Source: an uncultured Ignavibacteria bacterium
Lineage (GTDB): Bacteria > Bacteroidota > Ignavibacteria > Kapaibacteriales > Kapaibacteriaceae
Direction of reading: 5' to 3'
DNA length: 64,000 bases
Assembly (NCBI GenBank): GCA_903939735.1
Contig: CAJAIA010000003.1
Span: 1-64,000 of the forward strand
The position numbers and the translations under genes are program-made. The notes under the pieces were generated by a model. That model was not told the origin of the DNA. It ran no database searches and worked only from the letters and a program-made list of their open reading frames with translations. Position 1 is the first letter of the stretch. The number at the start of each line of letters is the position of its first letter. This document shows positions 1-64,000 of this stretch, in pieces.

Positions 1-630
1 ACGCGACTCGAGCCATTTCCCGAGAAGCACAAGGGCGATAATGGTCGATGCCGAGTCGAAGTATGCGCCAGGATGCGAGACTGATGGAAGAAGGGAAGGA
101 GCAAGCGTGGCGACAACACTCGTGATAAAGGCTGTGCCAGTCCCGAGTGTAACCAGGGTATCCATTGTTGCTGTGCGATTACGCGTAGCATTCCATGCAC
201 CGCGGAACATGGAACGTCCGGCCAACATCACAGGTGTTGCCATGATGAAGAGCACTGTGTTGAGCCATGAGGGTGCGTGGTGCATCATCATTGCGCCCAT
301 CGAGAGAATCAACACAACGCTCGCAAACGGAGCGGCGAGCAGCAGATCGCGTCGGTATCCGCTTGCAATAGCTTGCAGACGATCTGCTAGTTCATGAGGG
401 TTCGTGGGTGCGGTGACCTCGCGAATCGCCGTTGCTGTGTAGCCTGCGTTCGCCACTGCCGAGCGAATGGCATCGTCACTCACGCTCTCTGGCGCATCCA
501 CCATTGCGCGGTTCGTCACAAGATTGATCGTCGCTGCGGTAACGTCTGGAATGGCACGTAATGCATCTTCAACGCGCTGCACGCATGCAGCGCAGTGCAT
601 ACCACCAATATCGACGATGCGCTGAATCAC
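1..630 (-). CDS. copA: Cu(I)-translocating P-type ATPase, N-terminal part (cut by window edge)
   Basis: Read by hand on the minus strand: 210 open codons from GTG at 630 to the window edge. It is missing from the ORF track, probably because it has no stop inside the window. Residues 1-65 form a heavy-metal-associated domain with the metal site GMHCAAC. Membrane segments follow, with MDTLVTLGTGTAF and YFDSASTIIALVLLGKWLESR-type sequence typical of the transmembrane part of CopA-like P1B-ATPases. The phosphorylation and CPC motifs lie outside the window, so metal specificity (Cu(I) rather than Ag or another metal) is inferred from the family. The GTG start overlaps the msrA stop in a GTGA, so translation is probably coupled to msrA. 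Expected role: ATP-driven copper efflux across the inner membrane. Confidence 0.9.
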   Translation of the reverse strand, partial: MIQRIVDIGGMHCAACVQRVEDALRAIPDVTAATINLVTNRAMVDAPESVSDDAIRSAVANAGYTATAIREVTAPTNPHELADRLQAIASGYRRDLLLAAPFASVVLILSMGAMMMHHAPSWLNTVLFIMATPVMLAGRSMFRGAWNATRNRTATMDTLVTLGTGTAFITSVVATLAPSLLPSVSHPGAYFDSASTIIALVLLGKWLESR

Positions 631-1304
631 TTATCTCCAGCGCGCATTTTGTCGTTGAACAACTTCTTGAACTTCTCAACTTTCGGCCGCACCACAAACG
701 CACAGTAGGGCTGGCTGCCGTTCTGGTTGTAGTAATTCTGGTGGTAGTCTTCGGCAACGTAGAACGTCTCGGCAGGCGTTACCTCCGTGACGATCGGATC
801 TGGCCACGTCTTCGACGTGGTGAGCTGTGCGATGTATGCGCGAGCCGTTGTGGCTTGGTTTTCCGAATGCGTGAAGATTGCGCTGCGATACTGTGTGCCA
901 GCGTCGTTGCCTTGTCGGTTCAATGTTGTGGGATCGTGCGACGCGAAGAAAATCTGCAGAAGTTCTTCGTACGATACCACGGACGGGTTGAACGTAATGC
1001 GGCATGCTTCGGCATGTCCCGTCGTTCCAGAGCACACTTCCTTGTACGTCGGGTTCGCGTTTTGGCCATTGCAATAGCCACTTTCGACCTTTTCCACGCC
1101 ATCGACAAGTTGGAACACTGCCTCAACGCACCAGAAGCATCCTCCGGCAAGCGTAGCCGTATCGCGATCACCAGTTACTTGCATGTTCGATCCTTCATTT
1201 CGTGTTGGAGTGGGGGCAGGGGGCGTGCGTTCGTCACCCGCAGAGCATGACGTAGTGGTCAGTGCACTCATCGTGAGAACGAAAGCGAGAACAACGCGCA
1301 ACAT
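627..1304 (-). CDS. msrA: Peptide-methionine (S)-S-oxide reductase MsrA, probable exported lipoprotein
   Basis: The 225-residue protein has the MsrA active-site motif GCFWC (catalytic first Cys), followed by conserved stretches such as NPTYKEVC, TGHAEA and NDAGTQYRSAIF. It reduces methionine-S-sulfoxide in proteins. The N-terminus is a hydrophobic signal ending in TTTSC, a slightly non-canonical lipobox, so it probably acts in the periplasm attached to a membrane rather than in the cytoplasm. It lacks a fused MsrB domain. Its stop overlaps the start of the copper ATPase gene (GTGA), pointing to a shared mRNA. A periplasmic methionine repair enzyme beside a copper exporter fits copper-driven oxidation of envelope proteins, which is inference. 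No clear Shine-Dalgarno is seen before the ATG. Confidence 0.93.
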   Translation of the reverse strand: MLRVVLAFVLTMSALTTTSCSAGDERTPPAPTPTRNEGSNMQVTGDRDTATLAGGCFWCVEAVFQLVDGVEKVESGYCNGQNANPTYKEVCSGTTGHAEACRITFNPSVVSYEELLQIFFASHDPTTLNRQGNDAGTQYRSAIFTHSENQATTARAYIAQLTTSKTWPDPIVTEVTPAETFYVAEDYHQNYYNQNGSQPYCAFVVRPKVEKFKKLFNDKMRAGDK

Positions 1305-1356
1305 ACGTTAGTGCCTGAATGATGGGGGAACTGCAATGACGGATCACTGCCACAAT

Positions 1357-1734
1357 CTAGTGGGACAGCATGCGAGGTGCGAACAAGCCGGCTAGGGATG
1401 CCGCACCACAGCACACGAGTGTTGTCGTGGTATAGATCGCCAGAGTCGAGAACTGACCCTCCTGGGCGAGAAGTGCACTCTCGACAGCGAATGCCGAATA
1501 CGTTGTAAATCCACCGCAGAGTCCGGTGCCGAGGAGCAGTAACGCCGGACGTGAGATGGATGCCGAGACCATAGATGAGCCAACGAGTGCGCCCAGGATG
1601 AACGAACCAACGACATTGACTACCAAGGTTGACCAGGGAAAGGTCCCGAGCGTATGTGGAAGCACCAACCCGACGCCATAACGGAGTCCGCTCCCAACAG
1701 CTCCACCGATCATCACAAGTGCGAGGTCAATCAT
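1357..1734 (-). CDS. crcB: Fluoride ion channel CrcB/FluC
   Basis: The 125-residue protein matches the usual length and four-helix layout of CrcB/Fluc. It has GAVGSGLRYG near the N-terminus, the conserved NVVGSFILG segment in helix 2, and GGFTTYSAF, the family's phenylalanine/threonine-rich fluoride pathway region. Such proteins act as antiparallel dimers in the inner membrane and let fluoride leave the cytoplasm. The start codon is only 38 nt from the divergent aminopeptidase start, so no fluoride riboswitch can be accommodated. TAGTTT lies 6 nt before the ATG, which suggests a leaderless transcript. msrA follows after 52 nt and may be cotranscribed. Confidence 0.93.
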   Translation of the reverse strand: MIDLALVMIGGAVGSGLRYGVGLVLPHTLGTFPWSTLVVNVVGSFILGALVGSSMVSASISRPALLLLGTGLCGGFTTYSAFAVESALLAQEGQFSTLAIYTTTTLVCCGAASLAGLFAPRMLSH

Positions 1735-1740
1735 GGTGGC

Positions 1741-1748
1741 AAACTAGG
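1741..1748 (-). promoter_or_regulatory. Predicted -10 element of crcB (leaderless)
   Basis: On the minus strand CCTAGTTT is followed by GCCACC and the crcB ATG. The TAnnTT hexamer therefore ends 6 nt before the start codon, so transcription would begin at or next to the A of ATG. No Shine-Dalgarno is present and no TTG is seen 18-20 nt upstream. Confidence 0.5.
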
Positions 1749-1760
1749 AAATGCTCGCAC

Positions 1761-1768
1761 TATCTTTG
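1761..1768 (+). promoter_or_regulatory. Predicted -7/-10 element TATCTTTG of the M1 peptidase gene (leaderless)
   Basis: TATCTTTG is an exact match to the Bacteroidota -7 consensus TAnnTTTG. It is followed by CCCC and then the ATG at 1773. The spacing from TATCTT to ATG is 6 nt, the same as at crcB, manC, the hydroxylase gene, murQ and the last gene of the window. Confidence 0.6.
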
Positions 1769-1772
1769 CCCC

Positions 1773-4217
1773 ATGCCTCTACTCGTTCTTCTTCTCGCGC
1801 TTGTGATGCCCCTTGCTGCATACGCACAAGCACCCGTAGTTCACACATCTACCTATGTCGACGTTCTGGGCAGTGAGCCCCGGGAACACCCGGTGGATAT
1901 TCTCCGGATGACGGTGAACGTGCGGTTCGAGCCTGAGAATGCGCTCGTGAAGGGCACTGTTACGCATGTGTTCCGTGCCTTACGCGAACAGGTGGATTCG
2001 ATTGAATTCGACGCGATCAAGATCACGATCAAGCAGGCAACGCTCGGCGGACGTCCCGTGCGGACACGGTCGACGGATACGAGCGTGATCGTGTACTGCG
2101 AGCCGCGCCTGCGATGGGATCAGCAGGATTCAGTCGTGTTTACCTACGAGGCAACGCCACGTAAGGGCATCTACTTCATTGGGTGGAACGATCCATCCAA
2201 GCGCATGCGCCGTCAGATCTGGACGCAGGGCCAGGCCATCGACAATCGTCATTGGATTCCGATGTACGATGAGATGAACGACAAGATGATCACCGAAACC
2301 ATCACGACGTTCGACTCAACGTATGCGGTGCTGTCGAATGGCACGCGCTACAAGGTGACATCGAACAGCGATGGTACCAAGACATGGTACTATGTCATGA
2401 CTAAGCCTCATCCATCGTATCTCTTGATGCTCGCCATTGGTACATACGCCATCACCGATCGTCGATCTGCCTCTGGCGTGCCGCTGCGACTGTACTCGTA
2501 TCCCGAGTTCCCTGAGCGTGTCGAGCCAACGTATCGCATGAGTGTGGAGGCGATGGATTTCCTCGAGCGCGAAATCGGTATCCCATACCCATGGGAAGCC
2601 TATAGCCAGGTACCCGTGGCTGACTACATCTTCGGCGCAATGGAGAATACCACGGCGACCATCTTCGGCGACTTCTTCCATACCGATGAGCGTGGATGGA
2701 TCGATCGCTCGTATGTCGGCGTCAACGTGCACGAACTCACACACCAATGGTTTGGCGACTATATCACGGGTCGCAGCGGCAAGTCAATCTGGTTGCAGGA
2801 GAGCTTCGCGACATTCTACCCGCACCTCTTCACGCGCGAGACAGTTGGTGAAGATGCATATCAGTGGAGCCGACGCGGCATGCATCGCAGCGCACTCGCA
2901 GCTGGCGAGAAGGATCGTCTACCAATTGTGCATCCAAGCAGTGGCACTGCCCGCATCTATCCAAAGGGGGCTAGTGTTATCGACATGATGCGCTACACCT
3001 TTGGTGAGCAGTCGGTGCGACGCGTGATTCAACACTACCTCCGCAAGCACCCATACACCACTGTTGAAACAAACGATCTGTATCTCGCATTCCAGGACAC
3101 TCTTGGATTGTCGCCGAAGTGGTTCTTCGATCAGTGGTTGTATCGTGGTGGCGAACCACAATACCGAGTATCGACGCGCCTTGGTGCAATGCAAACCGAA
3201 AAGGGTGTAGGCACCACCACGCTTGTAGATATCGAGCAGATTCATCAGATCGACGACCTCACGGGCGTGTTTACCATGCCGATCGTGTTGGAAGTGCACT
3301 ATACAGATCGCACGAAGGACTCCGTACGAGTGATGGTCAATCAGCAACGGATGCTCGTTGAGATCCCTAACACAGCGAACAAGACCCCCGCATTCGTGTT
3401 GTTCGATCCGGGATCGAACATTCTTAAGCGCGTCACGTTCGACCGCTCATGGGACGCCCGTATGGCACAGGTGCAGCACGCACCGCTCATGATCGACCGG
3501 TATGACGCACTGGAAACATTCCGTGGCGATACATCACGTTCAGCCGAGCGTCGCGCAATGCTTGCAGGTGTAATGTCGCGTGAGTCCTTCCACGCGCTTC
3601 GTTCCGAGGCAGCGCAGCAAGCCATCGAGCTCGCACAAAAGGGGATACCTGAGGCATGGGAACTTGTCAAACGCGGTCTCACTGATCGAGCCGTTGAGGT
3701 ACGTTCGGCAACTCTGGGAGCACTTACGTCGGTTCCGCAACAGCTGCGTGAGACGGTTGCCGGCATGCTTCGCGACACATCGTATGCGATCATCCAATCG
3801 GCTCTGGCCAAACTCGCCACCTCGTTCCCGTCGGACCGAAGCGTTCTTGCCGCAGTGAAGGGCATGCGGGGTCCACACGAGCGCGTGCGCATTGCTCGAC
3901 TTGAAATCGAAGCAACATGGAGCGACGATGACGGTGCGGTCAAGGAGCTTTCCGATCTCTGCGGACCAGGCTGGGAGTTCATTACCCGTCAGAATGCCAT
4001 GCAGGCACTCCGACGCGTCGGTACCATCACGCCACTGGCTGCCGAGAATATGTTGCTGGCTGTGCTCAGCACGAATACCCGGCTTGCCGGCGTTGCACAG
4101 TCTGTACTGTCCGGATTATGTGAGCAACCGCGTCTGAAAGCAATCGTGACCGCAACAGCCAAATCAATGCAACTCGTTGAATGGCAAAGAGATACGCTCG
4201 CAACGTACCTCCGCTAG
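1773..4217 (+). CDS. M1-family zinc aminopeptidase with C-terminal HEAT-like region, exported
   Basis: The start was moved from the track's TTG at 1629 to ATG 1773, because MPLLVLLLALVMPLAAYAQ is a clean signal peptide and a -7 element sits just upstream. The mature protein has the M1 substrate motif GAMEN (about residue 288) and the zinc site HELTHQWFGD (H320, E321, H324), with the third ligand Glu343 in WLQESFATFY. The catalytic half ends near residue 560. The last 200 residues are helical repeats of HEAT type (alternating short Ala/Leu-rich helices), as in several M1 enzymes. It should remove N-terminal residues from peptides in the periplasm or outside the cell. The product is 814 residues. 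It is divergent from crcB and seems to be monocistronic. Confidence 0.92.
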   Translation: MPLLVLLLALVMPLAAYAQAPVVHTSTYVDVLGSEPREHPVDILRMTVNVRFEPENALVKGTVTHVFRALREQVDSIEFDAIKITIKQATLGGRPVRTRSTDTSVIVYCEPRLRWDQQDSVVFTYEATPRKGIYFIGWNDPSKRMRRQIWTQGQAIDNRHWIPMYDEMNDKMITETITTFDSTYAVLSNGTRYKVTSNSDGTKTWYYVMTKPHPSYLLMLAIGTYAITDRRSASGVPLRLYSYPEFPERVEPTYRMSVEAMDFLEREIGIPYPWEAYSQVPVADYIFGAMENTTATIFGDFFHTDERGWIDRSYVGVNVHELTHQWFGDYITGRSGKSIWLQESFATFYPHLFTRETVGEDAYQWSRRGMHRSALAAGEKDRLPIVHPSSGTARIYPKGASVIDMMRYTFGEQSVRRVIQHYLRKHPYTTVETNDLYLAFQDTLGLSPKWFFDQWLYRGGEPQYRVSTRLGAMQTEKGVGTTTLVDIEQIHQIDDLTGVFTMPIVLEVHYTDRTKDSVRVMVNQQRMLVEIPNTANKTPAFVLFDPGSNILKRVTFDRSWDARMAQVQHAPLMIDRYDALETFRGDTSRSAERRAMLAGVMSRESFHALRSEAAQQAIELAQKGIPEAWELVKRGLTDRAVEVRSATLGALTSVPQQLRETVAGMLRDTSYAIIQSALAKLATSFPSDRSVLAAVKGMRGPHERVRIARLEIEATWSDDDGAVKELSDLCGPGWEFITRQNAMQALRRVGTITPLAAENMLLAVLSTNTRLAGVAQSVLSGLCEQPRLKAIVTATAKSMQLVEWQRDTLATYLR

Positions 4218-4353
4218 GATCACCTCGGAAAAATTGGTTCGATTGTTGCTTTACAGCTCTTGCGACAAAGTATCTGTGTGTACGCGGGCGACGTCCGACA
4301 CATGCATGATTTCTGTGTCGTATGGCTTTCACAGCGATCACATGGCCGTAAGG

Positions 4354-4384
4354 TTGTGTGAAACCGCAGGGTTGGCTATTTTTA
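4354..4384 (+). promoter_or_regulatory. Predicted promoter of the Ig-domain T9SS protein gene
   Basis: TTG (4354-4356), 20 nt, then TATTTTTA (4377-4384). This matches the TTG-N20-TAnnTT layout seen before rpsT, the 1827-residue cargo gene and the TonB receptor gene. It predicts a 5' leader of about 85 nt, which contains the quasi-palindrome at 4400-4418. Confidence 0.4.
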
Positions 4385-4399
4385 TGCTTCGATTATTCT

Positions 4400-4418
4400 G
4401 TGGGCGCAGTGCGTCCAC
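4400..4418 (+). promoter_or_regulatory. Quasi-palindrome in the 5' leader
   Basis: GTGGGCGCA-G-TGCGTCCAC is a 9-bp inverted repeat with one G:T mismatch around a single base. Located about 10-15 nt after the predicted transcription start, it could be an operator or an RNA hairpin stabilising the leader of a probably abundant mRNA. The rest of the 256-nt gap (4218-4473) holds the predicted promoter and a clear Shine-Dalgarno (GGAGGA) before ATG 4474, and nothing else I can name. Confidence 0.4.
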
Positions 4419-4473
4419 ACCCCTTTGCATGAACGAAACAAATCGACATTCTCATATCACAAGTGGAGGAGCT

Positions 4474-7400
4474 ATGCTTCGCAACGTTACATCGATTGTT
4501 GCGTTGCTTGCGGCATTTGTACTGATCGGGGTTTCCTCGGTTCAGGCAAATCCAGCCAGCCGTACGGTTGGCGTCGTCGCAGGTACGTACACAGAGATCA
4601 ATGGCGGTACTGTTATCTATTCATCGGCGAGCCCATCGTGGTTCTCGCTCGGTGAGACAACAGTCACGCTGCCATTTCAATTCAACTACGGCGGCGTGTT
4701 GTACACGGACGTCGTTGTCAACCCAGGCGGTTGGGCGTCATTCGGTGGTTCGGCAGGCGTAACTGCAAGCCCACTGACGGCAACAACCACAGCTGCAGGT
4801 ATCCTGTCAGCAATGGGTACGCAACTTGCCGCAGGCACAGGCGGTGATGTAACGGTGCTCGTGACTGGTACAGCACCAAACCGTATTGCTACGATGCAAT
4901 GGCGCAACGCAACGCGTCGCTATGCAGACGGCATTGCTCGTGATAACTACAACTTCCAGATCCGCATCTGGGAGAACAACACGACAGCTAACGGAAGCCG
5001 TATGGAAGTTGTTTACGGTCCAATGACTGTGAACCACAACCTCCTTCTCCAAGTTGGTCTTGGTGCTAACGGTACAGTTTGGTCGCCACGCGCGGACTTC
5101 TATGCGAACACATGGGCGACAGCTTCATGGCACGCAACACCACAAGCATCGATTCTTGCTCGCAACTTCACACCGGCATCTGGTACAACGGTAGCCTTCT
5201 GGAACCGTCAAGCACCAGCGCTCAACAACGATGCTGACATCCTCAGCCTTGTTTCGCCTGCTGGCAACTTCGATGCAAACACATCGCAGACAATGCAAGT
5301 ACGCGTTCGCAACTTCGGTACAAACAACCTCGACTCCGTAACGATCAACTGGTCGATCAACGGTGTTGCACAAACGCCAGTTCGTTATTACCCACAGCCT
5401 GCTCTTGCACCTGGTGCAGAAGCAACTGTTACACTTGGTAATCGCACATTCACTGCGTTCTCGTTCAATACAGTAACGTTCTCGACATCAACACCGAACG
5501 GTGTTGCTGACGTGAACCCAAGCAATGACGCTCTCACAGTGTTCCTTGCTCCACGTGTTGCGGGCAATCTTTCAATTGCACAAAACGGCAATCCGGGTTC
5601 ATTCGCTGATTTCCGCTCGATGTTCCGCCACCTCGCAGTGTCGGGCATCTCTGGAAATGTCAACGTATCTGTTTATGCAGGCACGTACAATGAGCAAATC
5701 TGGGTTCCAGCAATCAACGCAACTGCTGGTCGCGTGTTGATTACGCGCGCTGCAGGCAGTGATGTAGTTCTCACGAGCACGGTGGTTCCTGCTGCTGCTC
5801 CGATCCTTGGTAGTGCTGACTTCGCATCAGTTATCGGTCACGCTTCCGGATCATCAAACGTTGAAATCTCGAACCTCACGGTCAAGGTTGCTAACGGCTC
5901 ATCTTCGGACCTCGCAGTGTATGGTGACGGACTCGGCTCGGGCAACCGCTACACCGGTTGTACGTTCGAAGGTGTTCCATCATTTGCAAGCATCACGTTG
6001 GGCGGCTCAGGTGTTGAGCTCACAGGTAGCAGCATCCAAGTTTCGCAGTCATCGTTCAGCCAGTTCCGCCGCGCGCTCTTCGTGAGCTCTGCTTCGGCAA
6101 CGATCGCAAACAACACACTGACGAATAACCGCAGCGGTATCTCAGTCTCTGCAAGCCCAAGCGCGCTTATCGAAAACAACACGATCACAGATTGTGACTG
6201 TTCAACTGGCGCAAATGGTATCACGGTGTCGGCTTCGAACAATGCGGTCATCCGCGGCAACCGTATCAACCAGATCCGCACATCAGGTATCTCGAACGGT
6301 ATCGTGTGCCAAACAAGCTCAGGCCTGAGCATCAGCAACAACATGGTTTCGGTTGCTGGCTCAACTCAAGCAATTGGTATCTGGGTCGACAACTTCGCAC
6401 CAAGCAACACGCTGATCCACAACACGGTCAACGTGACGGGCAATGCATCAGCAAGCACAGCCGCATACTTCCCAAGCAACGGTGGAACGGTCAACTTGAT
6501 CAACAACGTGTTCCACAACTTCGGAACAGGTACGGCATCAGGCTTCGCGATGTGGTTCACAGGTAACACGCCAAACCCACTCGGCACGGCTGACTTCAAC
6601 AACCACATGGTGACGGGTGCTAACCTTGTTAACTGGGGTGGCGTTCTCGTTCCACGTGTCGCTGGTTCAAACCCACTTTCTTCATGGCGTGCAGGTTCTG
6701 GTCGCGACCAGAACTCAGCTTCGGTTGCTGTGAACTTCGTTGGTGGTACAGACCTTCGTCTCCTTGCGATCCAGCCACAACTCTGGGGCACATCGACAAC
6801 ACTCACAGCGGTTCCACGTGACATCGATGGCGAGACACGTACGAAGCCGTACATGGGTGCTGACGAAATCAAGCCTGTCATCCGCATGGTAACGAACCCA
6901 CAGAGCTCATATGTATGTGCTGGTGGTACAGACACGCTGATCTGCATTGCAGATGTAACAGTCGGTGCAACAACGTCATACCAGTGGTTCAAGGACGGTA
7001 AGCAGCTGACAGGTCAGACTGGCAACATTGTTGTTCTTAGCAACGTTGGATACAGCGCAGCTGGTGTCTACACATGTGTTGTCCGCGCTAACGATGGTAC
7101 AAACTTCATCCAAGCAACGTCTGAAGGCGCAACGATCATCGTTGTTCGTCCAACAAGCGTAACGGTTCAGCCAACATCACAAGCTGTTGCACTCGGCGGC
7201 ACAGCAAACCTTGAAGTTGCAGTCGAAGCTATTGGCGCACCAGATAACTTCATCCCTGGATATCAGTGGAAGAAGCGCTTCTGGAACCCAACAACAGTTT
7301 CGTACAACGACACAAACATCGTTGACAACGGCAACATCACAGGTGCAACAGCTTCGATCCTCACGATCCGCAACGCAACAGCAGTTGATACAGCTGACAC

Positions 7401-8535
7401 ATACGTTTGCGAAATCACAGGATACTGCGGTACGGTTGTCTCGAAGACAGCTCGTCTCTTCATCCCACTCATCGTAGCTTCAAACTCAACACCAGCAGTT
7501 TGCGGTGGCGGAACACTCACACTCGACTGTGCAGCATTCCCATCGACGCTTCCTGGCGGTGCAACGAAGTTCCAGTGGATGCGCAACGGTGTAGTAGTTC
7601 CAGGCGCAACGAATAAGATTGCGTCGTTCACGAATGCAACACCTGCACTCAACGGTACGTACACATGTGTTGTATCGTATGAAGGCACAGGCTTCTCGTT
7701 CACATCAACTCCGGTTGACGTAACGGTTGGCGTTGCTCCAATGATCACTGCACAACCAGAGAATGCTAAGGTTTGCGTTGGTAAGCCACTCGCACTCACA
7801 ACACAAGCTTCTGGTGACAACGTGACATACCAGTGGTTCAAGGGCACAACAGCTATCCCAATGGCAACATCAGCGACATACGATAAGGCAGTTGCGTCAA
7901 CAGACGATGCTGGTTCATATGCAGTCGTTGCAACAAACGCTTGCGGTAGCTCACGCTCAGTACAAGTAGACGTTGTGGTGAACACAGAAGTCAGCATCAC
8001 AAAGGAACCAGCAGACGTTGCAATCAATGACAACGAAGCGCTGACGTTCACAGTTGAAGCAAACGCTTCTGATGCGGTATCATACAAGTGGTTCCACAAC
8101 AACACAGAGATCGTCGGTGCAACAACAGCAACGTACACAGTTGCAAAGGCACAGATGAGCGACGCTGGTGAGTACTACTGCGTTGTGACGAACAGCTGCG
8201 GCGAGAAGACAACACGCAAGGCAGTTGCATCGATCACAAACGGTGTAACAGGCGATATTGTAGCAGCAGGTTATGTGCTTTCGATCGCAACTCCGAACCC
8301 AACGTTCGAAGCAGCATCGTTCTCGTACACTGTTCCAGCTGCACAAAACGTCCGCATCGTACTCACAGACCTCATGGGTCGTGAACTCGGTGTGCTCGTC
8401 AACGGTATGGTCGAAGCAGGTACACACCGTGCATCGTTCAATGCAACTGCACTGAACCTCACAGCTGGTGTTTACAACATCACACTTTCAACAGGCGGCT
8501 TTGTAGCATCGCAGCAAGTTGTAGTCGTGAAGTAA
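4474..8535 (+). CDS. Large T9SS-sorted surface protein with beta-helix and five Ig-like domains
   Basis: The start ATG 4474 follows a GGAGGA ribosome site; the track's start at 4177 lies inside the previous gene. The 1353-residue product has a signal peptide (MLRNVTSIVALLAAFVLIGVSSVQA), an N-terminal beta-rich region, a CARDB-like segment, and a right-handed beta-helix (about 370-800, Asn-rich turns such as IENNTI and ISNNMV) ending in YMGADEI. Five Ig-like repeats follow (about 805-1255), each with a Q/KW core and a Y-x-C strand (SYQWFKDG, KFQWMRNG, TYQWFKG, SYKWFHNN). A type A T9SS sorting domain (NPTFEAASFSY to the final VVVVK) closes the protein. It should be exported and anchored on or released from the cell surface, possibly for adhesion. 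It has a strong preference for A-ending codons (ACA, GCA, CCA, TCA) compared with its neighbours, suggesting high expression. Confidence 0.85.
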   Translation: MLRNVTSIVALLAAFVLIGVSSVQANPASRTVGVVAGTYTEINGGTVIYSSASPSWFSLGETTVTLPFQFNYGGVLYTDVVVNPGGWASFGGSAGVTASPLTATTTAAGILSAMGTQLAAGTGGDVTVLVTGTAPNRIATMQWRNATRRYADGIARDNYNFQIRIWENNTTANGSRMEVVYGPMTVNHNLLLQVGLGANGTVWSPRADFYANTWATASWHATPQASILARNFTPASGTTVAFWNRQAPALNNDADILSLVSPAGNFDANTSQTMQVRVRNFGTNNLDSVTINWSINGVAQTPVRYYPQPALAPGAEATVTLGNRTFTAFSFNTVTFSTSTPNGVADVNPSNDALTVFLAPRVAGNLSIAQNGNPGSFADFRSMFRHLAVSGISGNVNVSVYAGTYNEQIWVPAINATAGRVLITRAAGSDVVLTSTVVPAAAPILGSADFASVIGHASGSSNVEISNLTVKVANGSSSDLAVYGDGLGSGNRYTGCTFEGVPSFASITLGGSGVELTGSSIQVSQSSFSQFRRALFVSSASATIANNTLTNNRSGISVSASPSALIENNTITDCDCSTGANGITVSASNNAVIRGNRINQIRTSGISNGIVCQTSSGLSISNNMVSVAGSTQAIGIWVDNFAPSNTLIHNTVNVTGNASASTAAYFPSNGGTVNLINNVFHNFGTGTASGFAMWFTGNTPNPLGTADFNNHMVTGANLVNWGGVLVPRVAGSNPLSSWRAGSGRDQNSASVAVNFVGGTDLRLLAIQPQLWGTSTTLTAVPRDIDGETRTKPYMGADEIKPVIRMVTNPQSSYVCAGGTDTLICIADVTVGATTSYQWFKDGKQLTGQTGNIVVLSNVGYSAAGVYTCVVRANDGTNFIQATSEGATIIVVRPTSVTVQPTSQAVALGGTANLEVAVEAIGAPDNFIPGYQWKKRFWNPTTVSYNDTNIVDNGNITGATASILTIRNATAVDTADTYVCEITGYCGTVVSKTARLFIPLIVASNSTPAVCGGGTLTLDCAAFPSTLPGGATKFQWMRNGVVVPGATNKIASFTNATPALNGTYTCVVSYEGTGFSFTSTPVDVTVGVAPMITAQPENAKVCVGKPLALTTQASGDNVTYQWFKGTTAIPMATSATYDKAVASTDDAGSYAVVATNACGSSRSVQVDVVVNTEVSITKEPADVAINDNEALTFTVEANASDAVSYKWFHNNTEIVGATTATYTVAKAQMSDAGEYYCVVTNSCGEKTTRKAVASITNGVTGDIVAAGYVLSIATPNPTFEAASFSYTVPAAQNVRIVLTDLMGRELGVLVNGMVEAGTHRASFNATALNLTAGVYNITLSTGGFVASQQVVVVK

Positions 8536-8558
8536 GCTTCGCAATAGGCGAATACAAC

Positions 8559-8591
8559 ACGGGCGGCTGGAGAATTTCTCCAGCCGCCCGT
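8559..8591. terminator. Bidirectional intrinsic terminator
   Basis: ACGGGCGGCTGGAGAA and TTCTCCAGCCGCCCGT form a perfect 16-bp inverted repeat around one base (the inner pairs would open as loop). It lies between the convergent ends of the Ig-domain gene (8535) and the LolA-like gene (8630). T-rich but imperfect tails follow in both directions, so it probably serves both strands. Confidence 0.8.
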
Positions 8592-8629
8592 TGTCGTTTG
8601 TATGATTCCGTGCGGAGCACGCTTAGCGC

Positions 8630-9238
8630 TTAGCGCAGGTCGATTACTTCCCAACCCGACGGTGGTGCGTAGGTAAATGCCGAAGATGGCACTGAGCGGT
8701 TGACCTTGAGGTTCGAGATCGTGAACGTATACTGTCCGCTATCAGTTGTTGCAACTAGTCGGGAGATGTTCATCGACGACGCATCAATGGTCGCAGTAAG
8801 TTCACGCACGCCACTCACGATGGCCGTGGGTGAGGGAGGCAGGAGACGAAGTGTGTGTGAGTTGCCTGCCCCTTGACTAGCCGTTGCGCGATAGACGGAG
8901 AGGATGTCGAAGAACATTCGCTCGATGCTGACGTCTGTGGCCTTAGGATTAAACCTGTTGATGATTACTGTCTTCGACGAAGGCGTTGCATTGTAGACAG
9001 CCTTTCCATCGCTCACAATGATGCGGTCGGACGTTTCAAGGCGAAACTTACCCCCTCGTACAGCGACGAGCGTCCCGCGCGGACCCGGCGAACCAGCAAA
9101 CGAGCAGCGAACAGATGTGAGTCCGTGATAGCGCTGCTGGAATCGCAGAACGATATCGTCACCAGCAACAGCGCGCGGCGTGATAACAGCTCCAGCAGCT
9201 GCCACGAGTACTGAGCGTAGAAGCTCTCGTCGATTCAT
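8630..9238 (-). CDS. LolA-like outer-membrane lipoprotein carrier family protein
   Basis: The 202-residue product begins MNRRELLRSVLVAAAGAV, a signal with a twin-arginine-like motif, ending near AVAGDD. The mature part has the LolA-family pattern: FQQRYHGLTSVRCSF near the start, GGKFRLE, a DG-KAVYNATPSSKTVII strand pair, and a late strand with FTISNLKVN. Family members cradle lipoprotein acyl chains and carry them across the periplasm from LolCDE to the outer membrane. Whether this is the true LolA or a paralog cannot be decided here. It is the last gene of the minus-strand run from 12101, 9 nt after the DUF3108 gene, and just ahead of a strong terminator. Confidence 0.75.
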   Translation of the reverse strand: MNRRELLRSVLVAAAGAVITPRAVAGDDIVLRFQQRYHGLTSVRCSFAGSPGPRGTLVAVRGGKFRLETSDRIIVSDGKAVYNATPSSKTVIINRFNPKATDVSIERMFFDILSVYRATASQGAGNSHTLRLLPPSPTAIVSGVRELTATIDASSMNISRLVATTDSGQYTFTISNLKVNRSVPSSAFTYAPPSGWEVIDLR

Positions 9239-9247
9239 AGAAGACCC

Positions 9248-10033
9248 TTACTTGAGCTTTGCTGTGAACGGACCACGAAGTCCGGAGTATGCCGTGAGTT
9301 CGGCATCAACACTGCCGATCGGGATACGCGTGCTAACCTTGACTGGCACCTTGCGATCATCATCGCTGAGCCATAAGACCAGCTTCCCCTCAAACTTGAA
9401 CAGTCCGCCACTCTTGATGATAGGTTCGATAACAATAGTGCGGAATGTTCCAGCCTCTACTTCAACAGTCTCTCGACCTGTGATCCGTGCAAGGAGTTCG
9501 TGTGATTCACGATCGAAGAAGTTTCGCATCGTGATAACATCACCGGGCTTCTTCTTCGAGAGGTCCGTTGCACGCACGTAGTAGAATGCTGATACGATAT
9601 CGTGCACGAAGGGTGGGATGTCGAACGTGCCATCAGTGGTGTAGGCCTTCTGCGTATTCTGATTGAACACAGCCGAGAAGTCGCGCTTATATCCACCTTC
9701 GCGAATCATCTGATCGAATCGCCAGGGGAATATTCCATCCACATCTACGAGTGTCCGATACTTGTCGCGTACGCGGTAGACGTAGTCGAGACTCTTGAGT
9801 GATGATACTTCGAATCGGATGTCATAGCACGGACGCCCACTCGAGCGCACAGGCTTTGGCGCAATGGTGAATGCCGCGGTTCCGGCCTTGATGAACGAAT
9901 ACTGCACATCATACTCGAGCCGCTCACCAAAGGTAAACGCCGTATTGGACATCGTACGCATTGGTGGCGCATCCGTTTGGATGAATCCAACCATCACAGC
10001 GGCAGCACCCAAGATCAGGAGAGAGCGTAGCAT
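9248..10033 (-). CDS. DUF3108 family exported protein
   Basis: The start was set at ATG 10033 (MLRSLLILGAAAVMVGFIQ, a signal peptide); the longer track start at 10123 would run into the DUF2130 gene. The 261-residue product shows the DUF3108 pattern: FTFGERLEYDVQYSFIKAGTAAF, a Y-D-I-R-F strand, VYRVRDKYRTLVD and a W-F-D-Q-M motif, and a late LVLWLSDDDRKVPVKVSTRIPIGSVDAEL. The family is predicted to be a beta-rich periplasmic or outer-membrane-associated protein, and its biochemical role is not established to my knowledge. Its position directly before a LolA-like gene suggests a role in envelope or lipid traffic, which is inference. Confidence 0.8.
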   Translation of the reverse strand: MLRSLLILGAAAVMVGFIQTDAPPMRTMSNTAFTFGERLEYDVQYSFIKAGTAAFTIAPKPVRSSGRPCYDIRFEVSSLKSLDYVYRVRDKYRTLVDVDGIFPWRFDQMIREGGYKRDFSAVFNQNTQKAYTTDGTFDIPPFVHDIVSAFYYVRATDLSKKKPGDVITMRNFFDRESHELLARITGRETVEVEAGTFRTIVIEPIIKSGGLFKFEGKLVLWLSDDDRKVPVKVSTRIPIGSVDAELTAYSGLRGPFTAKLK

Positions 10034-10049
10034 ACGCACGTAGACGACG

Positions 10050-11231
10050 TTAGTCGTCGGATGGTGTGGGATCCGAGGCAGGAAGTTCAAAGGAGGGAAC
10101 AGACGCAAGATCTTTGCCAGCAATGCCTTGGATCGAGCCCATCATGTGGGACATCGATGTGGTAACACGCTGCAACTGCTTCTCGCGCTGCTTCCAGATA
10201 CGCTCCATGGCGGTGCGTTCCCGATCGAGATCTGTACGCATCTGGAGGAATGCCTCCATTACGTTCTCAACGGTCATGCGGAAGTCGTTGCTCATGAGAT
10301 AGTCGTACAGCATGACCATCTTCTCGCCCTTGTTCTCTTGGGATGCAGCTGCTGTCGACACGCGAATGAGCATGTCGCGCAAGACCGCGCTTAATGGACG
10401 TAGTTCTGCAAACGTGCAGACCCAGATGCCATTGATTGAACCAAAACGCTCGAGCTCCTTAGGCATGGTCTCAGTGACGATCACGCCGATGTCAGCGCCT
10501 TGCGCGCGCATGTCCGACTTCAGCTTGTCGATCCAATCAGCGCCGAACGCCTTGGTGCGCTTGCTCTCGTACATGATCTGTCCGCACCTGCGTCCACCAT
10601 CATACACCGTCTGCACACAGTCTGCCCCACGCTGCCCCTTGCCGACTTCCGAGATCTCGTCGTGCGGGAATCGACTGCGGAGAAACTCCTCAAGGGCAAG
10701 CTCCTGCACTTCGCCCTGGAGCTGCTGTGAACCTTGTTCTGACTTACGACGAAACTCTTCAGCAGCCTTCTTCGAATCCTCTAGCTGCTTCTGAAGTTCT
10801 CGACGCTCGAGGTCGTACCGCTCCCGTTCGCGCTCGCGTTCGATCGCAAACCGCTCGCTCTCCATCTTGCGGATGCGCTCCTCCATTGCCTGCTGCTCTG
10901 TGAGCAGACGCTTTTGAACGGTGAGCTCGAGTTCCTCGGCTTGTTCCGTCATCTTGCGCTGCAATGCGAGATAGTCAACCTGCAGCTTTGTCAGCTCCTG
11001 TGCTTTCCGACGCTGTTCGGCAGACTCTTGCTCGAGCGCTGTGATGCGAGCTTGTGCCTCTTGGCGAATACGAATGGCTGTCTCCTGCTCGATGCGCTCA
11101 CGCTCGCGAACAAGTTGTTCCCCATGTTCATGTTTCAAACGCTCCTCGATATCGTGAGCAAGCAGCTCTTCGATATGGATGGTATGTCCGCAGTTCGGAC
11201 ATGAGATATGTGTCGAGGGGTTCATTGACAT
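10050..11231 (-). CDS. DUF2130 coiled-coil protein with PD-(D/E)xK nuclease-like domain
   Basis: The track start at 11264 lies inside the tRNA, so ATG 11231 (or 11225) is used; it begins only 3 nt after the tRNA 3' end. The 393-residue product starts with a CPNCGH knuckle (C11, C14), followed by a long Glu/Arg/Gln-rich coiled coil (about 30-190). The DUF2130 core contains FPHDEISEVGKGQRGADC (Asp204) and IMYESKRTK (Glu222, Lys224). This D-x(n)-ExK arrangement on alternating strands is what a PD-(D/E)xK nuclease fold shows, and the following GADIGVIVTE strand fits. A second helical region (about 290-375) follows. DNA or RNA processing is likely, but no substrate is known to me. No Shine-Dalgarno is seen. 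Confidence 0.8.
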   Translation of the reverse strand: MSMNPSTHISCPNCGHTIHIEELLAHDIEERLKHEHGEQLVRERERIEQETAIRIRQEAQARITALEQESAEQRRKAQELTKLQVDYLALQRKMTEQAEELELTVQKRLLTEQQAMEERIRKMESERFAIERERERERYDLERRELQKQLEDSKKAAEEFRRKSEQGSQQLQGEVQELALEEFLRSRFPHDEISEVGKGQRGADCVQTVYDGGRRCGQIMYESKRTKAFGADWIDKLKSDMRAQGADIGVIVTETMPKELERFGSINGIWVCTFAELRPLSAVLRDMLIRVSTAAASQENKGEKMVMLYDYLMSNDFRMTVENVMEAFLQMRTDLDRERTAMERIWKQREKQLQRVTTSMSHMMGSIQGIAGKDLASVPSFELPASDPTPSDD

Positions 11232-11233
11232 TG

Positions 11234-11306
<73 letters not shown>

Positions 11307-11318
11307 CGAGGGTATGGA

Positions 11319-12101
11319 TTAGTTGAACAATCCAACCAAGACACCAACCTGGAAGCTTAGTCCACTGACACTGATGCCAGTTGGTACATTCGCCACTGTG
11401 GCATTGTTGTTCGCGATCCAGTCTGATCCTGATACTTGCAGCGTGTATGCAGCTTGTGCGCGCAGATTGAGAAACGGCGTCACCGCATACTCAAGATTGA
11501 CGCGTGGCAGTACATACAATGTGTTCTGCTGCACACGCGTGAATGCGTTTGGCGCAGGTGCAAACGTTGCTTCGTTCGTGAGATCTGTCCACGACAGATT
11601 GGATTGCGACTGATATGTTTCAATCGACTGCTCGCCCCATCCGAGGCCAACGCCCGGAAGGATGGCGAGTGACTTCATCGGCACAATTGCGTAGTCAAGA
11701 TGGAAGGCACGTGATGTGATGCCGTAGTTCATTGTGCGCTTCACAGCAACCGCGTTTCCGTTCGCTGGAATGTCCTTCGATGCCGACGATGATCCCGCTA
11801 CCCACGAGAATCCCAAACGCACATTCTGCACAACACCGATGGCAGCAAAGATTTCCGCACCTACCTGAATGATCGGCGTCTTCATCTCGCTCAACCCGAG
11901 TGCCGCCGCACGAGCGCTAACATCCGTCGTGCTTGGAAGCGTAAAGTTGAAGATTGGTCCAACGCCAATAGCGAAGTACGGAACCACTTCCTCCTTCAGT
12001 TGCTCTTCGTCGAACGAAAGCTCATCGAGCCGATCATCCTGCGCAAGAGCTGGAGTGAGCATACAGAGTGAGGCGAAAGCAATCACCATTGAGCGTATCA
12101 T
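11319..12101 (-). CDS. Outer-membrane beta-barrel protein of unknown function
   Basis: ATG 12101 is preceded by TTGGAG at good spacing, and MIRSMVIAFASLCMLTPALAQ is a signal peptide; the track's 12353 start overlaps the divergent manC gene. The 260-residue product has a short acidic N-terminal stretch (DDRLDELSFDEEQLKEEV). A series of amphipathic beta strands rich in Gly and aromatic residues follows (YFAIGVGPIFNF, LAILPGVGLGWGEQ, LYVLPRVNLEYAV, LNLRAQAAYTLQVS), and it ends in LSFQVGVLVGLFN. This fits a small 8-12-strand barrel such as the OmpA/OmpW-like or conserved FCB outer-membrane proteins. I do not recognise a specific family. It is divergent from manC and leads the minus-strand run tRNA-DUF2130-DUF3108-LolA. 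Confidence 0.75.
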   Translation of the reverse strand: MIRSMVIAFASLCMLTPALAQDDRLDELSFDEEQLKEEVVPYFAIGVGPIFNFTLPSTTDVSARAAALGLSEMKTPIIQVGAEIFAAIGVVQNVRLGFSWVAGSSSASKDIPANGNAVAVKRTMNYGITSRAFHLDYAIVPMKSLAILPGVGLGWGEQSIETYQSQSNLSWTDLTNEATFAPAPNAFTRVQQNTLYVLPRVNLEYAVTPFLNLRAQAAYTLQVSGSDWIANNNATVANVPTGISVSGLSFQVGVLVGLFN

Positions 12102-12128
12102 GAGTTTTCTCCAAAAGAATAATGCCTG

Positions 12129-12136
12129 CGAAGATA
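12129..12136 (-). promoter_or_regulatory. Predicted -7 element TATCTTCG of the barrel gene
   Basis: TATCTTCG on the minus strand leads to a leader of about 23 nt that holds the TTGGAG ribosome site. It stands only 10 bp from the opposite-facing -7 element of manC, so the two polymerases would compete for overlapping DNA. Confidence 0.5.
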
Positions 12137-12146
12137 CGGGGCTCCG

Positions 12147-12154
12147 TAGTTTCG
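12147..12154 (+). promoter_or_regulatory. Predicted -7 element TAGTTTCG of manC (leaderless)
   Basis: TAGTTTCG followed by CCAT and the manC ATG at 12159. The hexamer TAGTTT ends 6 nt before the start codon. The block TAGTTTCGCC(A/G)TATG recurs almost unchanged before the hydroxylase gene at 26553. Confidence 0.6.
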
Positions 12155-12158
12155 CCAT

Positions 12159-13250
12159 ATGAAGGTTCTTGTAGCGGTCTTGGCAGGGGGCTTGGGCATG
12201 CGGCTGTGGCCGCGAAGCACCGAGCGCCAGCCAAAGCAGTTCATCCACACACTGGGCGACGGGACGCTGATCCAGAACACCGTCGCGCGCATGCTGCCGT
12301 TTGTTGACGTGGCTGATATCCATGTGGTTACCACAGAGGATTTGGCGCCGCATGTGCTTGACCAGCTCCCGATGATTCCGGCGATGAATGTCCTACGAGA
12401 GCCGTTCGGACGGAACACGGGTCCGGCAATTGGATTTGCCACGACGATGCTTCAGCATTCACACGACGACGATACAGTTGTTGTGGTCGTTCCGTCGGAT
12501 CACATCATTACCAACGTCCGTGAATTCCACGTTACGCTCGATCACGCGGTTGCGGCTGCGGTCGCAACCCAGCGTCTTATTACGATCGGTGTTATGCCGT
12601 CACGTCCGGAAACGGGCTACGGATATATCCAGGTAGGCGACGACATACCTACCGACAACCCCGTGCTGGCAGATGTGGTGAAGTCAGTCCACGTGTTTGC
12701 TGAAAAGCCGGACGCTGCCACGGCACAACGATTTCTTGATGCCGGCGACTTTGTGTGGAACAGCGGCATCGTTGTTGGGACGATTGGTGCACTGCAGCGC
12801 TCTATGGATGCGCACTTGCCGGACCATGCGCCTCTGCTACAGGGATTTGCACGACACATCGGAACTCCAAGCGAACACGAGATGCTCGAAAGTATCTACC
12901 GCCAGATGCGGTCGGTGTCGTTCGATGTGGGTGTGCTTGAACAGGACACGACGATTGGTGTTGTCCAAGGCGCCTTTGGGTGGAGCGACGTTGGGTCGTG
13001 GGACGAGGTGTATCGCTTGTCGATGAAGGATGGACGTAACAACGTGCTCGAGGGCAATGTCGTCGCGCTCAACACAACGAATAGTCTTGTGAGTGGTTCG
13101 AGTGGACGTCTGATTTCGCTCGTTGATATCGATAACGTGATCGTCATCGAGACCGACACATCCATCATGATCTGTCACCGCGGCAAGGCTGAAGACGTCC
13201 GCGATCTCGTAGATGTGCTGCGTCGTCGACAGATCGCACAACATCTGTAA
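12159..13250 (+). CDS. manC: Mannose-1-phosphate guanylyltransferase (monofunctional)
   Basis: The 363-residue protein begins MKVLVAVLAGGLGMRLWPRS with the nucleotide-binding signature GGxGxRLWPxS...PKQF (RQPKQF), then the VVVPSDH metal site, ETGYGYIQ, EKP, FVWNSGIVV and FGWSDVGSWDEVY. It makes GDP-mannose from mannose-1-phosphate and GTP in the cytoplasm, feeding lipopolysaccharide, capsule or glycoprotein synthesis. It lacks the C-terminal phosphomannose isomerase domain of the bifunctional enzymes, so isomerisation must come from another gene. No Shine-Dalgarno is present and a leaderless start is likely. rlpA follows 9 nt downstream. Confidence 0.93.
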   Translation: MKVLVAVLAGGLGMRLWPRSTERQPKQFIHTLGDGTLIQNTVARMLPFVDVADIHVVTTEDLAPHVLDQLPMIPAMNVLREPFGRNTGPAIGFATTMLQHSHDDDTVVVVVPSDHIITNVREFHVTLDHAVAAAVATQRLITIGVMPSRPETGYGYIQVGDDIPTDNPVLADVVKSVHVFAEKPDAATAQRFLDAGDFVWNSGIVVGTIGALQRSMDAHLPDHAPLLQGFARHIGTPSEHEMLESIYRQMRSVSFDVGVLEQDTTIGVVQGAFGWSDVGSWDEVYRLSMKDGRNNVLEGNVVALNTTNSLVSGSSGRLISLVDIDNVIVIETDTSIMICHRGKAEDVRDLVDVLRRRQIAQHL

Positions 13251-13259
13251 GGTGATCTG

Positions 13260-13997
13260 ATGCGCCTTCTCATCATCGCCGTGCCCTTGTTGTTAACGAT
13301 GCTGATCAGTGCGCGCGCACAAGATCCGCGTGTCGACGAACTCCGCACGCAAGCAGCAACCCTGCAACGTCAGGCCGACAGTGTCAAACGTATCTGGGGC
13401 GTGCAATGGCGTCGGAGCGATTCCCTCCGCATTGAGTCTATGTTCCTGCGCATGCGTAGCGACTCGCTACGTCGTGTTGCCCAGCGAGCTCTTACCGATG
13501 CGAAACGGATCGAGAAGGAGTATGCAGCAGCACAAGCTGCCGCAGCTGACTCTGTGCCCGACACTGTATCGACACCGAATTTCGAACCAGTTCGACAGAT
13601 CGATGCTGCCGTTGTTGCCACGCTTGCCGATCGTCATCGCCGAACCGACGTGAAGCTGGGGCAGACGCTATCGGATAGCGTAACGGCCGATGTGATGCGA
13701 ACTGATCGCGATACGGGTGTAGCATCGTACTATGCCGAAGCGTTCCACGGCAAGAAAACATCCAGCGGCGAGAAGTACGACATGCACGATCTCACATGTG
13801 CGCATCGGTGGTTGCCGTACAACACGCAAGTGCGCGTGACGAATCTTACCAACGGTCGCTCCGTTGTGGTACGCGTGACTGATCGCGGACCCTGGAAACA
13901 CACGCGACTGATCGATATCTCGAAAGGCGCTGCCAAGGAGCTGGATATGATCCGCTCCGGTACAGCTCGCGTTGCGATTGAAGTTGTAGAACCGTAA
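13260..13997 (+). CDS. rlpA: RlpA-like septal/peptidoglycan-associated protein (double-psi beta-barrel)
   Basis: The 245-residue product has a signal peptide (MRLLIIAVPLLLTMLISARAQ), a charged helical region (about 22-100) that looks like a short coiled coil, and a C-terminal RlpA domain. That domain runs GVASYYAEAFHGKKTSSGEKYD...TCAHRWLPYNTQVRVTNLTNGRSVVVRVTDRGPW, with the catalytic-site Asp of the DRGP motif present. RlpA enzymes are lytic transglycosylases that cut denuded glycan strands at the septum. There is no lipobox Cys and no SPOR domain here, so it would be a soluble periplasmic form. It follows manC by 9 nt with AAGGTGAT as ribosome site, so the two are probably cotranscribed. Confidence 0.88.
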   Translation: MRLLIIAVPLLLTMLISARAQDPRVDELRTQAATLQRQADSVKRIWGVQWRRSDSLRIESMFLRMRSDSLRRVAQRALTDAKRIEKEYAAAQAAAADSVPDTVSTPNFEPVRQIDAAVVATLADRHRRTDVKLGQTLSDSVTADVMRTDRDTGVASYYAEAFHGKKTSSGEKYDMHDLTCAHRWLPYNTQVRVTNLTNGRSVVVRVTDRGPWKHTRLIDISKGAAKELDMIRSGTARVAIEVVEP

Positions 13998-14000
13998 CGC

Positions 14001-15092
14001 TTAGAGGAACGGGATCTTGACGACTTCAGCTGGGAAGGTCGTGTTGCGTGCGCTGAGTTCGATCATCGTACCAGGTGCGCTGAGCTCCGTTGGCACATAG
14101 CCGAGTCCGATACCCACACCCAAGCCTGGCGACGTGTTACCGCTGGTTACGTGACCCACCGTTACGCCATTTGCTACGATGGGATAGCCATTGCGCGGAA
14201 TGAGCTTCTCGGTTCGCATCACAAAGCCAACAAGCTTGCGCGTCGGTCCGTCGGCCTTGACCTTGGCGATGACGTCGCTACCGTTGAACTCGCCCTTGGC
14301 AAGCTTGGTGATCCATCCAAGACCGGCTTCGATCGGATTGGTGTCGTCGGTAATGTCGTTGCCGTACAGACAGTAGCCCTTCTCGAGACGCAGCGTATCA
14401 CGTGCGCCCAAACCGATCCATGCAATGCCGTGTTCCTTGCCTGCTTCGAACAGGGCAGTGACGACGGTGCTGGCAACAGCAGCATCACCACGGAAGTAGA
14501 GCTCAAAGCCAATCTCGCCCGTGTATCCTGTGCGTGACAGGATCATTGGTACGCCAGCGAGCGCACCATCAACGAAGCCGTAGTACGGAACTTCTTCAAG
14601 ATTTGCGTCAGTGAGCGTTTGCAGTGTTGCAATGCTCTTCGGACCCTGCACGGCGAGGAGATGAATGCCGTCGCTTTCATCGACCACGGTGACATTCGCG
14701 AACCCAGCAGCATGCTCCTGCACCCACGCGAGGTCCTTGTCGATATTCGCGCCGTTCACAACAAGCATGTAGTGGTTCTCGCCACGCATGTACACAAGCA
14801 AGTCATCCACAATGCCGCCATTCGGACGTGTCAGCGCTGAGTACTGCGCCTTGCCCGGTGCGAGCTTGGATGCGTCGTTCACCGTGAGCTTCTGGATCAA
14901 CGCCAGAGCGTCGGTACCTTGCACGTCGAACTCGCCCATGTGCGATACGTCGAACACCCCGACGCCTGTGCGGACAATCCGATGCTCCTCAAGGATACCT
15001 GTTGGGTATTGGATTGGCATTTCAAAGCCAGCAAAGGATACCATTTTGGCACCAGCGGCCGTGTGCATTGGGTGGAAGATCGTATGCTTCAT
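14001..15092 (-). CDS. gcvT: Aminomethyltransferase (glycine cleavage system T-protein)
   Basis: The 363-residue protein is full length for GcvT. It opens with FHPMHTAAGAKMVSFAGFEMPIQYP and contains the folate-site patterns VFDVSHMGEFDVQG and SRTGYTGEIGFELYF, plus the late GLGARDTLRLEKGYCLYGNDI. It transfers the aminomethyl group from the H-protein to tetrahydrofolate, releasing ammonia and 5,10-methylene-THF. The gcvH and gcvP genes are not in the window, so this is a solitary gcvT. Its 3' end is 3 nt from the convergent rlpA stop. A promoter TTG-N18-TATATTCG lies about 25-55 nt upstream. Confidence 0.95.
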   Translation of the reverse strand: MKHTIFHPMHTAAGAKMVSFAGFEMPIQYPTGILEEHRIVRTGVGVFDVSHMGEFDVQGTDALALIQKLTVNDASKLAPGKAQYSALTRPNGGIVDDLLVYMRGENHYMLVVNGANIDKDLAWVQEHAAGFANVTVVDESDGIHLLAVQGPKSIATLQTLTDANLEEVPYYGFVDGALAGVPMILSRTGYTGEIGFELYFRGDAAVASTVVTALFEAGKEHGIAWIGLGARDTLRLEKGYCLYGNDITDDTNPIEAGLGWITKLAKGEFNGSDVIAKVKADGPTRKLVGFVMRTEKLIPRNGYPIVANGVTVGHVTSGNTSPGLGVGIGLGYVPTELSAPGTMIELSARNTTFPAEVVKIPFL

Positions 15093-15117
15093 CGTGCTAC
15101 TTTCGTACAGTTTGCTG

Positions 15118-15146
15118 CGAATATACCGACGTTACCGGTCACGCAA
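15118..15146 (-). promoter_or_regulatory. Predicted gcvT promoter
   Basis: On the minus strand TTG (15146-15144), 18 nt, TATATTCG (15125-15118). A transcription start near 15112 would give a leader of about 20 nt. No glycine riboswitch is visible in the 98-nt divergent gap. Confidence 0.5.
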
Positions 15147-15190
15147 CGTTTGATCGCGTTGTCGAGTTCACTGATGGGGAGGAGCTGACG

Positions 15191-16495
15191 ATGATTTCAC
15201 GCAGAACACTCTTGCAGACACTTGCTGCTGCGGGTCCAACGGCATTGTTTGGTTCGCAGTCACTCCATGCAGTGACGCATTGGCTGCCGACTGCGCTCCC
15301 GGGAGTCGCTGCTGGCGACGCAGCGCGGGATGAAGACTTCTGGCGAACGGTGCAGGAGGGCTTTGCCGTCGACCGCACAATCGTCAACCTGAATAACGGT
15401 GGAGTATCACCGTCGCCGCGCACCGTACAGGATGCCTTCCGTCGCTACACTGAGCAAGCCAACACGATGCCTGCCTACGAAATGTGGCGTCATCAAGAAC
15501 CCCAGGTAGAGTCCATCCGAGAGGGCCTGGCCGGCATGTATGCCGTGTCGCCCGAGGAAGTTGCCATTACACGTAATGCGAGCGAGGCACTTCAGCATGT
15601 GCAGCTCGGACTGAATCTCCAGCGTGGTGACGAAGTGCTCACGACAACGCACGATTACCCGCGAATGCTCACCGCGTGGGACCAACGGTCACGCCGCGAT
15701 GGTGTGGTAATCGTCAAGGTCAAGTTCCCAACGCCGCTGATGCGCAAGCGTGATTTCATTGATGCCATCGAAGCAGCAATCACACCACGCACAAAGGTGA
15801 TTCACATCTCGCATGTGGTCTTCCTTACCGGACAGATTCTGCCAGTGCGTGAAGTATGCGAGCTTGCCCGCAAGCGCGGTATCATCAGCATTGTTGATGG
15901 CGCACATTCATTTGCGCACTTCCCATTCACACAAGACGATCTGCAGTGCGACTACTTCGGCACATCGCTGCATAAGTGGTTCGTTGGTCCGATTGGTACC
16001 GGCATGCTCTTCGCCAAGCGCGACCGTATCGCAGATGTGTGGCCACTTATGGCCGCACCAAAGGAAATGGACGCCAACATCCGCAAGTTCGAAGAGATCG
16101 GTACGCACCCTGCTGCCGTGCACAATGCCCTGGGCGAAGCAATCGCCTTTAACCTTGCGTTAGGTACTGAACGCAAGGCAGCACGTTTGCGCTACTTGCA
16201 CTCACTGTGGCAAGATCAGGTGCGCGATCTCCCTCGCATCAAGTTCCTCACCAACATCGACGACGAGTCGAATCAGTGTGGACTCCGTCTGGTGCACATC
16301 GAGGGAACCGACCCAGGGAAGCTATCGTCATGGCTCCTCGACAAGCACCGCATCTTCACGGTCTCGATCGGACATGAGGATTTCAAGGGCTTGCGCGTAG
16401 CGCCATCCGTGTACACGACCACGGCAGAGATCGAGCGTTTTGCGCAGGCGATGAAGATTGCCGCCAGTACCGACGTCAAGGAGATTGCTGGCTAA
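15191..16495 (+). CDS. Tat-exported class V aminotransferase-fold PLP enzyme (isopenicillin-N epimerase/cysteine desulfurase-like)
   Basis: ATG 15191 follows GGGGAGGAG; the track start at 15002 lies inside gcvT on the other strand. The 434-residue product starts MISRRTLLQTLAAAG, a twin-arginine signal. The rest is a class V fold: TRNASEALQ near the phosphate site, VDGAHSFAHFP with the Asp that contacts the pyridine nitrogen, and the PLP lysine in GTSLHKWF (Lys262). The family includes isopenicillin-N epimerases and desulfurases. Exported members are common in Bacteroidota and Acidobacteria-like genomes, but their substrates are unknown to me. Export by Tat fits a cofactor enzyme folded in the cytoplasm. 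Confidence 0.85.
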   Translation: MISRRTLLQTLAAAGPTALFGSQSLHAVTHWLPTALPGVAAGDAARDEDFWRTVQEGFAVDRTIVNLNNGGVSPSPRTVQDAFRRYTEQANTMPAYEMWRHQEPQVESIREGLAGMYAVSPEEVAITRNASEALQHVQLGLNLQRGDEVLTTTHDYPRMLTAWDQRSRRDGVVIVKVKFPTPLMRKRDFIDAIEAAITPRTKVIHISHVVFLTGQILPVREVCELARKRGIISIVDGAHSFAHFPFTQDDLQCDYFGTSLHKWFVGPIGTGMLFAKRDRIADVWPLMAAPKEMDANIRKFEEIGTHPAAVHNALGEAIAFNLALGTERKAARLRYLHSLWQDQVRDLPRIKFLTNIDDESNQCGLRLVHIEGTDPGKLSSWLLDKHRIFTVSIGHEDFKGLRVAPSVYTTTAEIERFAQAMKIAASTDVKEIAG

Positions 16496-16497
16496 CG

Positions 16498-16941
16498 TCA
16501 GTTGATGTGCGCATGCTCTTCAGCTCCGAGTGCGTTTGGACGGAAGACTTCGTCGAGCTCTTGCTCCAGCGACCGATGTTCGTGGTACCGATCCTGATCC
16601 CGCACGAAGCTTGCGAGGATCTCGACGTGCCACGGCGGAAGCAACGTGACATGCACCGCAGGGTCCCATGAAAAGCGTCGGAAGGGGCCGCCGCACTCGA
16701 CCACAGTTCTGCACAATGCCTCAAGCAGTGCGTGGACGAATGACGTGATGTCGCGCTCTGTCGTCGCCGATATCAATACGTGCAGATGGTCTTCACGCGC
16801 GTGCACCGCAACGCACCGGCACGTGAACTCTGCACAGATCAAGGTGGTGGTGTTGGTCAGGGCCGATTGCATGTGCGCTGGAATGCGGCAGGCCACTGCT
16901 GGCAAGAGAATGAGGTGGAGACCAAACGAGTCGTGAAGCAT
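16498..16941 (-). CDS. IS200-like (Y1/HUH) transposase-family protein, probably without the catalytic tyrosine
   Basis: ATG 16941 has a strong GGAGGATCT ribosome site, which the longer ORF at 17034 lacks. The 147-residue product matches the IS200-like domain end to end: LHLILLPAVACRIP, the metal-binding HUH motif DHLHVL (H52, H54), DITSFVHALLEAL, FSWDPAVHV, and WHVEILASFVRDQDRYHEHRSLEQELDEV. In active relatives the last segment reads xxxYIxxQExHHxxxSFxEE, with Tyr as the nucleophile. Here that position is Phe112 (SFVRDQ), although Tyr119 lies seven residues on. The frame is intact and no REP hairpins or element ends flank it, so it may be a domesticated nucleic-acid-binding protein. It is convergent with the PLP gene, 2 nt away. 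Confidence 0.75.
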   Translation of the reverse strand: MLHDSFGLHLILLPAVACRIPAHMQSALTNTTTLICAEFTCRCVAVHAREDHLHVLISATTERDITSFVHALLEALCRTVVECGGPFRRFSWDPAVHVTLLPPWHVEILASFVRDQDRYHEHRSLEQELDEVFRPNALGAEEHAHIN

Positions 16942-17034
16942 AGATCCTCCGATAGTGGTAATGCAACACCGAGGAGCATGCGGTGCGGAACGTGACAGTG
17001 TCGATATTCGTGGGATACTGTGGGAGGTGATCAC

Positions 17035-18831
17035 ATGGCTTGGTCATGGAAGCGCGTAGCGCTCATAACAATTGCTGTGATCGTTGGGATACAGGCACTC
17101 GGATTTGCAGTGTATCTGTATTTCGCGAATACCATCAACGAGAATATTCGTGCTGCGATTGTTGAGTACATCCGCAGTCGCGCACGCGTCGAAGCCAGTG
17201 AAGCAACGCAAGGCAAGCTCTCCATTGATATTGGCGACATCGACTACACGTATGTCACTGGATCACTCGAGATCGATGACCTTGCTGTTGTGTACCGTGA
17301 CAGTACGCTCGACAGTGGAAGCATAGTGGCGATTGATGTGCCAACGATTGCCATCAGCGGGATCACACCCTGGGATATCATCGACGGTGGTGGTATGTCC
17401 TTCGGTGCGATTCATGTGAAGACGCCACGTGTTGCTGTGCGTGAGTGGCAGCAGGATACCACGCGGTTGGACACCACAGCGACGCATCCCGATTCGTCGC
17501 TGGTGCGATTGCCGCGTATTCCGAATGTTGATTCTCTCCTGCGCGATCTGTTCGTCGCATCGATGCCGACGTATGTGCAGCCCCTTTCCATCGATGAAGT
17601 TGTGGTGGAGGATTTGCGCATCTCGAATGCGACAAACGACCATCAGGATCAGTATTCAGGTGAATTGTCGGGCTTAACGGTGCGATTTGGTCCGGTGCAG
17701 GTGGATGCTACCGACAACGCCCAAGGGCGTCCATTGGGTGATCTCGCGATTGATGTGGTGTCGTGGAAGCGAACACTTGCCAACGGTGGCCACGTGCAGA
17801 CGCATGGATTGCATGTGGCGGTGAACGATCGAGATAGCTCGTTGATCGTTGACTCGGTTACATATGTGCGTCCTGATGGCTACACGTATGAAGCGCGTGG
17901 CGTGAACTTCTCCTATCGTACACAGATTCTTACGCTCAATGCATTTGCACTGGGGCCGACGAAGCGCGATGATGCCTTCTTTGCTTCGCAGCGATATAAT
18001 GGCGATCGCTTTCGGATCAGTGGCGGACCCATCACGTTGCGCGCAATCGACTTTGCGGCACTCTCACGACGTGAAGCGTTGCATGTAGAGATGCTTGATG
18101 TTGAACGTCTGTCGATTGACATCTTGAGCAACAAGCGATTGCGCAACGAGCCAACGCGTATCCGCCCCAAGATGTTGAATGAGATCGCACAAGCAATTCC
18201 ATTCGTTGTTGCGATTGATTCGATGCGCATTCGCAAAGCATCGCTCGTCTATGGTGAGCGATGGCCGCATGCATCCGCTCCGGCTACACTGCGATGGAAC
18301 AACCTGCGCGTGCTGGCCACGCATTGCATGAATCGCTCGGAGAATACAGGCACACCGTTTCGCATTGTTGCATCGGGCACATTCATGAATGGCGCACCGA
18401 TGTCTGCCACATTCACAATCCCGCTGATGTCGCAGACCTACGAGCTCGTTGGCAGTGGCTCCCTGGGTGCGTTGGATGTGACGCAGCTGAATAGCTTCCT
18501 TCCAACGGCCGAAAACATCAAGATCCGGAGCGGTAAGGCCACGTCGGCAACCTTCGCATTCGTTGTCCGCGGACGCACATGCACGGGGGTGGTACGTCCA
18601 AGGTACACCGGACTTACGATCGACAAGCTGGATGCGAAAACGAAGCAGGAAGGGGGCATTCTAAATTCGCTTATCTCCTTTGTTGCCAATACCTTCGTGC
18701 TACGGACAACGAACGATGGGGACTCGTTTCGGGAGGGCAAGATCGCCTACACGCTCCCTGCCGATGCAGCCATCATGCAGACCATTTGGTTTCCTGTGAG
18801 GGCGGGTCTGGGAGACGCTGCCGGACTGTAA
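17035..18831 (+). CDS. AsmA-like / DUF748-type inner-membrane protein
   Basis: ATG 17035 sits 7 nt after GGGAGG; the GTG at 17020 overlaps that site. The 598-residue product has one N-terminal membrane helix (ALITIAVIVGIQALGFAVYLYF) and a long periplasmic part built of beta-strands. Typical AsmA/DUF748 phrases are seen: IDIGDIDYTYVTGSLEIDDLAVVYRD near the start, FSYRTQILTLNAFAL in the middle, and a C-terminal SGKATSATFAFVVRGRTCTGVVRPRYTGL segment resembling the DUF748 end. AsmA-like proteins are thought to form hydrophobic channels that carry phospholipids toward the outer membrane. The assignment is from the fold pattern, so the precise subfamily is uncertain. Confidence 0.65.
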   Translation: MAWSWKRVALITIAVIVGIQALGFAVYLYFANTINENIRAAIVEYIRSRARVEASEATQGKLSIDIGDIDYTYVTGSLEIDDLAVVYRDSTLDSGSIVAIDVPTIAISGITPWDIIDGGGMSFGAIHVKTPRVAVREWQQDTTRLDTTATHPDSSLVRLPRIPNVDSLLRDLFVASMPTYVQPLSIDEVVVEDLRISNATNDHQDQYSGELSGLTVRFGPVQVDATDNAQGRPLGDLAIDVVSWKRTLANGGHVQTHGLHVAVNDRDSSLIVDSVTYVRPDGYTYEARGVNFSYRTQILTLNAFALGPTKRDDAFFASQRYNGDRFRISGGPITLRAIDFAALSRREALHVEMLDVERLSIDILSNKRLRNEPTRIRPKMLNEIAQAIPFVVAIDSMRIRKASLVYGERWPHASAPATLRWNNLRVLATHCMNRSENTGTPFRIVASGTFMNGAPMSATFTIPLMSQTYELVGSGSLGALDVTQLNSFLPTAENIKIRSGKATSATFAFVVRGRTCTGVVRPRYTGLTIDKLDAKTKQEGGILNSLISFVANTFVLRTTNDGDSFREGKIAYTLPADAAIMQTIWFPVRAGLGDAAGL

Positions 18832-18841
18832 TCCGCTTTTT

Positions 18842-18860
18842 ATTTGGACTAAGTCCAAAT
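18842..18860 (+). promoter_or_regulatory. Palindromic operator 1 before the TonB-dependent receptor
   Basis: ATTTGGACT-A-AGTCCAAAT is a perfect 9-bp inverted repeat around one base. It covers the predicted TTTG -33 element, so a bound repressor would block RNA polymerase. The GGACT/AGTCC core resembles sites of Rrf2/IscR-type regulators. Confidence 0.6.
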
Positions 18861-18874
18861 ACGCTTTAAATTCG
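18843..18874 (+). promoter_or_regulatory. Predicted promoter of the TonB-dependent receptor gene
   Basis: TTTG (18843-18846), 20 nt, TAAATTCG (18867-18874). This is the best match in the window to the Bacteroidota layout TTTG-N19/21-TAnnTTTG. Transcription would start near 18879, inside operator 2. Confidence 0.55.
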
Positions 18875-18887
18875 GACTAATACAGTC
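18875..18887 (+). promoter_or_regulatory. IscR-type half-palindrome, operator 2
   Basis: GACTAATACAGTC fits the core of the type 1 IscR site, GACT-R-WWW-Y-AGTC, at every position. It lies at the predicted transcription start and about 20 nt before the start codon. The regulator itself is not in the window. Confidence 0.5.
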
Positions 18888-18906
18888 GTAGTTCATGGAG
18901 TCCGAA

Positions 18907-21096
18907 ATGTCCGCCCCTCGGTTTGCAGTGGTCCTTGCATGTGTCGTGCTGGTGTCAGCACAGTGCTTGGTTGCGCAGCGATGGAGTATCGACAGTACAA
19001 AGACGCGGCGCGACACGCTTCGTCTTCCCATTGTTAACGTAAAGGACGTTGCCGACGAAGACCGCTTCGCGATTACACACGCACCCGATGTACAGTTGGG
19101 TATCATCAACGCTGGTAAGAAGACCGAGGTCATTCGCATGGCATCGGTGATTGGCAACACAGCGGTGAATAATGCGCGGCAGGCTCTGATTGGTATTGCC
19201 GGACTCAACATGTTCGACAACGATGCGGCCGGCGTAAACATGAGTATCGGCGGACGTGGATTGAATCCCAACCGGAACATTCACTTCGTGACGCGTCAGA
19301 ACGGCTACGATATCTCGGCTGATCCGTATGGGTATCCGGAGGCGTACTACACGCCACCCCTTGAAGGTGTGTCGCGCATCGATGTTGTCCGTGGAGCCGG
19401 AGCACTGCGATACGGTTCGCAGTTTGGCGGAACGATCAACTTCGTGATGGCTGATGGTCCACGTGATCGTGAACTCGGCGGTGATGTCTCGCTGACGGGC
19501 GGTGGGTATGGCTTTGCCGGACTCTTCGCACGTGTTGGTGGAACGATCGAGAATACCAACTACGTCGCCCTCGTCAACACACGTCACTCCGATGGATGGC
19601 GTGCCAACAGTCAGCTAGATCAATACACAGCCTATGCTGCCGTTACCACGCGTGTATCGGAGAACGTGCGTCTTCGTGCGGACTACACACATATGTACTT
19701 CGAAGGCAAGCAACCAGGCGGACTCACAGATGAGCAGTTTGGACGTGATCCATCAATCGCGCTGCGTGATCGCAACTGGTTCCGTCTCGACTGGAACGTC
19801 GCATCGCTTACAGCGGACTGGTTCATCGATGATGCAACGTCCCTGCGCTCGCAGTTCTTCGGCAATCTCAGCTTCCGCCGCAGCGTTGGCATGGTTGCAA
19901 GCATAACCACAGCTGACACTGGTGGTGTGCGCACGGTGAACATCGATGAGTATCGTAATGTTGGTAACGAAACAACACTGCAGCACGATTTTGAAGTTGG
20001 TGATCAGAAATGGTCCGCACTGACCGGTATTCGCCTCTACGCAGGCTCAACAGTACGTCAGCAAGGGAACGGCACTGCAGAGGCTGATGCGAATTACGCA
20101 TTCACGTCATCGGGTCGACTTGAGGGATCAGACTTTACGTTTCCAACGCGCAACCTTGCGTGGTTCTCGGAAGTCGTCGTACGTCCATTCTCACGTTTGT
20201 CGATCGTACCAGGCGTTCGTGTCGAGAGCATCACGACAGGATCCGATGGGTACTATCGTCTGCGCGACTCGACCATCAATAGCTCGGAAGACCGCACGCG
20301 CACGGTTGTCCTTGGCGGTATCGGTGCCACGTATGATCTCGACGACGTCCAGCTGACGTTGAACGCAACGCAGAACTACCGTGCTATCTGGTTTAGTGAT
20401 CTGCGTATCACGATTCCGAACTATGCCATTGATCCCAACATCAAGGATGAATCTGGCTACACGTTGGAAGCGGGAGTTCGCGGTAAGATAGGTTCCACAC
20501 TCTCGTGGGACGTCACAGGTTTTCTTCTGCGCTATAACGGTCGTACTGGCGAGATTGTACAGAACATCAACGGAACATCCGTTCGTGTGCGGACAAACGT
20601 TGCCGATGCAACGTCGCGCGGCGTCGAAGCACTTGCAGACCTATCGCTGACGCGTCTTCTAACTGAATCAACCGAAGCACCAGACATTCACCTGGTCTTC
20701 AACGGCACGTTGCTCGACAGTCGCTACGATACACCGTCGGACACATCGATTGATGGCAAGTTCGTGGAGTATGCACCATCGGCAATCATTCGCACAGGTT
20801 TGCAAGGCACCTACAAGGGCTTCCGTGGTTCGTTCCTCGTATCGCACACAGCAGAGCAATTCACCGATGCGAAGAACACACTCTCGAGTGCTAACGCAAC
20901 AGCAGGGAAGATCCCTGCCTACACAGTAGCGGATGTAACGCTTGGCTACACGTACGATCGATACACACTCGACGTCTCGTGCAACAACGTCTTCGGTGCG
21001 AGCTACTTCACACGTCGATCTGGTAGCTATCCCGGACCTGGCATCATCCCGGCAGAGCCGCGCAATGTGTTCGCAACGTTGCGTGTGACATTCTGA
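18907..21096 (+). CDS. TonB-dependent outer-membrane receptor (FecA-like), probably iron/siderophore uptake
   Basis: ATG 18907 is preferred over ATG 18895 because GGAG precedes it at 6 nt. The 729-residue product has a signal peptide (RFAVVLACVVLVSAQCLVAQ). A plug domain follows with VNMSIGGRGLNPNRNIHFVTRQNGYDISADPYGYPEAYYTPPLEGVSRIDVVRGAGALRYGSQFGGTINF, the usual order of plug motifs. The rest is a 22-strand barrel ending in FATLRVTF with the C-terminal aromatic that BAM recognises. The plug sequence is closest in style to FecA/ferric citrate receptors. Two palindromes of Rrf2/IscR type in the promoter support iron- or Fe-S-controlled expression. There is no carboxypeptidase-like N-terminal extension, unlike the receptor at 48328. 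Confidence 0.9.
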   Translation: MSAPRFAVVLACVVLVSAQCLVAQRWSIDSTKTRRDTLRLPIVNVKDVADEDRFAITHAPDVQLGIINAGKKTEVIRMASVIGNTAVNNARQALIGIAGLNMFDNDAAGVNMSIGGRGLNPNRNIHFVTRQNGYDISADPYGYPEAYYTPPLEGVSRIDVVRGAGALRYGSQFGGTINFVMADGPRDRELGGDVSLTGGGYGFAGLFARVGGTIENTNYVALVNTRHSDGWRANSQLDQYTAYAAVTTRVSENVRLRADYTHMYFEGKQPGGLTDEQFGRDPSIALRDRNWFRLDWNVASLTADWFIDDATSLRSQFFGNLSFRRSVGMVASITTADTGGVRTVNIDEYRNVGNETTLQHDFEVGDQKWSALTGIRLYAGSTVRQQGNGTAEADANYAFTSSGRLEGSDFTFPTRNLAWFSEVVVRPFSRLSIVPGVRVESITTGSDGYYRLRDSTINSSEDRTRTVVLGGIGATYDLDDVQLTLNATQNYRAIWFSDLRITIPNYAIDPNIKDESGYTLEAGVRGKIGSTLSWDVTGFLLRYNGRTGEIVQNINGTSVRVRTNVADATSRGVEALADLSLTRLLTESTEAPDIHLVFNGTLLDSRYDTPSDTSIDGKFVEYAPSAIIRTGLQGTYKGFRGSFLVSHTAEQFTDAKNTLSSANATAGKIPAYTVADVTLGYTYDRYTLDVSCNNVFGASYFTRRSGSYPGPGIIPAEPRNVFATLRVTF

Positions 21097-21122
21097 TTCA
21101 CGTCTGTGTGACAAAAGTCCTG

Positions 21123-21151
21123 TTGAGCAGCAGAAGCGTGTACTAGGTTTG
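21123..21151 (+). promoter_or_regulatory. Predicted promoter of the rhodanese pair
   Basis: TTG (21123-21125), 18 nt, TAGGTTTG (21144-21151), an exact TAnnTTTG. The predicted leader to ATG 21196 is about 40 nt. I see no terminator between the receptor gene and this promoter. Confidence 0.5.
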
Positions 21152-21195
21152 TGGCGTTCATCGTCACATGTTCCACACGCATCAACAACACTGCT

Positions 21196-21525
21196 ATGCT
21201 CAACATCCTACGCAACCTCATGGGTGGCGGTTCATCTGAAGGCATCGGCGAAGCACTGCGCGCCGGCGCGACAATTATCGACGTTCGTTCACCGATGGAG
21301 TTTCGCGGCGGACACGTTGTGGGCTCGAAGAACATCCCGTTGCCGGAAGTAGAAGGTTGGCTTGCAAAGCAGCCGAAGTCGGCGTCATTCGTGTTCTGCT
21401 GCGCATCTGGCGGACGGAGTGGGTCGGCAACTAGTCTGGCAACATCGAAAGGGTACTCCGCAATCAACGGCGGACCCTGGACATCGGTCAACCGCGCTGT
21501 TGCTGATATGGAAGGGGCCAAGTAA
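21196..21525 (+). CDS. Rhodanese-like domain protein, cytoplasmic
   Basis: ATG 21196 (MLNILRNLMGGG) is preferred to the track's start at 21151 because the upstream codons fall on the predicted promoter and have no ribosome site. The 109-residue product is a single rhodanese domain: TIIDVRSPMEFRGGHVVGSKNIPLPEV and the active loop FCCASGGRSGSA, where the second Cys of CC is at the persulfide position. Such proteins move sulfane sulfur between donors and acceptors. Its stop overlaps the start of the next gene by one base (TAATG), so the two rhodaneses are cotranslated. No signal peptide is visible. Confidence 0.88.
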   Translation: MLNILRNLMGGGSSEGIGEALRAGATIIDVRSPMEFRGGHVVGSKNIPLPEVEGWLAKQPKSASFVFCCASGGRSGSATSLATSKGYSAINGGPWTSVNRAVADMEGAK

Positions 21526-21920
21526 TGCGCACACTCCTGCATCTCGTCACAATAGCTGCACTGGCACTGGTAACACTCTCAACAAGCGCGTGCGGTCAGA
21601 CAGCAAAGTCGGTGACTGTTGAAGAAGCGAAAGCAATGATCGACAAGAACGCGAAGATCGTTGTGCTTGATGTTCGTACACCGGGCGAATGGAATGGCGG
21701 ACATCTCAAGAACGCTAAGCATGCGGATATTCAGTCGAGCGACTTCGAGCAGAAGATTACGGCGATCGATAAGAACGCAACGGTCGTTGTGTACTGCGCA
21801 GTTGGCGGACGTAGCTCACGCGCTGCGAGTATGATGGTGCAGAAGGGCTACAAGAACGTCATCAACATGGCAGGCGGTATCAACGCCTGGAATGCTGCCG
21901 GATATCCTACCACCAAGTAA
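21525..21920 (+). CDS. Rhodanese-like lipoprotein, periplasmic
   Basis: The 131-residue product begins MRTLLHLVTIAALALVTLSTSACGQ, a lipoprotein signal with lipobox STSAC. The mature rhodanese domain shows VVLDVRTPGEWNGGHLKNAKHADI and the loop YCAVGGRSSRAA with the catalytic Cys. It probably handles sulfur, thiosulfate, cyanide or a polysulfide at the membrane, as the envelope partner of the cytoplasmic rhodanese it overlaps. The last 14 nt overlap the 3' end of the large VWA gene on the other strand, with no terminator between them. Confidence 0.88.
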   Translation: MRTLLHLVTIAALALVTLSTSACGQTAKSVTVEEAKAMIDKNAKIVVLDVRTPGEWNGGHLKNAKHADIQSSDFEQKITAIDKNATVVVYCAVGGRSSRAASMMVQKGYKNVINMAGGINAWNAAGYPTTK

Positions 21921-24900
21921 GCTGTGCCGTGGTGCGCGCTGGAGTAGCAACGCGCAGGATGTACATACCACGTGCAATATCATCGAGGTCAAGCGTGACG
22001 CGCGTGCGTTGCTCTTGACCTCGTTGTCGTTGCGACATCACACATTGTCCGTCGAGCGTGAAGAGGTCGACGCGCACATCACCATCAAGCGCACTCTGTA
22101 CGTCGATGTCAAGTCCGTACTGCGTGCGCATCACGGCAACAGATTGTGCATTCGGATCGAATAACCGTGGCCGATCATTCCTACACACTCCCAGCACGCG
22201 ATAGAGTCCAGGTTCAAGCAGCACGTCGCGATCAAGCGTGTCGCCGAGTGCATCAAGCCACACAAACGAGGTGAGGCTCACGACCGTTGAGTCTGCACGA
22301 CCAAGCGTGATCGTCGCAGGAATCTGTGCGATCACACTATCGGCACCAGTCCATGTACCGCTGATGGCAAGTGTGCCATCGGACTCCACGCCGCGTGCTT
22401 CAGGCACCACAACCGATCGGTCGAATCGGAGTCGTCCAGCATAGCCTAATGCGCCGCCACCAACAAACCCTGTTGCGCCGCGCATGACAAGCGTAAGCGG
22501 ACGTCGATCGCCGGGGAATCCGCTGTCACTGCGCACGGCAACCGTCGGACCCAACCCCGTGCCCGTCACGTTGATCGCGTAGGGCTCAAGTCCATCGTCG
22601 GTAGTGATTTCCAAATACGTTGATGTTCGGCCGATTGTGTTCGGTGTGAAGCGAAGTAACAGCGAAACACTCTCTGATGCAGCAAGCATACGCGGTGCTG
22701 CGCACAGTTGTGCTGTTGGTTCCATTATCCGGAAGGGCATGATTGGATTGTCTGCAAGACAGATCGACGAAATGCTCACTGGTGCATCGGTAACATTGCG
22801 CACGACCACGACTGTTGAATCAAACGTGCTGCCTATCAGACGCACGCCCATGTCGATTGAGCGTGTGATGATGGAGAGCGTCGGCTCGATGCCCTCACCA
22901 CGCAGGTTGATGACAGCTGTGTCCCTGCCAACGAAGATCACGCATCGCGCCGTGCGAGCACCGCGCGCTGATGGTGTAAACGTTACTTCGCCACGGCCCT
23001 GCGATTGTACCGGGAATAGGCCGGGCACGTACTGCAGTGTAATGCGGAAGTCTTGTGCGTGTGGACCCTCGATACGGAGTGAGTCGGCTGTGAGTGCGAA
23101 GCGTGTTGCATTGCGCAGCACATCAACAACCGTTGAGTCGCGCCGGGTGCCCACGCGCACGCGCTGCATATCCACATCGCGCGGTGTTAGGCGTGGCCAG
23201 ACGATAGAGAACAGTGTATCCGACACATCGGTCGTTGTGCGCTGTCCACCAGAAGAGAGATTGCGAACGATCGCTAATCCGAGTCCGGCTGAACCGGTGA
23301 TATGCTGCTGCGTTCCCTGTGCATAGCGTCCGTCGCGCGGCGCATAGCCGCTGCCGAGCGCAGCGCCATAGGTACGGCGAGGTGTCAACGATCCTGTCTC
23401 GAACACACGCACAGGATCCGGCACGCTGTCGTATACGACAACGAGTTCATCGTTGTAGGGCGACACCGATACTTCGCGTGGCATTGCAGGAGCGTCGAGT
23501 CCCCTCAGAATAAATGCGGCTGTCGTACCATCGATGAGAAGATTTGTAAATCGACATGCAACGACCACCCGTGAAGCATCAGCGGTCCATGCGAGGCTAC
23601 GGACAGCACCCCAGAGCGGTCCAGCAGACCGAACATCCGTGCGACGTCCAGTGACGAGATCAATGATGTAATACTCATCTTCGTTTTCGACCACAGCAAT
23701 CGAGGCACTTGTCGGACTCCATGCGATGCTCGTACACGCACCAGACGTCGACGGGATATAGTCATTCGGCAGAAGTGTAGGTACGTCCAGCAACGAGATA
23801 CCAAGCGAACCGGCAACCGCTATATAGCCGTCATCATTTGGATCAAACTGCATCATCGTGATCTCGTCTGCAATCGTTGTTGTCAATGGCGTTGGTGACA
23901 TAGCAGTGAGGTCGTACCGTGCTACCGTAGATGATGATGGATTTGTTGCAAGGAACAATCCACGCGGACTCAGCACTGGTTGTGCTTGCGTGGGGGATTC
24001 GCGCGGTGGTAGCTGAAGCTTCATCGCTGCAGTTGGACGTGCGGCGTCCACATCCCACACAAACAGGTAGCCGCCCTCGGTGAGCGTTACCGCACGCTCA
24101 CCATCACGTGTGAGCATCGCTGCCGACACGTTGTTCACTTCTTGCACAAGCGTTGGTGTTGTCGGCATCGCACCATTATCACCAGTAAACACAGCTCCGC
24201 GTGAGCCAACAACTGTTGATGACCGTGCATCGACACATCGAGCTGGTATTCCCTTCTGTGCAAGGGGGCTCACAGATGCACTGTTTATCGCAACCTCATA
24301 CGTGATGCCGTCATCACCTACGACGGCGAGGCGAGCCTCAGGAAGACTCAGCGAGACTAGTGCAACATCACGTGCTGTGGTAGGAAGCGACGCATCCATA
24401 AACGGTCCGGCGACGGTTGCGCCAGTATTGTCAAGCACGGCAACGCCACCACCGTGGAGTACAACCGCGACGTAATGCGGATCGGACCACAACAGATCAA
24501 ATGCAGCAACGGGAAGAACACTCGCATCACGAGCCCACAGCACGGCACCATCCGTCGCTCGAAGTGCACGGATGCTGCTATCGCCTGTGCGCACGTACAA
24601 CGTGTCAGCACCGCCATGTCGCATACCCGTGATGGGCTGCCCAAGTGAAGCAACAATGCGTGGCGTGGTTGAATTCGACCATTCGAGAATGCGGCCATCA
24701 TCACCCGCGGAGAACGAGAGGCCGGATTTGCTGCTGAAATCAACTGCACGCACCGGCGCTCCGTGCTCAACACTCATTGTAGTGAATTCATTGGTGTGGA
24801 TCTGCACGCGTCCATCAACCGAGCCAGTGATAAGAAGCTGTTGCTGCGTTGGATGGATCACCATGTCGGTGATTGTATCGGTATGCGCACTCCAAAAGGT

Positions 24901-26517
24901 CTGCGTGATGTACCCCGACGATGTACGCATGATGTAACCGTGCACTGTGCCGAACGCAATCGTCCCAGCTGATGCGATGTCAACGGCAGAGATGTCGAAC
25001 GGAATCAGCAACGTGGAATCAGCTGCTTGTTCTCGTTCTACGGTCACGCGTGCAAGACACTGATCACTCTCGACGAGGGGAACAGACCAGCGTTGTTGCG
25101 TCCCTCGAGTAGAATCAGCGACCGTGCTCCATGTGGTGCCATTGTCGAGCGACACGTCAACCTTCACGCGGTGTGTCGTATCGCCAATCTCCCAAAGGAT
25201 TGTTGTGTCAGACCCAGCAAGCAGCTCCTCACGTCCGTTCGGCTCAACGAGCGTGATTGCATCCGCACCTGTGCCTGGTGAGCGTGTCACGCGAACCGAT
25301 GGTGTCTGCCACGTACAACCATCTTCGACGATCTGCAGTGTTGCACCCACCGTCACACGTCCATCAGATGTGTAGGTGATCGTGCATGTCACCGAATCAC
25401 CCTCGTTCAGCGAAAAGCTTTGTGGCTGCACGGTGAACGACGGATCCTTGCATGTTACCGCACGTACGCGTGCACTGCCGCGACGCGCACGCACAACAAA
25501 CGTTGTAGACGCCGTGTCACCGGCGGGGCGTGAGCGGAACCACACCGTGCTTGGTGCAACAACGAGCTCACGTTGTGGATAGATCACCGAGGGCACAGTA
25601 ACGCTCGTTGTATCGAAACCACGCACGCCGAACGTTATCGTCCGTTCTGATTGCTGCGGACACACTGGATTCGCATCCCAACTGAGTTCGCACGGCTCGT
25701 ATCCATCGATCGCCGATTGAATTGCTGATGCAGTAGCAACGGCAAGGTCTGACGACGTCACGCCCTCGAACACAGCACCACCAGTGGCCTGCGCAAGTGC
25801 ACGAAACGATCCAACGATGCCCGTCTCACTGCGATCGCGTTCTGTGATCACAACGGCGAAGAATCGAATCTTACTGGCAACACACAGATCAATCGCGCGC
25901 GTGAGTTCGGCATCGGGCAGCGCTTCCCAAAATGCATCCGTTACCAAGACGCATGAGCGCTCGGCTGTTCCACGCGCTGCAACAACAAGTGCGCCGTCGG
26001 TTGGGTTGAGCAGGTGTTCAACGAAGTTGTTGCCACCGCGCGACTGTTGCGTGGCGATGAGCGACTGAAGGCGTGCGCGATTCGTGGTGAAATCACTCAG
26101 TACTTGCGGTACGTCGTCGCATCGCTGAAACGCCATCGACGAGGGTGGCAGATCAACCAGCGAGCTAAACGCCATGCCGAATTCGCGTGCAAGCCCCATG
26201 ACCTGCGGAGGAATATCACGTTCCATCGAGCCGGAGATATCGAAACTCAGCACGATCGACGCTGTGCGTGGGACGTTACTTGTCGGACATGACACGACGA
26301 GGTTGGTGACGGGCTGTCCGTCTTCTAACACGGTTACATCCGATGCCGTTGGACGCAGCGGTGAGCCCTTTGGAGGCGCAACAATCAGTTGTGCCGACAT
26401 ACGTGTTGGCGCACTCAACCGTACAGCAAATGGCTCAACTGTCTGCGCACGCACCCATGCTGGTAGCAACAGCAAAAGCAGCAGTGGAACCATTATGGAT
26501 GAGTGGGACTTTATCAC
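21907..26517 (-). CDS. Giant exported VWA / beta-propeller / Hydin-repeat protein with T9SS-like sorting domain
   Basis: GTG 26517 is chosen because TATGTT lies 5 nt before it; ATG 26493 (MVPLLLLLLLPAWVRAQ) is the alternative, and both keep the signal peptide. The 1536-residue product contains a VWA domain with MIDAS motif FDISGSMERD (about 90-260). A WD40-like propeller follows (about 540-1130, for example WSAHTDTITDMVIHPTQQQLLITGSVDGRVQIH), then two ASPM-SPD2-Hydin-type repeats (about 1170-1360). The C-terminal domain (VDLFTLDGQCVMSQRQRG...ARGMYILRVATP) has the T9SS type A pattern but ends in QLTWW rather than the usual basic residue. It probably acts in adhesion or as a surface scaffold. 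Exact domain limits are by eye. Confidence 0.82.
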   Translation of the reverse strand: MIKSHSSIMVPLLLLLLLPAWVRAQTVEPFAVRLSAPTRMSAQLIVAPPKGSPLRPTASDVTVLEDGQPVTNLVVSCPTSNVPRTASIVLSFDISGSMERDIPPQVMGLAREFGMAFSSLVDLPPSSMAFQRCDDVPQVLSDFTTNRARLQSLIATQQSRGGNNFVEHLLNPTDGALVVAARGTAERSCVLVTDAFWEALPDAELTRAIDLCVASKIRFFAVVITERDRSETGIVGSFRALAQATGGAVFEGVTSSDLAVATASAIQSAIDGYEPCELSWDANPVCPQQSERTITFGVRGFDTTSVTVPSVIYPQRELVVAPSTVWFRSRPAGDTASTTFVVRARRGSARVRAVTCKDPSFTVQPQSFSLNEGDSVTCTITYTSDGRVTVGATLQIVEDGCTWQTPSVRVTRSPGTGADAITLVEPNGREELLAGSDTTILWEIGDTTHRVKVDVSLDNGTTWSTVADSTRGTQQRWSVPLVESDQCLARVTVEREQAADSTLLIPFDISAVDIASAGTIAFGTVHGYIMRTSSGYITQTFWSAHTDTITDMVIHPTQQQLLITGSVDGRVQIHTNEFTTMSVEHGAPVRAVDFSSKSGLSFSAGDDGRILEWSNSTTPRIVASLGQPITGMRHGGADTLYVRTGDSSIRALRATDGAVLWARDASVLPVAAFDLLWSDPHYVAVVLHGGGVAVLDNTGATVAGPFMDASLPTTARDVALVSLSLPEARLAVVGDDGITYEVAINSASVSPLAQKGIPARCVDARSSTVVGSRGAVFTGDNGAMPTTPTLVQEVNNVSAAMLTRDGERAVTLTEGGYLFVWDVDAARPTAAMKLQLPPRESPTQAQPVLSPRGLFLATNPSSSTVARYDLTAMSPTPLTTTIADEITMMQFDPNDDGYIAVAGSLGISLLDVPTLLPNDYIPSTSGACTSIAWSPTSASIAVVENEDEYYIIDLVTGRRTDVRSAGPLWGAVRSLAWTADASRVVVACRFTNLLIDGTTAAFILRGLDAPAMPREVSVSPYNDELVVVYDSVPDPVRVFETGSLTPRRTYGAALGSGYAPRDGRYAQGTQQHITGSAGLGLAIVRNLSSGGQRTTTDVSDTLFSIVWPRLTPRDVDMQRVRVGTRRDSTVVDVLRNATRFALTADSLRIEGPHAQDFRITLQYVPGLFPVQSQGRGEVTFTPSARGARTARCVIFVGRDTAVINLRGEGIEPTLSIITRSIDMGVRLIGSTFDSTVVVVRNVTDAPVSISSICLADNPIMPFRIMEPTAQLCAAPRMLAASESVSLLLRFTPNTIGRTSTYLEITTDDGLEPYAINVTGTGLGPTVAVRSDSGFPGDRRPLTLVMRGATGFVGGGALGYAGRLRFDRSVVVPEARGVESDGTLAISGTWTGADSVIAQIPATITLGRADSTVVSLTSFVWLDALGDTLDRDVLLEPGLYRVLGVCRNDRPRLFDPNAQSVAVMRTQYGLDIDVQSALDGDVRVDLFTLDGQCVMSQRQRGQEQRTRVTLDLDDIARGMYILRVATPARTTAQLTWW

Positions 26518-26522
26518 AATTC

Positions 26523-26528
26523 AACATA
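26523..26528 (-). promoter_or_regulatory. Predicted -10 element TATGTT of the VWA gene
   Basis: TATGTT on the minus strand ends 5 nt before GTG 26517, giving a near-leaderless transcript if that GTG is used, or a leader of about 24 nt if ATG 26493 is used. It faces the hydroxylase promoter across 12 bp containing TACAACAGACGTTGTA, a 6-bp inverted repeat. Confidence 0.35.
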
Positions 26529-26540
26529 CAACAGACGTTG

Positions 26541-26548
26541 TAGTTTCG
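26541..26548 (+). promoter_or_regulatory. Predicted -7 element TAGTTTCG of the hydroxylase gene (leaderless)
   Basis: TAGTTTCG, then CCGT, then ATG 26553. The TAGTTT-to-ATG spacing is 6 nt and the whole block is nearly the same as the manC start region. Confidence 0.6.
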
Positions 26549-26552
26549 CCGT

Positions 26553-27458
26553 ATGGAAAATCTCTGGACATACTTTGTGAGCAGCCTCACGGGATACATC
26601 TCGTATCTCGGCGATCAAGTCATGCATCCGGCGTGGAATAACTTCTTCTACTGGATCATCGGCTTGTCGCTCCTCGTGTGGGCGCTCGAGATCATCATGC
26701 CATGGCGCAAGGGGCAGGCACCGCTCCGCAAGGACTTCTGGCTTGATGCATGGTGGATGATGTTCAACTTCTTCCTGTTTACCGCGCTTGGCTATGGGGC
26801 GGTGAGCGACGTCGTCACGTACGCATTGCGGTCGGGTGTGACGGCGATCACGGGCATCACCAACTTCGCATGGATTGATGCATCGCAGTTGCCAACCTGG
26901 GCACAGTTTGCAGTGTTGTTTGTGGTGGTGGACTTCATCAAGTGGAACGTGCATCGTTGGCTGCATGCATCACCGCGGCTGTGGGAGTTTCATAAGCTGC
27001 ATCACAGTGTGGAGCAGATGGGCTTTGCCGCACACATGCGCTATCACTGGATGGAGAATGTTGTGTACAACGCGGTGTTGTACGTGCCGCTTGCATTCTT
27101 CGGCTTTGGTGCGACCGACTTCTTTGCCATGCACATCTTCTCGACGTTGATCGGACACCTCAATCACGCAAACATCATCCTGCCGCTGGGTCCGCTCAAG
27201 TACATTCTCAACTCGCCGCAGATGCACATCTGGCATCATGCGCATGATTTGCCCCCTGGACGCAAGAGCGTGAATTACGGCATTACGCTCAGTGTATGGG
27301 ACTGGTTGTTTGGTCAGGCCTACATTCCATCGGACGGACGTGACATCAAACTTGGCTTTGATGGCGTAGAGCAGTACCCACATTCATTTGTCACGCAGAA
27401 CATCGAGCCCTTTGTGGCGTTGGTGAAGCGCGGCAAGGAACACGGGGCAGCATCGTGA
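26553..27458 (+). CDS. Sterol desaturase / fatty acid hydroxylase family membrane di-iron enzyme
   Basis: The 301-residue integral membrane protein has the histidine clusters of the family: HRWLH (HxxxH), HKLHH (HxxHH), a middle HLNHAN, and HIWHHAHD (HxxHH). Together they bind two irons. Several hydrophobic segments (FFYWIIGLSLLVWALEI, WWMMFNFFLFTALGYGAV) anchor it with the active site facing the cytoplasm. The reaction is an O2-dependent hydroxylation or desaturation of a lipid; the substrate cannot be read from sequence. It has no Shine-Dalgarno and a predicted leaderless start. The next gene overlaps its stop by GTGA, making a two-gene operon. Confidence 0.9.
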   Translation: MENLWTYFVSSLTGYISYLGDQVMHPAWNNFFYWIIGLSLLVWALEIIMPWRKGQAPLRKDFWLDAWWMMFNFFLFTALGYGAVSDVVTYALRSGVTAITGITNFAWIDASQLPTWAQFAVLFVVVDFIKWNVHRWLHASPRLWEFHKLHHSVEQMGFAAHMRYHWMENVVYNAVLYVPLAFFGFGATDFFAMHIFSTLIGHLNHANIILPLGPLKYILNSPQMHIWHHAHDLPPGRKSVNYGITLSVWDWLFGQAYIPSDGRDIKLGFDGVEQYPHSFVTQNIEPFVALVKRGKEHGAAS

Positions 27459-28042
27459 CCATTCTCGTGCTCGGCTCTACGGGGCTTGTAGGACGTGCAC
27501 TCGTTGCGCAGTTGCGTGCTGATCATCCAGAGCACACGTTGATCCTCCCGACGCGCAGTGATCTTGCGTCTTCACTTGATGCATCGATCGCACCCGACGT
27601 GGTGATGTGCTGTTTAGGCACCACCATCAAGCAAGCGGGAAGTCAGCAAGCATTCCGAGAGGTTGATCATCACATGGTCATTCGCCACGCGCGTGAGATG
27701 CGTCAGCGCGGTGCACAGCATGTGATTGTTATCAGCGCCGTTGGTGCAGATGCATCGTCTGCGATCTTTTACAGTCGCGTCAAAGGCGACATGGAGCAAG
27801 AGCTCGCAACGCTCGGCTATCCATCGGTGACAATTCTGCGTCCATCGCTCTTGCTTGGCAAGCGCACGCCCACGCGTCCCAAGGAAGTCGCACTCGAACT
27901 TCTCTTCCGCGTGGTGGGTCCGCTCATCCCACGCGCATGGCGTGGTGTAACCGATACCGCCGTTGCCCGCACCATGATCGACGCTATGCACCATCCGAAG
28001 CCCGGCGTGCGCGTGATCACGAATGCCGAGATAGCCCCCTGA
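27455..28042 (+). CDS. Short NAD(P)-binding Rossmann-fold oxidoreductase (HTATIP2/NmrA-like)
   Basis: The start is GTG 27455 inside a GTGA overlap with the hydroxylase gene. The 195-residue protein opens with the dinucleotide motif VLGSTGLVGRALV. It then has VVMCCLGTTIKQAGSQQAFREVDH, VISAVGADASSAIFYSRVKGDMEQEL with the YxxxK-like YSRVKG, and VTILRPSLLLGKR, all typical of the small extended-SDR group related to HTATIP2 and DoxX-neighbour oxidoreductases. It probably binds NADPH. Coupling to a lipid hydroxylase suggests it acts on the product or supplies electrons, which is inference. Confidence 0.82.
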   Translation: MTILVLGSTGLVGRALVAQLRADHPEHTLILPTRSDLASSLDASIAPDVVMCCLGTTIKQAGSQQAFREVDHHMVIRHAREMRQRGAQHVIVISAVGADASSAIFYSRVKGDMEQELATLGYPSVTILRPSLLLGKRTPTRPKEVALELLFRVVGPLIPRAWRGVTDTAVARTMIDAMHHPKPGVRVITNAEIAP

Positions 28043-28056
28043 CCCCATAAACGACA

Positions 28057-28078
28057 AACGATCGCCGAAGCGATCGTT
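28057..28078 (-). terminator. Terminator after rpsT-tRNA-Arg, with UUCG tetraloop
   Basis: On the minus strand AACGATCGC-TTCG-GCGATCGTT is a 9-bp stem closed by a C(UUCG)G tetraloop, followed by the T-rich TGTCGTTTATG. The loop orientation shows it was built for the minus strand, 20 nt after the tRNA. It also lies 15 nt after the stop of the plus-strand SDR gene and could end that mRNA too. Confidence 0.7.
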
Positions 28079-28097
28079 GTTAGTAGGTACTATGTTG

Positions 28098-28171
28098 CGG
28101 ACCCGTAGGGATTCGAACCCCAAACCTTCTGATCCGTAGTCAGATGCTCTATCCAGTTGAGCTACGGGTCC
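28098..28171 (-). tRNA. tRNA-Arg (ACG)
   Basis: The 74-nt cloverleaf has acceptor GGACCCG/CGGGTCC with G73, D-arm GTAGCTCAACTGGATAGAGC, anticodon stem TCTGA/TCAGA around CTACGGA (anticodon ACG, read as ICG after TadA editing), and T-arm TGGGGTTCGAATCCCTA. CCA is not encoded. It sits 18 nt after the rpsT stop and is probably processed from the same transcript. Confidence 0.97.
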
Positions 28172-28189
28172 GTTGCGCGAAACGCGAAT

Positions 28190-28450
28190 TTACTTGGCTT
28201 CGAGCTTGCGAACGGCCTTTGCGAGGCGGCTCTTCTTGTTCGAAGCGTTGTTCTTCTTGATGATGCCGCGGGAAGCTACACGATCAATGATGCTGAACGC
28301 CTTCTTGAGCGCGTCCTGTGCTACATCGAGTACTGTGGCTGTGCGAACGGCCTTGATAGCCTCGCGCAGTTGCTTGCGATTTCCGCGGTTATAAATCTTG
28401 CGCTTCCGTGATTGACGAATGCGCTTGATTGCTGACTTATGATGTGCCAT
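28190..28450 (-). CDS. rpsT: 30S ribosomal protein S20
   Basis: The 86-residue, Lys/Arg-rich protein starts MAHHKSAIKRIRQSRKRKIYNRGNR and continues in the three-helix pattern of S20 (DALKKAFSIIDRVASRGIIKKNNASNKKSRLAKAV). It binds 16S rRNA early in small-subunit assembly. A promoter TTG-N20-TATGTTTG lies 32-62 nt upstream. tRNA-Arg and a UUCG terminator follow, so the transcription unit is rpsT-tRNA-Arg. It shares A- and T-ending Ala/Ser/Thr codons with the large exported proteins, consistent with high expression. Confidence 0.98.
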   Translation of the reverse strand: MAHHKSAIKRIRQSRKRKIYNRGNRKQLREAIKAVRTATVLDVAQDALKKAFSIIDRVASRGIIKKNNASNKKSRLAKAVRKLEAK

Positions 28451-28481
28451 GTCGGTTTCGACGTTGTAAACAAGAGGGCCA

Positions 28482-28512
28482 CAAACATAGGGAATGTTCG
28501 GGATCCAACCAA
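28482..28512 (-). promoter_or_regulatory. Predicted rpsT promoter
   Basis: On the minus strand TTG (28512-28510), exactly 20 nt, TATGTTTG (28489-28482), an exact TAnnTTTG. As rpsT is a highly expressed housekeeping gene, this site is a good guide to the primary sigma factor's preference in this organism. Confidence 0.65.
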
Positions 28513-28550
28513 CTCCTGCTACAAAAAACGCCTAGGCACGGCCAGATGGC

Positions 28551-28558
28551 TAGATTTG
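28551..28558 (+). promoter_or_regulatory. Predicted -7 element TAGATTTG of murQ (leaderless)
   Basis: TAGATTTG is an exact TAnnTTTG, followed by CAGT and ATG 28563, so the hexamer ends 6 nt before the start codon. No Shine-Dalgarno is present. Confidence 0.6.
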
Positions 28559-28562
28559 CAGT

Positions 28563-29486
28563 ATGACGAGCCTATTCGAACAACTTGCGGCGCTGCAGAC
28601 CGAGGGGATTAATCCCCGGACGGTGGCGATCGATCGTGCGTCGGCACGGGAGATCGTGGGCCTATTACACGCCGAGGACCGCTTGGTTGCCGATGCGGTG
28701 GGCGAGGTGCTGGACGATGTGGCGGCGGCCGTGGAGCTGGTGCACGCTGCATTTGTCGCGGGCGGACGTCTCATCTACATGGGCGCGGGTACGTCGGGTC
28801 GGCTGGGAGTTGTCGATGCATCTGAAATGCCCCCTACCTACGGGACGCATCCCGATATGGTGCAAGGACTTATCGCGGGCGGACAAGGCGCGATGTTTCA
28901 TGCTGTGGAAGGTGCTGAGGACCGTCCGGATCTGGCCGAGAGCGATCTACGGTCGTTACACCTGGCCCCCAACGACGTCGTGTGCGGTCTGACGGCATCG
29001 GGTCGAACGCCATACGTGGTCGGTGCGCTTGCTTATGCACGATCCGTGGGATGCCCGACGATCCTGATTAGCACCAATGCCAAGCCCCTTGTCACCACCC
29101 TTTGCCCCCATGCCGACGTATATATATGTCCGGTCGTAGGACAAGAGCCAATCACCGGGTCAACCCGGATGAAGTCGGGCACGGCGCAGAAAATGGTGCT
29201 CAATATGATTTCGACCGCCTCCATGGTGCGGATAGGGAAGACCTATGGCAACGTGATGGTTGATCTTCAACTGACCAACGCAAAACTGGTTGAACGCGCA
29301 CGCAAGATCGTCATGACCCTCGGTGGCGTCTCGTACGACGAAGCATCACGTCTGTTGGATGCGGCCGACGGGCACGTGAAAACGGCTCTCGTGATGGCTG
29401 CACATACCTGCTCACGAGAAATCGCCGCAGAACGTCTTGCAGCTGCTAATGGATTTGTACGCCTAGCAATGGAGACCACAACGTGA
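28563..29486 (+). CDS. murQ: N-acetylmuramic acid 6-phosphate etherase
   Basis: The 307-residue protein is full length for MurQ: an SIS domain with the sugar-phosphate loop MGAGTSGRLGVVDASEMPPTYG, the catalytic segment AVEGAEDRPDLAE, CGLTASGRTPYVVGAL, and PITGSTRMKSGTAQKMVLNMIST, then a C-terminal UBA-like helical end. It splits the lactyl ether of MurNAc-6-P to give GlcNAc-6-P and D-lactate in cell-wall recycling. The next gene starts in a GTGA overlap with its stop, and DedA follows 2 nt later. Its codons favour C- and G-ending forms, unlike the large exported proteins. Confidence 0.97.
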   Translation: MTSLFEQLAALQTEGINPRTVAIDRASAREIVGLLHAEDRLVADAVGEVLDDVAAAVELVHAAFVAGGRLIYMGAGTSGRLGVVDASEMPPTYGTHPDMVQGLIAGGQGAMFHAVEGAEDRPDLAESDLRSLHLAPNDVVCGLTASGRTPYVVGALAYARSVGCPTILISTNAKPLVTTLCPHADVYICPVVGQEPITGSTRMKSGTAQKMVLNMISTASMVRIGKTYGNVMVDLQLTNAKLVERARKIVMTLGGVSYDEASRLLDAADGHVKTALVMAAHTCSREIAAERLAAANGFVRLAMETTT

Positions 29487-30076
29487 CACATGCAGATTTG
29501 ATCCAACGTGCCCTCGAGCACGGAATTGACCACGCAGCATTTGTAGCGCGCGCTGAACAACGCGCTGCGTCGACAGATGCTGGCGACCCATACCTCGAGT
29601 ATCGCAAGCTCAATGTCGCACGTGTGCAGCGCCAGGCCAAAACGTACACACCATCAGATGAGATGCTCGCAGCAATGCGAGGTATCACATCGCCACAAAC
29701 ATGGGTGTGCATCACCGAGGACTGGTGTGGCGACTCCGCGCAGACCGAAGGCATTGTGGCTGCGATTGCAGCATGCAACCCGCTGGTAACCTATCGCGTG
29801 CTCGATCGCGACACGCATCCTGATGCCATGGATATGTATCTAACCAATGGGTCGCGATCCATCCCGATCGTTATCTGCTTCGATGAGCACGCCACACAGC
29901 AATGGGTGTGGGGTCCACGTCCAACCGCAGCTCTGCCCATCGTCGAACAGTGGAAGAAAGAACACAGCGTCAACAGCGAGTGGTATCCAAAGCTGCACGC
30001 ATGGTATGCGCAGCACGCACATCGTGAAGTCGAACATGACATCATTGCGCGGATGTCAGCGCACCAAGGAGCGTAA
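29483..30076 (+). CDS. Thioredoxin-like family protein with single active-site cysteine
   Basis: The 197-residue protein starts at GTG 29483 within the murQ stop. A helical N-terminal part (about 1-70) precedes a thioredoxin fold: [18 protein letters not shown], the [29 protein letters not shown] segment with the cis-proline turn SIP, and a final helix. The active site is WCGDS, so the second, resolving Cys of CxxC is missing, as in many Thioredoxin_9-type proteins. It therefore cannot work as an ordinary dithiol-disulfide exchanger and may instead act as a chaperone, bind a ligand or use a monothiol mechanism. It has no signal peptide. Confidence 0.82.
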
Positions 30077-30078
30077 AC

Positions 30079-30717
30079 GTGGAGATTGTCCAACTCGCAA
30101 TTGATTTCATTCTCCATATCGATCAGCACTTGATCGATATCACCGCAGCATATGGCATGTGGACCTATGCCGTGCTGGCCGTGATTGTGTTTGCTGAGAC
30201 GGGGCTCGTGGTTACGCCATTCTTGCCGGGCGACTCGCTCCTATTCGCTGCCGGTGCCATCTGCGCACTCGGCACGATGAATGTCTGGGTGATGATCGTC
30301 TTGCTCATCGTAGCCGCCATCTTGGGAGATGCCGTGAATTACACCATCGGCAATCGACTCGGACCCAAGATCTTCTCGAGTACCACATCGAAGCTGCTGA
30401 ATAGGGAGCATCTCAACCGTACACATGCGTTTTACGAACGCCATGGCGGAAAGACGATCATCCTAGCGCGCTTCATGCCAATCATTCGTACGTTTGCTCC
30501 CTTCGTTGCCGGTATCGGCGCGATGCGGTACCGACAGTTTGCCGTGTATAATGTGGTTGGTGCAGTGGTCTGGGTAGCGTCGTTCTCGTTGCTCGGCTAT
30601 TACTTCGGCAATCTTGACCTCGTCCGGAAGAACTTTACGCTCGTGATCGGTGTAATCATCGTGCTGAGCGTTCTTCCCGCAGTGTGGGAGTTCCTTCGCG
30701 CGCGGAAATCTGTGTAA
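30079..30717 (+). CDS. DedA-family (SNARE-associated/VTT) membrane protein
   Basis: GTG 30079 starts 2 nt after the thioredoxin-like gene. The 212-residue protein has about five hydrophobic segments and the DedA signatures: [24 protein letters not shown], a re-entrant region with [17 protein letters not shown], and [37 protein letters not shown], the F/GxRxxPxxRxxxxxxAG motif. The family includes undecaprenyl-phosphate and other lipid flippases/transporters. Placement after murQ fits a role in recycling cell-wall lipid carrier, which is inference. tRNA-Leu follows 15 nt downstream. Confidence 0.92.
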
Positions 30718-30732
30718 GCGATAGCGTTCTTT

Positions 30733-30818
30733 GCTTGGATGGCGAAATTGGCAGACGCACGAGACTTAAAATCTCGTGTCCCGTAAGGGGCGTGCGGGTT
30801 CAAGCCCCGCTCCAAGCA
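30733..30818 (+). tRNA. tRNA-Leu (TAA)
   Basis: The 86-nt class II tRNA has acceptor GCTTGGA/TCCAAGC with A73, D-arm GGCGAAATTGGCAGACGC, anticodon stem CGAGA/TCTCG around CTTAAAA (anticodon TAA), a variable arm TGTCCCGTAAGGGGCG, and T-arm TGCGGGTTCAAGCCCCGC. It lacks an encoded CCA. It lies between the DedA gene and the FG-GAP gene, with 15 and 27 nt gaps. Confidence 0.97.
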
Positions 30819-30845
30819 CAACATTTATATGTACGAGGGTGTGGC

Positions 30846-33800
30846 ATGACGCGTTTAACAACAACGCTGCTTCGAATTGCGCTGTGTGCATGTGCGCTCG
30901 TTGTAGCGGCGCTTCCATCGCATGCGCAGAAGCTGTTTACACGCATCCTCCCCGAGCAGAGCAACGTGAACTTCCGTCACGTCTTCGAGAAGATCAACAT
31001 CTCGAAGGACTCGCTCACACGCATTAACTCAATGGTGCCTGGCTGCGGCGTTGGTATCGGCGACATCACTGGAGATGGCAAGCCCGACATTGTTGTGTCG
31101 AGCTTTAGTGGAACAGGTTTCTATCGCAACGAAGGCAACTTCGTCTTCACCGACATTACGTCGAAGATTGGCTATCCGGAAGACTCGCTGCAGTTTACGA
31201 CGGGTGTGAACCTCGTCGACATTGATGCTGATGGCGACCTAGATGTGTTCCTTGCACGCTGGCAGAACACGTGTCGCTTCCTCATCAACAATGGTGACGG
31301 AACTTTCGTTGAACGTGCGAGTGCATACGGACTCGACCTCAAAGACGAGACCGTTCATAGCGTATTCTTCGATTACGATCGTGATGGATTGCTCGATTGC
31401 TATCTCGTTACCTACTCAAATCACTACGCGATGTCGCGGGTCAATCTGCGTCGCGATAGCGTCATTGGTGCAGAAGCTGAACGCAAACAACGCGAGCGTC
31501 TATCGATCCCAACGTTCAAGGCAGAGACTGGTAACGAGCGCAACGATAAGATGCAGAACCTGCGTGATATCAGCGCCACAGAGATGCGACACAACGGTGT
31601 GGCCGACAAGCTCTATCGCAACCTTGGCAACGGTACGTTTCGCGACGTGTCGTACAGCTCGTGGATTGATGATGATGGCATGGGACTCAGCGCAACTGTC
31701 GCTGACATCAATCTCGATGGTTGGCCCGACATCTATGTGGCAAACGATTTCAACTCGACCGACCTCGTCTACCTCAACAACGGTGATGGCACGTTCGCTG
31801 AAAGCATGATGCGCATGACACGTCGCGCATCGGTGTTCAGCATGGGCAGTGATATTGCAGACATCAACGGTGATGGACTGCCAGACATTGTGACGACTGA
31901 CATGTTGCCTGAGAATCACTTCCGTCGCATCCTCAATGCGAGTAACAGCGGCGACATGTCAATCTTTAATCCGACGTACGATTCCAATCAAGTGTCGCGC
32001 AACATGGTGCAGCTCAATCGTGGCTACAACCAGTTCTCCGATATCGGCTATATGACGAATATGGCTGCCACTGACTGGAGCTGGACATGCTTGATTCAGG
32101 ACTTCGATCTCGATGGTGTTCCTGAAGTGTTCATCGGCAATGGATACACTGCCGACATTTCGAATCAGGACTACGTTTACAACATCAACAATCAGCAGCG
32201 ACTCAACCCACCATCGATCGACTATCTGCGCGAGCCGAACTACATGTTCAAGCAGCGAACACCGCTCGATTATTACAACGTCGGCTACGATTGGGGTGTA
32301 TCAGATACGAGCACAACCTTCGGTGCTGCATGGGGCGATCTCGATGGCGATGGTGATCTCGAGCTCATCGTACCCAATATGGATTCGGTGGTGTTCATCT
32401 ATAAGAACAACGCACTCGAGCAGAAACGTGGTGGTGTGATTAGCTTCAACTTCCTTGGTGCTGGTGGCAACCGTGGTGGGCTCGGTGCGAAGGTGCGCGT
32501 GGTTGCAGGAGGTAAAGCAATCTACCGCGAGCACTGGCTTGTGCGCGGTTATCAATCATGCATGGACACGAAGATGTCCGTCGGTGTTGGTACTGCAACC
32601 ATCATCGATAGCGTGATCGTGCAGTGGCCCGATGGACCATCGCAGATTCTCACGAATCTTCCCGTGAACTCCACGCATACGCTCGCGTATGCCGATGCAT
32701 CACCGACGACATCGCCGCTGTTCCGAGGTCCGGAACCCGAGAAAGCAATATTCACCGATGCCACAACAACATCTGGCATCACGTTCTGGCATGAAGAAAA
32801 CTACTTCGACGATTTCAAGCGCTATCGCTTGATGCCAACGCGTATCTCATGGGGCGGTCCGGCCGTTGCTGTTGGCGATGTCAACAACGACGGTCTCGAC
32901 GACGTGATCTTCGGTGCACGCAAGGGTAAGAACCCCGTGACCTACATGCAAAAGACACCGGGCACGTTCGCTGTTGCCAACGTCGGACTCGATGGCGTGG
33001 ATACGACGTACGAATCACAAGCGATGCTCCTCATTGACATTGATGGCGATAAGGATCGCGATCTCGTCATTGCAGGGGGCGGTCCAGAGTTCAGCGAGGA
33101 TGCACCAGAGCGCGGACTCCGCATCTATCTCAATGATGGCAAGGGCAAGCTTGCGCGCATGCTGCAAGGCGTACCTGCGATCAGCACTAATGCCACAACA
33201 CTCAACGCCTGCGATTACGATAACGATGGCGACATCGACCTCTTCATCGGTGGTGGCGTTGAGACAGACAAGTATCCAATGCCAGCAACGAGCTACTTGC
33301 TCGATAACAACGGTAAAGGCATGTTCACGGATGTCACCATGCAGCGCATGCCAACTGTGCGCAACATGGGCATCATCCGCACTGCGCTATGGTCGGATGC
33401 CGACAATGATGGTCGCTTCGATCTTCTGCTTGCAGGTGAATGGATGCCCCTTACCGTGATGCACAACGATGGTGCAACATTTACCGATTGGACCGTGAAG
33501 GCTGGATTGAAGGAGACAACCGGTTGGTGGTATAGCGTGATGGGTGCCGACATCGACAATGATGGCGACATGGACTACATCGCCGGCAACATCGGACTCA
33601 ATACGCGTTATCGTCCAACACCTGAGCAGCCGATCGAAATGTTTGCTGCCGACTTCGATGATAACGGTAGTGTCGACCCATTGATCACGTGGTGGTACAA
33701 CGGACGTCGACACATTATTCGTGATCGTGGCAAGGTGTTCTCGCAGATGCCAACGCTGAATCGCCGGTTTAATGACTTCATCGACTTCACAATTTCTCCA

Positions 33801-34451
33801 GTCGAGACAATCATTGGCGATACTGCGTTGATGAACAGTGCCTACTACAAAGCGGCTCGCATGATGGAGTCCGTCGTACTCATCAACAACGGCAACGGCA
33901 CATTCGCCATTCGCACCCTACCGGCAGAAGCGCAGATCTCGCCCGTGTTGGGCATCGAAGCCATGGATTTGAACAACGACGCGCTCGTCGACCTCGTGCT
34001 CACCGGCAACATGTATGGGGCTGAGGATGATGTTGTGCGATATGATGCCGGCAAGGGATTGGTGCTCATGAACCAGGCCGGGACCGCATTTGCGCCCCTC
34101 ACCATCCCAGAATCCGGGTTTGTGGTCCAGTTTGATGCCAGGGGGCTTGTATCGGTTCGGAACCCGAAATCCGTACAGACCCCCGTCGTACTCATAGCTG
34201 GGGTTAACCAGCGGAATGCCATGACGTACCTTCCGACGCAGCCCACGATGAAGATCTATCCCGTTGATCCATCAAAGGTTACGTCCGGTTTGTTCTCCGT
34301 GGGAACTCGGCAGCGTAAGGTGGAGGTTTACTGCGGATCCGCCTATCGGGGTCAGTCCAGCTGTCACTTTTTTGTGCCTCCCGGATCTAGCGCAGTTACG
34401 ACGTTCTATGGCACACGGAAGATTGGTACGGCACCAATCAAAGCCAAATGA
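30846..34451 (+). CDS. Exported FG-GAP/VCBS repeat protein with ASPIC/UnbV domain
   Basis: ATG 30846 gives a signal peptide (TRLTTTLLRIALCACALVVAALPSHAQ); the ORF track begins upstream, before the tRNA. The 1201-residue product is a run of integrin-like propeller blades, each with a calcium loop DxDxDGxxD (DIDADGDLD, DINLDGWPD, DINGDGLPD, DLDGDGDLE, DVNNDGLDD, DYDNDGDID, DADNDGRFD, DIDNDGDMD). An ASPIC/UnbV domain near residue 530-620 reads GGLGAKVRVVAGGKAIYREHWLVRGYQS...SVIVQWPDG. Such proteins (CRTAC1-like) are calcium-dependent, surface or secreted proteins. There is no T9SS sorting domain at the C-terminus. The last 130 codons use different synonymous codons (CCC, GGG, TCC, AGG) from the rest. 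Confidence 0.88.
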   Translation: MTRLTTTLLRIALCACALVVAALPSHAQKLFTRILPEQSNVNFRHVFEKINISKDSLTRINSMVPGCGVGIGDITGDGKPDIVVSSFSGTGFYRNEGNFVFTDITSKIGYPEDSLQFTTGVNLVDIDADGDLDVFLARWQNTCRFLINNGDGTFVERASAYGLDLKDETVHSVFFDYDRDGLLDCYLVTYSNHYAMSRVNLRRDSVIGAEAERKQRERLSIPTFKAETGNERNDKMQNLRDISATEMRHNGVADKLYRNLGNGTFRDVSYSSWIDDDGMGLSATVADINLDGWPDIYVANDFNSTDLVYLNNGDGTFAESMMRMTRRASVFSMGSDIADINGDGLPDIVTTDMLPENHFRRILNASNSGDMSIFNPTYDSNQVSRNMVQLNRGYNQFSDIGYMTNMAATDWSWTCLIQDFDLDGVPEVFIGNGYTADISNQDYVYNINNQQRLNPPSIDYLREPNYMFKQRTPLDYYNVGYDWGVSDTSTTFGAAWGDLDGDGDLELIVPNMDSVVFIYKNNALEQKRGGVISFNFLGAGGNRGGLGAKVRVVAGGKAIYREHWLVRGYQSCMDTKMSVGVGTATIIDSVIVQWPDGPSQILTNLPVNSTHTLAYADASPTTSPLFRGPEPEKAIFTDATTTSGITFWHEENYFDDFKRYRLMPTRISWGGPAVAVGDVNNDGLDDVIFGARKGKNPVTYMQKTPGTFAVANVGLDGVDTTYESQAMLLIDIDGDKDRDLVIAGGGPEFSEDAPERGLRIYLNDGKGKLARMLQGVPAISTNATTLNACDYDNDGDIDLFIGGGVETDKYPMPATSYLLDNNGKGMFTDVTMQRMPTVRNMGIIRTALWSDADNDGRFDLLLAGEWMPLTVMHNDGATFTDWTVKAGLKETTGWWYSVMGADIDNDGDMDYIAGNIGLNTRYRPTPEQPIEMFAADFDDNGSVDPLITWWYNGRRHIIRDRGKVFSQMPTLNRRFNDFIDFTISPVETIIGDTALMNSAYYKAARMMESVVLINNGNGTFAIRTLPAEAQISPVLGIEAMDLNNDALVDLVLTGNMYGAEDDVVRYDAGKGLVLMNQAGTAFAPLTIPESGFVVQFDARGLVSVRNPKSVQTPVVLIAGVNQRNAMTYLPTQPTMKIYPVDPSKVTSGLFSVGTRQRKVEVYCGSAYRGQSSCHFFVPPGSSAVTTFYGTRKIGTAPIKAK

Positions 34452-34492
34452 GCACCGAAACGAAAAATGGTCGAACCTCTACTATTTTTCCC

Positions 34493-34523
34493 TTGCTGGA
34501 TGACAGACGAAATTCTATTTTCC
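34493..34523 (+). promoter_or_regulatory. Predicted promoter of the 1827-residue T9SS protein gene
   Basis: TTG (34493-34495), 20 nt, TATTTTCC (34516-34523). The layout equals that before rpsT and the Ig-domain gene. It predicts a leader of about 120 nt ending in AAGGTGG before ATG 34647. The rest of the 195-nt gap shows no other feature I can name. Confidence 0.4.
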
Positions 34524-34646
34524 GAAACATTTTCCGCTCATCGCGTGGGAGAGGACTGTCTCATCCCGCCGCTGGAGGGCTGAAAACACTCAGTGAAGCA
34601 TGACAAAAACTGCACGAATTATGTTCATTTTTAAGGTGGTTGACCT

Positions 34647-37600
34647 ATGAAGAGAATCTACTCGTTTCTCGTAGGTGTGGCTGTACTCATAGCGTCGATG
34701 GGCATCACAAGTGAAGCCCAAGCGCAATACTGTAGGCCGCAACTGATGCCTGGCTTCTGGGGCCAGGGAATTACGTTCTTCCGTTTCGGCACGTTCTCTC
34801 GGAACTCGCCGGGCACGGACTACGCGAACCAAACGGGTTATGAGTATTTCACGGGCGCAACATTGCTTGCTGCTCGCAATACTCCTATCACCACGCAGAT
34901 CACGACGAATGCCTTCGGAACGAAGGGTTATTCGATCTGGATCGACTTGGACCAAGACGGTATCTTCACAACAGCTGAGCGCGTGCTCTGTGTTGTGGAC
35001 TACTCGTTCAGTCCTCAGGCCTACACCACAACGCTTACGATCCCATGTACAGCACGTACGGGCGTAACGCGTATGCGCGTGTTCTTCATGACCAACCAGG
35101 GTACATGCCCAGCTGATCCTTGCGTCTTCCCTGGATTCGTTCAGGGCGAGTGCGAAGACTATAACGTAGAAATCATGGGCGACTTTGTTTCGTCCTTCCC
35201 GAACGATGCTCCAGACGCTTCAGCGATCCTTCCACGTGGCAACACGTATGATGGATCGGCAGCTGACCGTCCAAAGCCAAGCATGACACTTCGTGCTGGT
35301 AGCGCTGGTCAGAACTTCACCCTGAAGTACCGCATCTTTGGTCCGCTCCCACTCACAGATACTGTGTATCGCGCAGATTGGACAGCGACAGCTCCAACGA
35401 CGGGTACCTTCCCAATGAACGTTGTGTCGTCGCCATCAACAGCAACGGGTTCAGCCGCTGGTCCTGGCGCATCACTTGTAACAGCTAACATGATCGGTGG
35501 TGAGTACACACTTCTTGTTGAAACAGTAGGTGGAGCATCTTCGTGCGCCAACGTGTGGGCACGTGGTTTCACAATTGCTGTGAACAAGGACATCTCTACG
35601 CGCCTCATCCGCTCACCGCAGGATAACTCGCAGCCACGTCGCTTCAAGTATCCAAATACAACACCGATTCCTGTTGAAGCCGTGTTCCAAAACACAGGTC
35701 TCGACACGGTTAAGAGCTTCATCGGTCGTGTGACGATCACAGGACCAAATGGTGCAACGGCATTCTCGGATGAAGTAACTGTGAACGACGTCCTTCCTCC
35801 AGGTGCACGTCTCACACAAGCGTTCGAGAACTTTGTACCGTTCGGTGGTGGCCACCCTGTTGGTATCTATCGCACAGTATTCTGCGCAGAACTCACAAAT
35901 CCATTCCCAGACGAAAACACGTTCAACGACTGTTTGCCACGTCCGGGTCAGGCCGCCTTCAACTTCGAAGTTGGCTACAACGAAGAACCAGCTGTTAGCT
36001 CGGTCACTGTACCAGGTGCAACGCAGGTTCTCTTTGCGAACCGTTCATTCCGTCCAGAAGGCATCTTCGAGAACAATGGTATCCAGGATCTCTCGAATGT
36101 TCCAGTTCGCCTGATCATTACACGCCTGCGCGACAACGCTCAGGTGTACAATCAAACAGGAATCGTACCGGACATTGCTGCTGGTCAGTTCAACAAGGCT
36201 ATCTATACGTTCCCAGCGTTCACACCAACTGAAGGTGGCGATTATCGCTTCTGCTTCCGTTCGGAGTACCCTGGCGATCCAGTTCTTACGAACAACGAAA
36301 TCTGTGTTGTGAAGACGATCGATGCCAACCTTGCTGGCGTCTACACAATCGGCACAACACGTCCAGGCCCACGCAATTACCTTACGATCACAGATGCTCT
36401 CAATGATCTGTACCTCAAGGGACTGTCGGGCGCTGTGACATTCGAATTCACAGATGCATCGTACACACAAACAGCTGTTGGTGTAAACACGCCAGCGATC
36501 GACCTGTCATCACGCATCATTGGTGTGAGCGACAAGAACACGATCACATTCAAGCCAACACTTGAGCGTTCGATCAACAAGGGTGCTGTGACGATCAACA
36601 TGAATGCTGAATCTGGTATCGGCGTCCTGTTCGGTCAGAACATCAGCCCATCGAACCAGAACGCTATCCAGCGTCAGACGTACTTCTCGAATGCACAGAA
36701 TGCAAACTCGGGTGGTTACATCACGTTCGACGGTGGTGCACAGAAGTCGCTGCGCTTTGCAATCCGCAAGACAGCAGTTCCAAACTTCCCGTCACCATTC
36801 TCGTCGGTGTTCTACCTCTCATCGGGTTCATCGAACATCAACGTTCGCAACTGTATCATCAACAACGTTGATGGTGCTACACCTTCGTATGCCACGTCGC
36901 TTCCGCAGGTGCAGTTCAACTCAGGTTCGAACCAGTTCCGCTTCGAAGGCAACACACGCAACAACAGCATCAGCTACACAGCTGGTATCACACAGCGTGA
37001 CACGATCAACCCAGACAACTTGGGTAACCTCGATACGCTGATCAACACGAACAACAAGTTCGTGAACAACGAAATCAGTGGCTTCGGCTACGGTATCGTA
37101 TCGATCGGTATCGGTTCACTCATCAAGGCTGGTATTAACGACTTCCGTGCGTTCTACAACGTAGGCACAGAAATCGACAACAACTTGATCTTCAACGTTC
37201 GTCGTGCCGGTGTGTTTGCAGCCTATGAAGACGGCGTACGCATCACACGTAACCGCATCTACAATGTTGGCGCATCAACGGGCGGTGCAGAGAATGATGT
37301 TGCTGGTATCATCGCCGGTGGCGAGCAGCGTTACAACAACATGAATCTGTTCATTGCACAAAACGAAATCAGCGGCGTACGTGGTAACACGTGGTCACGC
37401 GGTGTCGTTGTTGAGCAGTGCCGCAACGACTATCAGTCGATCAACGGTGCAGATAAGGGCTTCGGTCCACGCACACAGGCAAGCACTGTGAGCTTCCCGA
37501 ACAAGGCAGAGCGTACATATGTAACAAGCAACGCTATCTGGGGCTTGTCACGTAACGCAGCTGCGACAAGCATGGCTGGTGTTCACCTCTGGACACGTCG

Positions 37601-40130
37601 TGCAACATCGACAGATCCAGTAACGGCACTTGTTACACCATCGATCCCAACGTACTTCACAGTTGGTGATTCGGTTGTTAACAATACAATCGTTATCGGC
37701 ACAGACAACACAGTTGGTACAGGCGCAATCGTTGGTATCGGATCACAAAACGGTAACGGTACTGTGATCATGAACAACGCTATCGCACTTACAATGCCTG
37801 CTGGTTCGGCGTCGATCACACAGTCGGCGATCCTGTACGAAGGTACAATCTTCCGTAACGGTCGCGTGAACACATGGTATCTCCCAGCAACTGCTCCAGC
37901 GTCACTCGTGTCGAACCGCAATGCGTTCTTCACACCGACATCTGGTATCGGTCGTTTCATCGAGATCTCGCACACAAGCGAACTCGTATCTGCTGGTTCA
38001 CAAACAGAATTCACAACGATCGATCAGTGGCGCAACTGGACACGCCAGGATATCAACTCGGTACTCGGCGACTTCGTAGCTGAGCACGAGTTCCAAGGTG
38101 TCGCTCCTAATCAGCGTCTCCGCGTCAAGGTCACACCACAGCCACCAATCGGTTCGATCCTCAACAACCGTGGTGAGCGTCTTGCAGGCACAAGGGTTGA
38201 TATCGACGGTAACAACCGTGGTTCAGCTGGTCTTGGTTACGACATCGGTGCTGATGAGTTCGACGGTCGTCTCTTCGTGAGCGATCTCGAAGTTGTCGAC
38301 ATCCTTTCACCAGCCGCGTACCGTGATGCAACAGGCACAACGAGCGATGCTGAGTACATCATGACAACAGCACCAATCGACGTGACAGGTCGCATCCGTA
38401 ATAACGGTGCCCTTGCTACAACGAACTCACAAGTACGTGTTCGCGTGTTCATGGAATCAGCATTGTCGAACAACACAGAAGCTGTTGCTCCGACATTCAA
38501 CTCATTCGCAGTTGTCGACCGCACGGTTGCAACAGCACTGGGTTCTGGTCAGTCACGTGACATCGTCTTCAACATCCCATCGTGGTCGCCACAAGCATAC
38601 ATCGGAACACCAGGCTACACAGTGCCAACGCGCTTTGCAGCAATGGAAGCCAATGTTACGCCACGCTACCGCATTGAGATCACGACACCATCAGATGAGT
38701 TCAACCCGAACAACACGTTCTCAAAGGTTGTCCGCTTCTATCTGCGCAAGTCAACAAAGCGCATGGTTGTGTCGGTTCGCCACACAGATGTCAATCTCTT
38801 GAACGGTACACCAACGCAGAACCAAATCGTTGGCCGTCTCAATGGTGACAGTCTCATGAAGGCACTCGGCGATCTCGGTTATCGCAACGAGCCAGCGGCT
38901 GACCGCTATGACTTCGACGTGTTCGAGCGTAATGCATGGGCAACACGTTCGGTAGACTACACGATGTTCCACACAATGTTCTGGGCACACGACCAAAACG
39001 CTCTCACACGTACTGAGCGTGATGATCTCCGCAACTTCGTTGCATCAGGTGCTCCAGGCTCGAAGAAGAACCTCGCGATCTCTGGTCAGAGCATCCCATC
39101 GCAGCACTCAGGTGCTTCGGTTGTAAGCGATCTGAACTTCGTTCAGCGCGTACTTCGTTCGATTGCTCAAGCACCGGGAACTCCGTTCTCGCCGAACTAC
39201 AGCGGTCGCCGCGTCGATGGCGGTGCACTTGCTCGTGGTACGTCGGAAACAATCGTTCGTACAGGCTTCACAAACGATGCTGAGCCAGTACCTGCGCTCG
39301 TCCGCATCTTTGCTGACCCAACGACAGCTGGTATCGCAAGCCCAGCATACACATACACACGTGCAGACCGTACGACAACTGACTCGATCATGGGTACGGC
39401 AACGGCAGCTATCACAATCAACACGATTTATCTCGGTGTTGACTGGCGCCACTTCAGCAAGCCAGCCGCTCGCACAGGTGTTGAGCGTGTTGTCCGCGGT
39501 ATCTTCGACTTCTTCGAATCAAACGGTGGCGGTCTCGTCCCTGTACAACTTGTTTCGTTCGACGCGAAGGCTCGTGGCACAAACGTTGACGTCTTCTGGG
39601 CAACATCATCTGAGAAGAACACAGATCACTTCGTTGTAGATCGTGCTGACCTCGTTTCGGCGAAGGCTGGCGATATCGCAACATCAACGGAGTTCACACC
39701 TGTTCGCACAGTACCTGCAGCTGGATCATCATCGATCCGTCGTGAGTACTCGATCACTGATGCTAAGCTTGCTCCTGGTGTGTACACATACCGTCTGACA
39801 GCAGTTGATAAGGATGGCACACGTTCTGGTTCACACGAAGTCAATGTCACGATCGATGCTGAAGGCAACGGTGTGATGCTGGCAGATGTTTCGCCAAACC
39901 CAGTGCGTACAGAAGCTAAGGTTGCATTCACACTTGCAAACAGCGCTGATGTACAACTCGTCCTTGTTAACCTCGCAGGTCAAGAAGTTCAAGTGATTGC
40001 TAACGGCAACTTTGCAGCTGGCACACACGAAGCTTCGATCGATGCAGCACAACTTGCTTCGGGTGCATACACACTCGTTCTCCGTAGCAATGGTGTGATG
40101 GCAACAAAGGCGATCACGGTTACGAAGTAA
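34647..40130 (+). CDS. Very large T9SS-sorted surface protein with GEVED, beta-helix and amidotransferase-like regions
   Basis: The 1827-residue product has a signal peptide (MKRIYSFLVGVAVLIASMGITSEAQA). A GEVED-type domain follows (about 30-175, WIDLDQDGIFTTAERVL and GECEDYNVEI), then CARDB-like segments (about 290-530) and a long right-handed beta-helix (about 590-1150) ending in YDIGADEF near 1200. Another CARDB-like stretch comes next. A Rossmann-like domain (about 1370-1500, KRMVVSVRHTDVN and LRNFVASGAPGSKKNLAISGQ) resembles class I amidotransferase-fold domains without a visible nucleophile. A type A T9SS domain (SPNPVRTEAKVAF to AITVTK) ends it. It shares its beta-helix plus GADE plus sorting-domain plan with the protein at 4474. 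A-ending codons dominate, suggesting high expression. Confidence 0.85.
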   Translation: MKRIYSFLVGVAVLIASMGITSEAQAQYCRPQLMPGFWGQGITFFRFGTFSRNSPGTDYANQTGYEYFTGATLLAARNTPITTQITTNAFGTKGYSIWIDLDQDGIFTTAERVLCVVDYSFSPQAYTTTLTIPCTARTGVTRMRVFFMTNQGTCPADPCVFPGFVQGECEDYNVEIMGDFVSSFPNDAPDASAILPRGNTYDGSAADRPKPSMTLRAGSAGQNFTLKYRIFGPLPLTDTVYRADWTATAPTTGTFPMNVVSSPSTATGSAAGPGASLVTANMIGGEYTLLVETVGGASSCANVWARGFTIAVNKDISTRLIRSPQDNSQPRRFKYPNTTPIPVEAVFQNTGLDTVKSFIGRVTITGPNGATAFSDEVTVNDVLPPGARLTQAFENFVPFGGGHPVGIYRTVFCAELTNPFPDENTFNDCLPRPGQAAFNFEVGYNEEPAVSSVTVPGATQVLFANRSFRPEGIFENNGIQDLSNVPVRLIITRLRDNAQVYNQTGIVPDIAAGQFNKAIYTFPAFTPTEGGDYRFCFRSEYPGDPVLTNNEICVVKTIDANLAGVYTIGTTRPGPRNYLTITDALNDLYLKGLSGAVTFEFTDASYTQTAVGVNTPAIDLSSRIIGVSDKNTITFKPTLERSINKGAVTINMNAESGIGVLFGQNISPSNQNAIQRQTYFSNAQNANSGGYITFDGGAQKSLRFAIRKTAVPNFPSPFSSVFYLSSGSSNINVRNCIINNVDGATPSYATSLPQVQFNSGSNQFRFEGNTRNNSISYTAGITQRDTINPDNLGNLDTLINTNNKFVNNEISGFGYGIVSIGIGSLIKAGINDFRAFYNVGTEIDNNLIFNVRRAGVFAAYEDGVRITRNRIYNVGASTGGAENDVAGIIAGGEQRYNNMNLFIAQNEISGVRGNTWSRGVVVEQCRNDYQSINGADKGFGPRTQASTVSFPNKAERTYVTSNAIWGLSRNAAATSMAGVHLWTRRATSTDPVTALVTPSIPTYFTVGDSVVNNTIVIGTDNTVGTGAIVGIGSQNGNGTVIMNNAIALTMPAGSASITQSAILYEGTIFRNGRVNTWYLPATAPASLVSNRNAFFTPTSGIGRFIEISHTSELVSAGSQTEFTTIDQWRNWTRQDINSVLGDFVAEHEFQGVAPNQRLRVKVTPQPPIGSILNNRGERLAGTRVDIDGNNRGSAGLGYDIGADEFDGRLFVSDLEVVDILSPAAYRDATGTTSDAEYIMTTAPIDVTGRIRNNGALATTNSQVRVRVFMESALSNNTEAVAPTFNSFAVVDRTVATALGSGQSRDIVFNIPSWSPQAYIGTPGYTVPTRFAAMEANVTPRYRIEITTPSDEFNPNNTFSKVVRFYLRKSTKRMVVSVRHTDVNLLNGTPTQNQIVGRLNGDSLMKALGDLGYRNEPAADRYDFDVFERNAWATRSVDYTMFHTMFWAHDQNALTRTERDDLRNFVASGAPGSKKNLAISGQSIPSQHSGASVVSDLNFVQRVLRSIAQAPGTPFSPNYSGRRVDGGALARGTSETIVRTGFTNDAEPVPALVRIFADPTTAGIASPAYTYTRADRTTTDSIMGTATAAITINTIYLGVDWRHFSKPAARTGVERVVRGIFDFFESNGGGLVPVQLVSFDAKARGTNVDVFWATSSEKNTDHFVVDRADLVSAKAGDIATSTEFTPVRTVPAAGSSSIRREYSITDAKLAPGVYTYRLTAVDKDGTRSGSHEVNVTIDAEGNGVMLADVSPNPVRTEAKVAFTLANSADVQLVLVNLAGQEVQVIANGNFAAGTHEASIDAAQLASGAYTLVLRSNGVMATKAITVTK

Positions 40131-40159
40131 TCGATTCGTCGACAACATCGACTTCTCTC

Positions 40160-40200
40160 AAACCGCTCCTGCGCTTCTGCGCAGGAGCGGTTTGCTTTTG
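40160..40200 (+). terminator. Intrinsic terminator after the 1827-residue T9SS gene
   Basis: AAACCGCTCCTGCGC-TTCT-GCGCAGGAGCGGTTT is a perfect 15-bp stem with a 4-nt loop, then GCTTTTG. It ends the long T9SS transcript and lies just before the lnt promoter. Confidence 0.9.
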
Positions 40201-40204
40201 TACG

Positions 40205-40212
40205 TAGGTTTG
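40205..40212 (+). promoter_or_regulatory. Predicted -7 element TAGGTTTG of lnt
   Basis: An exact TAnnTTTG. TAGGTT ends 8 nt before GTG 40219, so the leader would be 0-2 nt. This supports GTG 40219 as the true start rather than the track's TTG at 40192, which lies inside the terminator. Confidence 0.5.
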
Positions 40213-40218
40213 CATCGC

Positions 40219-41898
40219 GTGACGGAACGTTATCCCATACTGCTTGCACTCGCCTCGGGTGTGCTCCTCGGAGCTGCGTTCCCGCAGGTCGTTGGTTCCT
40301 GGGCGGGGGTACTGAGCCTCATGGCCCTGGTTCCGCTGTTTGTGCTTCTCGCAACGCGTGCACAGCATGCGTCACGCTGGCGCATCATTGGGTGGCTCTA
40401 CACCACGTTTGTAGTGTATCATGGAGTTACCAACTGGTGGGTGTGTTCGTGGCAGGACCGCACAGATCCCTATCTCTTCGCGAGTGGTATCGCGCTCTGG
40501 CTAGGACATCCGTTCTTCTTGATGCTGCCGTATGTGGCGCTTGCTTCGATTCGCCGTCGACTGGGCGTCACGTGGATGCTGGCGTTGGCACCCGCAGCGA
40601 TAGCAGGGTTCGAGTGGCTTCATGGACAGACCGATGCATCGTATCCGTGGCTCACGATCGGCTATTCACTTGTCGGCACGCCACTTGCCCAGATCGCAGA
40701 TGTGATTGGGGTGTACGGACTGACGTTCTTGATCGCTGGTGTGAATGCCGCCTACACATGGCTCTATCTTCATCGCGCTGATCGCTCGGTTCGCAAACAA
40801 GCAGCGATTGCTATCCACGTGTTTGTACTCGTGTGGTTGTTCGTCGGCATGGCGCGCGCGAAGGTCGCGTTCCCACCTTCAGGTGCGCTGCATGCAGTGC
40901 TTATCCAGCCCAATGAGGATCCCTGGGACAAGTGGTCGGATCCCGAGTTACAGCTCCAAACACATGTCCGTCTCACTGATTCCGCGCTCACTGCCTATCG
41001 CGCTAAAGGGGCGTCGCAACGTCCCGTAGACCTCGTGATCTGGAGTGAGACAGCCATACCGTTTGTTATTCGCGATGCACGGAATGTTCGCGAGTGGTCG
41101 GCATTGCGCTCGTGGATCGACACATTGTCGGTACCGCTGCTAACTGGACTCGCCGATGTGTATACGTATCCTGTCGGCACCGCTCCACCGTCGGCACGGC
41201 GGTCAGCGATAGATCTGTCAGTACGGTACGATGCATTCAACGCGGCGATGGTGCTCAATCCAGCAACACCAGCCGTTGCGCTCCACTACAAGTCGATGCT
41301 CACCCCCTTCGCCGAACGTCTCCCGTTTGCCGATCAGCTAACATTCGCAATGAGCTGGATCGAATGGGGCGTGGGGATTTCCGCATGGGGCAAGGGGCAG
41401 ACACGTCTTCCGCTGCCAGTGCTGCGCGGCAGCGATACCGTTGCGCGGATTGGAACGATCATCTGCATTGAATCGATCTATCCGGAGGTCGCCCGCGACA
41501 TGGTCAACAACGGCGCTGATGTGCTGTGTGTGATCACCAACGACGCCTGGTACAACGGTACGTGGGGTCCACCCCAGCATTTCGACATCGCACGCATGCG
41601 CGCCATCGAGCAACGCCGTGCTGTTCTACGATGTGCGCAATCTGGCGTAACCGGCGCGATCCTCCCCGACGGCACGGATGCCATTGCACCGCTTCCCGTT
41701 ATGCGGCGCGCAGCGCTGTATGCTGGTGTTCCAACGCAGACCCAGCGGACGTTGTATGCGCGAATTGGTGATCCCTTGCCGATTCTTGGTCTGCTTTTCA
41801 CGATCTTCGCGATCGTTCTCGCACGAATTCCAGCATGTGTACGTGTACTAACGACTGATTCTAACCGTTCAACAACGACTGAGAAGTCACACCTATGA
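40219..41898 (+). CDS. lnt: Apolipoprotein N-acyltransferase
   Basis: GTG 40219 (VTERYPILLALASGVLLG) is chosen over TTG 40192. The 559-residue protein has about six N-terminal membrane helices, then a nitrilase-type periplasmic domain with the triad Glu in VIWSETAIPF, Lys in LHYKSMLTPFAERLP and Cys in GTIICIESIYPE, and a last membrane helix (LGLLFTIFAIVLARI). It N-acylates the lipid-modified Cys of lipoproteins in the inner membrane, a step needed for Lol export. Many lipoprotein and outer-membrane genes in this window depend on it. The next gene starts in an ATGA overlap. Confidence 0.93.
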   Translation: MTERYPILLALASGVLLGAAFPQVVGSWAGVLSLMALVPLFVLLATRAQHASRWRIIGWLYTTFVVYHGVTNWWVCSWQDRTDPYLFASGIALWLGHPFFLMLPYVALASIRRRLGVTWMLALAPAAIAGFEWLHGQTDASYPWLTIGYSLVGTPLAQIADVIGVYGLTFLIAGVNAAYTWLYLHRADRSVRKQAAIAIHVFVLVWLFVGMARAKVAFPPSGALHAVLIQPNEDPWDKWSDPELQLQTHVRLTDSALTAYRAKGASQRPVDLVIWSETAIPFVIRDARNVREWSALRSWIDTLSVPLLTGLADVYTYPVGTAPPSARRSAIDLSVRYDAFNAAMVLNPATPAVALHYKSMLTPFAERLPFADQLTFAMSWIEWGVGISAWGKGQTRLPLPVLRGSDTVARIGTIICIESIYPEVARDMVNNGADVLCVITNDAWYNGTWGPPQHFDIARMRAIEQRRAVLRCAQSGVTGAILPDGTDAIAPLPVMRRAALYAGVPTQTQRTLYARIGDPLPILGLLFTIFAIVLARIPACVRVLTTDSNRSTTTEKSHL

Positions 41899-43229
41899 TT
41901 CGTTTTTCTGCGTGGATCGCAGCTGCATCCGCTGCATTCATGATCGGTACCATCCCGACGGTGGCGCAACTCAAGCCCCTTGAGTTTGTCGAGTACGACC
42001 TGCCGAACGGACTCCATGTGATCCTCCATGAGGATCACTCAGCGCCTGTTGTCGCAACCGTCCTGCACTATAAGGTAGGATCACGCGATGAAGATCCACG
42101 TCGCACAGGCTTCGCGCACTTCTTCGAACACTTGATGTTCGAATCGACCGACAAGATCGAGCGCGCGTCGATCGACAAGCTGATCAGTGGAGCCGGTGGA
42201 CAGCTTAACGCGTTCACGAGCAACGATCAAACGGTGTATCACTTCGTTGTACCGTCGAACCAAGTGCGCCTTGCATTGTGGATCGAAGCACAGCGGATGC
42301 GCAAGCTCAACGTCAACAGCATCGGCGTCGAAACACAGCGCGGTGTTGTAAAGGAAGAGCGCAAGAATCGGTACGACAACGCGCCGTACGGTGGTTGGAT
42401 CGAGAAGTCACAGGCATTGCTCTTCAAGGGCACGCCATATGAGTGGGCTCCAATCGGTTCGGCACAGCATATCGACAGCGCCACGATCAATGAGTTCAAG
42501 GCGTTCTACGATGAGTTTTACCAACCAAACAATGCTGTGTTGGTTGTCAGTGGCGACTTTGATCCTACTGTCATTCGTGAGACGATTGATGCATACTTCG
42601 GTGGCTATGCGAAAGCACCGGAGCCACGCCGTCCCGTCATTACTGGTCTGAAGGAACTCTCCGGAGAAGTCCGTGAAACGATCAACGACCAAAAGGCACA
42701 ACTGCCGGCGGTGTTCGTGACGTATCGTGGAATGACACAGCTCGATCCAGATGTCTATGCAGCAGATCTGCTCTCAACGATTTTGTCGAATGGTGAATCA
42801 TCACGCATGTACAAGGCGCTTGTCGACAGCGCTCAGTCGGCTGTGCAGGCCAGTGTGTCGTTGTTCCCACGTGAGTATGTTGGTGCCGTGCTCTGCATCG
42901 GCATCGTTGCACCGGGCAAGACGCCGGAAGAAGTTGAGAAGGGCATGTATGCCGAACTCGACCGTGTGATGCGTGACGGTGTAACAGATGAAGAGCTCAC
43001 AAAGGCCAAGAACATCACCGAAGCGCAGTCTGTTGGCGGACGCATGGGTGTGTACGATAAGGCACTCGCCTTGTCGAATGCTTATCGCTTTGAAAAGTCA
43101 ACGGCAGCGATCAACGAAGAGATGGCGAAGTATCTCAAGGTCACGAAGGCCGACATTCAGCGCGTTGCCAAGCGCATCTTCGGGTCTACACAACGTGTTG
43201 TGCTCACCTACATTCCTACGAAGGGTTGA
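41895..43229 (+). CDS. M16-family zinc peptidase, catalytic subunit, exported
   Basis: The 444-residue protein has a signal peptide (MIRFSAWIAAASAAFMIGTIPTVAQ) and the inverted zinc motif HFFEH (H75, E78, H79) in the phrase TGFAHFFEHLMFEST. A distal Glu is expected in VVKEERKNRYD. The second half is the usual inactive M16 repeat. Bacterial M16B peptidases work as a pair of an active and a substrate-holding subunit, and the next gene, 3 nt downstream, encodes the partner. Expected site: periplasm or outer membrane, degrading peptides. Start ATG overlaps the lnt stop (ATGA). Confidence 0.93.
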   Translation: MIRFSAWIAAASAAFMIGTIPTVAQLKPLEFVEYDLPNGLHVILHEDHSAPVVATVLHYKVGSRDEDPRRTGFAHFFEHLMFESTDKIERASIDKLISGAGGQLNAFTSNDQTVYHFVVPSNQVRLALWIEAQRMRKLNVNSIGVETQRGVVKEERKNRYDNAPYGGWIEKSQALLFKGTPYEWAPIGSAQHIDSATINEFKAFYDEFYQPNNAVLVVSGDFDPTVIRETIDAYFGGYAKAPEPRRPVITGLKELSGEVRETINDQKAQLPAVFVTYRGMTQLDPDVYAADLLSTILSNGESSRMYKALVDSAQSAVQASVSLFPREYVGAVLCIGIVAPGKTPEEVEKGMYAELDRVMRDGVTDEELTKAKNITEAQSVGGRMGVYDKALALSNAYRFEKSTAAINEEMAKYLKVTKADIQRVAKRIFGSTQRVVLTYIPTKG

Positions 43230-43232
43230 GCC

Positions 43233-45446
43233 ATGAATTCTATGAACAATACCTCCCGCCGTATGACGAAGTTGATCGCACTTGTTGCGTGTGGCATGAT
43301 GCTCCTCTCAGGAGCAGTGCATGCGCAGCAGACACCGACCAAGGCCAAGCCAAAGTCGAAGACTACGAAGGCCAAGACGACGAAGAAGGATGCAGCTGTA
43401 ACTACAGATGCAACACCTGCCGCGCCGATCGATAAACCGAATCTCGACTCCAAGCCGGGTCCGCTGCAAGCCACAACGTTTGCATTCCCTCCGTACATCG
43501 AGTTCACAATGGCGAACGGACTCCACGTGTACGTCATTGAGAATCACGAGCAGCCAACGTTGAACATTGGCATCTCAATTCGTGGTGGTGACGCATACGA
43601 TCCTGCGGGCAAAGAAGGTACTGCAGCCATCATGGGCGACATGCTGGGTAAGGGCACCAAGAACCGCACTGCGCAAGCCATGGCGGAAGCACTCGACGGT
43701 GTCGGTGCAGGCATCTCTGTGACGACGGCCGGCGAATCTATGGGCGTCTCGGCATCAATGCTGAAGAAGCACATGAACGTCGTGTTCCCAATTCTGCGCG
43801 ACCAGCTTCAGGAGCCAACGTTTGACGAGCAAGAGCTCGCCAAGCTCAAGAAGCAGTACATCGCCAGCATTGCGAGCCGCCGCTCACGTCCGAACGAGAT
43901 CGCTCAAGCGCTTTCACGCAAGGTGATCTACGGAATGAACAACCCGCTTGCACGCCGTCAGCTGGAAAAGACAGTCAACGCCGTTACACGCGAAGACGTG
44001 GTTGCATTCCACAACGCATACATCCGTCCGAATCTTGCATCGATCGCGTTCGTTGGTGACATCACCGAGAAGGAAGCGCGCGATATCGTGAACAAGTATT
44101 TCAGCGATTGGAAAAAGGGAACAGCGCCTACTGTTGAGATTCCACCAATGCGCACAGAGCCAGCCGGTGTGTACTTCGTACCGCGTAAGGGTTCCGTGCA
44201 GAGCACAGTGATCGTGTCAGCCGCTGGCCCAGCCGTGCGCGAATCAGACTACGATGCTACAGATATCATGACCAGCTACATCGGTGGCGGGTTCGGTAGC
44301 GTGTTGTTCAATACGCTGCGCGAAACGTACTCCTACACGTACTCGCCGTTCAGTGTGCTTACACGTGGACGTCGCTACAATCGCATCGCCTTTGGTGCTG
44401 AGGTTCGCAACTCTGTAACAGATTCGGCAATCACCGTGATGATGCGCGAACTCGCCAAGCTTGCGAATGAGGGCCCAGATGAGGAAGCACTTGCGCGTCG
44501 CGTCGTGACGGAAGTCGGACAGTATCAGCTGGCGTTTGAGCAAGCAGGTACAGTTGGTTCGGTGCTGCAGAACGCATGGCTTAATGATGTGCCGATTGAG
44601 GATGTCACAACGTATACCGATCGCCTCTCGCGCATCAACGCAGGGGACGTGCAGCAGGCTGCGGCGAAGTATCTCAACATGTTCAACCTCCGACTCATCG
44701 TTGTCGGCAGCCCCGACGTCAAGAGCAAGATTGAGCAATTCGGTCCGATCAAGGAATTCACACTTGATCTCGAGCCAATGCAGGAGTCAGCATACGAGAA
44801 TGTTGGCATGACGCCACAGCAGCTCATTGAGAAGCATGTTGAAGCTCTTGGTGGCCGTGCGGCAGTTGATGCCGTCAAGACCATGACCATGAAAGCTGAC
44901 GTATCGATGACGCTTCAGGGCAATGATCTCTCCGGAACATACGAGCGCATCGTCGCGACGCCGAACAAGGAGTTCTCGTCGATCAACCTCGGCGTGATGA
45001 CGCAGCAACAGTGGGCGAATGGCACAACCGTATGGATGGCACTCAACGGCGGACCTGCCGGAGAGCAAGAAGCTGAGGATACCAAGAAGGCACTCCTCGA
45101 GGCTCGGATCTTCCCATTGGTCACAGCGCTTGCCGACGGCTACACGCTGGTCGTCAAGGGGAAGAAGGACAACGCCATCGTTATCGACGCGACAAGTCCG
45201 CTTGGTCGTAGCGAGCGTTATGTTCTGGATGCCACGACCATGCTCATCAGTAAGGTTGAGAAGGACGATCAAACGCCGCAGGGCGTGATGACGACCGTCG
45301 AAAAGTATGAGGCATACGAGACTATCGGCGGCGTGAAGCTTCCTACGCAGATCACGCAGTCAAACTCCATCTTCTCGATGACCTTCCGTGCGAAGGTGTC
45401 GGTGAACGACGTTGTGGCTGACACAGCGTTTGCACCTGCGAAGTAA
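43233..45446 (+). CDS. M16-family non-catalytic subunit fused to a LolA-like C-terminal domain
   Basis: The 737-residue product has a signal peptide, then a Lys/Thr/Ala-rich linker (TKAKPKSKTTKAKTTKKDA). Two M16 domains follow (about 85-510). Where the zinc motif should be the sequence reads GTAAIMGDMLGKG, so HxxEH is lost. The substrate-grip Arg and Tyr of inactive M16 subunits are kept in LFNTLRETYSYTYS. Residues about 530-737 form a separate domain (LIEKHVEALGGRAAVDAVKTMTMKADVSM ... YEAYETIGGVKLPTQITQSN), which resembles the LolA/LolB-like half-barrel found after M16 domains in Bacteroidota. It pairs with the upstream catalytic subunit. Confidence 0.88.
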   Translation: MNSMNNTSRRMTKLIALVACGMMLLSGAVHAQQTPTKAKPKSKTTKAKTTKKDAAVTTDATPAAPIDKPNLDSKPGPLQATTFAFPPYIEFTMANGLHVYVIENHEQPTLNIGISIRGGDAYDPAGKEGTAAIMGDMLGKGTKNRTAQAMAEALDGVGAGISVTTAGESMGVSASMLKKHMNVVFPILRDQLQEPTFDEQELAKLKKQYIASIASRRSRPNEIAQALSRKVIYGMNNPLARRQLEKTVNAVTREDVVAFHNAYIRPNLASIAFVGDITEKEARDIVNKYFSDWKKGTAPTVEIPPMRTEPAGVYFVPRKGSVQSTVIVSAAGPAVRESDYDATDIMTSYIGGGFGSVLFNTLRETYSYTYSPFSVLTRGRRYNRIAFGAEVRNSVTDSAITVMMRELAKLANEGPDEEALARRVVTEVGQYQLAFEQAGTVGSVLQNAWLNDVPIEDVTTYTDRLSRINAGDVQQAAAKYLNMFNLRLIVVGSPDVKSKIEQFGPIKEFTLDLEPMQESAYENVGMTPQQLIEKHVEALGGRAAVDAVKTMTMKADVSMTLQGNDLSGTYERIVATPNKEFSSINLGVMTQQQWANGTTVWMALNGGPAGEQEAEDTKKALLEARIFPLVTALADGYTLVVKGKKDNAIVIDATSPLGRSERYVLDATTMLISKVEKDDQTPQGVMTTVEKYEAYETIGGVKLPTQITQSNSIFSMTFRAKVSVNDVVADTAFAPAK

Positions 45447-45457
45447 GGATCAGCGCA

Positions 45458-46162
45458 GTGCGAGTCTTCACCGTTGCGCGAACGATGTGGAATGCCCTTC
45501 GTTCGCCTGAACTCATCAAGGATGCAACAACCGAGGTGGCCACGGCGATGTTCGCCGTGGCCGTCCTTGTTTTGAGCGCAGCCTCGACCATCGCTGCCCT
45601 CGTCGAAGAGGGGAATCCAGTCCTTGTGGCACAATCCAATGCACTGACCTATTCCTCTGGTATCGCCACAGACGGACAGCAGGGGGTAGACCTCTCCCTG
45701 CCGCAGAGGCAGATTACAGGCGTGTTGGGTGGTGCCCTCCTTGTAACAATTGTGTCGTCGGTAGCACTAGCAGCTGTATTCTGGGTTCTCGTACGGTTCA
45801 TGACCGATGCGCCCGTGACCTTTGGTATGGCGTTAACCACCGTATCGGCCACAGCGCTCATTGGCGTTGTGGATGTCGCTGTGTCGGTGTTGCTCCATTC
45901 GGTAACGTCGACTCTGCGGGTCGGGCTGCATCTGGGTGTTCTTGTCGATCCCGTCGACCACCCGGCGGTGTTTAGCTGGCTTCAGCGACTGAGTCTTATG
46001 TCGCTGTGGCAGTATCTGGCCATTGGCATCGGACTCTCCACATGGGGCGGCCTTCACCGGAGATTCGGCATCGTCACCGGGGGCATTGTTTGGGTCGTTG
46101 TTGGGGCTGTCATGGGCGGAATTGCCCTCGTGACGTGGGTCGTGAACCTCGCAAGCCGCTAA
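45458..46162 (+). CDS. YIP1-family membrane protein
   Basis: GTG 45458 follows AAGGATC, 11 nt after the M16 fusion gene. The 234-residue protein has an amphipathic N-terminal helix (VARTMWNALRSPELIKDATTE, a typical Yip1 opening) and five hydrophobic segments (MFAVAVLVLSAASTIAAL, VLGGALLVTIVSSVALAAVFWVLV, MALTTVSATALIGVVDVAVSVLL, LWQYLAIGIGLSTWGGL, IVTGGIVWVVVGAVMGGIALV). Bacterial YIP1 proteins have no settled function. It closes the lnt-M16-M16 operon. Its codons favour G- and C-ending forms, unlike the M16 genes. Confidence 0.75.
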   Translation: MRVFTVARTMWNALRSPELIKDATTEVATAMFAVAVLVLSAASTIAALVEEGNPVLVAQSNALTYSSGIATDGQQGVDLSLPQRQITGVLGGALLVTIVSSVALAAVFWVLVRFMTDAPVTFGMALTTVSATALIGVVDVAVSVLLHSVTSTLRVGLHLGVLVDPVDHPAVFSWLQRLSLMSLWQYLAIGIGLSTWGGLHRRFGIVTGGIVWVVVGAVMGGIALVTWVVNLASR

Positions 46163-46188
46163 CGTGTTGAACAGATCGAAATTGGTTT

Positions 46189-46219
46189 GGAATGCGTTGT
46201 ATATTGCGAATCGCGTTCC
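46189..46219 (+). promoter_or_regulatory. Promoter with flanking inverted repeat before the Asp-box T9SS gene
   Basis: TATATT (46200-46205) is a good -10 hexamer. It lies between GGAATGCG (46189-46196) and CGCGTTCC (46212-46219), an 8-bp inverted repeat with one T:G pair, placed like an operator across the -10 and start site. No TTG is found at 18-20 nt, so an activator may be needed. Confidence 0.4.
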
Positions 46220-46259
46220 AGAGAAATTCTTGTGACGAAGTAGTAACAATGGAGTTGGA

Positions 46260-48281
46260 ATGAACCGTTTCCGTACGCCTTTCCATAGCTGTGCAATCGC
46301 TGCAACACTGTTGTTGGGCGCTTCTGTTATGTCGGCACAACAGACATCGTCGCTTCGCGCGGTATCGATCCCACAATCGAACCAGTCTGTCGTCTCTCGT
46401 ACGCCGCTGCAGCCAGCAAAGCCCCTTCCAGCCATTGGCACGGAAGAAACACGTGCAGCAGTTGAGCACCCACTCACGATGCGCCGCACCCCAAAGGTTG
46501 TTGATGCCGTGCAGAACGGACTCCCGGGTGTTGAAGCTGGATTCACGTATTACGACTTCCAGACCAACGGCGCTATGGCGAACCGCGTTGTGTACACAGC
46601 CGACGGACCGGACAAGTACGTGCAGATGGTATGGATGGTTTCAAAGGACTCCACCCGCGACCTAACGACACGCATTCCTGGTTTCACGGGCAATTTCCGC
46701 GGCACGCACTATACCTTCGCTGACGTTACAAACCCGGATGCTCCGGTACTTGGCATTGAGGACTGGCAAAAGGTTGAAGCGCAGCGTGCGGGATGGCCGT
46801 CGCTCGTGCAGTATGAAGACGGACTTGTCGGTACTCCATCACACACACCTGTTCGCTTCTACGGAAACTCAGGCCTTGGCGACCAGCCAATCCTCTACAA
46901 GGAAGTCACATCACCTGCCGACTCAGCACTGTGGCCGCGTGCCGCTGTTGACGGCAATGGCACAACACACTTGATCTACAACCGCACAGTAGGCGGTGCG
47001 GCAAATCAGGCGAATGTCGTTGGATATCGTCGTTCGACTGACGGTGGCTTCACATGGAGCTCAGAAATTGTCCTGAACGGCTCAAGCTCGCCTGCCGGCG
47101 AACTCAATGGCGGTCTCGGCGGTGACACCTATGCAGTAACGGCTCGTGGTAACAAGGTCGTTGTAGCATGGACGGAATACGGATGGCGCACGTTGAGCTA
47201 CACGTCGACAGACGGTGGCGAAACATGGCCAGCTGAGAATGCACGCGTGATTTATGGTCCGGATCACACAGATCTTGATTCGGGTATGACGGAGTGGGGT
47301 ACGTTCAAGGTGTATACCGATTCGGTAGCTGCACCAAATGGACACCTCGACGTCATTATCGACAGCGAAGGCACAACGCACTACGTTATCGGTACTGTGT
47401 TGTCGACAATCGTGCGTAGCGATACGCTGGGCCAGCGTCAGAACATCATCTCGTTCCTCCAAGATCGTCCGTCACTCCGTGCTTCACGCATGCTGTACAC
47501 GAATCAGAACGAGCAGAACCTCTACTACATGGCTCCACCGAACGGTGGTGACTACGACGGTCAAGGTGTGCCACTCAACCTCCGGTATCTCGACGGCATG
47601 AGCCGTTGGCCGCAGCTGGGTATTGATGCGCAGGACAACATTTACATGACGTATGGTTCGTTCAAGAACGGCGACGTCAAGAGCATCCTTGCCGACACAA
47701 CAGGCGGTAATCAGCAGTCGGAGCCAGACACGCTTGTGACGGTGAATGCGCTCAACGGCCACATCTACGCTACATACAAGCCAAAGGGCTTCAACATCTG
47801 GTCGACACCAACTGATCTCACACCGGAAGGCGTGAACTGTCAGTATGCATCGCTGTGCGATGATGTTGTCAACGGCCGCATGTACATCGGGTACAGTGCG
47901 AGCCCAAATCCTGGTGATCGCGTAACGAACGTTGAAACACCAGCAGATCCTGCGAAGGTGATGCTGATGGCGTTCGACATCAACAAGCTGTCTCCGGTAA
48001 ACAGTGTTGAGGAGTCGGAACCGATCCTCACGCGCGCCACGATCACGCCAAATCCTGCAAATGATGTTGCAACGGTTCGTATCGAGCCTGTAACACAAGG
48101 CCGCGTCACCGTGTCCCTCATTTCAGCACTTGGTGAAACAATCATGACATCGCAAAGTCCAGCTGGCAATGGTAGCTGGGATCTCATGATCGCGACACGC
48201 GACCTTTCGGCTGGTACATATCATGTTGTGGTTGAGCAGAATGGTGCACGCACCGTCTCGCCACTTGTGGTTGTCCGCTGA
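46260..48281 (+). CDS. T9SS-sorted Asp-box (sialidase-like propeller) protein
   Basis: ATG 46260 follows GGAGTTGGA. The 673-residue product has a signal peptide (FHSCAIAATLLLGASVMSAQ). A beta-propeller with two clear Asp boxes (STDGGFTWS and STDGGETWP, about 255-330) lies in the middle, between other WPR/WPQLGIDAQDNIYMTY strands. The type A T9SS domain runs ITPNPANDVATVRIEP to SPLVVVR. Asp boxes occur in sialidases and in non-enzymatic propellers, and no catalytic Arg triad is evident to me, so the enzymatic role is open. It is the first gene of a unit with a TonB receptor, a large exported protein and a PorV-like protein. Confidence 0.82.
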   Translation: MNRFRTPFHSCAIAATLLLGASVMSAQQTSSLRAVSIPQSNQSVVSRTPLQPAKPLPAIGTEETRAAVEHPLTMRRTPKVVDAVQNGLPGVEAGFTYYDFQTNGAMANRVVYTADGPDKYVQMVWMVSKDSTRDLTTRIPGFTGNFRGTHYTFADVTNPDAPVLGIEDWQKVEAQRAGWPSLVQYEDGLVGTPSHTPVRFYGNSGLGDQPILYKEVTSPADSALWPRAAVDGNGTTHLIYNRTVGGAANQANVVGYRRSTDGGFTWSSEIVLNGSSSPAGELNGGLGGDTYAVTARGNKVVVAWTEYGWRTLSYTSTDGGETWPAENARVIYGPDHTDLDSGMTEWGTFKVYTDSVAAPNGHLDVIIDSEGTTHYVIGTVLSTIVRSDTLGQRQNIISFLQDRPSLRASRMLYTNQNEQNLYYMAPPNGGDYDGQGVPLNLRYLDGMSRWPQLGIDAQDNIYMTYGSFKNGDVKSILADTTGGNQQSEPDTLVTVNALNGHIYATYKPKGFNIWSTPTDLTPEGVNCQYASLCDDVVNGRMYIGYSASPNPGDRVTNVETPADPAKVMLMAFDINKLSPVNSVEESEPILTRATITPNPANDVATVRIEPVTQGRVTVSLISALGETIMTSQSPAGNGSWDLMIATRDLSAGTYHVVVEQNGARTVSPLVVVR

Positions 48282-48327
48282 TCCAACTTCGAATTAATTA
48301 CACAACGAGTCCCTCAGGAGTATGCTA

Positions 48328-51300
48328 ATGGTACGTCGGTACCTTCTTGTGGCGATCCTACTTGCCGCGGCAACAACCGCGTCGTGGGCCGGGATCACAG
48401 GCATTCTGACCGGTAAGGTCACAGATTCGGATGGAAAGCCGGTACCCGGTGCAACGATCCGTGTTCTCGGAACAACGCGTGGTGCCAGCGCGAAGATTGA
48501 TGGTCGATACAACATCACCAACATCACGGCCGGTAGCTATACCGTGCGTGTAACGTCGGTGGGCTTCGACACGGCACTTGCCAAGGTCACGATTGTTGCT
48601 GACCAGACACTGACCCTCAACTTCAAGCTTGAGATTGGTGGCAAAAAGGGCAAGGAAATCCGCGTCACAGCTGATCGTGAAATGGTGCGAAGCACGGACG
48701 TCGGTTCGAACACCGTTGTCAAGGGTGAGGACATGACGAAGATCGCGCGTGATAACGTGGCTTCGGCACTCTCGCTCAACGCTGGTATTCGTGCATCGGG
48801 CAACAACTTCGTTGTTCGTGGATCGCGTACCACCGAAACACAGGTGTTGGTTGACGGTCTTACTGTGACTGACCAGTTTACTGGTGGTCTTGGTAATTCC
48901 GGATCGACAGTTTCGGCCGCAATGCCAAGTCCGTTCGCTACCGAACAGGTAGATGCGAAGACGGGTGGATTCGGTGCTGAGTACGGCAACGCGCTCGGTG
49001 GTATCGTCAACACTGTTGTAAAGACAGGTAAGACAGACCGCTATGAAGGTCTTGTTCGCTGGCGCAAGGACGTACCGTTCCTCTTCGGTACTGCTGGCAA
49101 TGGCGTACAGGCAGGCTTCCCACTCGAAGACGTTGTTGACGTCACGTTGGGTGGTCCGCTTGGCTTTAGCAATTCGACATTCTTCGTTGCTGTTCGCAAC
49201 ACGTATCAGAACAACCGCAACTTCGGTCTGCAGGTGCTCGATCCGCTCGGCAACAACCTCGGTATGCAGCCGAACAACCGCACTTGGTCACGTAACATCA
49301 CCGGTCGTCTGCGTTTCCAAGTTGATGGAAACACATCGCTCCTCGTTGGTGGTATGTACGGCGTTGTAAATGCTGAACGAAACGGTTGGGGTTGGTTGTA
49401 TGCAAACGACGAAGGCATCCCAACGTCCATGAACGGCAACCCAATTGCTGGCGCAGTCGGCAATGGCGTGCCAGAGCGCAACGTAAAGCAGATTGTTGTG
49501 CAGGAATTCACAACGAACGGCTTTGCGCAGTGGAACCAGAGTGTTGGCGACAACCTCGTCTATGAAGTACGTGGTTCATATAACTCAAAGACAACAGAAA
49601 CCGGTAAGCGCAAGACGAACAACGGCACGAGCCTTTCGCCAAGCCTCTTCGGCGGTTTCGACATCTACCTTCCAGAAGACAACCTTGCGTTTAACGACTC
49701 ATCGTATATCAGTGGTTCAAACAAGATCCTCGATGCATACGATTACCTGCGTCAGACAGCATTCACTGAAGATGGATATCTGAAGATTGAGACTACAAAG
49801 CGTAATCCGCTCACGGGATACGTTGAAGGTCCACCTGACTTCCAATCGACACGCAACCCATACGGTCTGTTCGGATACTTCGCAGCGCGTGGTAACGAAG
49901 GCGGTATTGACTTGCGCAATGCAACGTTCTATCAGCTCGATGGTAACGTTACCTACAAGGCTGATATCGGCAGCACGCAACACGTTATGAAGGCCGGTTT
50001 CGAATTCCGTTCGCTGAACCTCACACGCCACTCAAACGGTAATCCATGGGATGGTTCACCGTTCTATGATGTGTACGGCAGCGGCTACGGTGGCAACCTG
50101 TACTTCGACGTTAAGGCTGACGATCCTGCATCTGCAGCTGCAAAGGCTGAATCAGAGAAGCCATACACACCGACAACGGCAGCATTCTTCATTCAAGACC
50201 AGATCCTCTTCAAGGGGCTTGTGTTCACACCTGGTCTTCGTATGGACTACCTCAATGCTGACGCGTTGTATCGCACGAGCTACGATGCCTTCTATCCGTT
50301 CGGCTCAGGCCAAGGATTTGCGCGCGTCGATGCGAAGCTCTATTTGAGCCCACGTATCTCGATCACATATCCGCTGACAGATCGTCAGAACTTCCAGCTC
50401 TCGTACGGTATCTACTACCAAGCTCCACCATGGGCTGACTTCTATGACTCGTTCAACGCATTCCAGCTGCGCGGTAGCCAAGTTCTTGGTAATCCAAACA
50501 TGGAAATGCAGCGTACGAACCAGTATCAAGTTGCCTACAATCAGCAGCTGACAGACGACCTTGCTCTTACCATCACTGGTTACTACAAGGACATCTACAA
50601 CCAGTCTGGTCTTGCCTACGTTCGCGTTGCGCCGACACCGTTCTTCCAGCGCGTTCTGGCTGACTACGGTAACTCGCGCGGTGTTGAAATCACATTCATG
50701 AAGCGCCTGTCGGACAACTGGCAGTTCAACTTGAACTACACGTTGTCATCAGCTCGCGGTACAGCAAACGCAAGCACGACGGCTGTTGGTCTCGATCCAT
50801 TCACTGGCGAGCCGGCCTTCCCAGTTACAGACTTCCCACTTGACTTCGATCAGCGTAACCGCGTAAACGGTCAGATCGGTTTCAGCTGGGGTAACGACGA
50901 AGGTCCATCGATTGCAGGCATCACATTCCTCGAGTACATCACGGTCAACCTCTCGGGCTCGTGGCAGTCAGGTCTGCCATACACGCCGGTTGATGCACGT
51001 GGTCAAGCTGCAGGACAGATCAACGCTGCTCGCTTCCCATCAAACTGGAACTCTGAGCTTCGTATCACACGGACTATTCCGTTGAACGACGTTCTCGGCG
51101 GTAACTCAGCAATCGATCTCACGCTCGACGTGACAAACCTGTTGAACTTCACGAATGCTGTTTCGTTCTACACAGCAACAGGCAGCCCAGACTTCGACGG
51201 TTTTGCATTGAACCGTCAGCAGTCGGACTTCCCAGCTGTTACGTACTATCGTGATGCAAACCCAGGTAACAAGGTTACGATTGCGGCGAATCAATACGAC

Positions 51301-51471
51301 CGCGTTGGTCTTCGCCTGTATCAACAGCGCGTTGACTTCAACCAAGATGGTCGCGTAACACCAGAAGAAACGTACCGTGGTTATAAGGAATACGTCGACG
51401 ACGTCGTTGCTCGCCGTGGTAATTATCAATTCCCGCGTACAGCGTACTTCGCTGTAGCGTTCCGATTCTAA
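48328..51471 (+). CDS. TonB-dependent receptor with carboxypeptidase-like N-domain and C-terminal EF-hand loop
   Basis: ATG 48328 is 7 nt after AGGAG; the track's ATG 48322 is too close to it. The 1047-residue product has a signal peptide (MVRRYLLVAILLAAATTASWAG). A CarboxypepD_reg domain follows (GILTGKVTDSDGKPVPGATIRVLGTTRGASAKIDGRYNI, about 25-110). The plug (ASALSLNAGIRASGNNFVVRGSRTTETQVLVDGLTVTDQF ... FGAEYGNALGGIVNTVVKTG) and a barrel ending in YFAVAFRF come after. Residues 1003-1014, DFNQDGRVTPEE, match a canonical EF-hand loop just before the last strands. It belongs to the SusC/OmpA-like TBDR group by layout, but no SusD gene follows; the partner is the 1433-residue protein. Confidence 0.9.
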   Translation: MVRRYLLVAILLAAATTASWAGITGILTGKVTDSDGKPVPGATIRVLGTTRGASAKIDGRYNITNITAGSYTVRVTSVGFDTALAKVTIVADQTLTLNFKLEIGGKKGKEIRVTADREMVRSTDVGSNTVVKGEDMTKIARDNVASALSLNAGIRASGNNFVVRGSRTTETQVLVDGLTVTDQFTGGLGNSGSTVSAAMPSPFATEQVDAKTGGFGAEYGNALGGIVNTVVKTGKTDRYEGLVRWRKDVPFLFGTAGNGVQAGFPLEDVVDVTLGGPLGFSNSTFFVAVRNTYQNNRNFGLQVLDPLGNNLGMQPNNRTWSRNITGRLRFQVDGNTSLLVGGMYGVVNAERNGWGWLYANDEGIPTSMNGNPIAGAVGNGVPERNVKQIVVQEFTTNGFAQWNQSVGDNLVYEVRGSYNSKTTETGKRKTNNGTSLSPSLFGGFDIYLPEDNLAFNDSSYISGSNKILDAYDYLRQTAFTEDGYLKIETTKRNPLTGYVEGPPDFQSTRNPYGLFGYFAARGNEGGIDLRNATFYQLDGNVTYKADIGSTQHVMKAGFEFRSLNLTRHSNGNPWDGSPFYDVYGSGYGGNLYFDVKADDPASAAAKAESEKPYTPTTAAFFIQDQILFKGLVFTPGLRMDYLNADALYRTSYDAFYPFGSGQGFARVDAKLYLSPRISITYPLTDRQNFQLSYGIYYQAPPWADFYDSFNAFQLRGSQVLGNPNMEMQRTNQYQVAYNQQLTDDLALTITGYYKDIYNQSGLAYVRVAPTPFFQRVLADYGNSRGVEITFMKRLSDNWQFNLNYTLSSARGTANASTTAVGLDPFTGEPAFPVTDFPLDFDQRNRVNGQIGFSWGNDEGPSIAGITFLEYITVNLSGSWQSGLPYTPVDARGQAAGQINAARFPSNWNSELRITRTIPLNDVLGGNSAIDLTLDVTNLLNFTNAVSFYTATGSPDFDGFALNRQQSDFPAVTYYRDANPGNKVTIAANQYDRVGLRLYQQRVDFNQDGRVTPEETYRGYKEYVDDVVARRGNYQFPRTAYFAVAFRF

Positions 51472-51517
51472 CGCGGGAGCCCCAACTATGAACTTGAAGA
51501 AGAACATTGGAGATGTC

Positions 51518-54500
51518 ATGACACAACGATGGATGCTGCGAAGCGCGGTTCTTGCCATCCTTGCGATGGCCTCCGTTGCTGCGTTTGCAGGAACGAACGG
51601 TACGCCACAGCGTCGCACGGAAAAAGACAAGGCAAGCGAACAAGTGCAGCGTACTCCTCGCGGCGTGTTCGATCAGCAACGAAATGTTGTATCGAACATC
51701 GACTTCCAGACAACCAACTATGGCATCTTCGGATTTGACGTTCGAAATGGTGTCGGTGGTACGTTCTGGCCACGCGGTCGCAACAACCAGTACATTTTTG
51801 CTGGTGGTGCATGGTTCGGTGCGCGTAAGCGTCCACCAGGATCTGACTCGCTTCGTAAGCGCGTGCTGATCACGTACAACCCGAATTCGGGCTTGTCGTG
51901 GATGGTGCCGGGCACGATCGAGGACGGCGACCAAGTGATCACAACTGCAGATGCAGGGATCAACAAGTACCGTACATTCTTCTCGACCGATTTTAGCACA
52001 ACAGACGGTACGGACTTCGCGAACCCGTCGTTCCCGCGTTGGCCAATCTGGGATACATCCCCAAGTGACACTGTCCGTTTTAACAACTACTACGGACTGT
52101 ACGTAAACGACCCAACACAACGATTCAAGACGACGTACCCGAAGGGCCCAGCGTTCATCTCGGAAGAAGATGTGTTCTCGGTATATAAGGACACAGACCT
52201 CAACTACTACGAGGGTGGTGTTACCAAGCGTAAGGCCGACGGCTACCCACTGGGCTTCCAAATCGAGCAGATGGTCTACTCGTGGGGCTTCGGTGACTAT
52301 GCCGACTTCTTGTTCTTGAAGTACATGTTCATTCACCCAGCGAGCTACAAGGACACACTGTACGACTGCTGGATGGCTGCTGTACAAGACGTTGATATTG
52401 CGCTTCGCACTAACCCAGTTGGTGGCGCACAGAACGACCGTGCTCGCTTCTACGATGAAGAGCCTGGTCTGAACCTTGCAGTTCAATGGACAAACGTTGA
52501 TCGTGGTGAAGCTGGTCAAGGCTTCGGCTACCTCGGCTTCAACTTCCTTGAGTCGCCAGCGATCGATGCTGAGAAGTTCATGCGCAAGGACAAGCGCCAG
52601 TTCCCAGTTTCTGAGCAGCTCGGTATGCGCACGATGCGCAACTGGCCTATCACGGAAGACCCGATCGAAAACGAAGACCGGTATAACTTCATCTCGAGCC
52701 AACGTCTTGATGGCGACCTTGGTCCTGGCGACCGCCGCCTTATGATGGCAACAGGTCCGTTCCACATGCGTCCAGGCGACTCAGCACGTATCGTTGTTGG
52801 TATCATCCTTGGAGGTACAGCAAACGGTGGCGATGCAACGGGTACAACAGAAGACATGGCCGAACTGATCCGTAAGGTTCGTTTCGCACAATTCGTCTAC
52901 GACAATCAGTTCCGTGCTCCAAAGCCACCAGACCTCACGGTCATCAAGGGTGCTCCGCGCGGTTCTGCAGCTGGTAAGAACTCCTTCATGACAATTCCTG
53001 AAGAAGGATTCCTCCCGCTCAACAATGCTATTGCTATCCAGTGGGACTCAACAGCAGAAATCTCTGTTGATACACTTGAGCGTGGTCTCGACTTCATGGG
53101 CTATCGCATCTATCGCGCACGCCGGATTGATCAAGACACGTTTGCCGTCGACTTCCAAGAGAACGCTCGCAAGGGTCCACTCGCATGGAAGCAAATCGGA
53201 CAATTCGCGATGGCTTCACCATTCGTGAAGGAAGGTGCTGCGATTGGTAGCACAGGCGTTCGCATGGATCAGTTCCAAGTGATCGACGTGATTAAGCCGA
53301 ATCAGCGCAAGTTCATGGTCGTTCGCTCGGTGAATCTTCAGCAAGAGCCATGGGGATCATACTTCTCACGTCTGCTCCGCGGTCGTGACTCGCTCTATGG
53401 TCTGCGTATCAATCGCTCGGACTCGACGATTATCACAACGGGCTTTGTGTCGGGCACGAACAATCGCGTTCCGAACTTCGACAAGCTCGATTCGATCCGC
53501 TTTACGTACTTCACGACGCTCATCGAGACACTTCCACCGGTTCGCCGCCTGGGTGCCAATCTTCAGCTCGACACGATCGCAGCGAAGGTTGCGAAGGATT
53601 CACTTGTGAAGCTGATCCTTGCTCGCCGCGTGAAGATGGAGCCGTTCCAGTTCAACGATACGGATACCGTATTCTCGGCAGATGGTTCTGCGAAGCTGGT
53701 CGCTGTTAAGCGTCCATGGGAAGAGACAAACGAAGTCCGCAAGGAGATCGTAGCCAAGTACATGCGCGAGACAACAAATGGTCGCGTATTCTTCGACCTT
53801 GGTGACGATGATCGTAACGGAACAGTTACGTACTCGGCAAACGCAGAAGCGAGCGAGAAGCTGATCAACAACATCGACTACACATATGCTGTTCGTGCAT
53901 ATGACGAAGGCGATTACCTTCTCCCAACACCGCCAAAGCTGAACAACCGCGCGGTTGGTCTGCCGAATGTTGTTACGGCAACACCACTGGCATCACGCCC
54001 AGGTAACGCGGCAGCCTTTACGTTTACAACGGACGATGCAAATCGCAAGAAGCTCGGTGGTATCTACAACGTTCGTCTTCTTGTGAACGACCAGCAGCGC
54101 TTCAATCAATTGTTTGCAGGCCGTACGCTTGAGCTGGAGTTCTTCCGTTTCTGGACAGGCTTCAATCCTGTGCCGAACTCAACTGCTCCGGGTGATGGTC
54201 TCTACGGTGTTGTCTTCATTCTCCGCGATTCGTCAACACGCGAAGAACTCAACACATGGACAAGCTTCCTTCCACCGGAACTCTGCCCATCGTCGAACGT
54301 TCCTGGTCTCCCAGGCTACTTCACTGAAAACTCAGCGGTCTATGTCGATACCAATCAGGTGATGTACGACACAGTGTACAACACTGATGGTTCGATCCGT
54401 CGCATCGATTCTACGCTGTTTGGTTTGCCAGATTCACGTGAGAAGGTGATCCGCTCGGGCATGTTCACATCGGATGCTGCCTGCTTTGCGAACAAGTATG

Positions 54501-55819
54501 CCTTCGGTGCACTTGGTGTAGCGTTCGATTATGCAATCGAGCAGTGGGGTGGTATCTACCGTGCAGACACAGCATTCGTTGCAAGCGGTCCAGCAGGTTA
54601 TCCTGTGTCGAAAAACAACTCTGTTGCGTCGGTGTACAACAACTCGAATGAGTTGAACCCGGCACCACCGTACATCCAGCTACCGTATCCAGACTTTGTT
54701 CCTGCACAGCCGTGGGCGACGAGTTACAACAACGGACCTGGTATCTACGAAGTGACATTCAAAGAAGGTGGAACGGAATCGATTCGCACCAACTTCGAAG
54801 TTGCTGCTGGTCGTGACTCGCTCATTACATTCAGCGATGTTCCATACCTCACGTATGACATCAAGAACGTCTACTCCTTCGAACGCCAAGATCCACGTGC
54901 CGATGGCACGGTGGGAACAGCAACTGTTGGATACGACTTCAATCTGACGCCTCAGGTTCTCGACTATGCAAAGATCCCTGCAGCACAAGTGCTCCAGTTC
55001 CCGAACCCAGAAGCTGTCCTTCTCGGCCACTTCACGGGTGCTACGTTCGGATGGCGCAACTCGCGTGGCTCGGACTTCCGTCCGTCCACACTTGCACGCT
55101 TGGCTGCACAGTCAAACGATGGTAAGCCAGTAGGTGAGCAGAACCGTTACTACCTTTCACGTCGTCTTTCGACGGGTGGTGGTGATACGCTCGACTTCAC
55201 ACACGTGATTGCACTTGGTGGTACGCAGTTCGTTCTGGACTTCGCACAACTCGGACGTATTCGTTCGAACCGCACGATCACTGATGCTGCTCCAACACCA
55301 TCGAGTCCAGTAACACAGTGGGCTACGGAAGATGTCAAGCCAGGCGATAAGATTCGCCTCCTGACATTCGGTGGTGCATTCGGTTTCCCATTCGATTCGG
55401 CAAAGGCGTACATCCGTGTCGCTCAGTACGATCCGTACACGGCACAGTCAAACGCACAGTCGTACTCGGATGAACAGCTCGAACAAGTTCAGGTTGTACC
55501 GAATCCGTACTACGTAACACACGAAGGTGTTACGACGCCATTCCAAGGCCAGCTCTACTTTACACGTCTGCCACGTGTGTGTAAGATCTCGATCTTCACA
55601 TCGAACGGTGAACTCGTGAAGGTGATCGATCATAACGAAACAAACGGAGTATCGCCAGACAGGGCCGGGGCCGATGTTTGGAACCTCCTCTCCAAGAACA
55701 ATCAGCGCGTTGCAAGCCAAATGCTTGTTGCGAAGATCGAAACTCCGGAAGGCGCTAGCGTCATCCGCAAGTTCACGATCATCGTAGGACCTGCACGTGT
55801 TGTTGGTGACGGACAGTAA
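51518..55819 (+). CDS. Large exported protein of unknown function, partner of the TonB receptor and PorV-like protein
   Basis: Two starts are possible. ATG 51518 (MTQRWMLRSAVLAILAMASVAAFAG, GGAG 5 nt upstream) gives a compact signal peptide, while ATG 51488 adds 10 residues. I prefer 51518, giving 1433 residues. I do not recognise the body. It is rich in aromatic and Asp/Asn residues and contains repeated short beta segments, for example GDRRLMMATGPFHMRPGDSARIVVGIILGG and MGYRIYRARRIDQDTFAV, the latter fibronectin III-like. The C-terminus VVPNPYYVTHEGV...LPRVCKISIFTSNGELVKVI...SQMLVAKIETPEGASVIRKFTIIV resembles a T9SS/FlgD-Ig-type sorting domain with an extra 9-residue tail. The order receptor, large protein, PorV suggests a surface complex. 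Confidence 0.75.
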   Translation: MTQRWMLRSAVLAILAMASVAAFAGTNGTPQRRTEKDKASEQVQRTPRGVFDQQRNVVSNIDFQTTNYGIFGFDVRNGVGGTFWPRGRNNQYIFAGGAWFGARKRPPGSDSLRKRVLITYNPNSGLSWMVPGTIEDGDQVITTADAGINKYRTFFSTDFSTTDGTDFANPSFPRWPIWDTSPSDTVRFNNYYGLYVNDPTQRFKTTYPKGPAFISEEDVFSVYKDTDLNYYEGGVTKRKADGYPLGFQIEQMVYSWGFGDYADFLFLKYMFIHPASYKDTLYDCWMAAVQDVDIALRTNPVGGAQNDRARFYDEEPGLNLAVQWTNVDRGEAGQGFGYLGFNFLESPAIDAEKFMRKDKRQFPVSEQLGMRTMRNWPITEDPIENEDRYNFISSQRLDGDLGPGDRRLMMATGPFHMRPGDSARIVVGIILGGTANGGDATGTTEDMAELIRKVRFAQFVYDNQFRAPKPPDLTVIKGAPRGSAAGKNSFMTIPEEGFLPLNNAIAIQWDSTAEISVDTLERGLDFMGYRIYRARRIDQDTFAVDFQENARKGPLAWKQIGQFAMASPFVKEGAAIGSTGVRMDQFQVIDVIKPNQRKFMVVRSVNLQQEPWGSYFSRLLRGRDSLYGLRINRSDSTIITTGFVSGTNNRVPNFDKLDSIRFTYFTTLIETLPPVRRLGANLQLDTIAAKVAKDSLVKLILARRVKMEPFQFNDTDTVFSADGSAKLVAVKRPWEETNEVRKEIVAKYMRETTNGRVFFDLGDDDRNGTVTYSANAEASEKLINNIDYTYAVRAYDEGDYLLPTPPKLNNRAVGLPNVVTATPLASRPGNAAAFTFTTDDANRKKLGGIYNVRLLVNDQQRFNQLFAGRTLELEFFRFWTGFNPVPNSTAPGDGLYGVVFILRDSSTREELNTWTSFLPPELCPSSNVPGLPGYFTENSAVYVDTNQVMYDTVYNTDGSIRRIDSTLFGLPDSREKVIRSGMFTSDAACFANKYAFGALGVAFDYAIEQWGGIYRADTAFVASGPAGYPVSKNNSVASVYNNSNELNPAPPYIQLPYPDFVPAQPWATSYNNGPGIYEVTFKEGGTESIRTNFEVAAGRDSLITFSDVPYLTYDIKNVYSFERQDPRADGTVGTATVGYDFNLTPQVLDYAKIPAAQVLQFPNPEAVLLGHFTGATFGWRNSRGSDFRPSTLARLAAQSNDGKPVGEQNRYYLSRRLSTGGGDTLDFTHVIALGGTQFVLDFAQLGRIRSNRTITDAAPTPSSPVTQWATEDVKPGDKIRLLTFGGAFGFPFDSAKAYIRVAQYDPYTAQSNAQSYSDEQLEQVQVVPNPYYVTHEGVTTPFQGQLYFTRLPRVCKISIFTSNGELVKVIDHNETNGVSPDRAGADVWNLLSKNNQRVASQMLVAKIETPEGASVIRKFTIIVGPARVVGDGQ

Positions 55820-55831
55820 GGGAGGGACACA

Positions 55832-56908
55832 ATGAAGAACATGAACACACTTACACGCATTGCCTTCGCGGCCTTCCTTCTCTGCATCTCCTCGTCGATG
55901 GCATCAGCACAGCTGATCGCCGTGACGGCCGGAGAGTTCACAAAGGTCGGTCTCTCAGGGGGTCAGTTCCTGAAGATTGGCGTCGGCGCTCGTGGTACGG
56001 GCATGGCCGGTGCATTCTCAGCGGTCTCTGATGACCTTTCATCGATCTTCTGGAATTCAGCAGGCTTGGCCGACGTCAAGCGCTATGCTGCTGATTTCAG
56101 CCAGACGTTCTGGTTCGCTGGAATGTCGCACAACTTCGCTGCTGTTGCGATTCCTGTCGGTGAGAAGTTCCGCCTCGGCGCAAGCTTCACGTCGTTCAGC
56201 TCTGGCAACATCAACGTGACGACGACAAATCAGCAGGACGGTACGGGCGGTATCTACAATGTGAGCGATATCGCTATCGGTATCACACTCGCTGGATACC
56301 TCACGGAGCAGTTCTCGTTCGGTGCAACAGCGAAGTATGTGCAGCACGCCTTCTCGAACATGAGCGCCAGCGGCGTTGTGTTCGACGTTGGTACGCGCTA
56401 CAATACGGGCTACAAGGGCTTGATGCTTGGTTTCTCGATCAATTCCCTTGGTACGCAACAGTCGTACGACGGACCCGAGATCACACGCACGAATAGCCCA
56501 ACGCCGGGTCTGAATAACATGTCGCTCGACATGCAGATGCAGACATCGCCGTTCGATATGCCACTGTCATTCCGTGCTGGTCTCGGTGCGGACCTCTGCC
56601 AGGGCATGCTCTTCGAACCACAAGTTGATGCCAATGGCGTACTCGAGCACTCGCTGGTAGCAGCGGTGGACTTCGAGACGTTCAGTGACACACCAGAACA
56701 ATTTGCTGTCGGTACAGAATACACATGGCGTGATTTCGTCAGTGTACGCGCTGGATATCGCTTCGGTTCAGATCAGTTCGGTCTGGCCGGTGGACTCGGC
56801 CTCCGCTATAATGGCGGTGGATTCGAGGGTCAAGTCGACTACTCTGTGAACCCAACACAGAACATCGGATTGATCAGCCGACTGAGCGTTGCGATGCGCT
56901 TCCAGTAA
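55832..56908 (+). CDS. PorV/PorQ-family outer-membrane protein
   Basis: ATG 55832 follows GGGAGGGACACA, 12 nt after the large exported protein. The 358-residue product has a signal peptide (LTRIAFAAFLLCISSSMASAQ) and the family opening FTKVGLSGGQFLKIGVGARGTGMAGAFSAVSDDLSSIFWNSAGLADV, where the GARxxGMGGAF and WNPAGLA phrases are the hallmark of PorV/UPF0164 proteins. A 14-strand FadL-like barrel follows, ending in RLSVAMRFQ. PorV is the T9SS shuttle that carries cargo from the translocon to the attachment complex. Many FCB genomes have extra copies beside specific cargo, and this looks like one. A terminator follows. Confidence 0.85.
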   Translation: MKNMNTLTRIAFAAFLLCISSSMASAQLIAVTAGEFTKVGLSGGQFLKIGVGARGTGMAGAFSAVSDDLSSIFWNSAGLADVKRYAADFSQTFWFAGMSHNFAAVAIPVGEKFRLGASFTSFSSGNINVTTTNQQDGTGGIYNVSDIAIGITLAGYLTEQFSFGATAKYVQHAFSNMSASGVVFDVGTRYNTGYKGLMLGFSINSLGTQQSYDGPEITRTNSPTPGLNNMSLDMQMQTSPFDMPLSFRAGLGADLCQGMLFEPQVDANGVLEHSLVAAVDFETFSDTPEQFAVGTEYTWRDFVSVRAGYRFGSDQFGLAGGLGLRYNGGGFEGQVDYSVNPTQNIGLISRLSVAMRFQ

Positions 56909-56934
56909 TCGACGGCTGTCGACGTAGAATTCTC

Positions 56935-56977
56935 TCAATGCCGTTGGTCCACTGGACGAACGGCATTGATTGTTTTT
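56935..56977 (+). terminator. Intrinsic terminator after the PorV-like gene
   Basis: TCAATGCCGTT (56935-56945) and AACGGCATTGA (56959-56969) form an 11-bp stem. Its loop holds a second small stem (GTCCA-C-TGGAC), and TTGTTTTT follows. It closes the Asp-box/TonB receptor/large protein/PorV unit. Confidence 0.92.
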
Positions 56978-56991
56978 AAGGGCACACTCCC

Positions 56992-58404
56992 ATGAATCGT
57001 ATCCTCTTCATCACCTTGCTTGCAGCGACGCTTTCTGCGCGCAGCGCAGATCAACGTGCACTCGATGTGGTCGTTGACGTTGTGCAATTCCGCGGCGAGG
57101 GGGCTTCCACACGATGGGAGTTTCAATACTCATTCGCCGACACCGCCCTGCGCTATGTGATTGCTCCTTCAGGTTTTCAAGCAGAGATGCTGTGCCGTAT
57201 CAACGTGGTGTCGGCCATCGGTGATACGCTGCGCGACGAGTGGATTGCCTCTGCCGCAAGTACTGTCCAGAAGCCACTGCATCAGCGGTTCTACGCCGGT
57301 GTACGCTCACTCCAACTCGCGCCAGGCAATTACAAGGTCACGTTCAACGCCCGCGACATACACGACGACACGCGGGTACTCACGAGTACGTTCTCATCAA
57401 CAGTGCAGGCCTTCACCTTTAAGCCATCGATGAGCGATGTGATGTTCGTGATGCCACGCGCGATCGGAAGCGACGCACGGTTTGATCGCAACGGTGAATC
57501 AGCACAACCGAATCCTCGACATGAAATCATCGGACGTGATCCGTCGATCTGTTTCTACACCGAGATCTATAATGCTCGCCGGGCAAACCTCGATACGTTC
57601 GCTCTTGAGTTCCAGGTGCTTGATCACGTGCGTGAAGAACAGCTGGTGACGTATCTCCGCGAGATCGGTACAAGCGATGGCTTGGTTGTGCGCGAAGAGA
57701 TTCCTGCTGGCGCGCTGCGCTCGGGTGTCTACACCCTCCGCACGCGCATGCTCTCGAAGGATCTCGTAACCGTGTACGACACGAAAGAAGAGCGTGTGTT
57801 TATTCTCAACCCTGAGCTTCCACCAGAGGGCAAGCTCCTGCTCTCGGAAGATGAGCAGTTCCAAGCATCGGAGTGGTCTGTCGTTACCGATGAGCGTCTC
57901 GAACACGAACTCGAGCTTTCCGATGTGCTTGCTTCACGCGCAGAAATGAGCATTCGTGCATCATGCACCGATACGCGTTCGAAGCAGCGATACCTCTTCA
58001 AGTTCTGGCGCCAACGGGATCCCGATCTCTCGACGTTTGCCAATGAGCGTCTTGATGATTTCCGCGCGATGTATAAGCGCGCACAGTCGTTCTACGGCAA
58101 TCCAACGTTTCGGAATGGATGGAAGACAGATCGTGGGTTAACGCTATTGCGGTATGGGATTCCGACGCAGGTTGAACAGTTCATTCAGACGATTGATACG
58201 AAGCCCTACGAGATATGGTTCTATCAAGGCATTCAAGGTGGCGTGCACTTCTACTTCGTGGACATGAATTTGCAGCAGAATCACCGGTTGGTGCATTCGA
58301 CAATGATTGGACAGATACGCGAACCGAACTGGTACAATCTTTACTGCAAGGCCTTCGAGCCAAACCCAATCCCACTCGAGTCACTCCGTCCGAGTCAACG
58401 ATAA
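56992..58404 (+). CDS. GWxTD domain-containing exported protein
   Basis: The 470-residue product has a signal peptide (MNRILFITLLAATLSARSA, no lipobox). The C-terminal GWxTD domain has the defining FRNGWKTDRGLTLLRYGIPTQVEQF, then EIWFYQGIQGGVHFYFVDMN. The family occurs in Bacteroidota, Acidobacteria and relatives, and its role is unknown. The N-terminal half is beta-rich and resembles DUF-type surface domains. It begins 15 nt after the terminator, so some transcripts may read through, since no own promoter is clear. Its stop overlaps the next start by one base (TAATG), leading the envelope operon. Confidence 0.88.
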   Translation: MNRILFITLLAATLSARSADQRALDVVVDVVQFRGEGASTRWEFQYSFADTALRYVIAPSGFQAEMLCRINVVSAIGDTLRDEWIASAASTVQKPLHQRFYAGVRSLQLAPGNYKVTFNARDIHDDTRVLTSTFSSTVQAFTFKPSMSDVMFVMPRAIGSDARFDRNGESAQPNPRHEIIGRDPSICFYTEIYNARRANLDTFALEFQVLDHVREEQLVTYLREIGTSDGLVVREEIPAGALRSGVYTLRTRMLSKDLVTVYDTKEERVFILNPELPPEGKLLLSEDEQFQASEWSVVTDERLEHELELSDVLASRAEMSIRASCTDTRSKQRYLFKFWRQRDPDLSTFANERLDDFRAMYKRAQSFYGNPTFRNGWKTDRGLTLLRYGIPTQVEQFIQTIDTKPYEIWFYQGIQGGVHFYFVDMNLQQNHRLVHSTMIGQIREPNWYNLYCKAFEPNPIPLESLRPSQR

Positions 58405-59279
58405 TGTCGCTCAGTGATCGGTCGACAACATGGGCGCTGCTAGCACTGGGCACAGTCGCTCGCGTATTGCCATGGTCTGCGCGTCGCACTCTTGGACGTT
58501 TGATCGGACGACGAATGATGGGGCTCTCATCATCGCGCCGGCGCATCACACAAGAGAATGTTGAGCGTGCATTCCCATCGATAGCTGCGCCAGCGCGCGA
58601 CGCGATTGTGCATGCATCGTATGAGAATCTTGGCGTGGTGCTCACGGAGCTCCTAGCGACGCCGGCACTCACGCGTGAAGCCGTGCTCGATCGTGTGTCG
58701 ATCCCTGGGTTCGACGCTGTGCGTGCACGTCACGCAGAAGGGAAGCCAACGATATTCCTTTCCGCGCATTACGGCAACTGGGAATACTTAGCAATGGCGG
58801 CAGGACTGATGCTCGATGCGCCAGTTTCAATCGTTGTGCATCCACAACACAATGCGGCTGCCGATCGCATCCTTAACGCGTATCGATCGCAATTCGGGAA
58901 CATCCTGATCCCGATGGGGGATGCTGCGCGCCCCTTAGTCAGAACGCTCTCGACGGGCGGAACTGTTGCGTTCCTCGTCGACCAGCACGGCGTGCCGGAA
59001 AAGGATCCATGGATTGAGTTCTTCGGTGCGGCAACGCCCACGTATGAAGCTCCAGCTGCGCTGGCATTGAGATTCAATGCACCAATCTTCTATGCATTCG
59101 CCGAGCGGATGGAAGATGGACGCTACGTTGCGCAGATTCGCGAGCTACCGATGGATGATCTCACGAACGATCGTGATGGTGTGCGCGAGCTTACGCGACG
59201 TCACGTTGCTGTGCTCGAAGAACAAATCCGACGCAGACCCGAGTTGTGGTCGTGGCAGCATCGGAGGTGGCGCACATGA
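58404..59279 (+). CDS. LpxL/HtrB-family lysophospholipid or lipid A acyltransferase
   Basis: ATG 58404 overlaps the GWxTD stop (TAATG); the track start 58215 is inside that gene. The 291-residue protein has the catalytic HxxxxD/E block as SAHYGNWEY, followed by GNILIPMGDAARPLVRTLSTGGTVAFLVDQHGVPEKDPWIEFFGAATPTYEAPAALALRFNAPIFYAFAERM, the standard LpxL order including the DQ motif. It transfers a secondary acyl chain, most likely to lipid A or a related lipid, on the cytoplasmic side of the inner membrane. The next gene overlaps by ATGA. Confidence 0.9.
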   Translation: MSLSDRSTTWALLALGTVARVLPWSARRTLGRLIGRRMMGLSSSRRRITQENVERAFPSIAAPARDAIVHASYENLGVVLTELLATPALTREAVLDRVSIPGFDAVRARHAEGKPTIFLSAHYGNWEYLAMAAGLMLDAPVSIVVHPQHNAAADRILNAYRSQFGNILIPMGDAARPLVRTLSTGGTVAFLVDQHGVPEKDPWIEFFGAATPTYEAPAALALRFNAPIFYAFAERMEDGRYVAQIRELPMDDLTNDRDGVRELTRRHVAVLEEQIRRRPELWSWQHRRWRT

Positions 59280-60391
59280 AGTGGATCGTCGTACAGACAG
59301 CATTCCTTGGCGATGTGGTGCTCACGTTGCCGCTCTGCGTTGCCATTAAACAGTTCGATCCAGAAGCTGACGTCGTGTTCGTCACAACACCCGCAGCATC
59401 GGGCGTTGTTGAGCGATGTTCCTCGGTCGACAAGGTTGTGGTGTTTGACAAGCGAGCACGCCACCGTAGGTCGAGCGCACGAAAGGTTCTCGCGCAGAAT
59501 CTTCATGCAGACGATGCGATTGTGCTCGTGCCGCATAAGAGTTTTCGCACCTTGATGCTCGTGCGCGATATGCGCGCTCGTCGTGTGGTGACATATGCCG
59601 ATGCGTGGACGCGGTGGATCGCCGATGTGAAGGTGCCGTATCCAGCTCGACTTCATGATGCACAGCGCCATCTCGCGTTGCTAACGCCAATGTCCAACAC
59701 AGCGCACGAAGTGATGGCGATGCTGCCAATACCACTGACATCGGAGCACGATCGTGCTCAGGCCAAGTATCACGTGCCCCCTGGCTCGAATCCGCTTGTT
59801 GTGATCGCACCGGGTTCAGTGTGGCCCACCAAGCAATGGCCGATGGCGTCGTTTCGGGAGCTTGCGATGCGCCTTGCACAACGCGATTGCCGCGTAGTGA
59901 TTGTTGGTGATGCATCCGTGCGCGGACAGGTTCCAGAGTCTGCCCAGTGCCGAGATGCCAGTGGTCAAACCACGTTACCTGAAGCTGCGGCCATCATCGC
60001 ACAGGCGAATGTCGTAGTTTCGAACGACAGCGCGCCCGTGCATCTCGCATCAATGTGCCAAGTTCCTACCGTTGCCATCTTCGGACCAACCATTCCGGAG
60101 TTCGGTTTCGGTCCACTCGGACCCAACGGACGTGTTGTTCAGCGTACAGACCTAGCATGCCGTCCATGCAGCGCACACGGTGCAACCGCGTGCCCAATTG
60201 GAACACATGCCTGTATGACGCACCTCTCCGTTGATGCAGTAGAGGCTGTAATCAACGATCTTCTTCACGCACACGATGAGAATCGCCATGCGCAATCAAC
60301 GACGTCCATCATCCCGTCCACCCCAACGCCAACAGCGTTCCCAACGCACGGAGCAGGACGCCCCGCCAGCACGCAAGAAGGCCAAGGCTGA
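59276..60391 (+). CDS. Glycosyltransferase family 9 (heptosyltransferase-like)
   Basis: ATG 59276 follows GGAGG at 8 nt and overlaps the acyltransferase stop. The 371-residue protein has the GT9 opening VVQTAFLGDVVLTLPLCVAI, the middle VVIAPGSVWPTKQWPMASFRELA, and the donor-site VVSNDSAPVHLASMCQVPTVAIFGPTIPEFGFGP. A Cys cluster near the end (CRPCSAHGATACPIGTHACM) is common in GT9 proteins. It adds a sugar (often heptose) to lipopolysaccharide core or another surface glycan. The conserved part ends near residue 335. The last 35 residues (Ser/Thr/Pro-rich) overlap the start of the next gene in another frame. Confidence 0.9.
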   Translation: MKWIVVQTAFLGDVVLTLPLCVAIKQFDPEADVVFVTTPAASGVVERCSSVDKVVVFDKRARHRRSSARKVLAQNLHADDAIVLVPHKSFRTLMLVRDMRARRVVTYADAWTRWIADVKVPYPARLHDAQRHLALLTPMSNTAHEVMAMLPIPLTSEHDRAQAKYHVPPGSNPLVVIAPGSVWPTKQWPMASFRELAMRLAQRDCRVVIVGDASVRGQVPESAQCRDASGQTTLPEAAAIIAQANVVVSNDSAPVHLASMCQVPTVAIFGPTIPEFGFGPLGPNGRVVQRTDLACRPCSAHGATACPIGTHACMTHLSVDAVEAVINDLLHAHDENRHAQSTTSIIPSTPTPTAFPTHGAGRPASTQEGQG

Positions 60392-61127
60392 CAGCGAATA
60401 CGAAGCGCCCAATGCGCCACAACGACTCAACAAGGCCATCGCCGATGCAGGTGTTGCATCGCGTCGACGTGCCGATGAGTTGATTCGTACCGGCGCTGTA
60501 AAAGTCAACGGTCGCATCATTGTTGAGCTTGGAACCAAGATCGAGATCGACGACATGGTCACGGTCAACGGTGAGCCGATCACGCGGTACAAGCACCTTA
60601 CCTACATCGTGCTCAATAAGCCAAAGGATGTCATCTCGACGTCCAGCGATGAAAAGGGGCGCGCAACCGTCTTCGACGTTGTGCGTCTGAAGACACGTCT
60701 CTTCACCGTGGGACGCCTCGACCGGAACACTACAGGTGTGTTGCTTCTCACCAATGATGGTGAGCTCGCAAACCGTCTGATGCACCCTAGCTACGGCATT
60801 CTGCGTGTCTACAAGGCCGTGCTCGATAAGCCGCTGCGTCCAGATCAAGCGCGGACTATTGCCGCGGGTGTCGAGCTCGAGGATGGGCCAACGCAGCCGT
60901 GCGAAGTAACCATCGACCCGTCGGATAAAACCAACGTGATGATCGGTATCCGCGAAGGTCGTAATCGCGAGGTTCGCCGAATCTTCGAGCACCTTGGCTT
61001 CGACGTCAAGCGCCTTGATCGCAGAGAGTATGCAAACATGTCGACGCGTGGACTCAAACGCGGCGAGTATCGTCACCTCACGCGCGAAGAAGTCTTTGAA
61101 CTTAAACGTCTCGTGCAATTGACCTGA
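60276..61127 (+). CDS. RluB/RsuA-type rRNA pseudouridine synthase
   Basis: The 283-residue protein has a basic, disordered N-tail (NQRRPSSRPPQRQQRSQRTEQ), an S4 RNA-binding domain (RLNKAIADAGVASRRRADELI), and the catalytic domain with the Asp in GRLDRNTTGVLLLTNDG and the family's VYKAVLDKPL and EGRNREVRRIFEHLGFDVKRLDR. It isomerises a uridine of 23S or 16S rRNA; the RluB/E/F/RsuA target cannot be told apart here. The start may be ATG 60276 or 60288. Either way it lies inside the GT9 gene, overlapping by 104-116 nt. The S4 domain begins only after the overlap, with no later start codon available. Confidence 0.9.
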   Translation: MRIAMRNQRRPSSRPPQRQQRSQRTEQDAPPARKKAKADSEYEAPNAPQRLNKAIADAGVASRRRADELIRTGAVKVNGRIIVELGTKIEIDDMVTVNGEPITRYKHLTYIVLNKPKDVISTSSDEKGRATVFDVVRLKTRLFTVGRLDRNTTGVLLLTNDGELANRLMHPSYGILRVYKAVLDKPLRPDQARTIAAGVELEDGPTQPCEVTIDPSDKTNVMIGIREGRNREVRRIFEHLGFDVKRLDRREYANMSTRGLKRGEYRHLTREEVFELKRLVQLT

Positions 61128-63232
61128 TGAACTTCCTTAATCCGTTCGCTCTTCTGGGTCTTGCCGCGGCTGGGATTCCTGTGCTTCTGCACTTGTTGAA
61201 TCTCCGTAAGCTGCGGACGATCGAGTTTTCGACGGTGCAGTTTCTTCTCGAACTGCAGCAGACACGTGTCCGCAAACTCAAGATCCAACAGATCTTGTTG
61301 CTCATCCTTCGCACGCTTGTCGTGCTGTTTGCCGTCTTCGCGTTGGCACGTCCAACGATTCCTGGCTCGCTGCCGTTGCTTTCGTCGACATCACGCTCGA
61401 GTGTGATCATCCTGATCGATAATTCGGGAAGCATGGAGGCATCGGATGGAGGGGGCGAGCGACTGCTTCAAGCGAAGAAGGCTGCGCGACAGATTGTGGA
61501 GGGCCTACGCGATGGCGACGAAGTTGTTGTCTTGCCGATGACCGGTCTTGATGGCTCAACGTCGATCGACTTTACGCGCACGTTCCCGATTGCTCTCGAG
61601 CATATCGAGCGTGTTCGTTGTACTGATGGAACAGCTAATCTTCCATCAGCGCTTCGGACGGTACGTCCGCTGCTCGACAATGCTCTGCATGCACATCGTG
61701 AGATCTACGTGGTGAGCGATGCGCAACGGTCGATCATGCATCGCGCTGATGCTTCACGCGATCACGTTCTCACACACGATGCATCGGTCTTCCTTGTGCG
61801 TGTTGGTGACGGACAGCGTGGATTAGAACAGAACGTTTCGGTGGATTCGGTTGCACTGCGAACAGCTCTGTTTCAGCCTGAGAAAGCTGTCGAGCTCGAA
61901 GCACAGGTGAGGAACGGCAGCGAACGTGATGCGACCGGTGTTGTTGTATCGATGTCGTTTGATGGCGTACGTGTTGCACAGCGTGTTGTGGATCTCCCCG
62001 CAGGGGAAACACGAACAGTGTCGCTCGCTGCTCCTCCGCAACGCAGCGGCATGATTGCGGCTGCAATTGAACTTGAAAATGATGCCATCGATCGTGACAA
62101 TGTGCGATGGGTGGGCTTTACGGTTCCCGAACGGGCAACGGTAGGCGTGATCGGTTCTGAGTCCGACGCGCTCTTTGTGCGCACTGTGCTGTCATTGCCA
62201 GGCATGGAGCGCAGCGCTCCGCGTCTGCAACAGTATCGCACGCTCCGCGAGGCAGCGCCGGCACTTTCGTCGCTTGATGCCATCGTGATCGCTGGTGGTG
62301 ACATAACCACGCAGGATATCTCGCAGGTGCGTCAGTTTGCCGAGAGCGGTGGTGGCCTTGTTGTGTTCGGTTCCGACGCAGCCGGTCTGGCTGAGCTACT
62401 GAGCACATGTGGGCTTGTTGTCGGAGATCGTGTGAGCTCTGATGGTGATGCACCGTTTGCCATCACGTCGGCCGACAAGCAGCATCCGCTTTTTGCAGGC
62501 GTGTTTATCACGTCCACAGGCACCGACCGTGCCGTTGAGTCTCCGCGTATCACCACGTTGCGTCCTGCTCGTGGCGGTACAGAGATCGTGCAAACCTCGG
62601 CTGGTGCAATGATCACGGAGTCTGTACTCGGTCAAGGCCGCGTGATCTATTGCGGTGTTCCTCCCACAATGGAATGGAGTACCTTCCCAACGACTGGGTT
62701 GTTCGCGGCCTTCATGGTGCGATCGATCCTCTACACGGTGTCTCCGCGTGATCAAGGCCTGTCGGTAGCCGTCGGCGACGCTGTTCGTGTGCCGGTGCCG
62801 CCACGACATGCCGGTGATCAGAGTTTCGTTGCGCGCGATGTCTATGATGTTGAAACGACCTTGTTCCCAGTGCGACTGCCGTCATCGACACTCCTTGAGC
62901 TACCTCCACAGTATCGCAGTGGCGTTGTGAAGATCCGCGCGCAGGATTCCTCATCGGTGATGACTGTAACCTTGAACGCGGCAACTACGGAGTCCCGACT
63001 CGACTTCATCGAGCGCGGAACGTGGGCGAACGAACTTGCTCCCATGGTAGACCACCCCGACCACGTCGTGGAGGTGTCTACCCAATCGTCGATGCGGGAT
63101 GTTGCCCAGGCCGCCCGCACCGGATCAGAGCTGTGGTCGGTCTTCGTTGTCCTAGCACTCATCTGTGCCGTTGCCGAAATGGCTGTCTCACGCTTCATGG
63201 CCCAAGAAGCATCGGTGGCAGCTACGACGTAA
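61127..63232 (+). CDS. BatA/VWA-domain membrane protein
   Basis: ATG 61127 shares one base with the preceding TGA. The 701-residue protein starts with a BatA N-terminal domain (MNFLNPFALLGLAAAGIPVLLHLLNLRKLRTIEFSTVQFL...RTLVVLFAVFALARP, two membrane helices). A VWA domain with MIDAS ILIDNSGSMEA (about 85-250) and a GATase-like segment (about 350-470, GGGLVVFGSDAAGLAELL) follow, with one membrane helix near the C-terminus (WSVFVVLALICAVAEMAV). Related Bat proteins contribute to aerotolerance in Bacteroides; here no AAA+ MoxR or BatB gene is adjacent, so the role is open. The stop TAA is also the start of the TAAATT promoter of the next gene. Confidence 0.85.
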   Translation: MNFLNPFALLGLAAAGIPVLLHLLNLRKLRTIEFSTVQFLLELQQTRVRKLKIQQILLLILRTLVVLFAVFALARPTIPGSLPLLSSTSRSSVIILIDNSGSMEASDGGGERLLQAKKAARQIVEGLRDGDEVVVLPMTGLDGSTSIDFTRTFPIALEHIERVRCTDGTANLPSALRTVRPLLDNALHAHREIYVVSDAQRSIMHRADASRDHVLTHDASVFLVRVGDGQRGLEQNVSVDSVALRTALFQPEKAVELEAQVRNGSERDATGVVVSMSFDGVRVAQRVVDLPAGETRTVSLAAPPQRSGMIAAAIELENDAIDRDNVRWVGFTVPERATVGVIGSESDALFVRTVLSLPGMERSAPRLQQYRTLREAAPALSSLDAIVIAGGDITTQDISQVRQFAESGGGLVVFGSDAAGLAELLSTCGLVVGDRVSSDGDAPFAITSADKQHPLFAGVFITSTGTDRAVESPRITTLRPARGGTEIVQTSAGAMITESVLGQGRVIYCGVPPTMEWSTFPTTGLFAAFMVRSILYTVSPRDQGLSVAVGDAVRVPVPPRHAGDQSFVARDVYDVETTLFPVRLPSSTLLELPPQYRSGVVKIRAQDSSSVMTVTLNAATTESRLDFIERGTWANELAPMVDHPDHVVEVSTQSSMRDVAQAARTGSELWSVFVVLALICAVAEMAVSRFMAQEASVAATT

Positions 63233-63235
63233 ATT
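63230..63235 (+). promoter_or_regulatory. Predicted -10 element TAAATT of the J-domain-like gene (leaderless)
   Basis: TAAATT begins at the stop codon TAA of the BatA/VWA gene, followed by CCGCGT and ATG 63242: again 6 nt to the start codon and no Shine-Dalgarno. Confidence 0.5.
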
Positions 63236-63241
63236 CCGCGT

Positions 63242-64000
63242 ATGTCGAACCTGACGCATCATCCGGAGCAGACCCAATTAGCAGACCGTTTTGCGGCTGC
63301 ACAGCGTGGTATTCGCGAAGCACTCGAAGAGTGGCATCGATTGTCGACCGTCGTTCGACCTCGGTTGAATGCAGCGTACGAGTCGTTCTTCGGAGAGCTC
63401 GAGCGCCAACTCCAGGTAACCGCCATCGCCAGCTCCGAGCTTACCCGACGTGTCGAACTCCTTACGATTAAGGTTGCGCGTGGCGAGCGGCTTACGCCAG
63501 AGATCATTGCGCTGATCAACCAGGTTGTCGACAAAGAGTATGCGCGCTATCACCGCCGACTGCGCGAGGCCTTCGATATGACCGTTGACGATCGTAACCG
63601 CGCGGCTGCATCGCGCATTGATGCTACCGATGATGCCGAGCTCGTTAACATGTATCGCTCGCTCGTTAAGAAGCTACATCCAGATGCAAATGCCGACGCG
63701 TCGGAGGATGGCACGTATTGGCATCGCGTTCAGGCTGCATACAAGGACCGGAATGTGAGTCAGCTCCGCGCACTTCTCAGTGTTGTTGGTGCTGCCGATG
63801 TCGACGATGCGCAGACGGCATCGTGGGATCTCGATCGCTGGCATCGTGAAGTAGAAGTGCTCGAACGACGTCGCGATGTGGAAGAGCGCAAGCTCCGCCG
63901 GCTGCGCACGCAGGAGCCCTTTGTGCATGAAGCTGAACTCGAACATGCATCGTGGCGCGATGCGCACATGCGCGAGCTGCAGTCAGCCATAGCCGAGAAG
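63242..64000 (+). CDS. J-domain-like protein with helical regions (cut by window end)
   Basis: Read by hand: 253 open codons from ATG 63242 to the window edge, so it is absent from the ORF track as a complete ORF. It begins with helices (QLADRFAAAQRGIREALEEWHRL...). Near residue 135-175 it has ELVNMYRSLVKKLHPDANADASEDGTYWHRVQAAYKDRNVSQLRALL, a J-domain-like stretch with the HPD motif intact that stimulates DnaK-type ATPases. A charged coiled-coil (WHREVEVLERRRDVEERKLRRLR) follows. There is no Gly/Phe or zinc region in the visible part. It could recruit Hsp70 to an unknown client. Confidence 0.75.
   Translation, partial: MSNLTHHPEQTQLADRFAAAQRGIREALEEWHRLSTVVRPRLNAAYESFFGELERQLQVTAIASSELTRRVELLTIKVARGERLTPEIIALINQVVDKEYARYHRRLREAFDMTVDDRNRAAASRIDATDDAELVNMYRSLVKKLHPDANADASEDGTYWHRVQAAYKDRNVSQLRALLSVVGAADVDDAQTASWDLDRWHREVEVLERRRDVEERKLRRLRTQEPFVHEAELEHASWRDAHMRELQSAIAEK

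Follow-up and report, generated by a model that had tools for sequence, protein, structure and literature searches.

In the window, the 64,000-nucleotide stretch of DNA from an uncultured Ignavibacteria bacterium that was analysed here, crcB, a gene of the fluoride exporter family (1357..1734, minus strand; Pfam PF02537, E 1.6e-24), and an M1-family metallopeptidase gene (1773..4217, plus strand; PF01433, E 1.2e-32), whose start at 1773 is supported by relatives, diverge from a gap of only 38 bp (1735..1772). This gap holds the putative promoters of both genes back to back, with 14 bp between their boxes. On the plus strand, the predicted -7 box TATCTTTG (1761..1768) is followed by 4 nt (CCCC) and the ATG of the M1 gene at 1773, which would also be the transcription start (+1). 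On the minus strand, the box TAGTTTGC (1739..1746), a TAnnTTGY variant, is likewise separated by 4 nt from the ATG of crcB (1734..1732), with a predicted +1 at 1734. Given these starts, the -33 region of each promoter would fall in the -7 box of the other, and because of this overlap polymerase should not occupy both promoters at once.

The sequence-only reading had listed six genes of the window in which TAnnTT is followed by exactly 6 nt and ATG, and had placed them in a single class. A search of both strands for TANNTT-N6-ATG returned these six sites with the same coordinates and no others, and every one of them precedes a gene start. As a bare string count six is unremarkable when taken alone, shuffles of the window giving 3.7 +- 1.9. 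Counted at gene starts, TAnnTT was found exactly at -12 in 5 of the 35 called ATG starts of the window against 0.17 expected (p = 8e-7), and the number would be six if the M1 start, which the caller put 33 nt too far in, were placed correctly.

Five of the six genes are convincing members of one class. crcB, the M1 peptidase gene, a manC-like nucleotidyltransferase gene, a gene of the fatty-acid hydroxylase family and a murQ-like SIS-domain gene all head divergent units, and their families were confirmed by Pfam. The boxes of the last three lie on the plus strand, each with 4 nt before the start codon: TAGTTTCG at 12147..12154 precedes ATG 12159 of the manC-like gene (PF00483, PF22640), TAGTTTCG at 26541..26548 precedes ATG 26553 of the hydroxylase gene (PF04116) and TAGATTTG at 28551..28558 precedes ATG 28563 of the murQ-like gene (PF22645). 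The sixth site, TAAATTCC (63230..63237, plus strand) before ATG 63242, is probably a chance match, because its TA comes from the stop codon TAA (63230-63232) of the gene upstream. It is operon-internal, the preceding same-strand gene ending 9 nt upstream, its box is poor, and stop-codon coincidence explains 17 of the 26 operon-internal matches in the genome; on these grounds we take it for a coincidence rather than a leaderless promoter.

Two further boxes of the window face GTG codons. TATGTTGA (26521..26528, minus strand) stands 3 nt from GTG 26517 of a divergent 1536-aa ORF and possibly forms, together with the hydroxylase box, a second back-to-back pair in a gap of 35 bp. TAGGTTTG (40205..40212, plus strand) is followed after 6 nt by GTG 40219 of a same-strand gene, the gap between the genes being 88 bp; with its box beginning 14 nt upstream, this could be a further leaderless or near-leaderless GTG start or else a misplaced start.

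TAnnTT at gene starts across the genome

The window's own genome has a size of 2.47 Mb, a G+C content of 54% and a completeness of 100%; 2.43 Mb (98.5%) of it were analysed. A 3-periodic coding model that made no use of upstream signals called 1881 genes. The start codons come from this home-made coding-score caller rather than from curated annotation, and the caller is imperfect, as the missed M1 start illustrates. Since the motif had been picked after the six window sites were seen, the fair test is the genome outside the window. There, 68 of the 1632 called ATG starts had TAnnTT at -12, where 8.0 would be expected (Poisson p about 3e-39); at internal in-frame ATGs the figure was only 7 of 13,083. 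In the genome as a whole, TAnnTT began at -12 relative to the called ATG in 73 genes, at -11 in 52, at -13 in 34 and at -14 in 22, over a background of 7.9 +- 3.7 genes per position; the count of zero at -10 forms an abrupt edge. The positional peak at -12 to -7, which the sequence-only reading had proposed to look for genome-wide, is therefore strong, and its claim of an excess beyond chance holds in the window (5 against 0.17) as well as in the remaining genome. Only the distance of exactly 6 nt needs amendment: -12 is the commonest of a few neighbouring positions, from -14 to -11, all of which are used.

Within this range, TAnnTT preceded 181 of 1668 ATG starts against 44 at control positions, an excess of ~137 genes, and 88 of 449 divergent genes against 20 expected. 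The corresponding figures for GTG starts, 10 of 190 against 3 expected, are very small. Judged by the position of the box, about one in twelve ATG genes (~8%) and ~15% of the divergent ones look leaderless.

Such a peak could be an artefact if start codons had been misannotated and the true starts lay downstream, behind leaders of normal length, and an imperfect caller such as ours might produce errors of this kind. However, the M1 and crcB protein alignments begin at these very ATGs in many relatives, the boxes keep to the orthologous start in different genera and the peak is missing at internal ATGs, so that we regard misannotation as hardly credible.

Nature of the box and length of the leaders

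Aligned on the motif, the genes of the -12 class read c-G-T-A-n-(c/t)-T-T-T-G-C-n-n-C-ATG, and the extended box consensus is (c)GTAnnTTTGC. The box takes the form TAnnTTTG or TTCG with G favoured at -5, and TTCG and TTGC variants are common in this genome. In Flavobacterium johnsoniae, the housekeeping promoter has T-12, A-11, T-8, T-7, T-6 and G-5 when counted from the predicted +1, and +1 lies 4 or 5 nt beyond the G of the box (PMC6847099). The element found here has the same consensus and lies 4 nt from ATG. Because it sits where the Flavobacterium box sits relative to +1, the A of ATG should be the transcription start. Hence we conclude, from sequence and position, that the element is the Bacteroidota housekeeping-sigma -7 box TAnnTTTG of the sigma-ABfr type, which a sigma factor of that type would contact. 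The genome has a single protein with sigma-70 region 3, a 311-aa ORF without region 1.1. Its region 2.4 reads YAVWWIRQSILQA in place of SigA's YATWWIRQAITRA, and with this alteration within the segment 2.3-2.4, where substitutions define the sigma-ABfr type, the predicted protein is in line with the type described in PMC6847099.

The sequence-only reading had likened the element to the -10 element of Actinobacteria and Deinococcus. This likeness did not hold up, given a box of the form TAnnTTTG/TTCG, the favoured G at -5 and a non-canonical sigma factor. A box of that type, the Pribnow-type TANNNT read by a canonical SigA, was rejected on the sequence of the box and the altered sigma.

Compared with the sigma-ABfr promoters of Bacteroidota (-33 TTTG / -7 TAnnTTTG), the same -7 box is found at the same position relative to the predicted +1. 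No enrichment of the -33 element TTTG was observed upstream of 205 boxes; this element is a weak criterion for sigma-ABfr promoters, since the -33 signal is slight in F. johnsoniae too (PMC6847099). Unlike the sigma-ABfr box, the box in our genome is preceded by CG and followed by C or T, has common TTCG and TTGC variants and lies far more often directly on ATG. A variant TAnnTTG(C), in which TTG is one base nearer to TA, is common among the genes predicted to be leaderless, and among the genes of the -11 class, 40% have G at position 6. It resembles the SM5 promoter motif of F. psychrophilum (TAnnTTGY), which the crcB box TAGTTTGC fits at -12..-5; the resemblance is one of motif only.

For unit-leading genes, the leader was predicted by placing +1 at 12 nt after the first T of TAnnTTTG, and length histograms were drawn for the window's genome and for 400 kb of a genome from another genus (G101). 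In the window's genome the predicted leaders are bimodal, with 28 genes at 0 and 51 in the range -2..+2, nine at 4..16 and a broad class from 17 nt onwards. The boxes of leadered genes (118; leaders of 17-75 nt) and those of leaderless genes (48) are flanked alike, by CG before TA and by C or T after TTTG, and because both kinds have one extended logo in common, TAnnTTTG is the general promoter of this genome. This bears directly on the alternative that TAnnTTTG next to ATG acts in translation initiation, as a Kozak-like or AT-rich 5'-UTR signal in mRNAs that ordinarily carry leaders. The fixed distance to ATG would suit such a role, and sequence-specific initiation contexts do replace Shine-Dalgarno (SD) sequences in Bacteroidetes (PMC6847099). 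A translation signal would not, however, recur remotely with the same flanks, as the extended logo does 17-75 nt upstream of other genes, and the desert of leader lengths at 4-16 nt also argues against it; we consider this explanation very unlikely. Leaders of 4-16 nt would not be long enough for SD-led initiation and yet too long for initiation at a 5'-terminal AUG, and a system with these two modes would leave just such a gap.

In 60 of 70 boxed genes the base just before ATG is a pyrimidine, compared with 942 of the 1486 other genes (p = 6e-5), as is expected immediately upstream of a transcription start. The genes might still be only nearly leaderless, with RNA starting 1-5 nt before ATG and short leaders devoid of SD. 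The boxes spread from -14 to -11, and those at -13 and -14 could set the start 1-2 nt before ATG; the start in F. johnsoniae, which varies between 4 and 5 nt from the box (PMC6847099), points in the same direction. Against this stand the mode at a leader of zero and a main class with a pyrimidine at -1 and A at +1, and mRNAs of this kind would in any case be functionally almost equal to leaderless ones. We judge short leaders to be quite improbable as the general explanation.

SD sequences are truly used in this genome, the core being present at -16..-5 in 382 of 1667 starts against 95 at the control position. The test employed a simple 4-base core; the 3' end of the genome's 16S, and with it the anti-SD, is masked (C23:135001-140000). 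The core occurred in 1 of the 48 leaderless and 29 of the 118 leadered genes; this contrast is partly forced, as box and SD would share the same bases, and we downgraded the argument from SD exclusion accordingly.

A class of leaderless genes, as the sequence-only reading had proposed, is thus the best-supported reading of the strong genome-wide peak. In all probability, these genes have sigma-ABfr-type promoters with TAnnTTTG at about -12 to -5 of the start codon, and their RNA starts at or near the A of ATG. The housekeeping polymerase, of the sigma-ABfr type, would read the box and initiate on the A of ATG itself or no more than about 2 nt away. The resulting mRNA would begin with 5'-AUG and have neither a leader nor a Shine-Dalgarno site, and a ribosome carrying fMet-tRNA would bind the 5'-terminal AUG by the leaderless translation route.

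Relatives of the genome and known leaderless genes

Most of the closest relatives of the M1 protein come from Candidatus Kapaibacterium and Ignavibacteria MAGs, which places the genome in Bacteroidota sensu lato. Two records among the relatives bear conspicuous names. A MAG titled 'Melioribacter roseus P3M-2' (L143, CAMCXP010000033.1) has an M1/crcB locus with an M1 protein 95% identical to that of the Kapabacteria-type window, and its name looks wrong. A record titled 'Bradyrhizobiaceae bacterium' (L152, JAGFIZ010000047.1) has an M1 relative of 55% identity with a divergent crcB adjoining and is probably a misbinned contig or a mislabelled MAG.

The M1 box TATCTTTG was present at -11 to -14 in 11 of 11 relatives of 61-95% identity (L143-L151, L155 and L164), although the bases flanking it have changed among them. 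In several relatives of ~51-52% identity (L153, L156, L160 and L161), a TAAATTT(G/A) box lies ~39-42 nt before ATG. These are apparently leadered forms of the gene, with a GGAG-like sequence between box and ATG. M1 orthologues, then, are boxed at ATG within the family and look leadered elsewhere, some with an SD-like sequence, and shifts of a gene between the two modes are directly traceable in them. Among 245 reciprocal best pairs between the window's genome and the 400 kb of G101 (median 57% identity), 10 have the box at -14..-11 in both orthologues, where 2.3 would be expected (p = 9e-6). Of three control offsets, two gave zero shared pairs and the third gave 2, with 0.4 expected. G101 alone has the same peak, in small numbers.

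In a wider survey, TAnnTTTG-N4-ATG (leader 0) was compared with TAnnTTTG-N9-ATG (leader 5) within the same genomes; strings were counted rather than annotated genes, gene calling being confined to the window's genome and G101. Leader 0 exceeded leader 5 in 23 of 23 genomes of the window's own family (959 against 260; median ratio 4.7, minimum 1.56). The median ratio for the other families of the order (96 genomes) was 0.79 and the maximum 1.32. The leaderless excess marks one family within its order, none of the 96 other genomes being comparable. Base composition alone is unlikely to account for it, because the background is low in some of those other families (f3, f40 and f41). Elsewhere in the phylum the excess recurs in a few genomes, G033 and G115 (f19), G041 (f29), G045 (f30) and G178 (f28).

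Leaderless transcripts make up 5.5% in F. psychrophilum (PMC9723704), 3.7% of 5' UTRs are shorter than 10 nt in Bacteroides thetaiotaomicron (PMC7366714) and 87% of leaders exceed 10 nt in F. johnsoniae (PMC6847099). Of the 37 Bacteroidetes/Chlorobi genomes in a survey based on Pribnow-like boxes, 1 was reported to have leaderless genes, and its authors warned that other promoter types would be missed (Zheng 2011, PMC3160421). Our search of the open-access literature, with subscription journals mostly outside its reach, yielded no paper joining Kapabacteria with Shine-Dalgarno or Kapaibacter with leaderless. The sequence-only reading knew of no description for this lineage; the lineage is indeed new, while the kind is known from F. 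psychrophilum and B. thetaiotaomicron. What we describe is a new and stronger instance of that kind, the Bacteroidota leaderless transcripts (a 4-6% minority), with a clear boundary at the family level. The main promoter is TAnnTTTG in these two species as well, leaderless genes being predicted from box position in our case; a sharp zero-leader excess beside real SD use sets the present genome apart from them. The leaderless genes of Actinobacteria and Deinococcus-Thermus are similar in that a promoter box directly upstream of ATG replaces SD, but theirs is Pribnow-type near -10 of ATG instead of TAnnTTTG. Leaderless expression, usually tied to Actinobacteria, Deinococcus and archaea, would thereby be extended to a Bacteroidota lineage in which it coexists with SD-led genes and its excess is restricted to one family of the order, and the box provides a rule by which starts and promoters of uncultured genomes can be predicted from sequence.

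Back-to-back boxes in divergent pairs

crcB divergently adjoins the M1 gene in the loci of 10 relatives and has its own box at -11..-14 in 9 of these, so the back-to-back pair is kept across genera. The box-to-box distance of 14 bp is kept in 7 of 8 relatives, whereas the distances from box to ATG drift from 11 to 14. In the window's genome, 15 of 251 divergent pairs are double-boxed. Their gaps are mostly 28-39 bp (for example C1:64526/64564, C16:40553/40592, C18:38844/38882, C30:56292/56329 and C27:14307/14347), and the box-to-box distances are concentrated at 10-15 bp (8 of 14 pairs). As a family-wide rule this spacing failed, the distances ranging widely from 2 to 30 bp. Across the family, 80 divergent pairs have boxes <=30 bp apart against 6 for a reversed-pattern control, without fixed spacing.

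These pairs raise the tentative, on balance doubtful, idea of a conserved compact module in the family, made up of back-to-back leaderless promoters, that would fire in one direction at a time and couple its genes by competition. Such a module would consist of two outward -7 boxes in a gap of ~28-60 bp, each box on, or close to, the -33 region of its partner, and mutual exclusion between the paired promoters is possible from this arrangement. The compact gaps may instead follow simply from leaderless starts needing no leader. A particularly tight divergent pair at C10:15463-15497 of the window's genome, whose boxes are only 2 bp apart (GCGAAAGTACGTAGCTTCGC, near-palindromic), is found again in several members of the genus.
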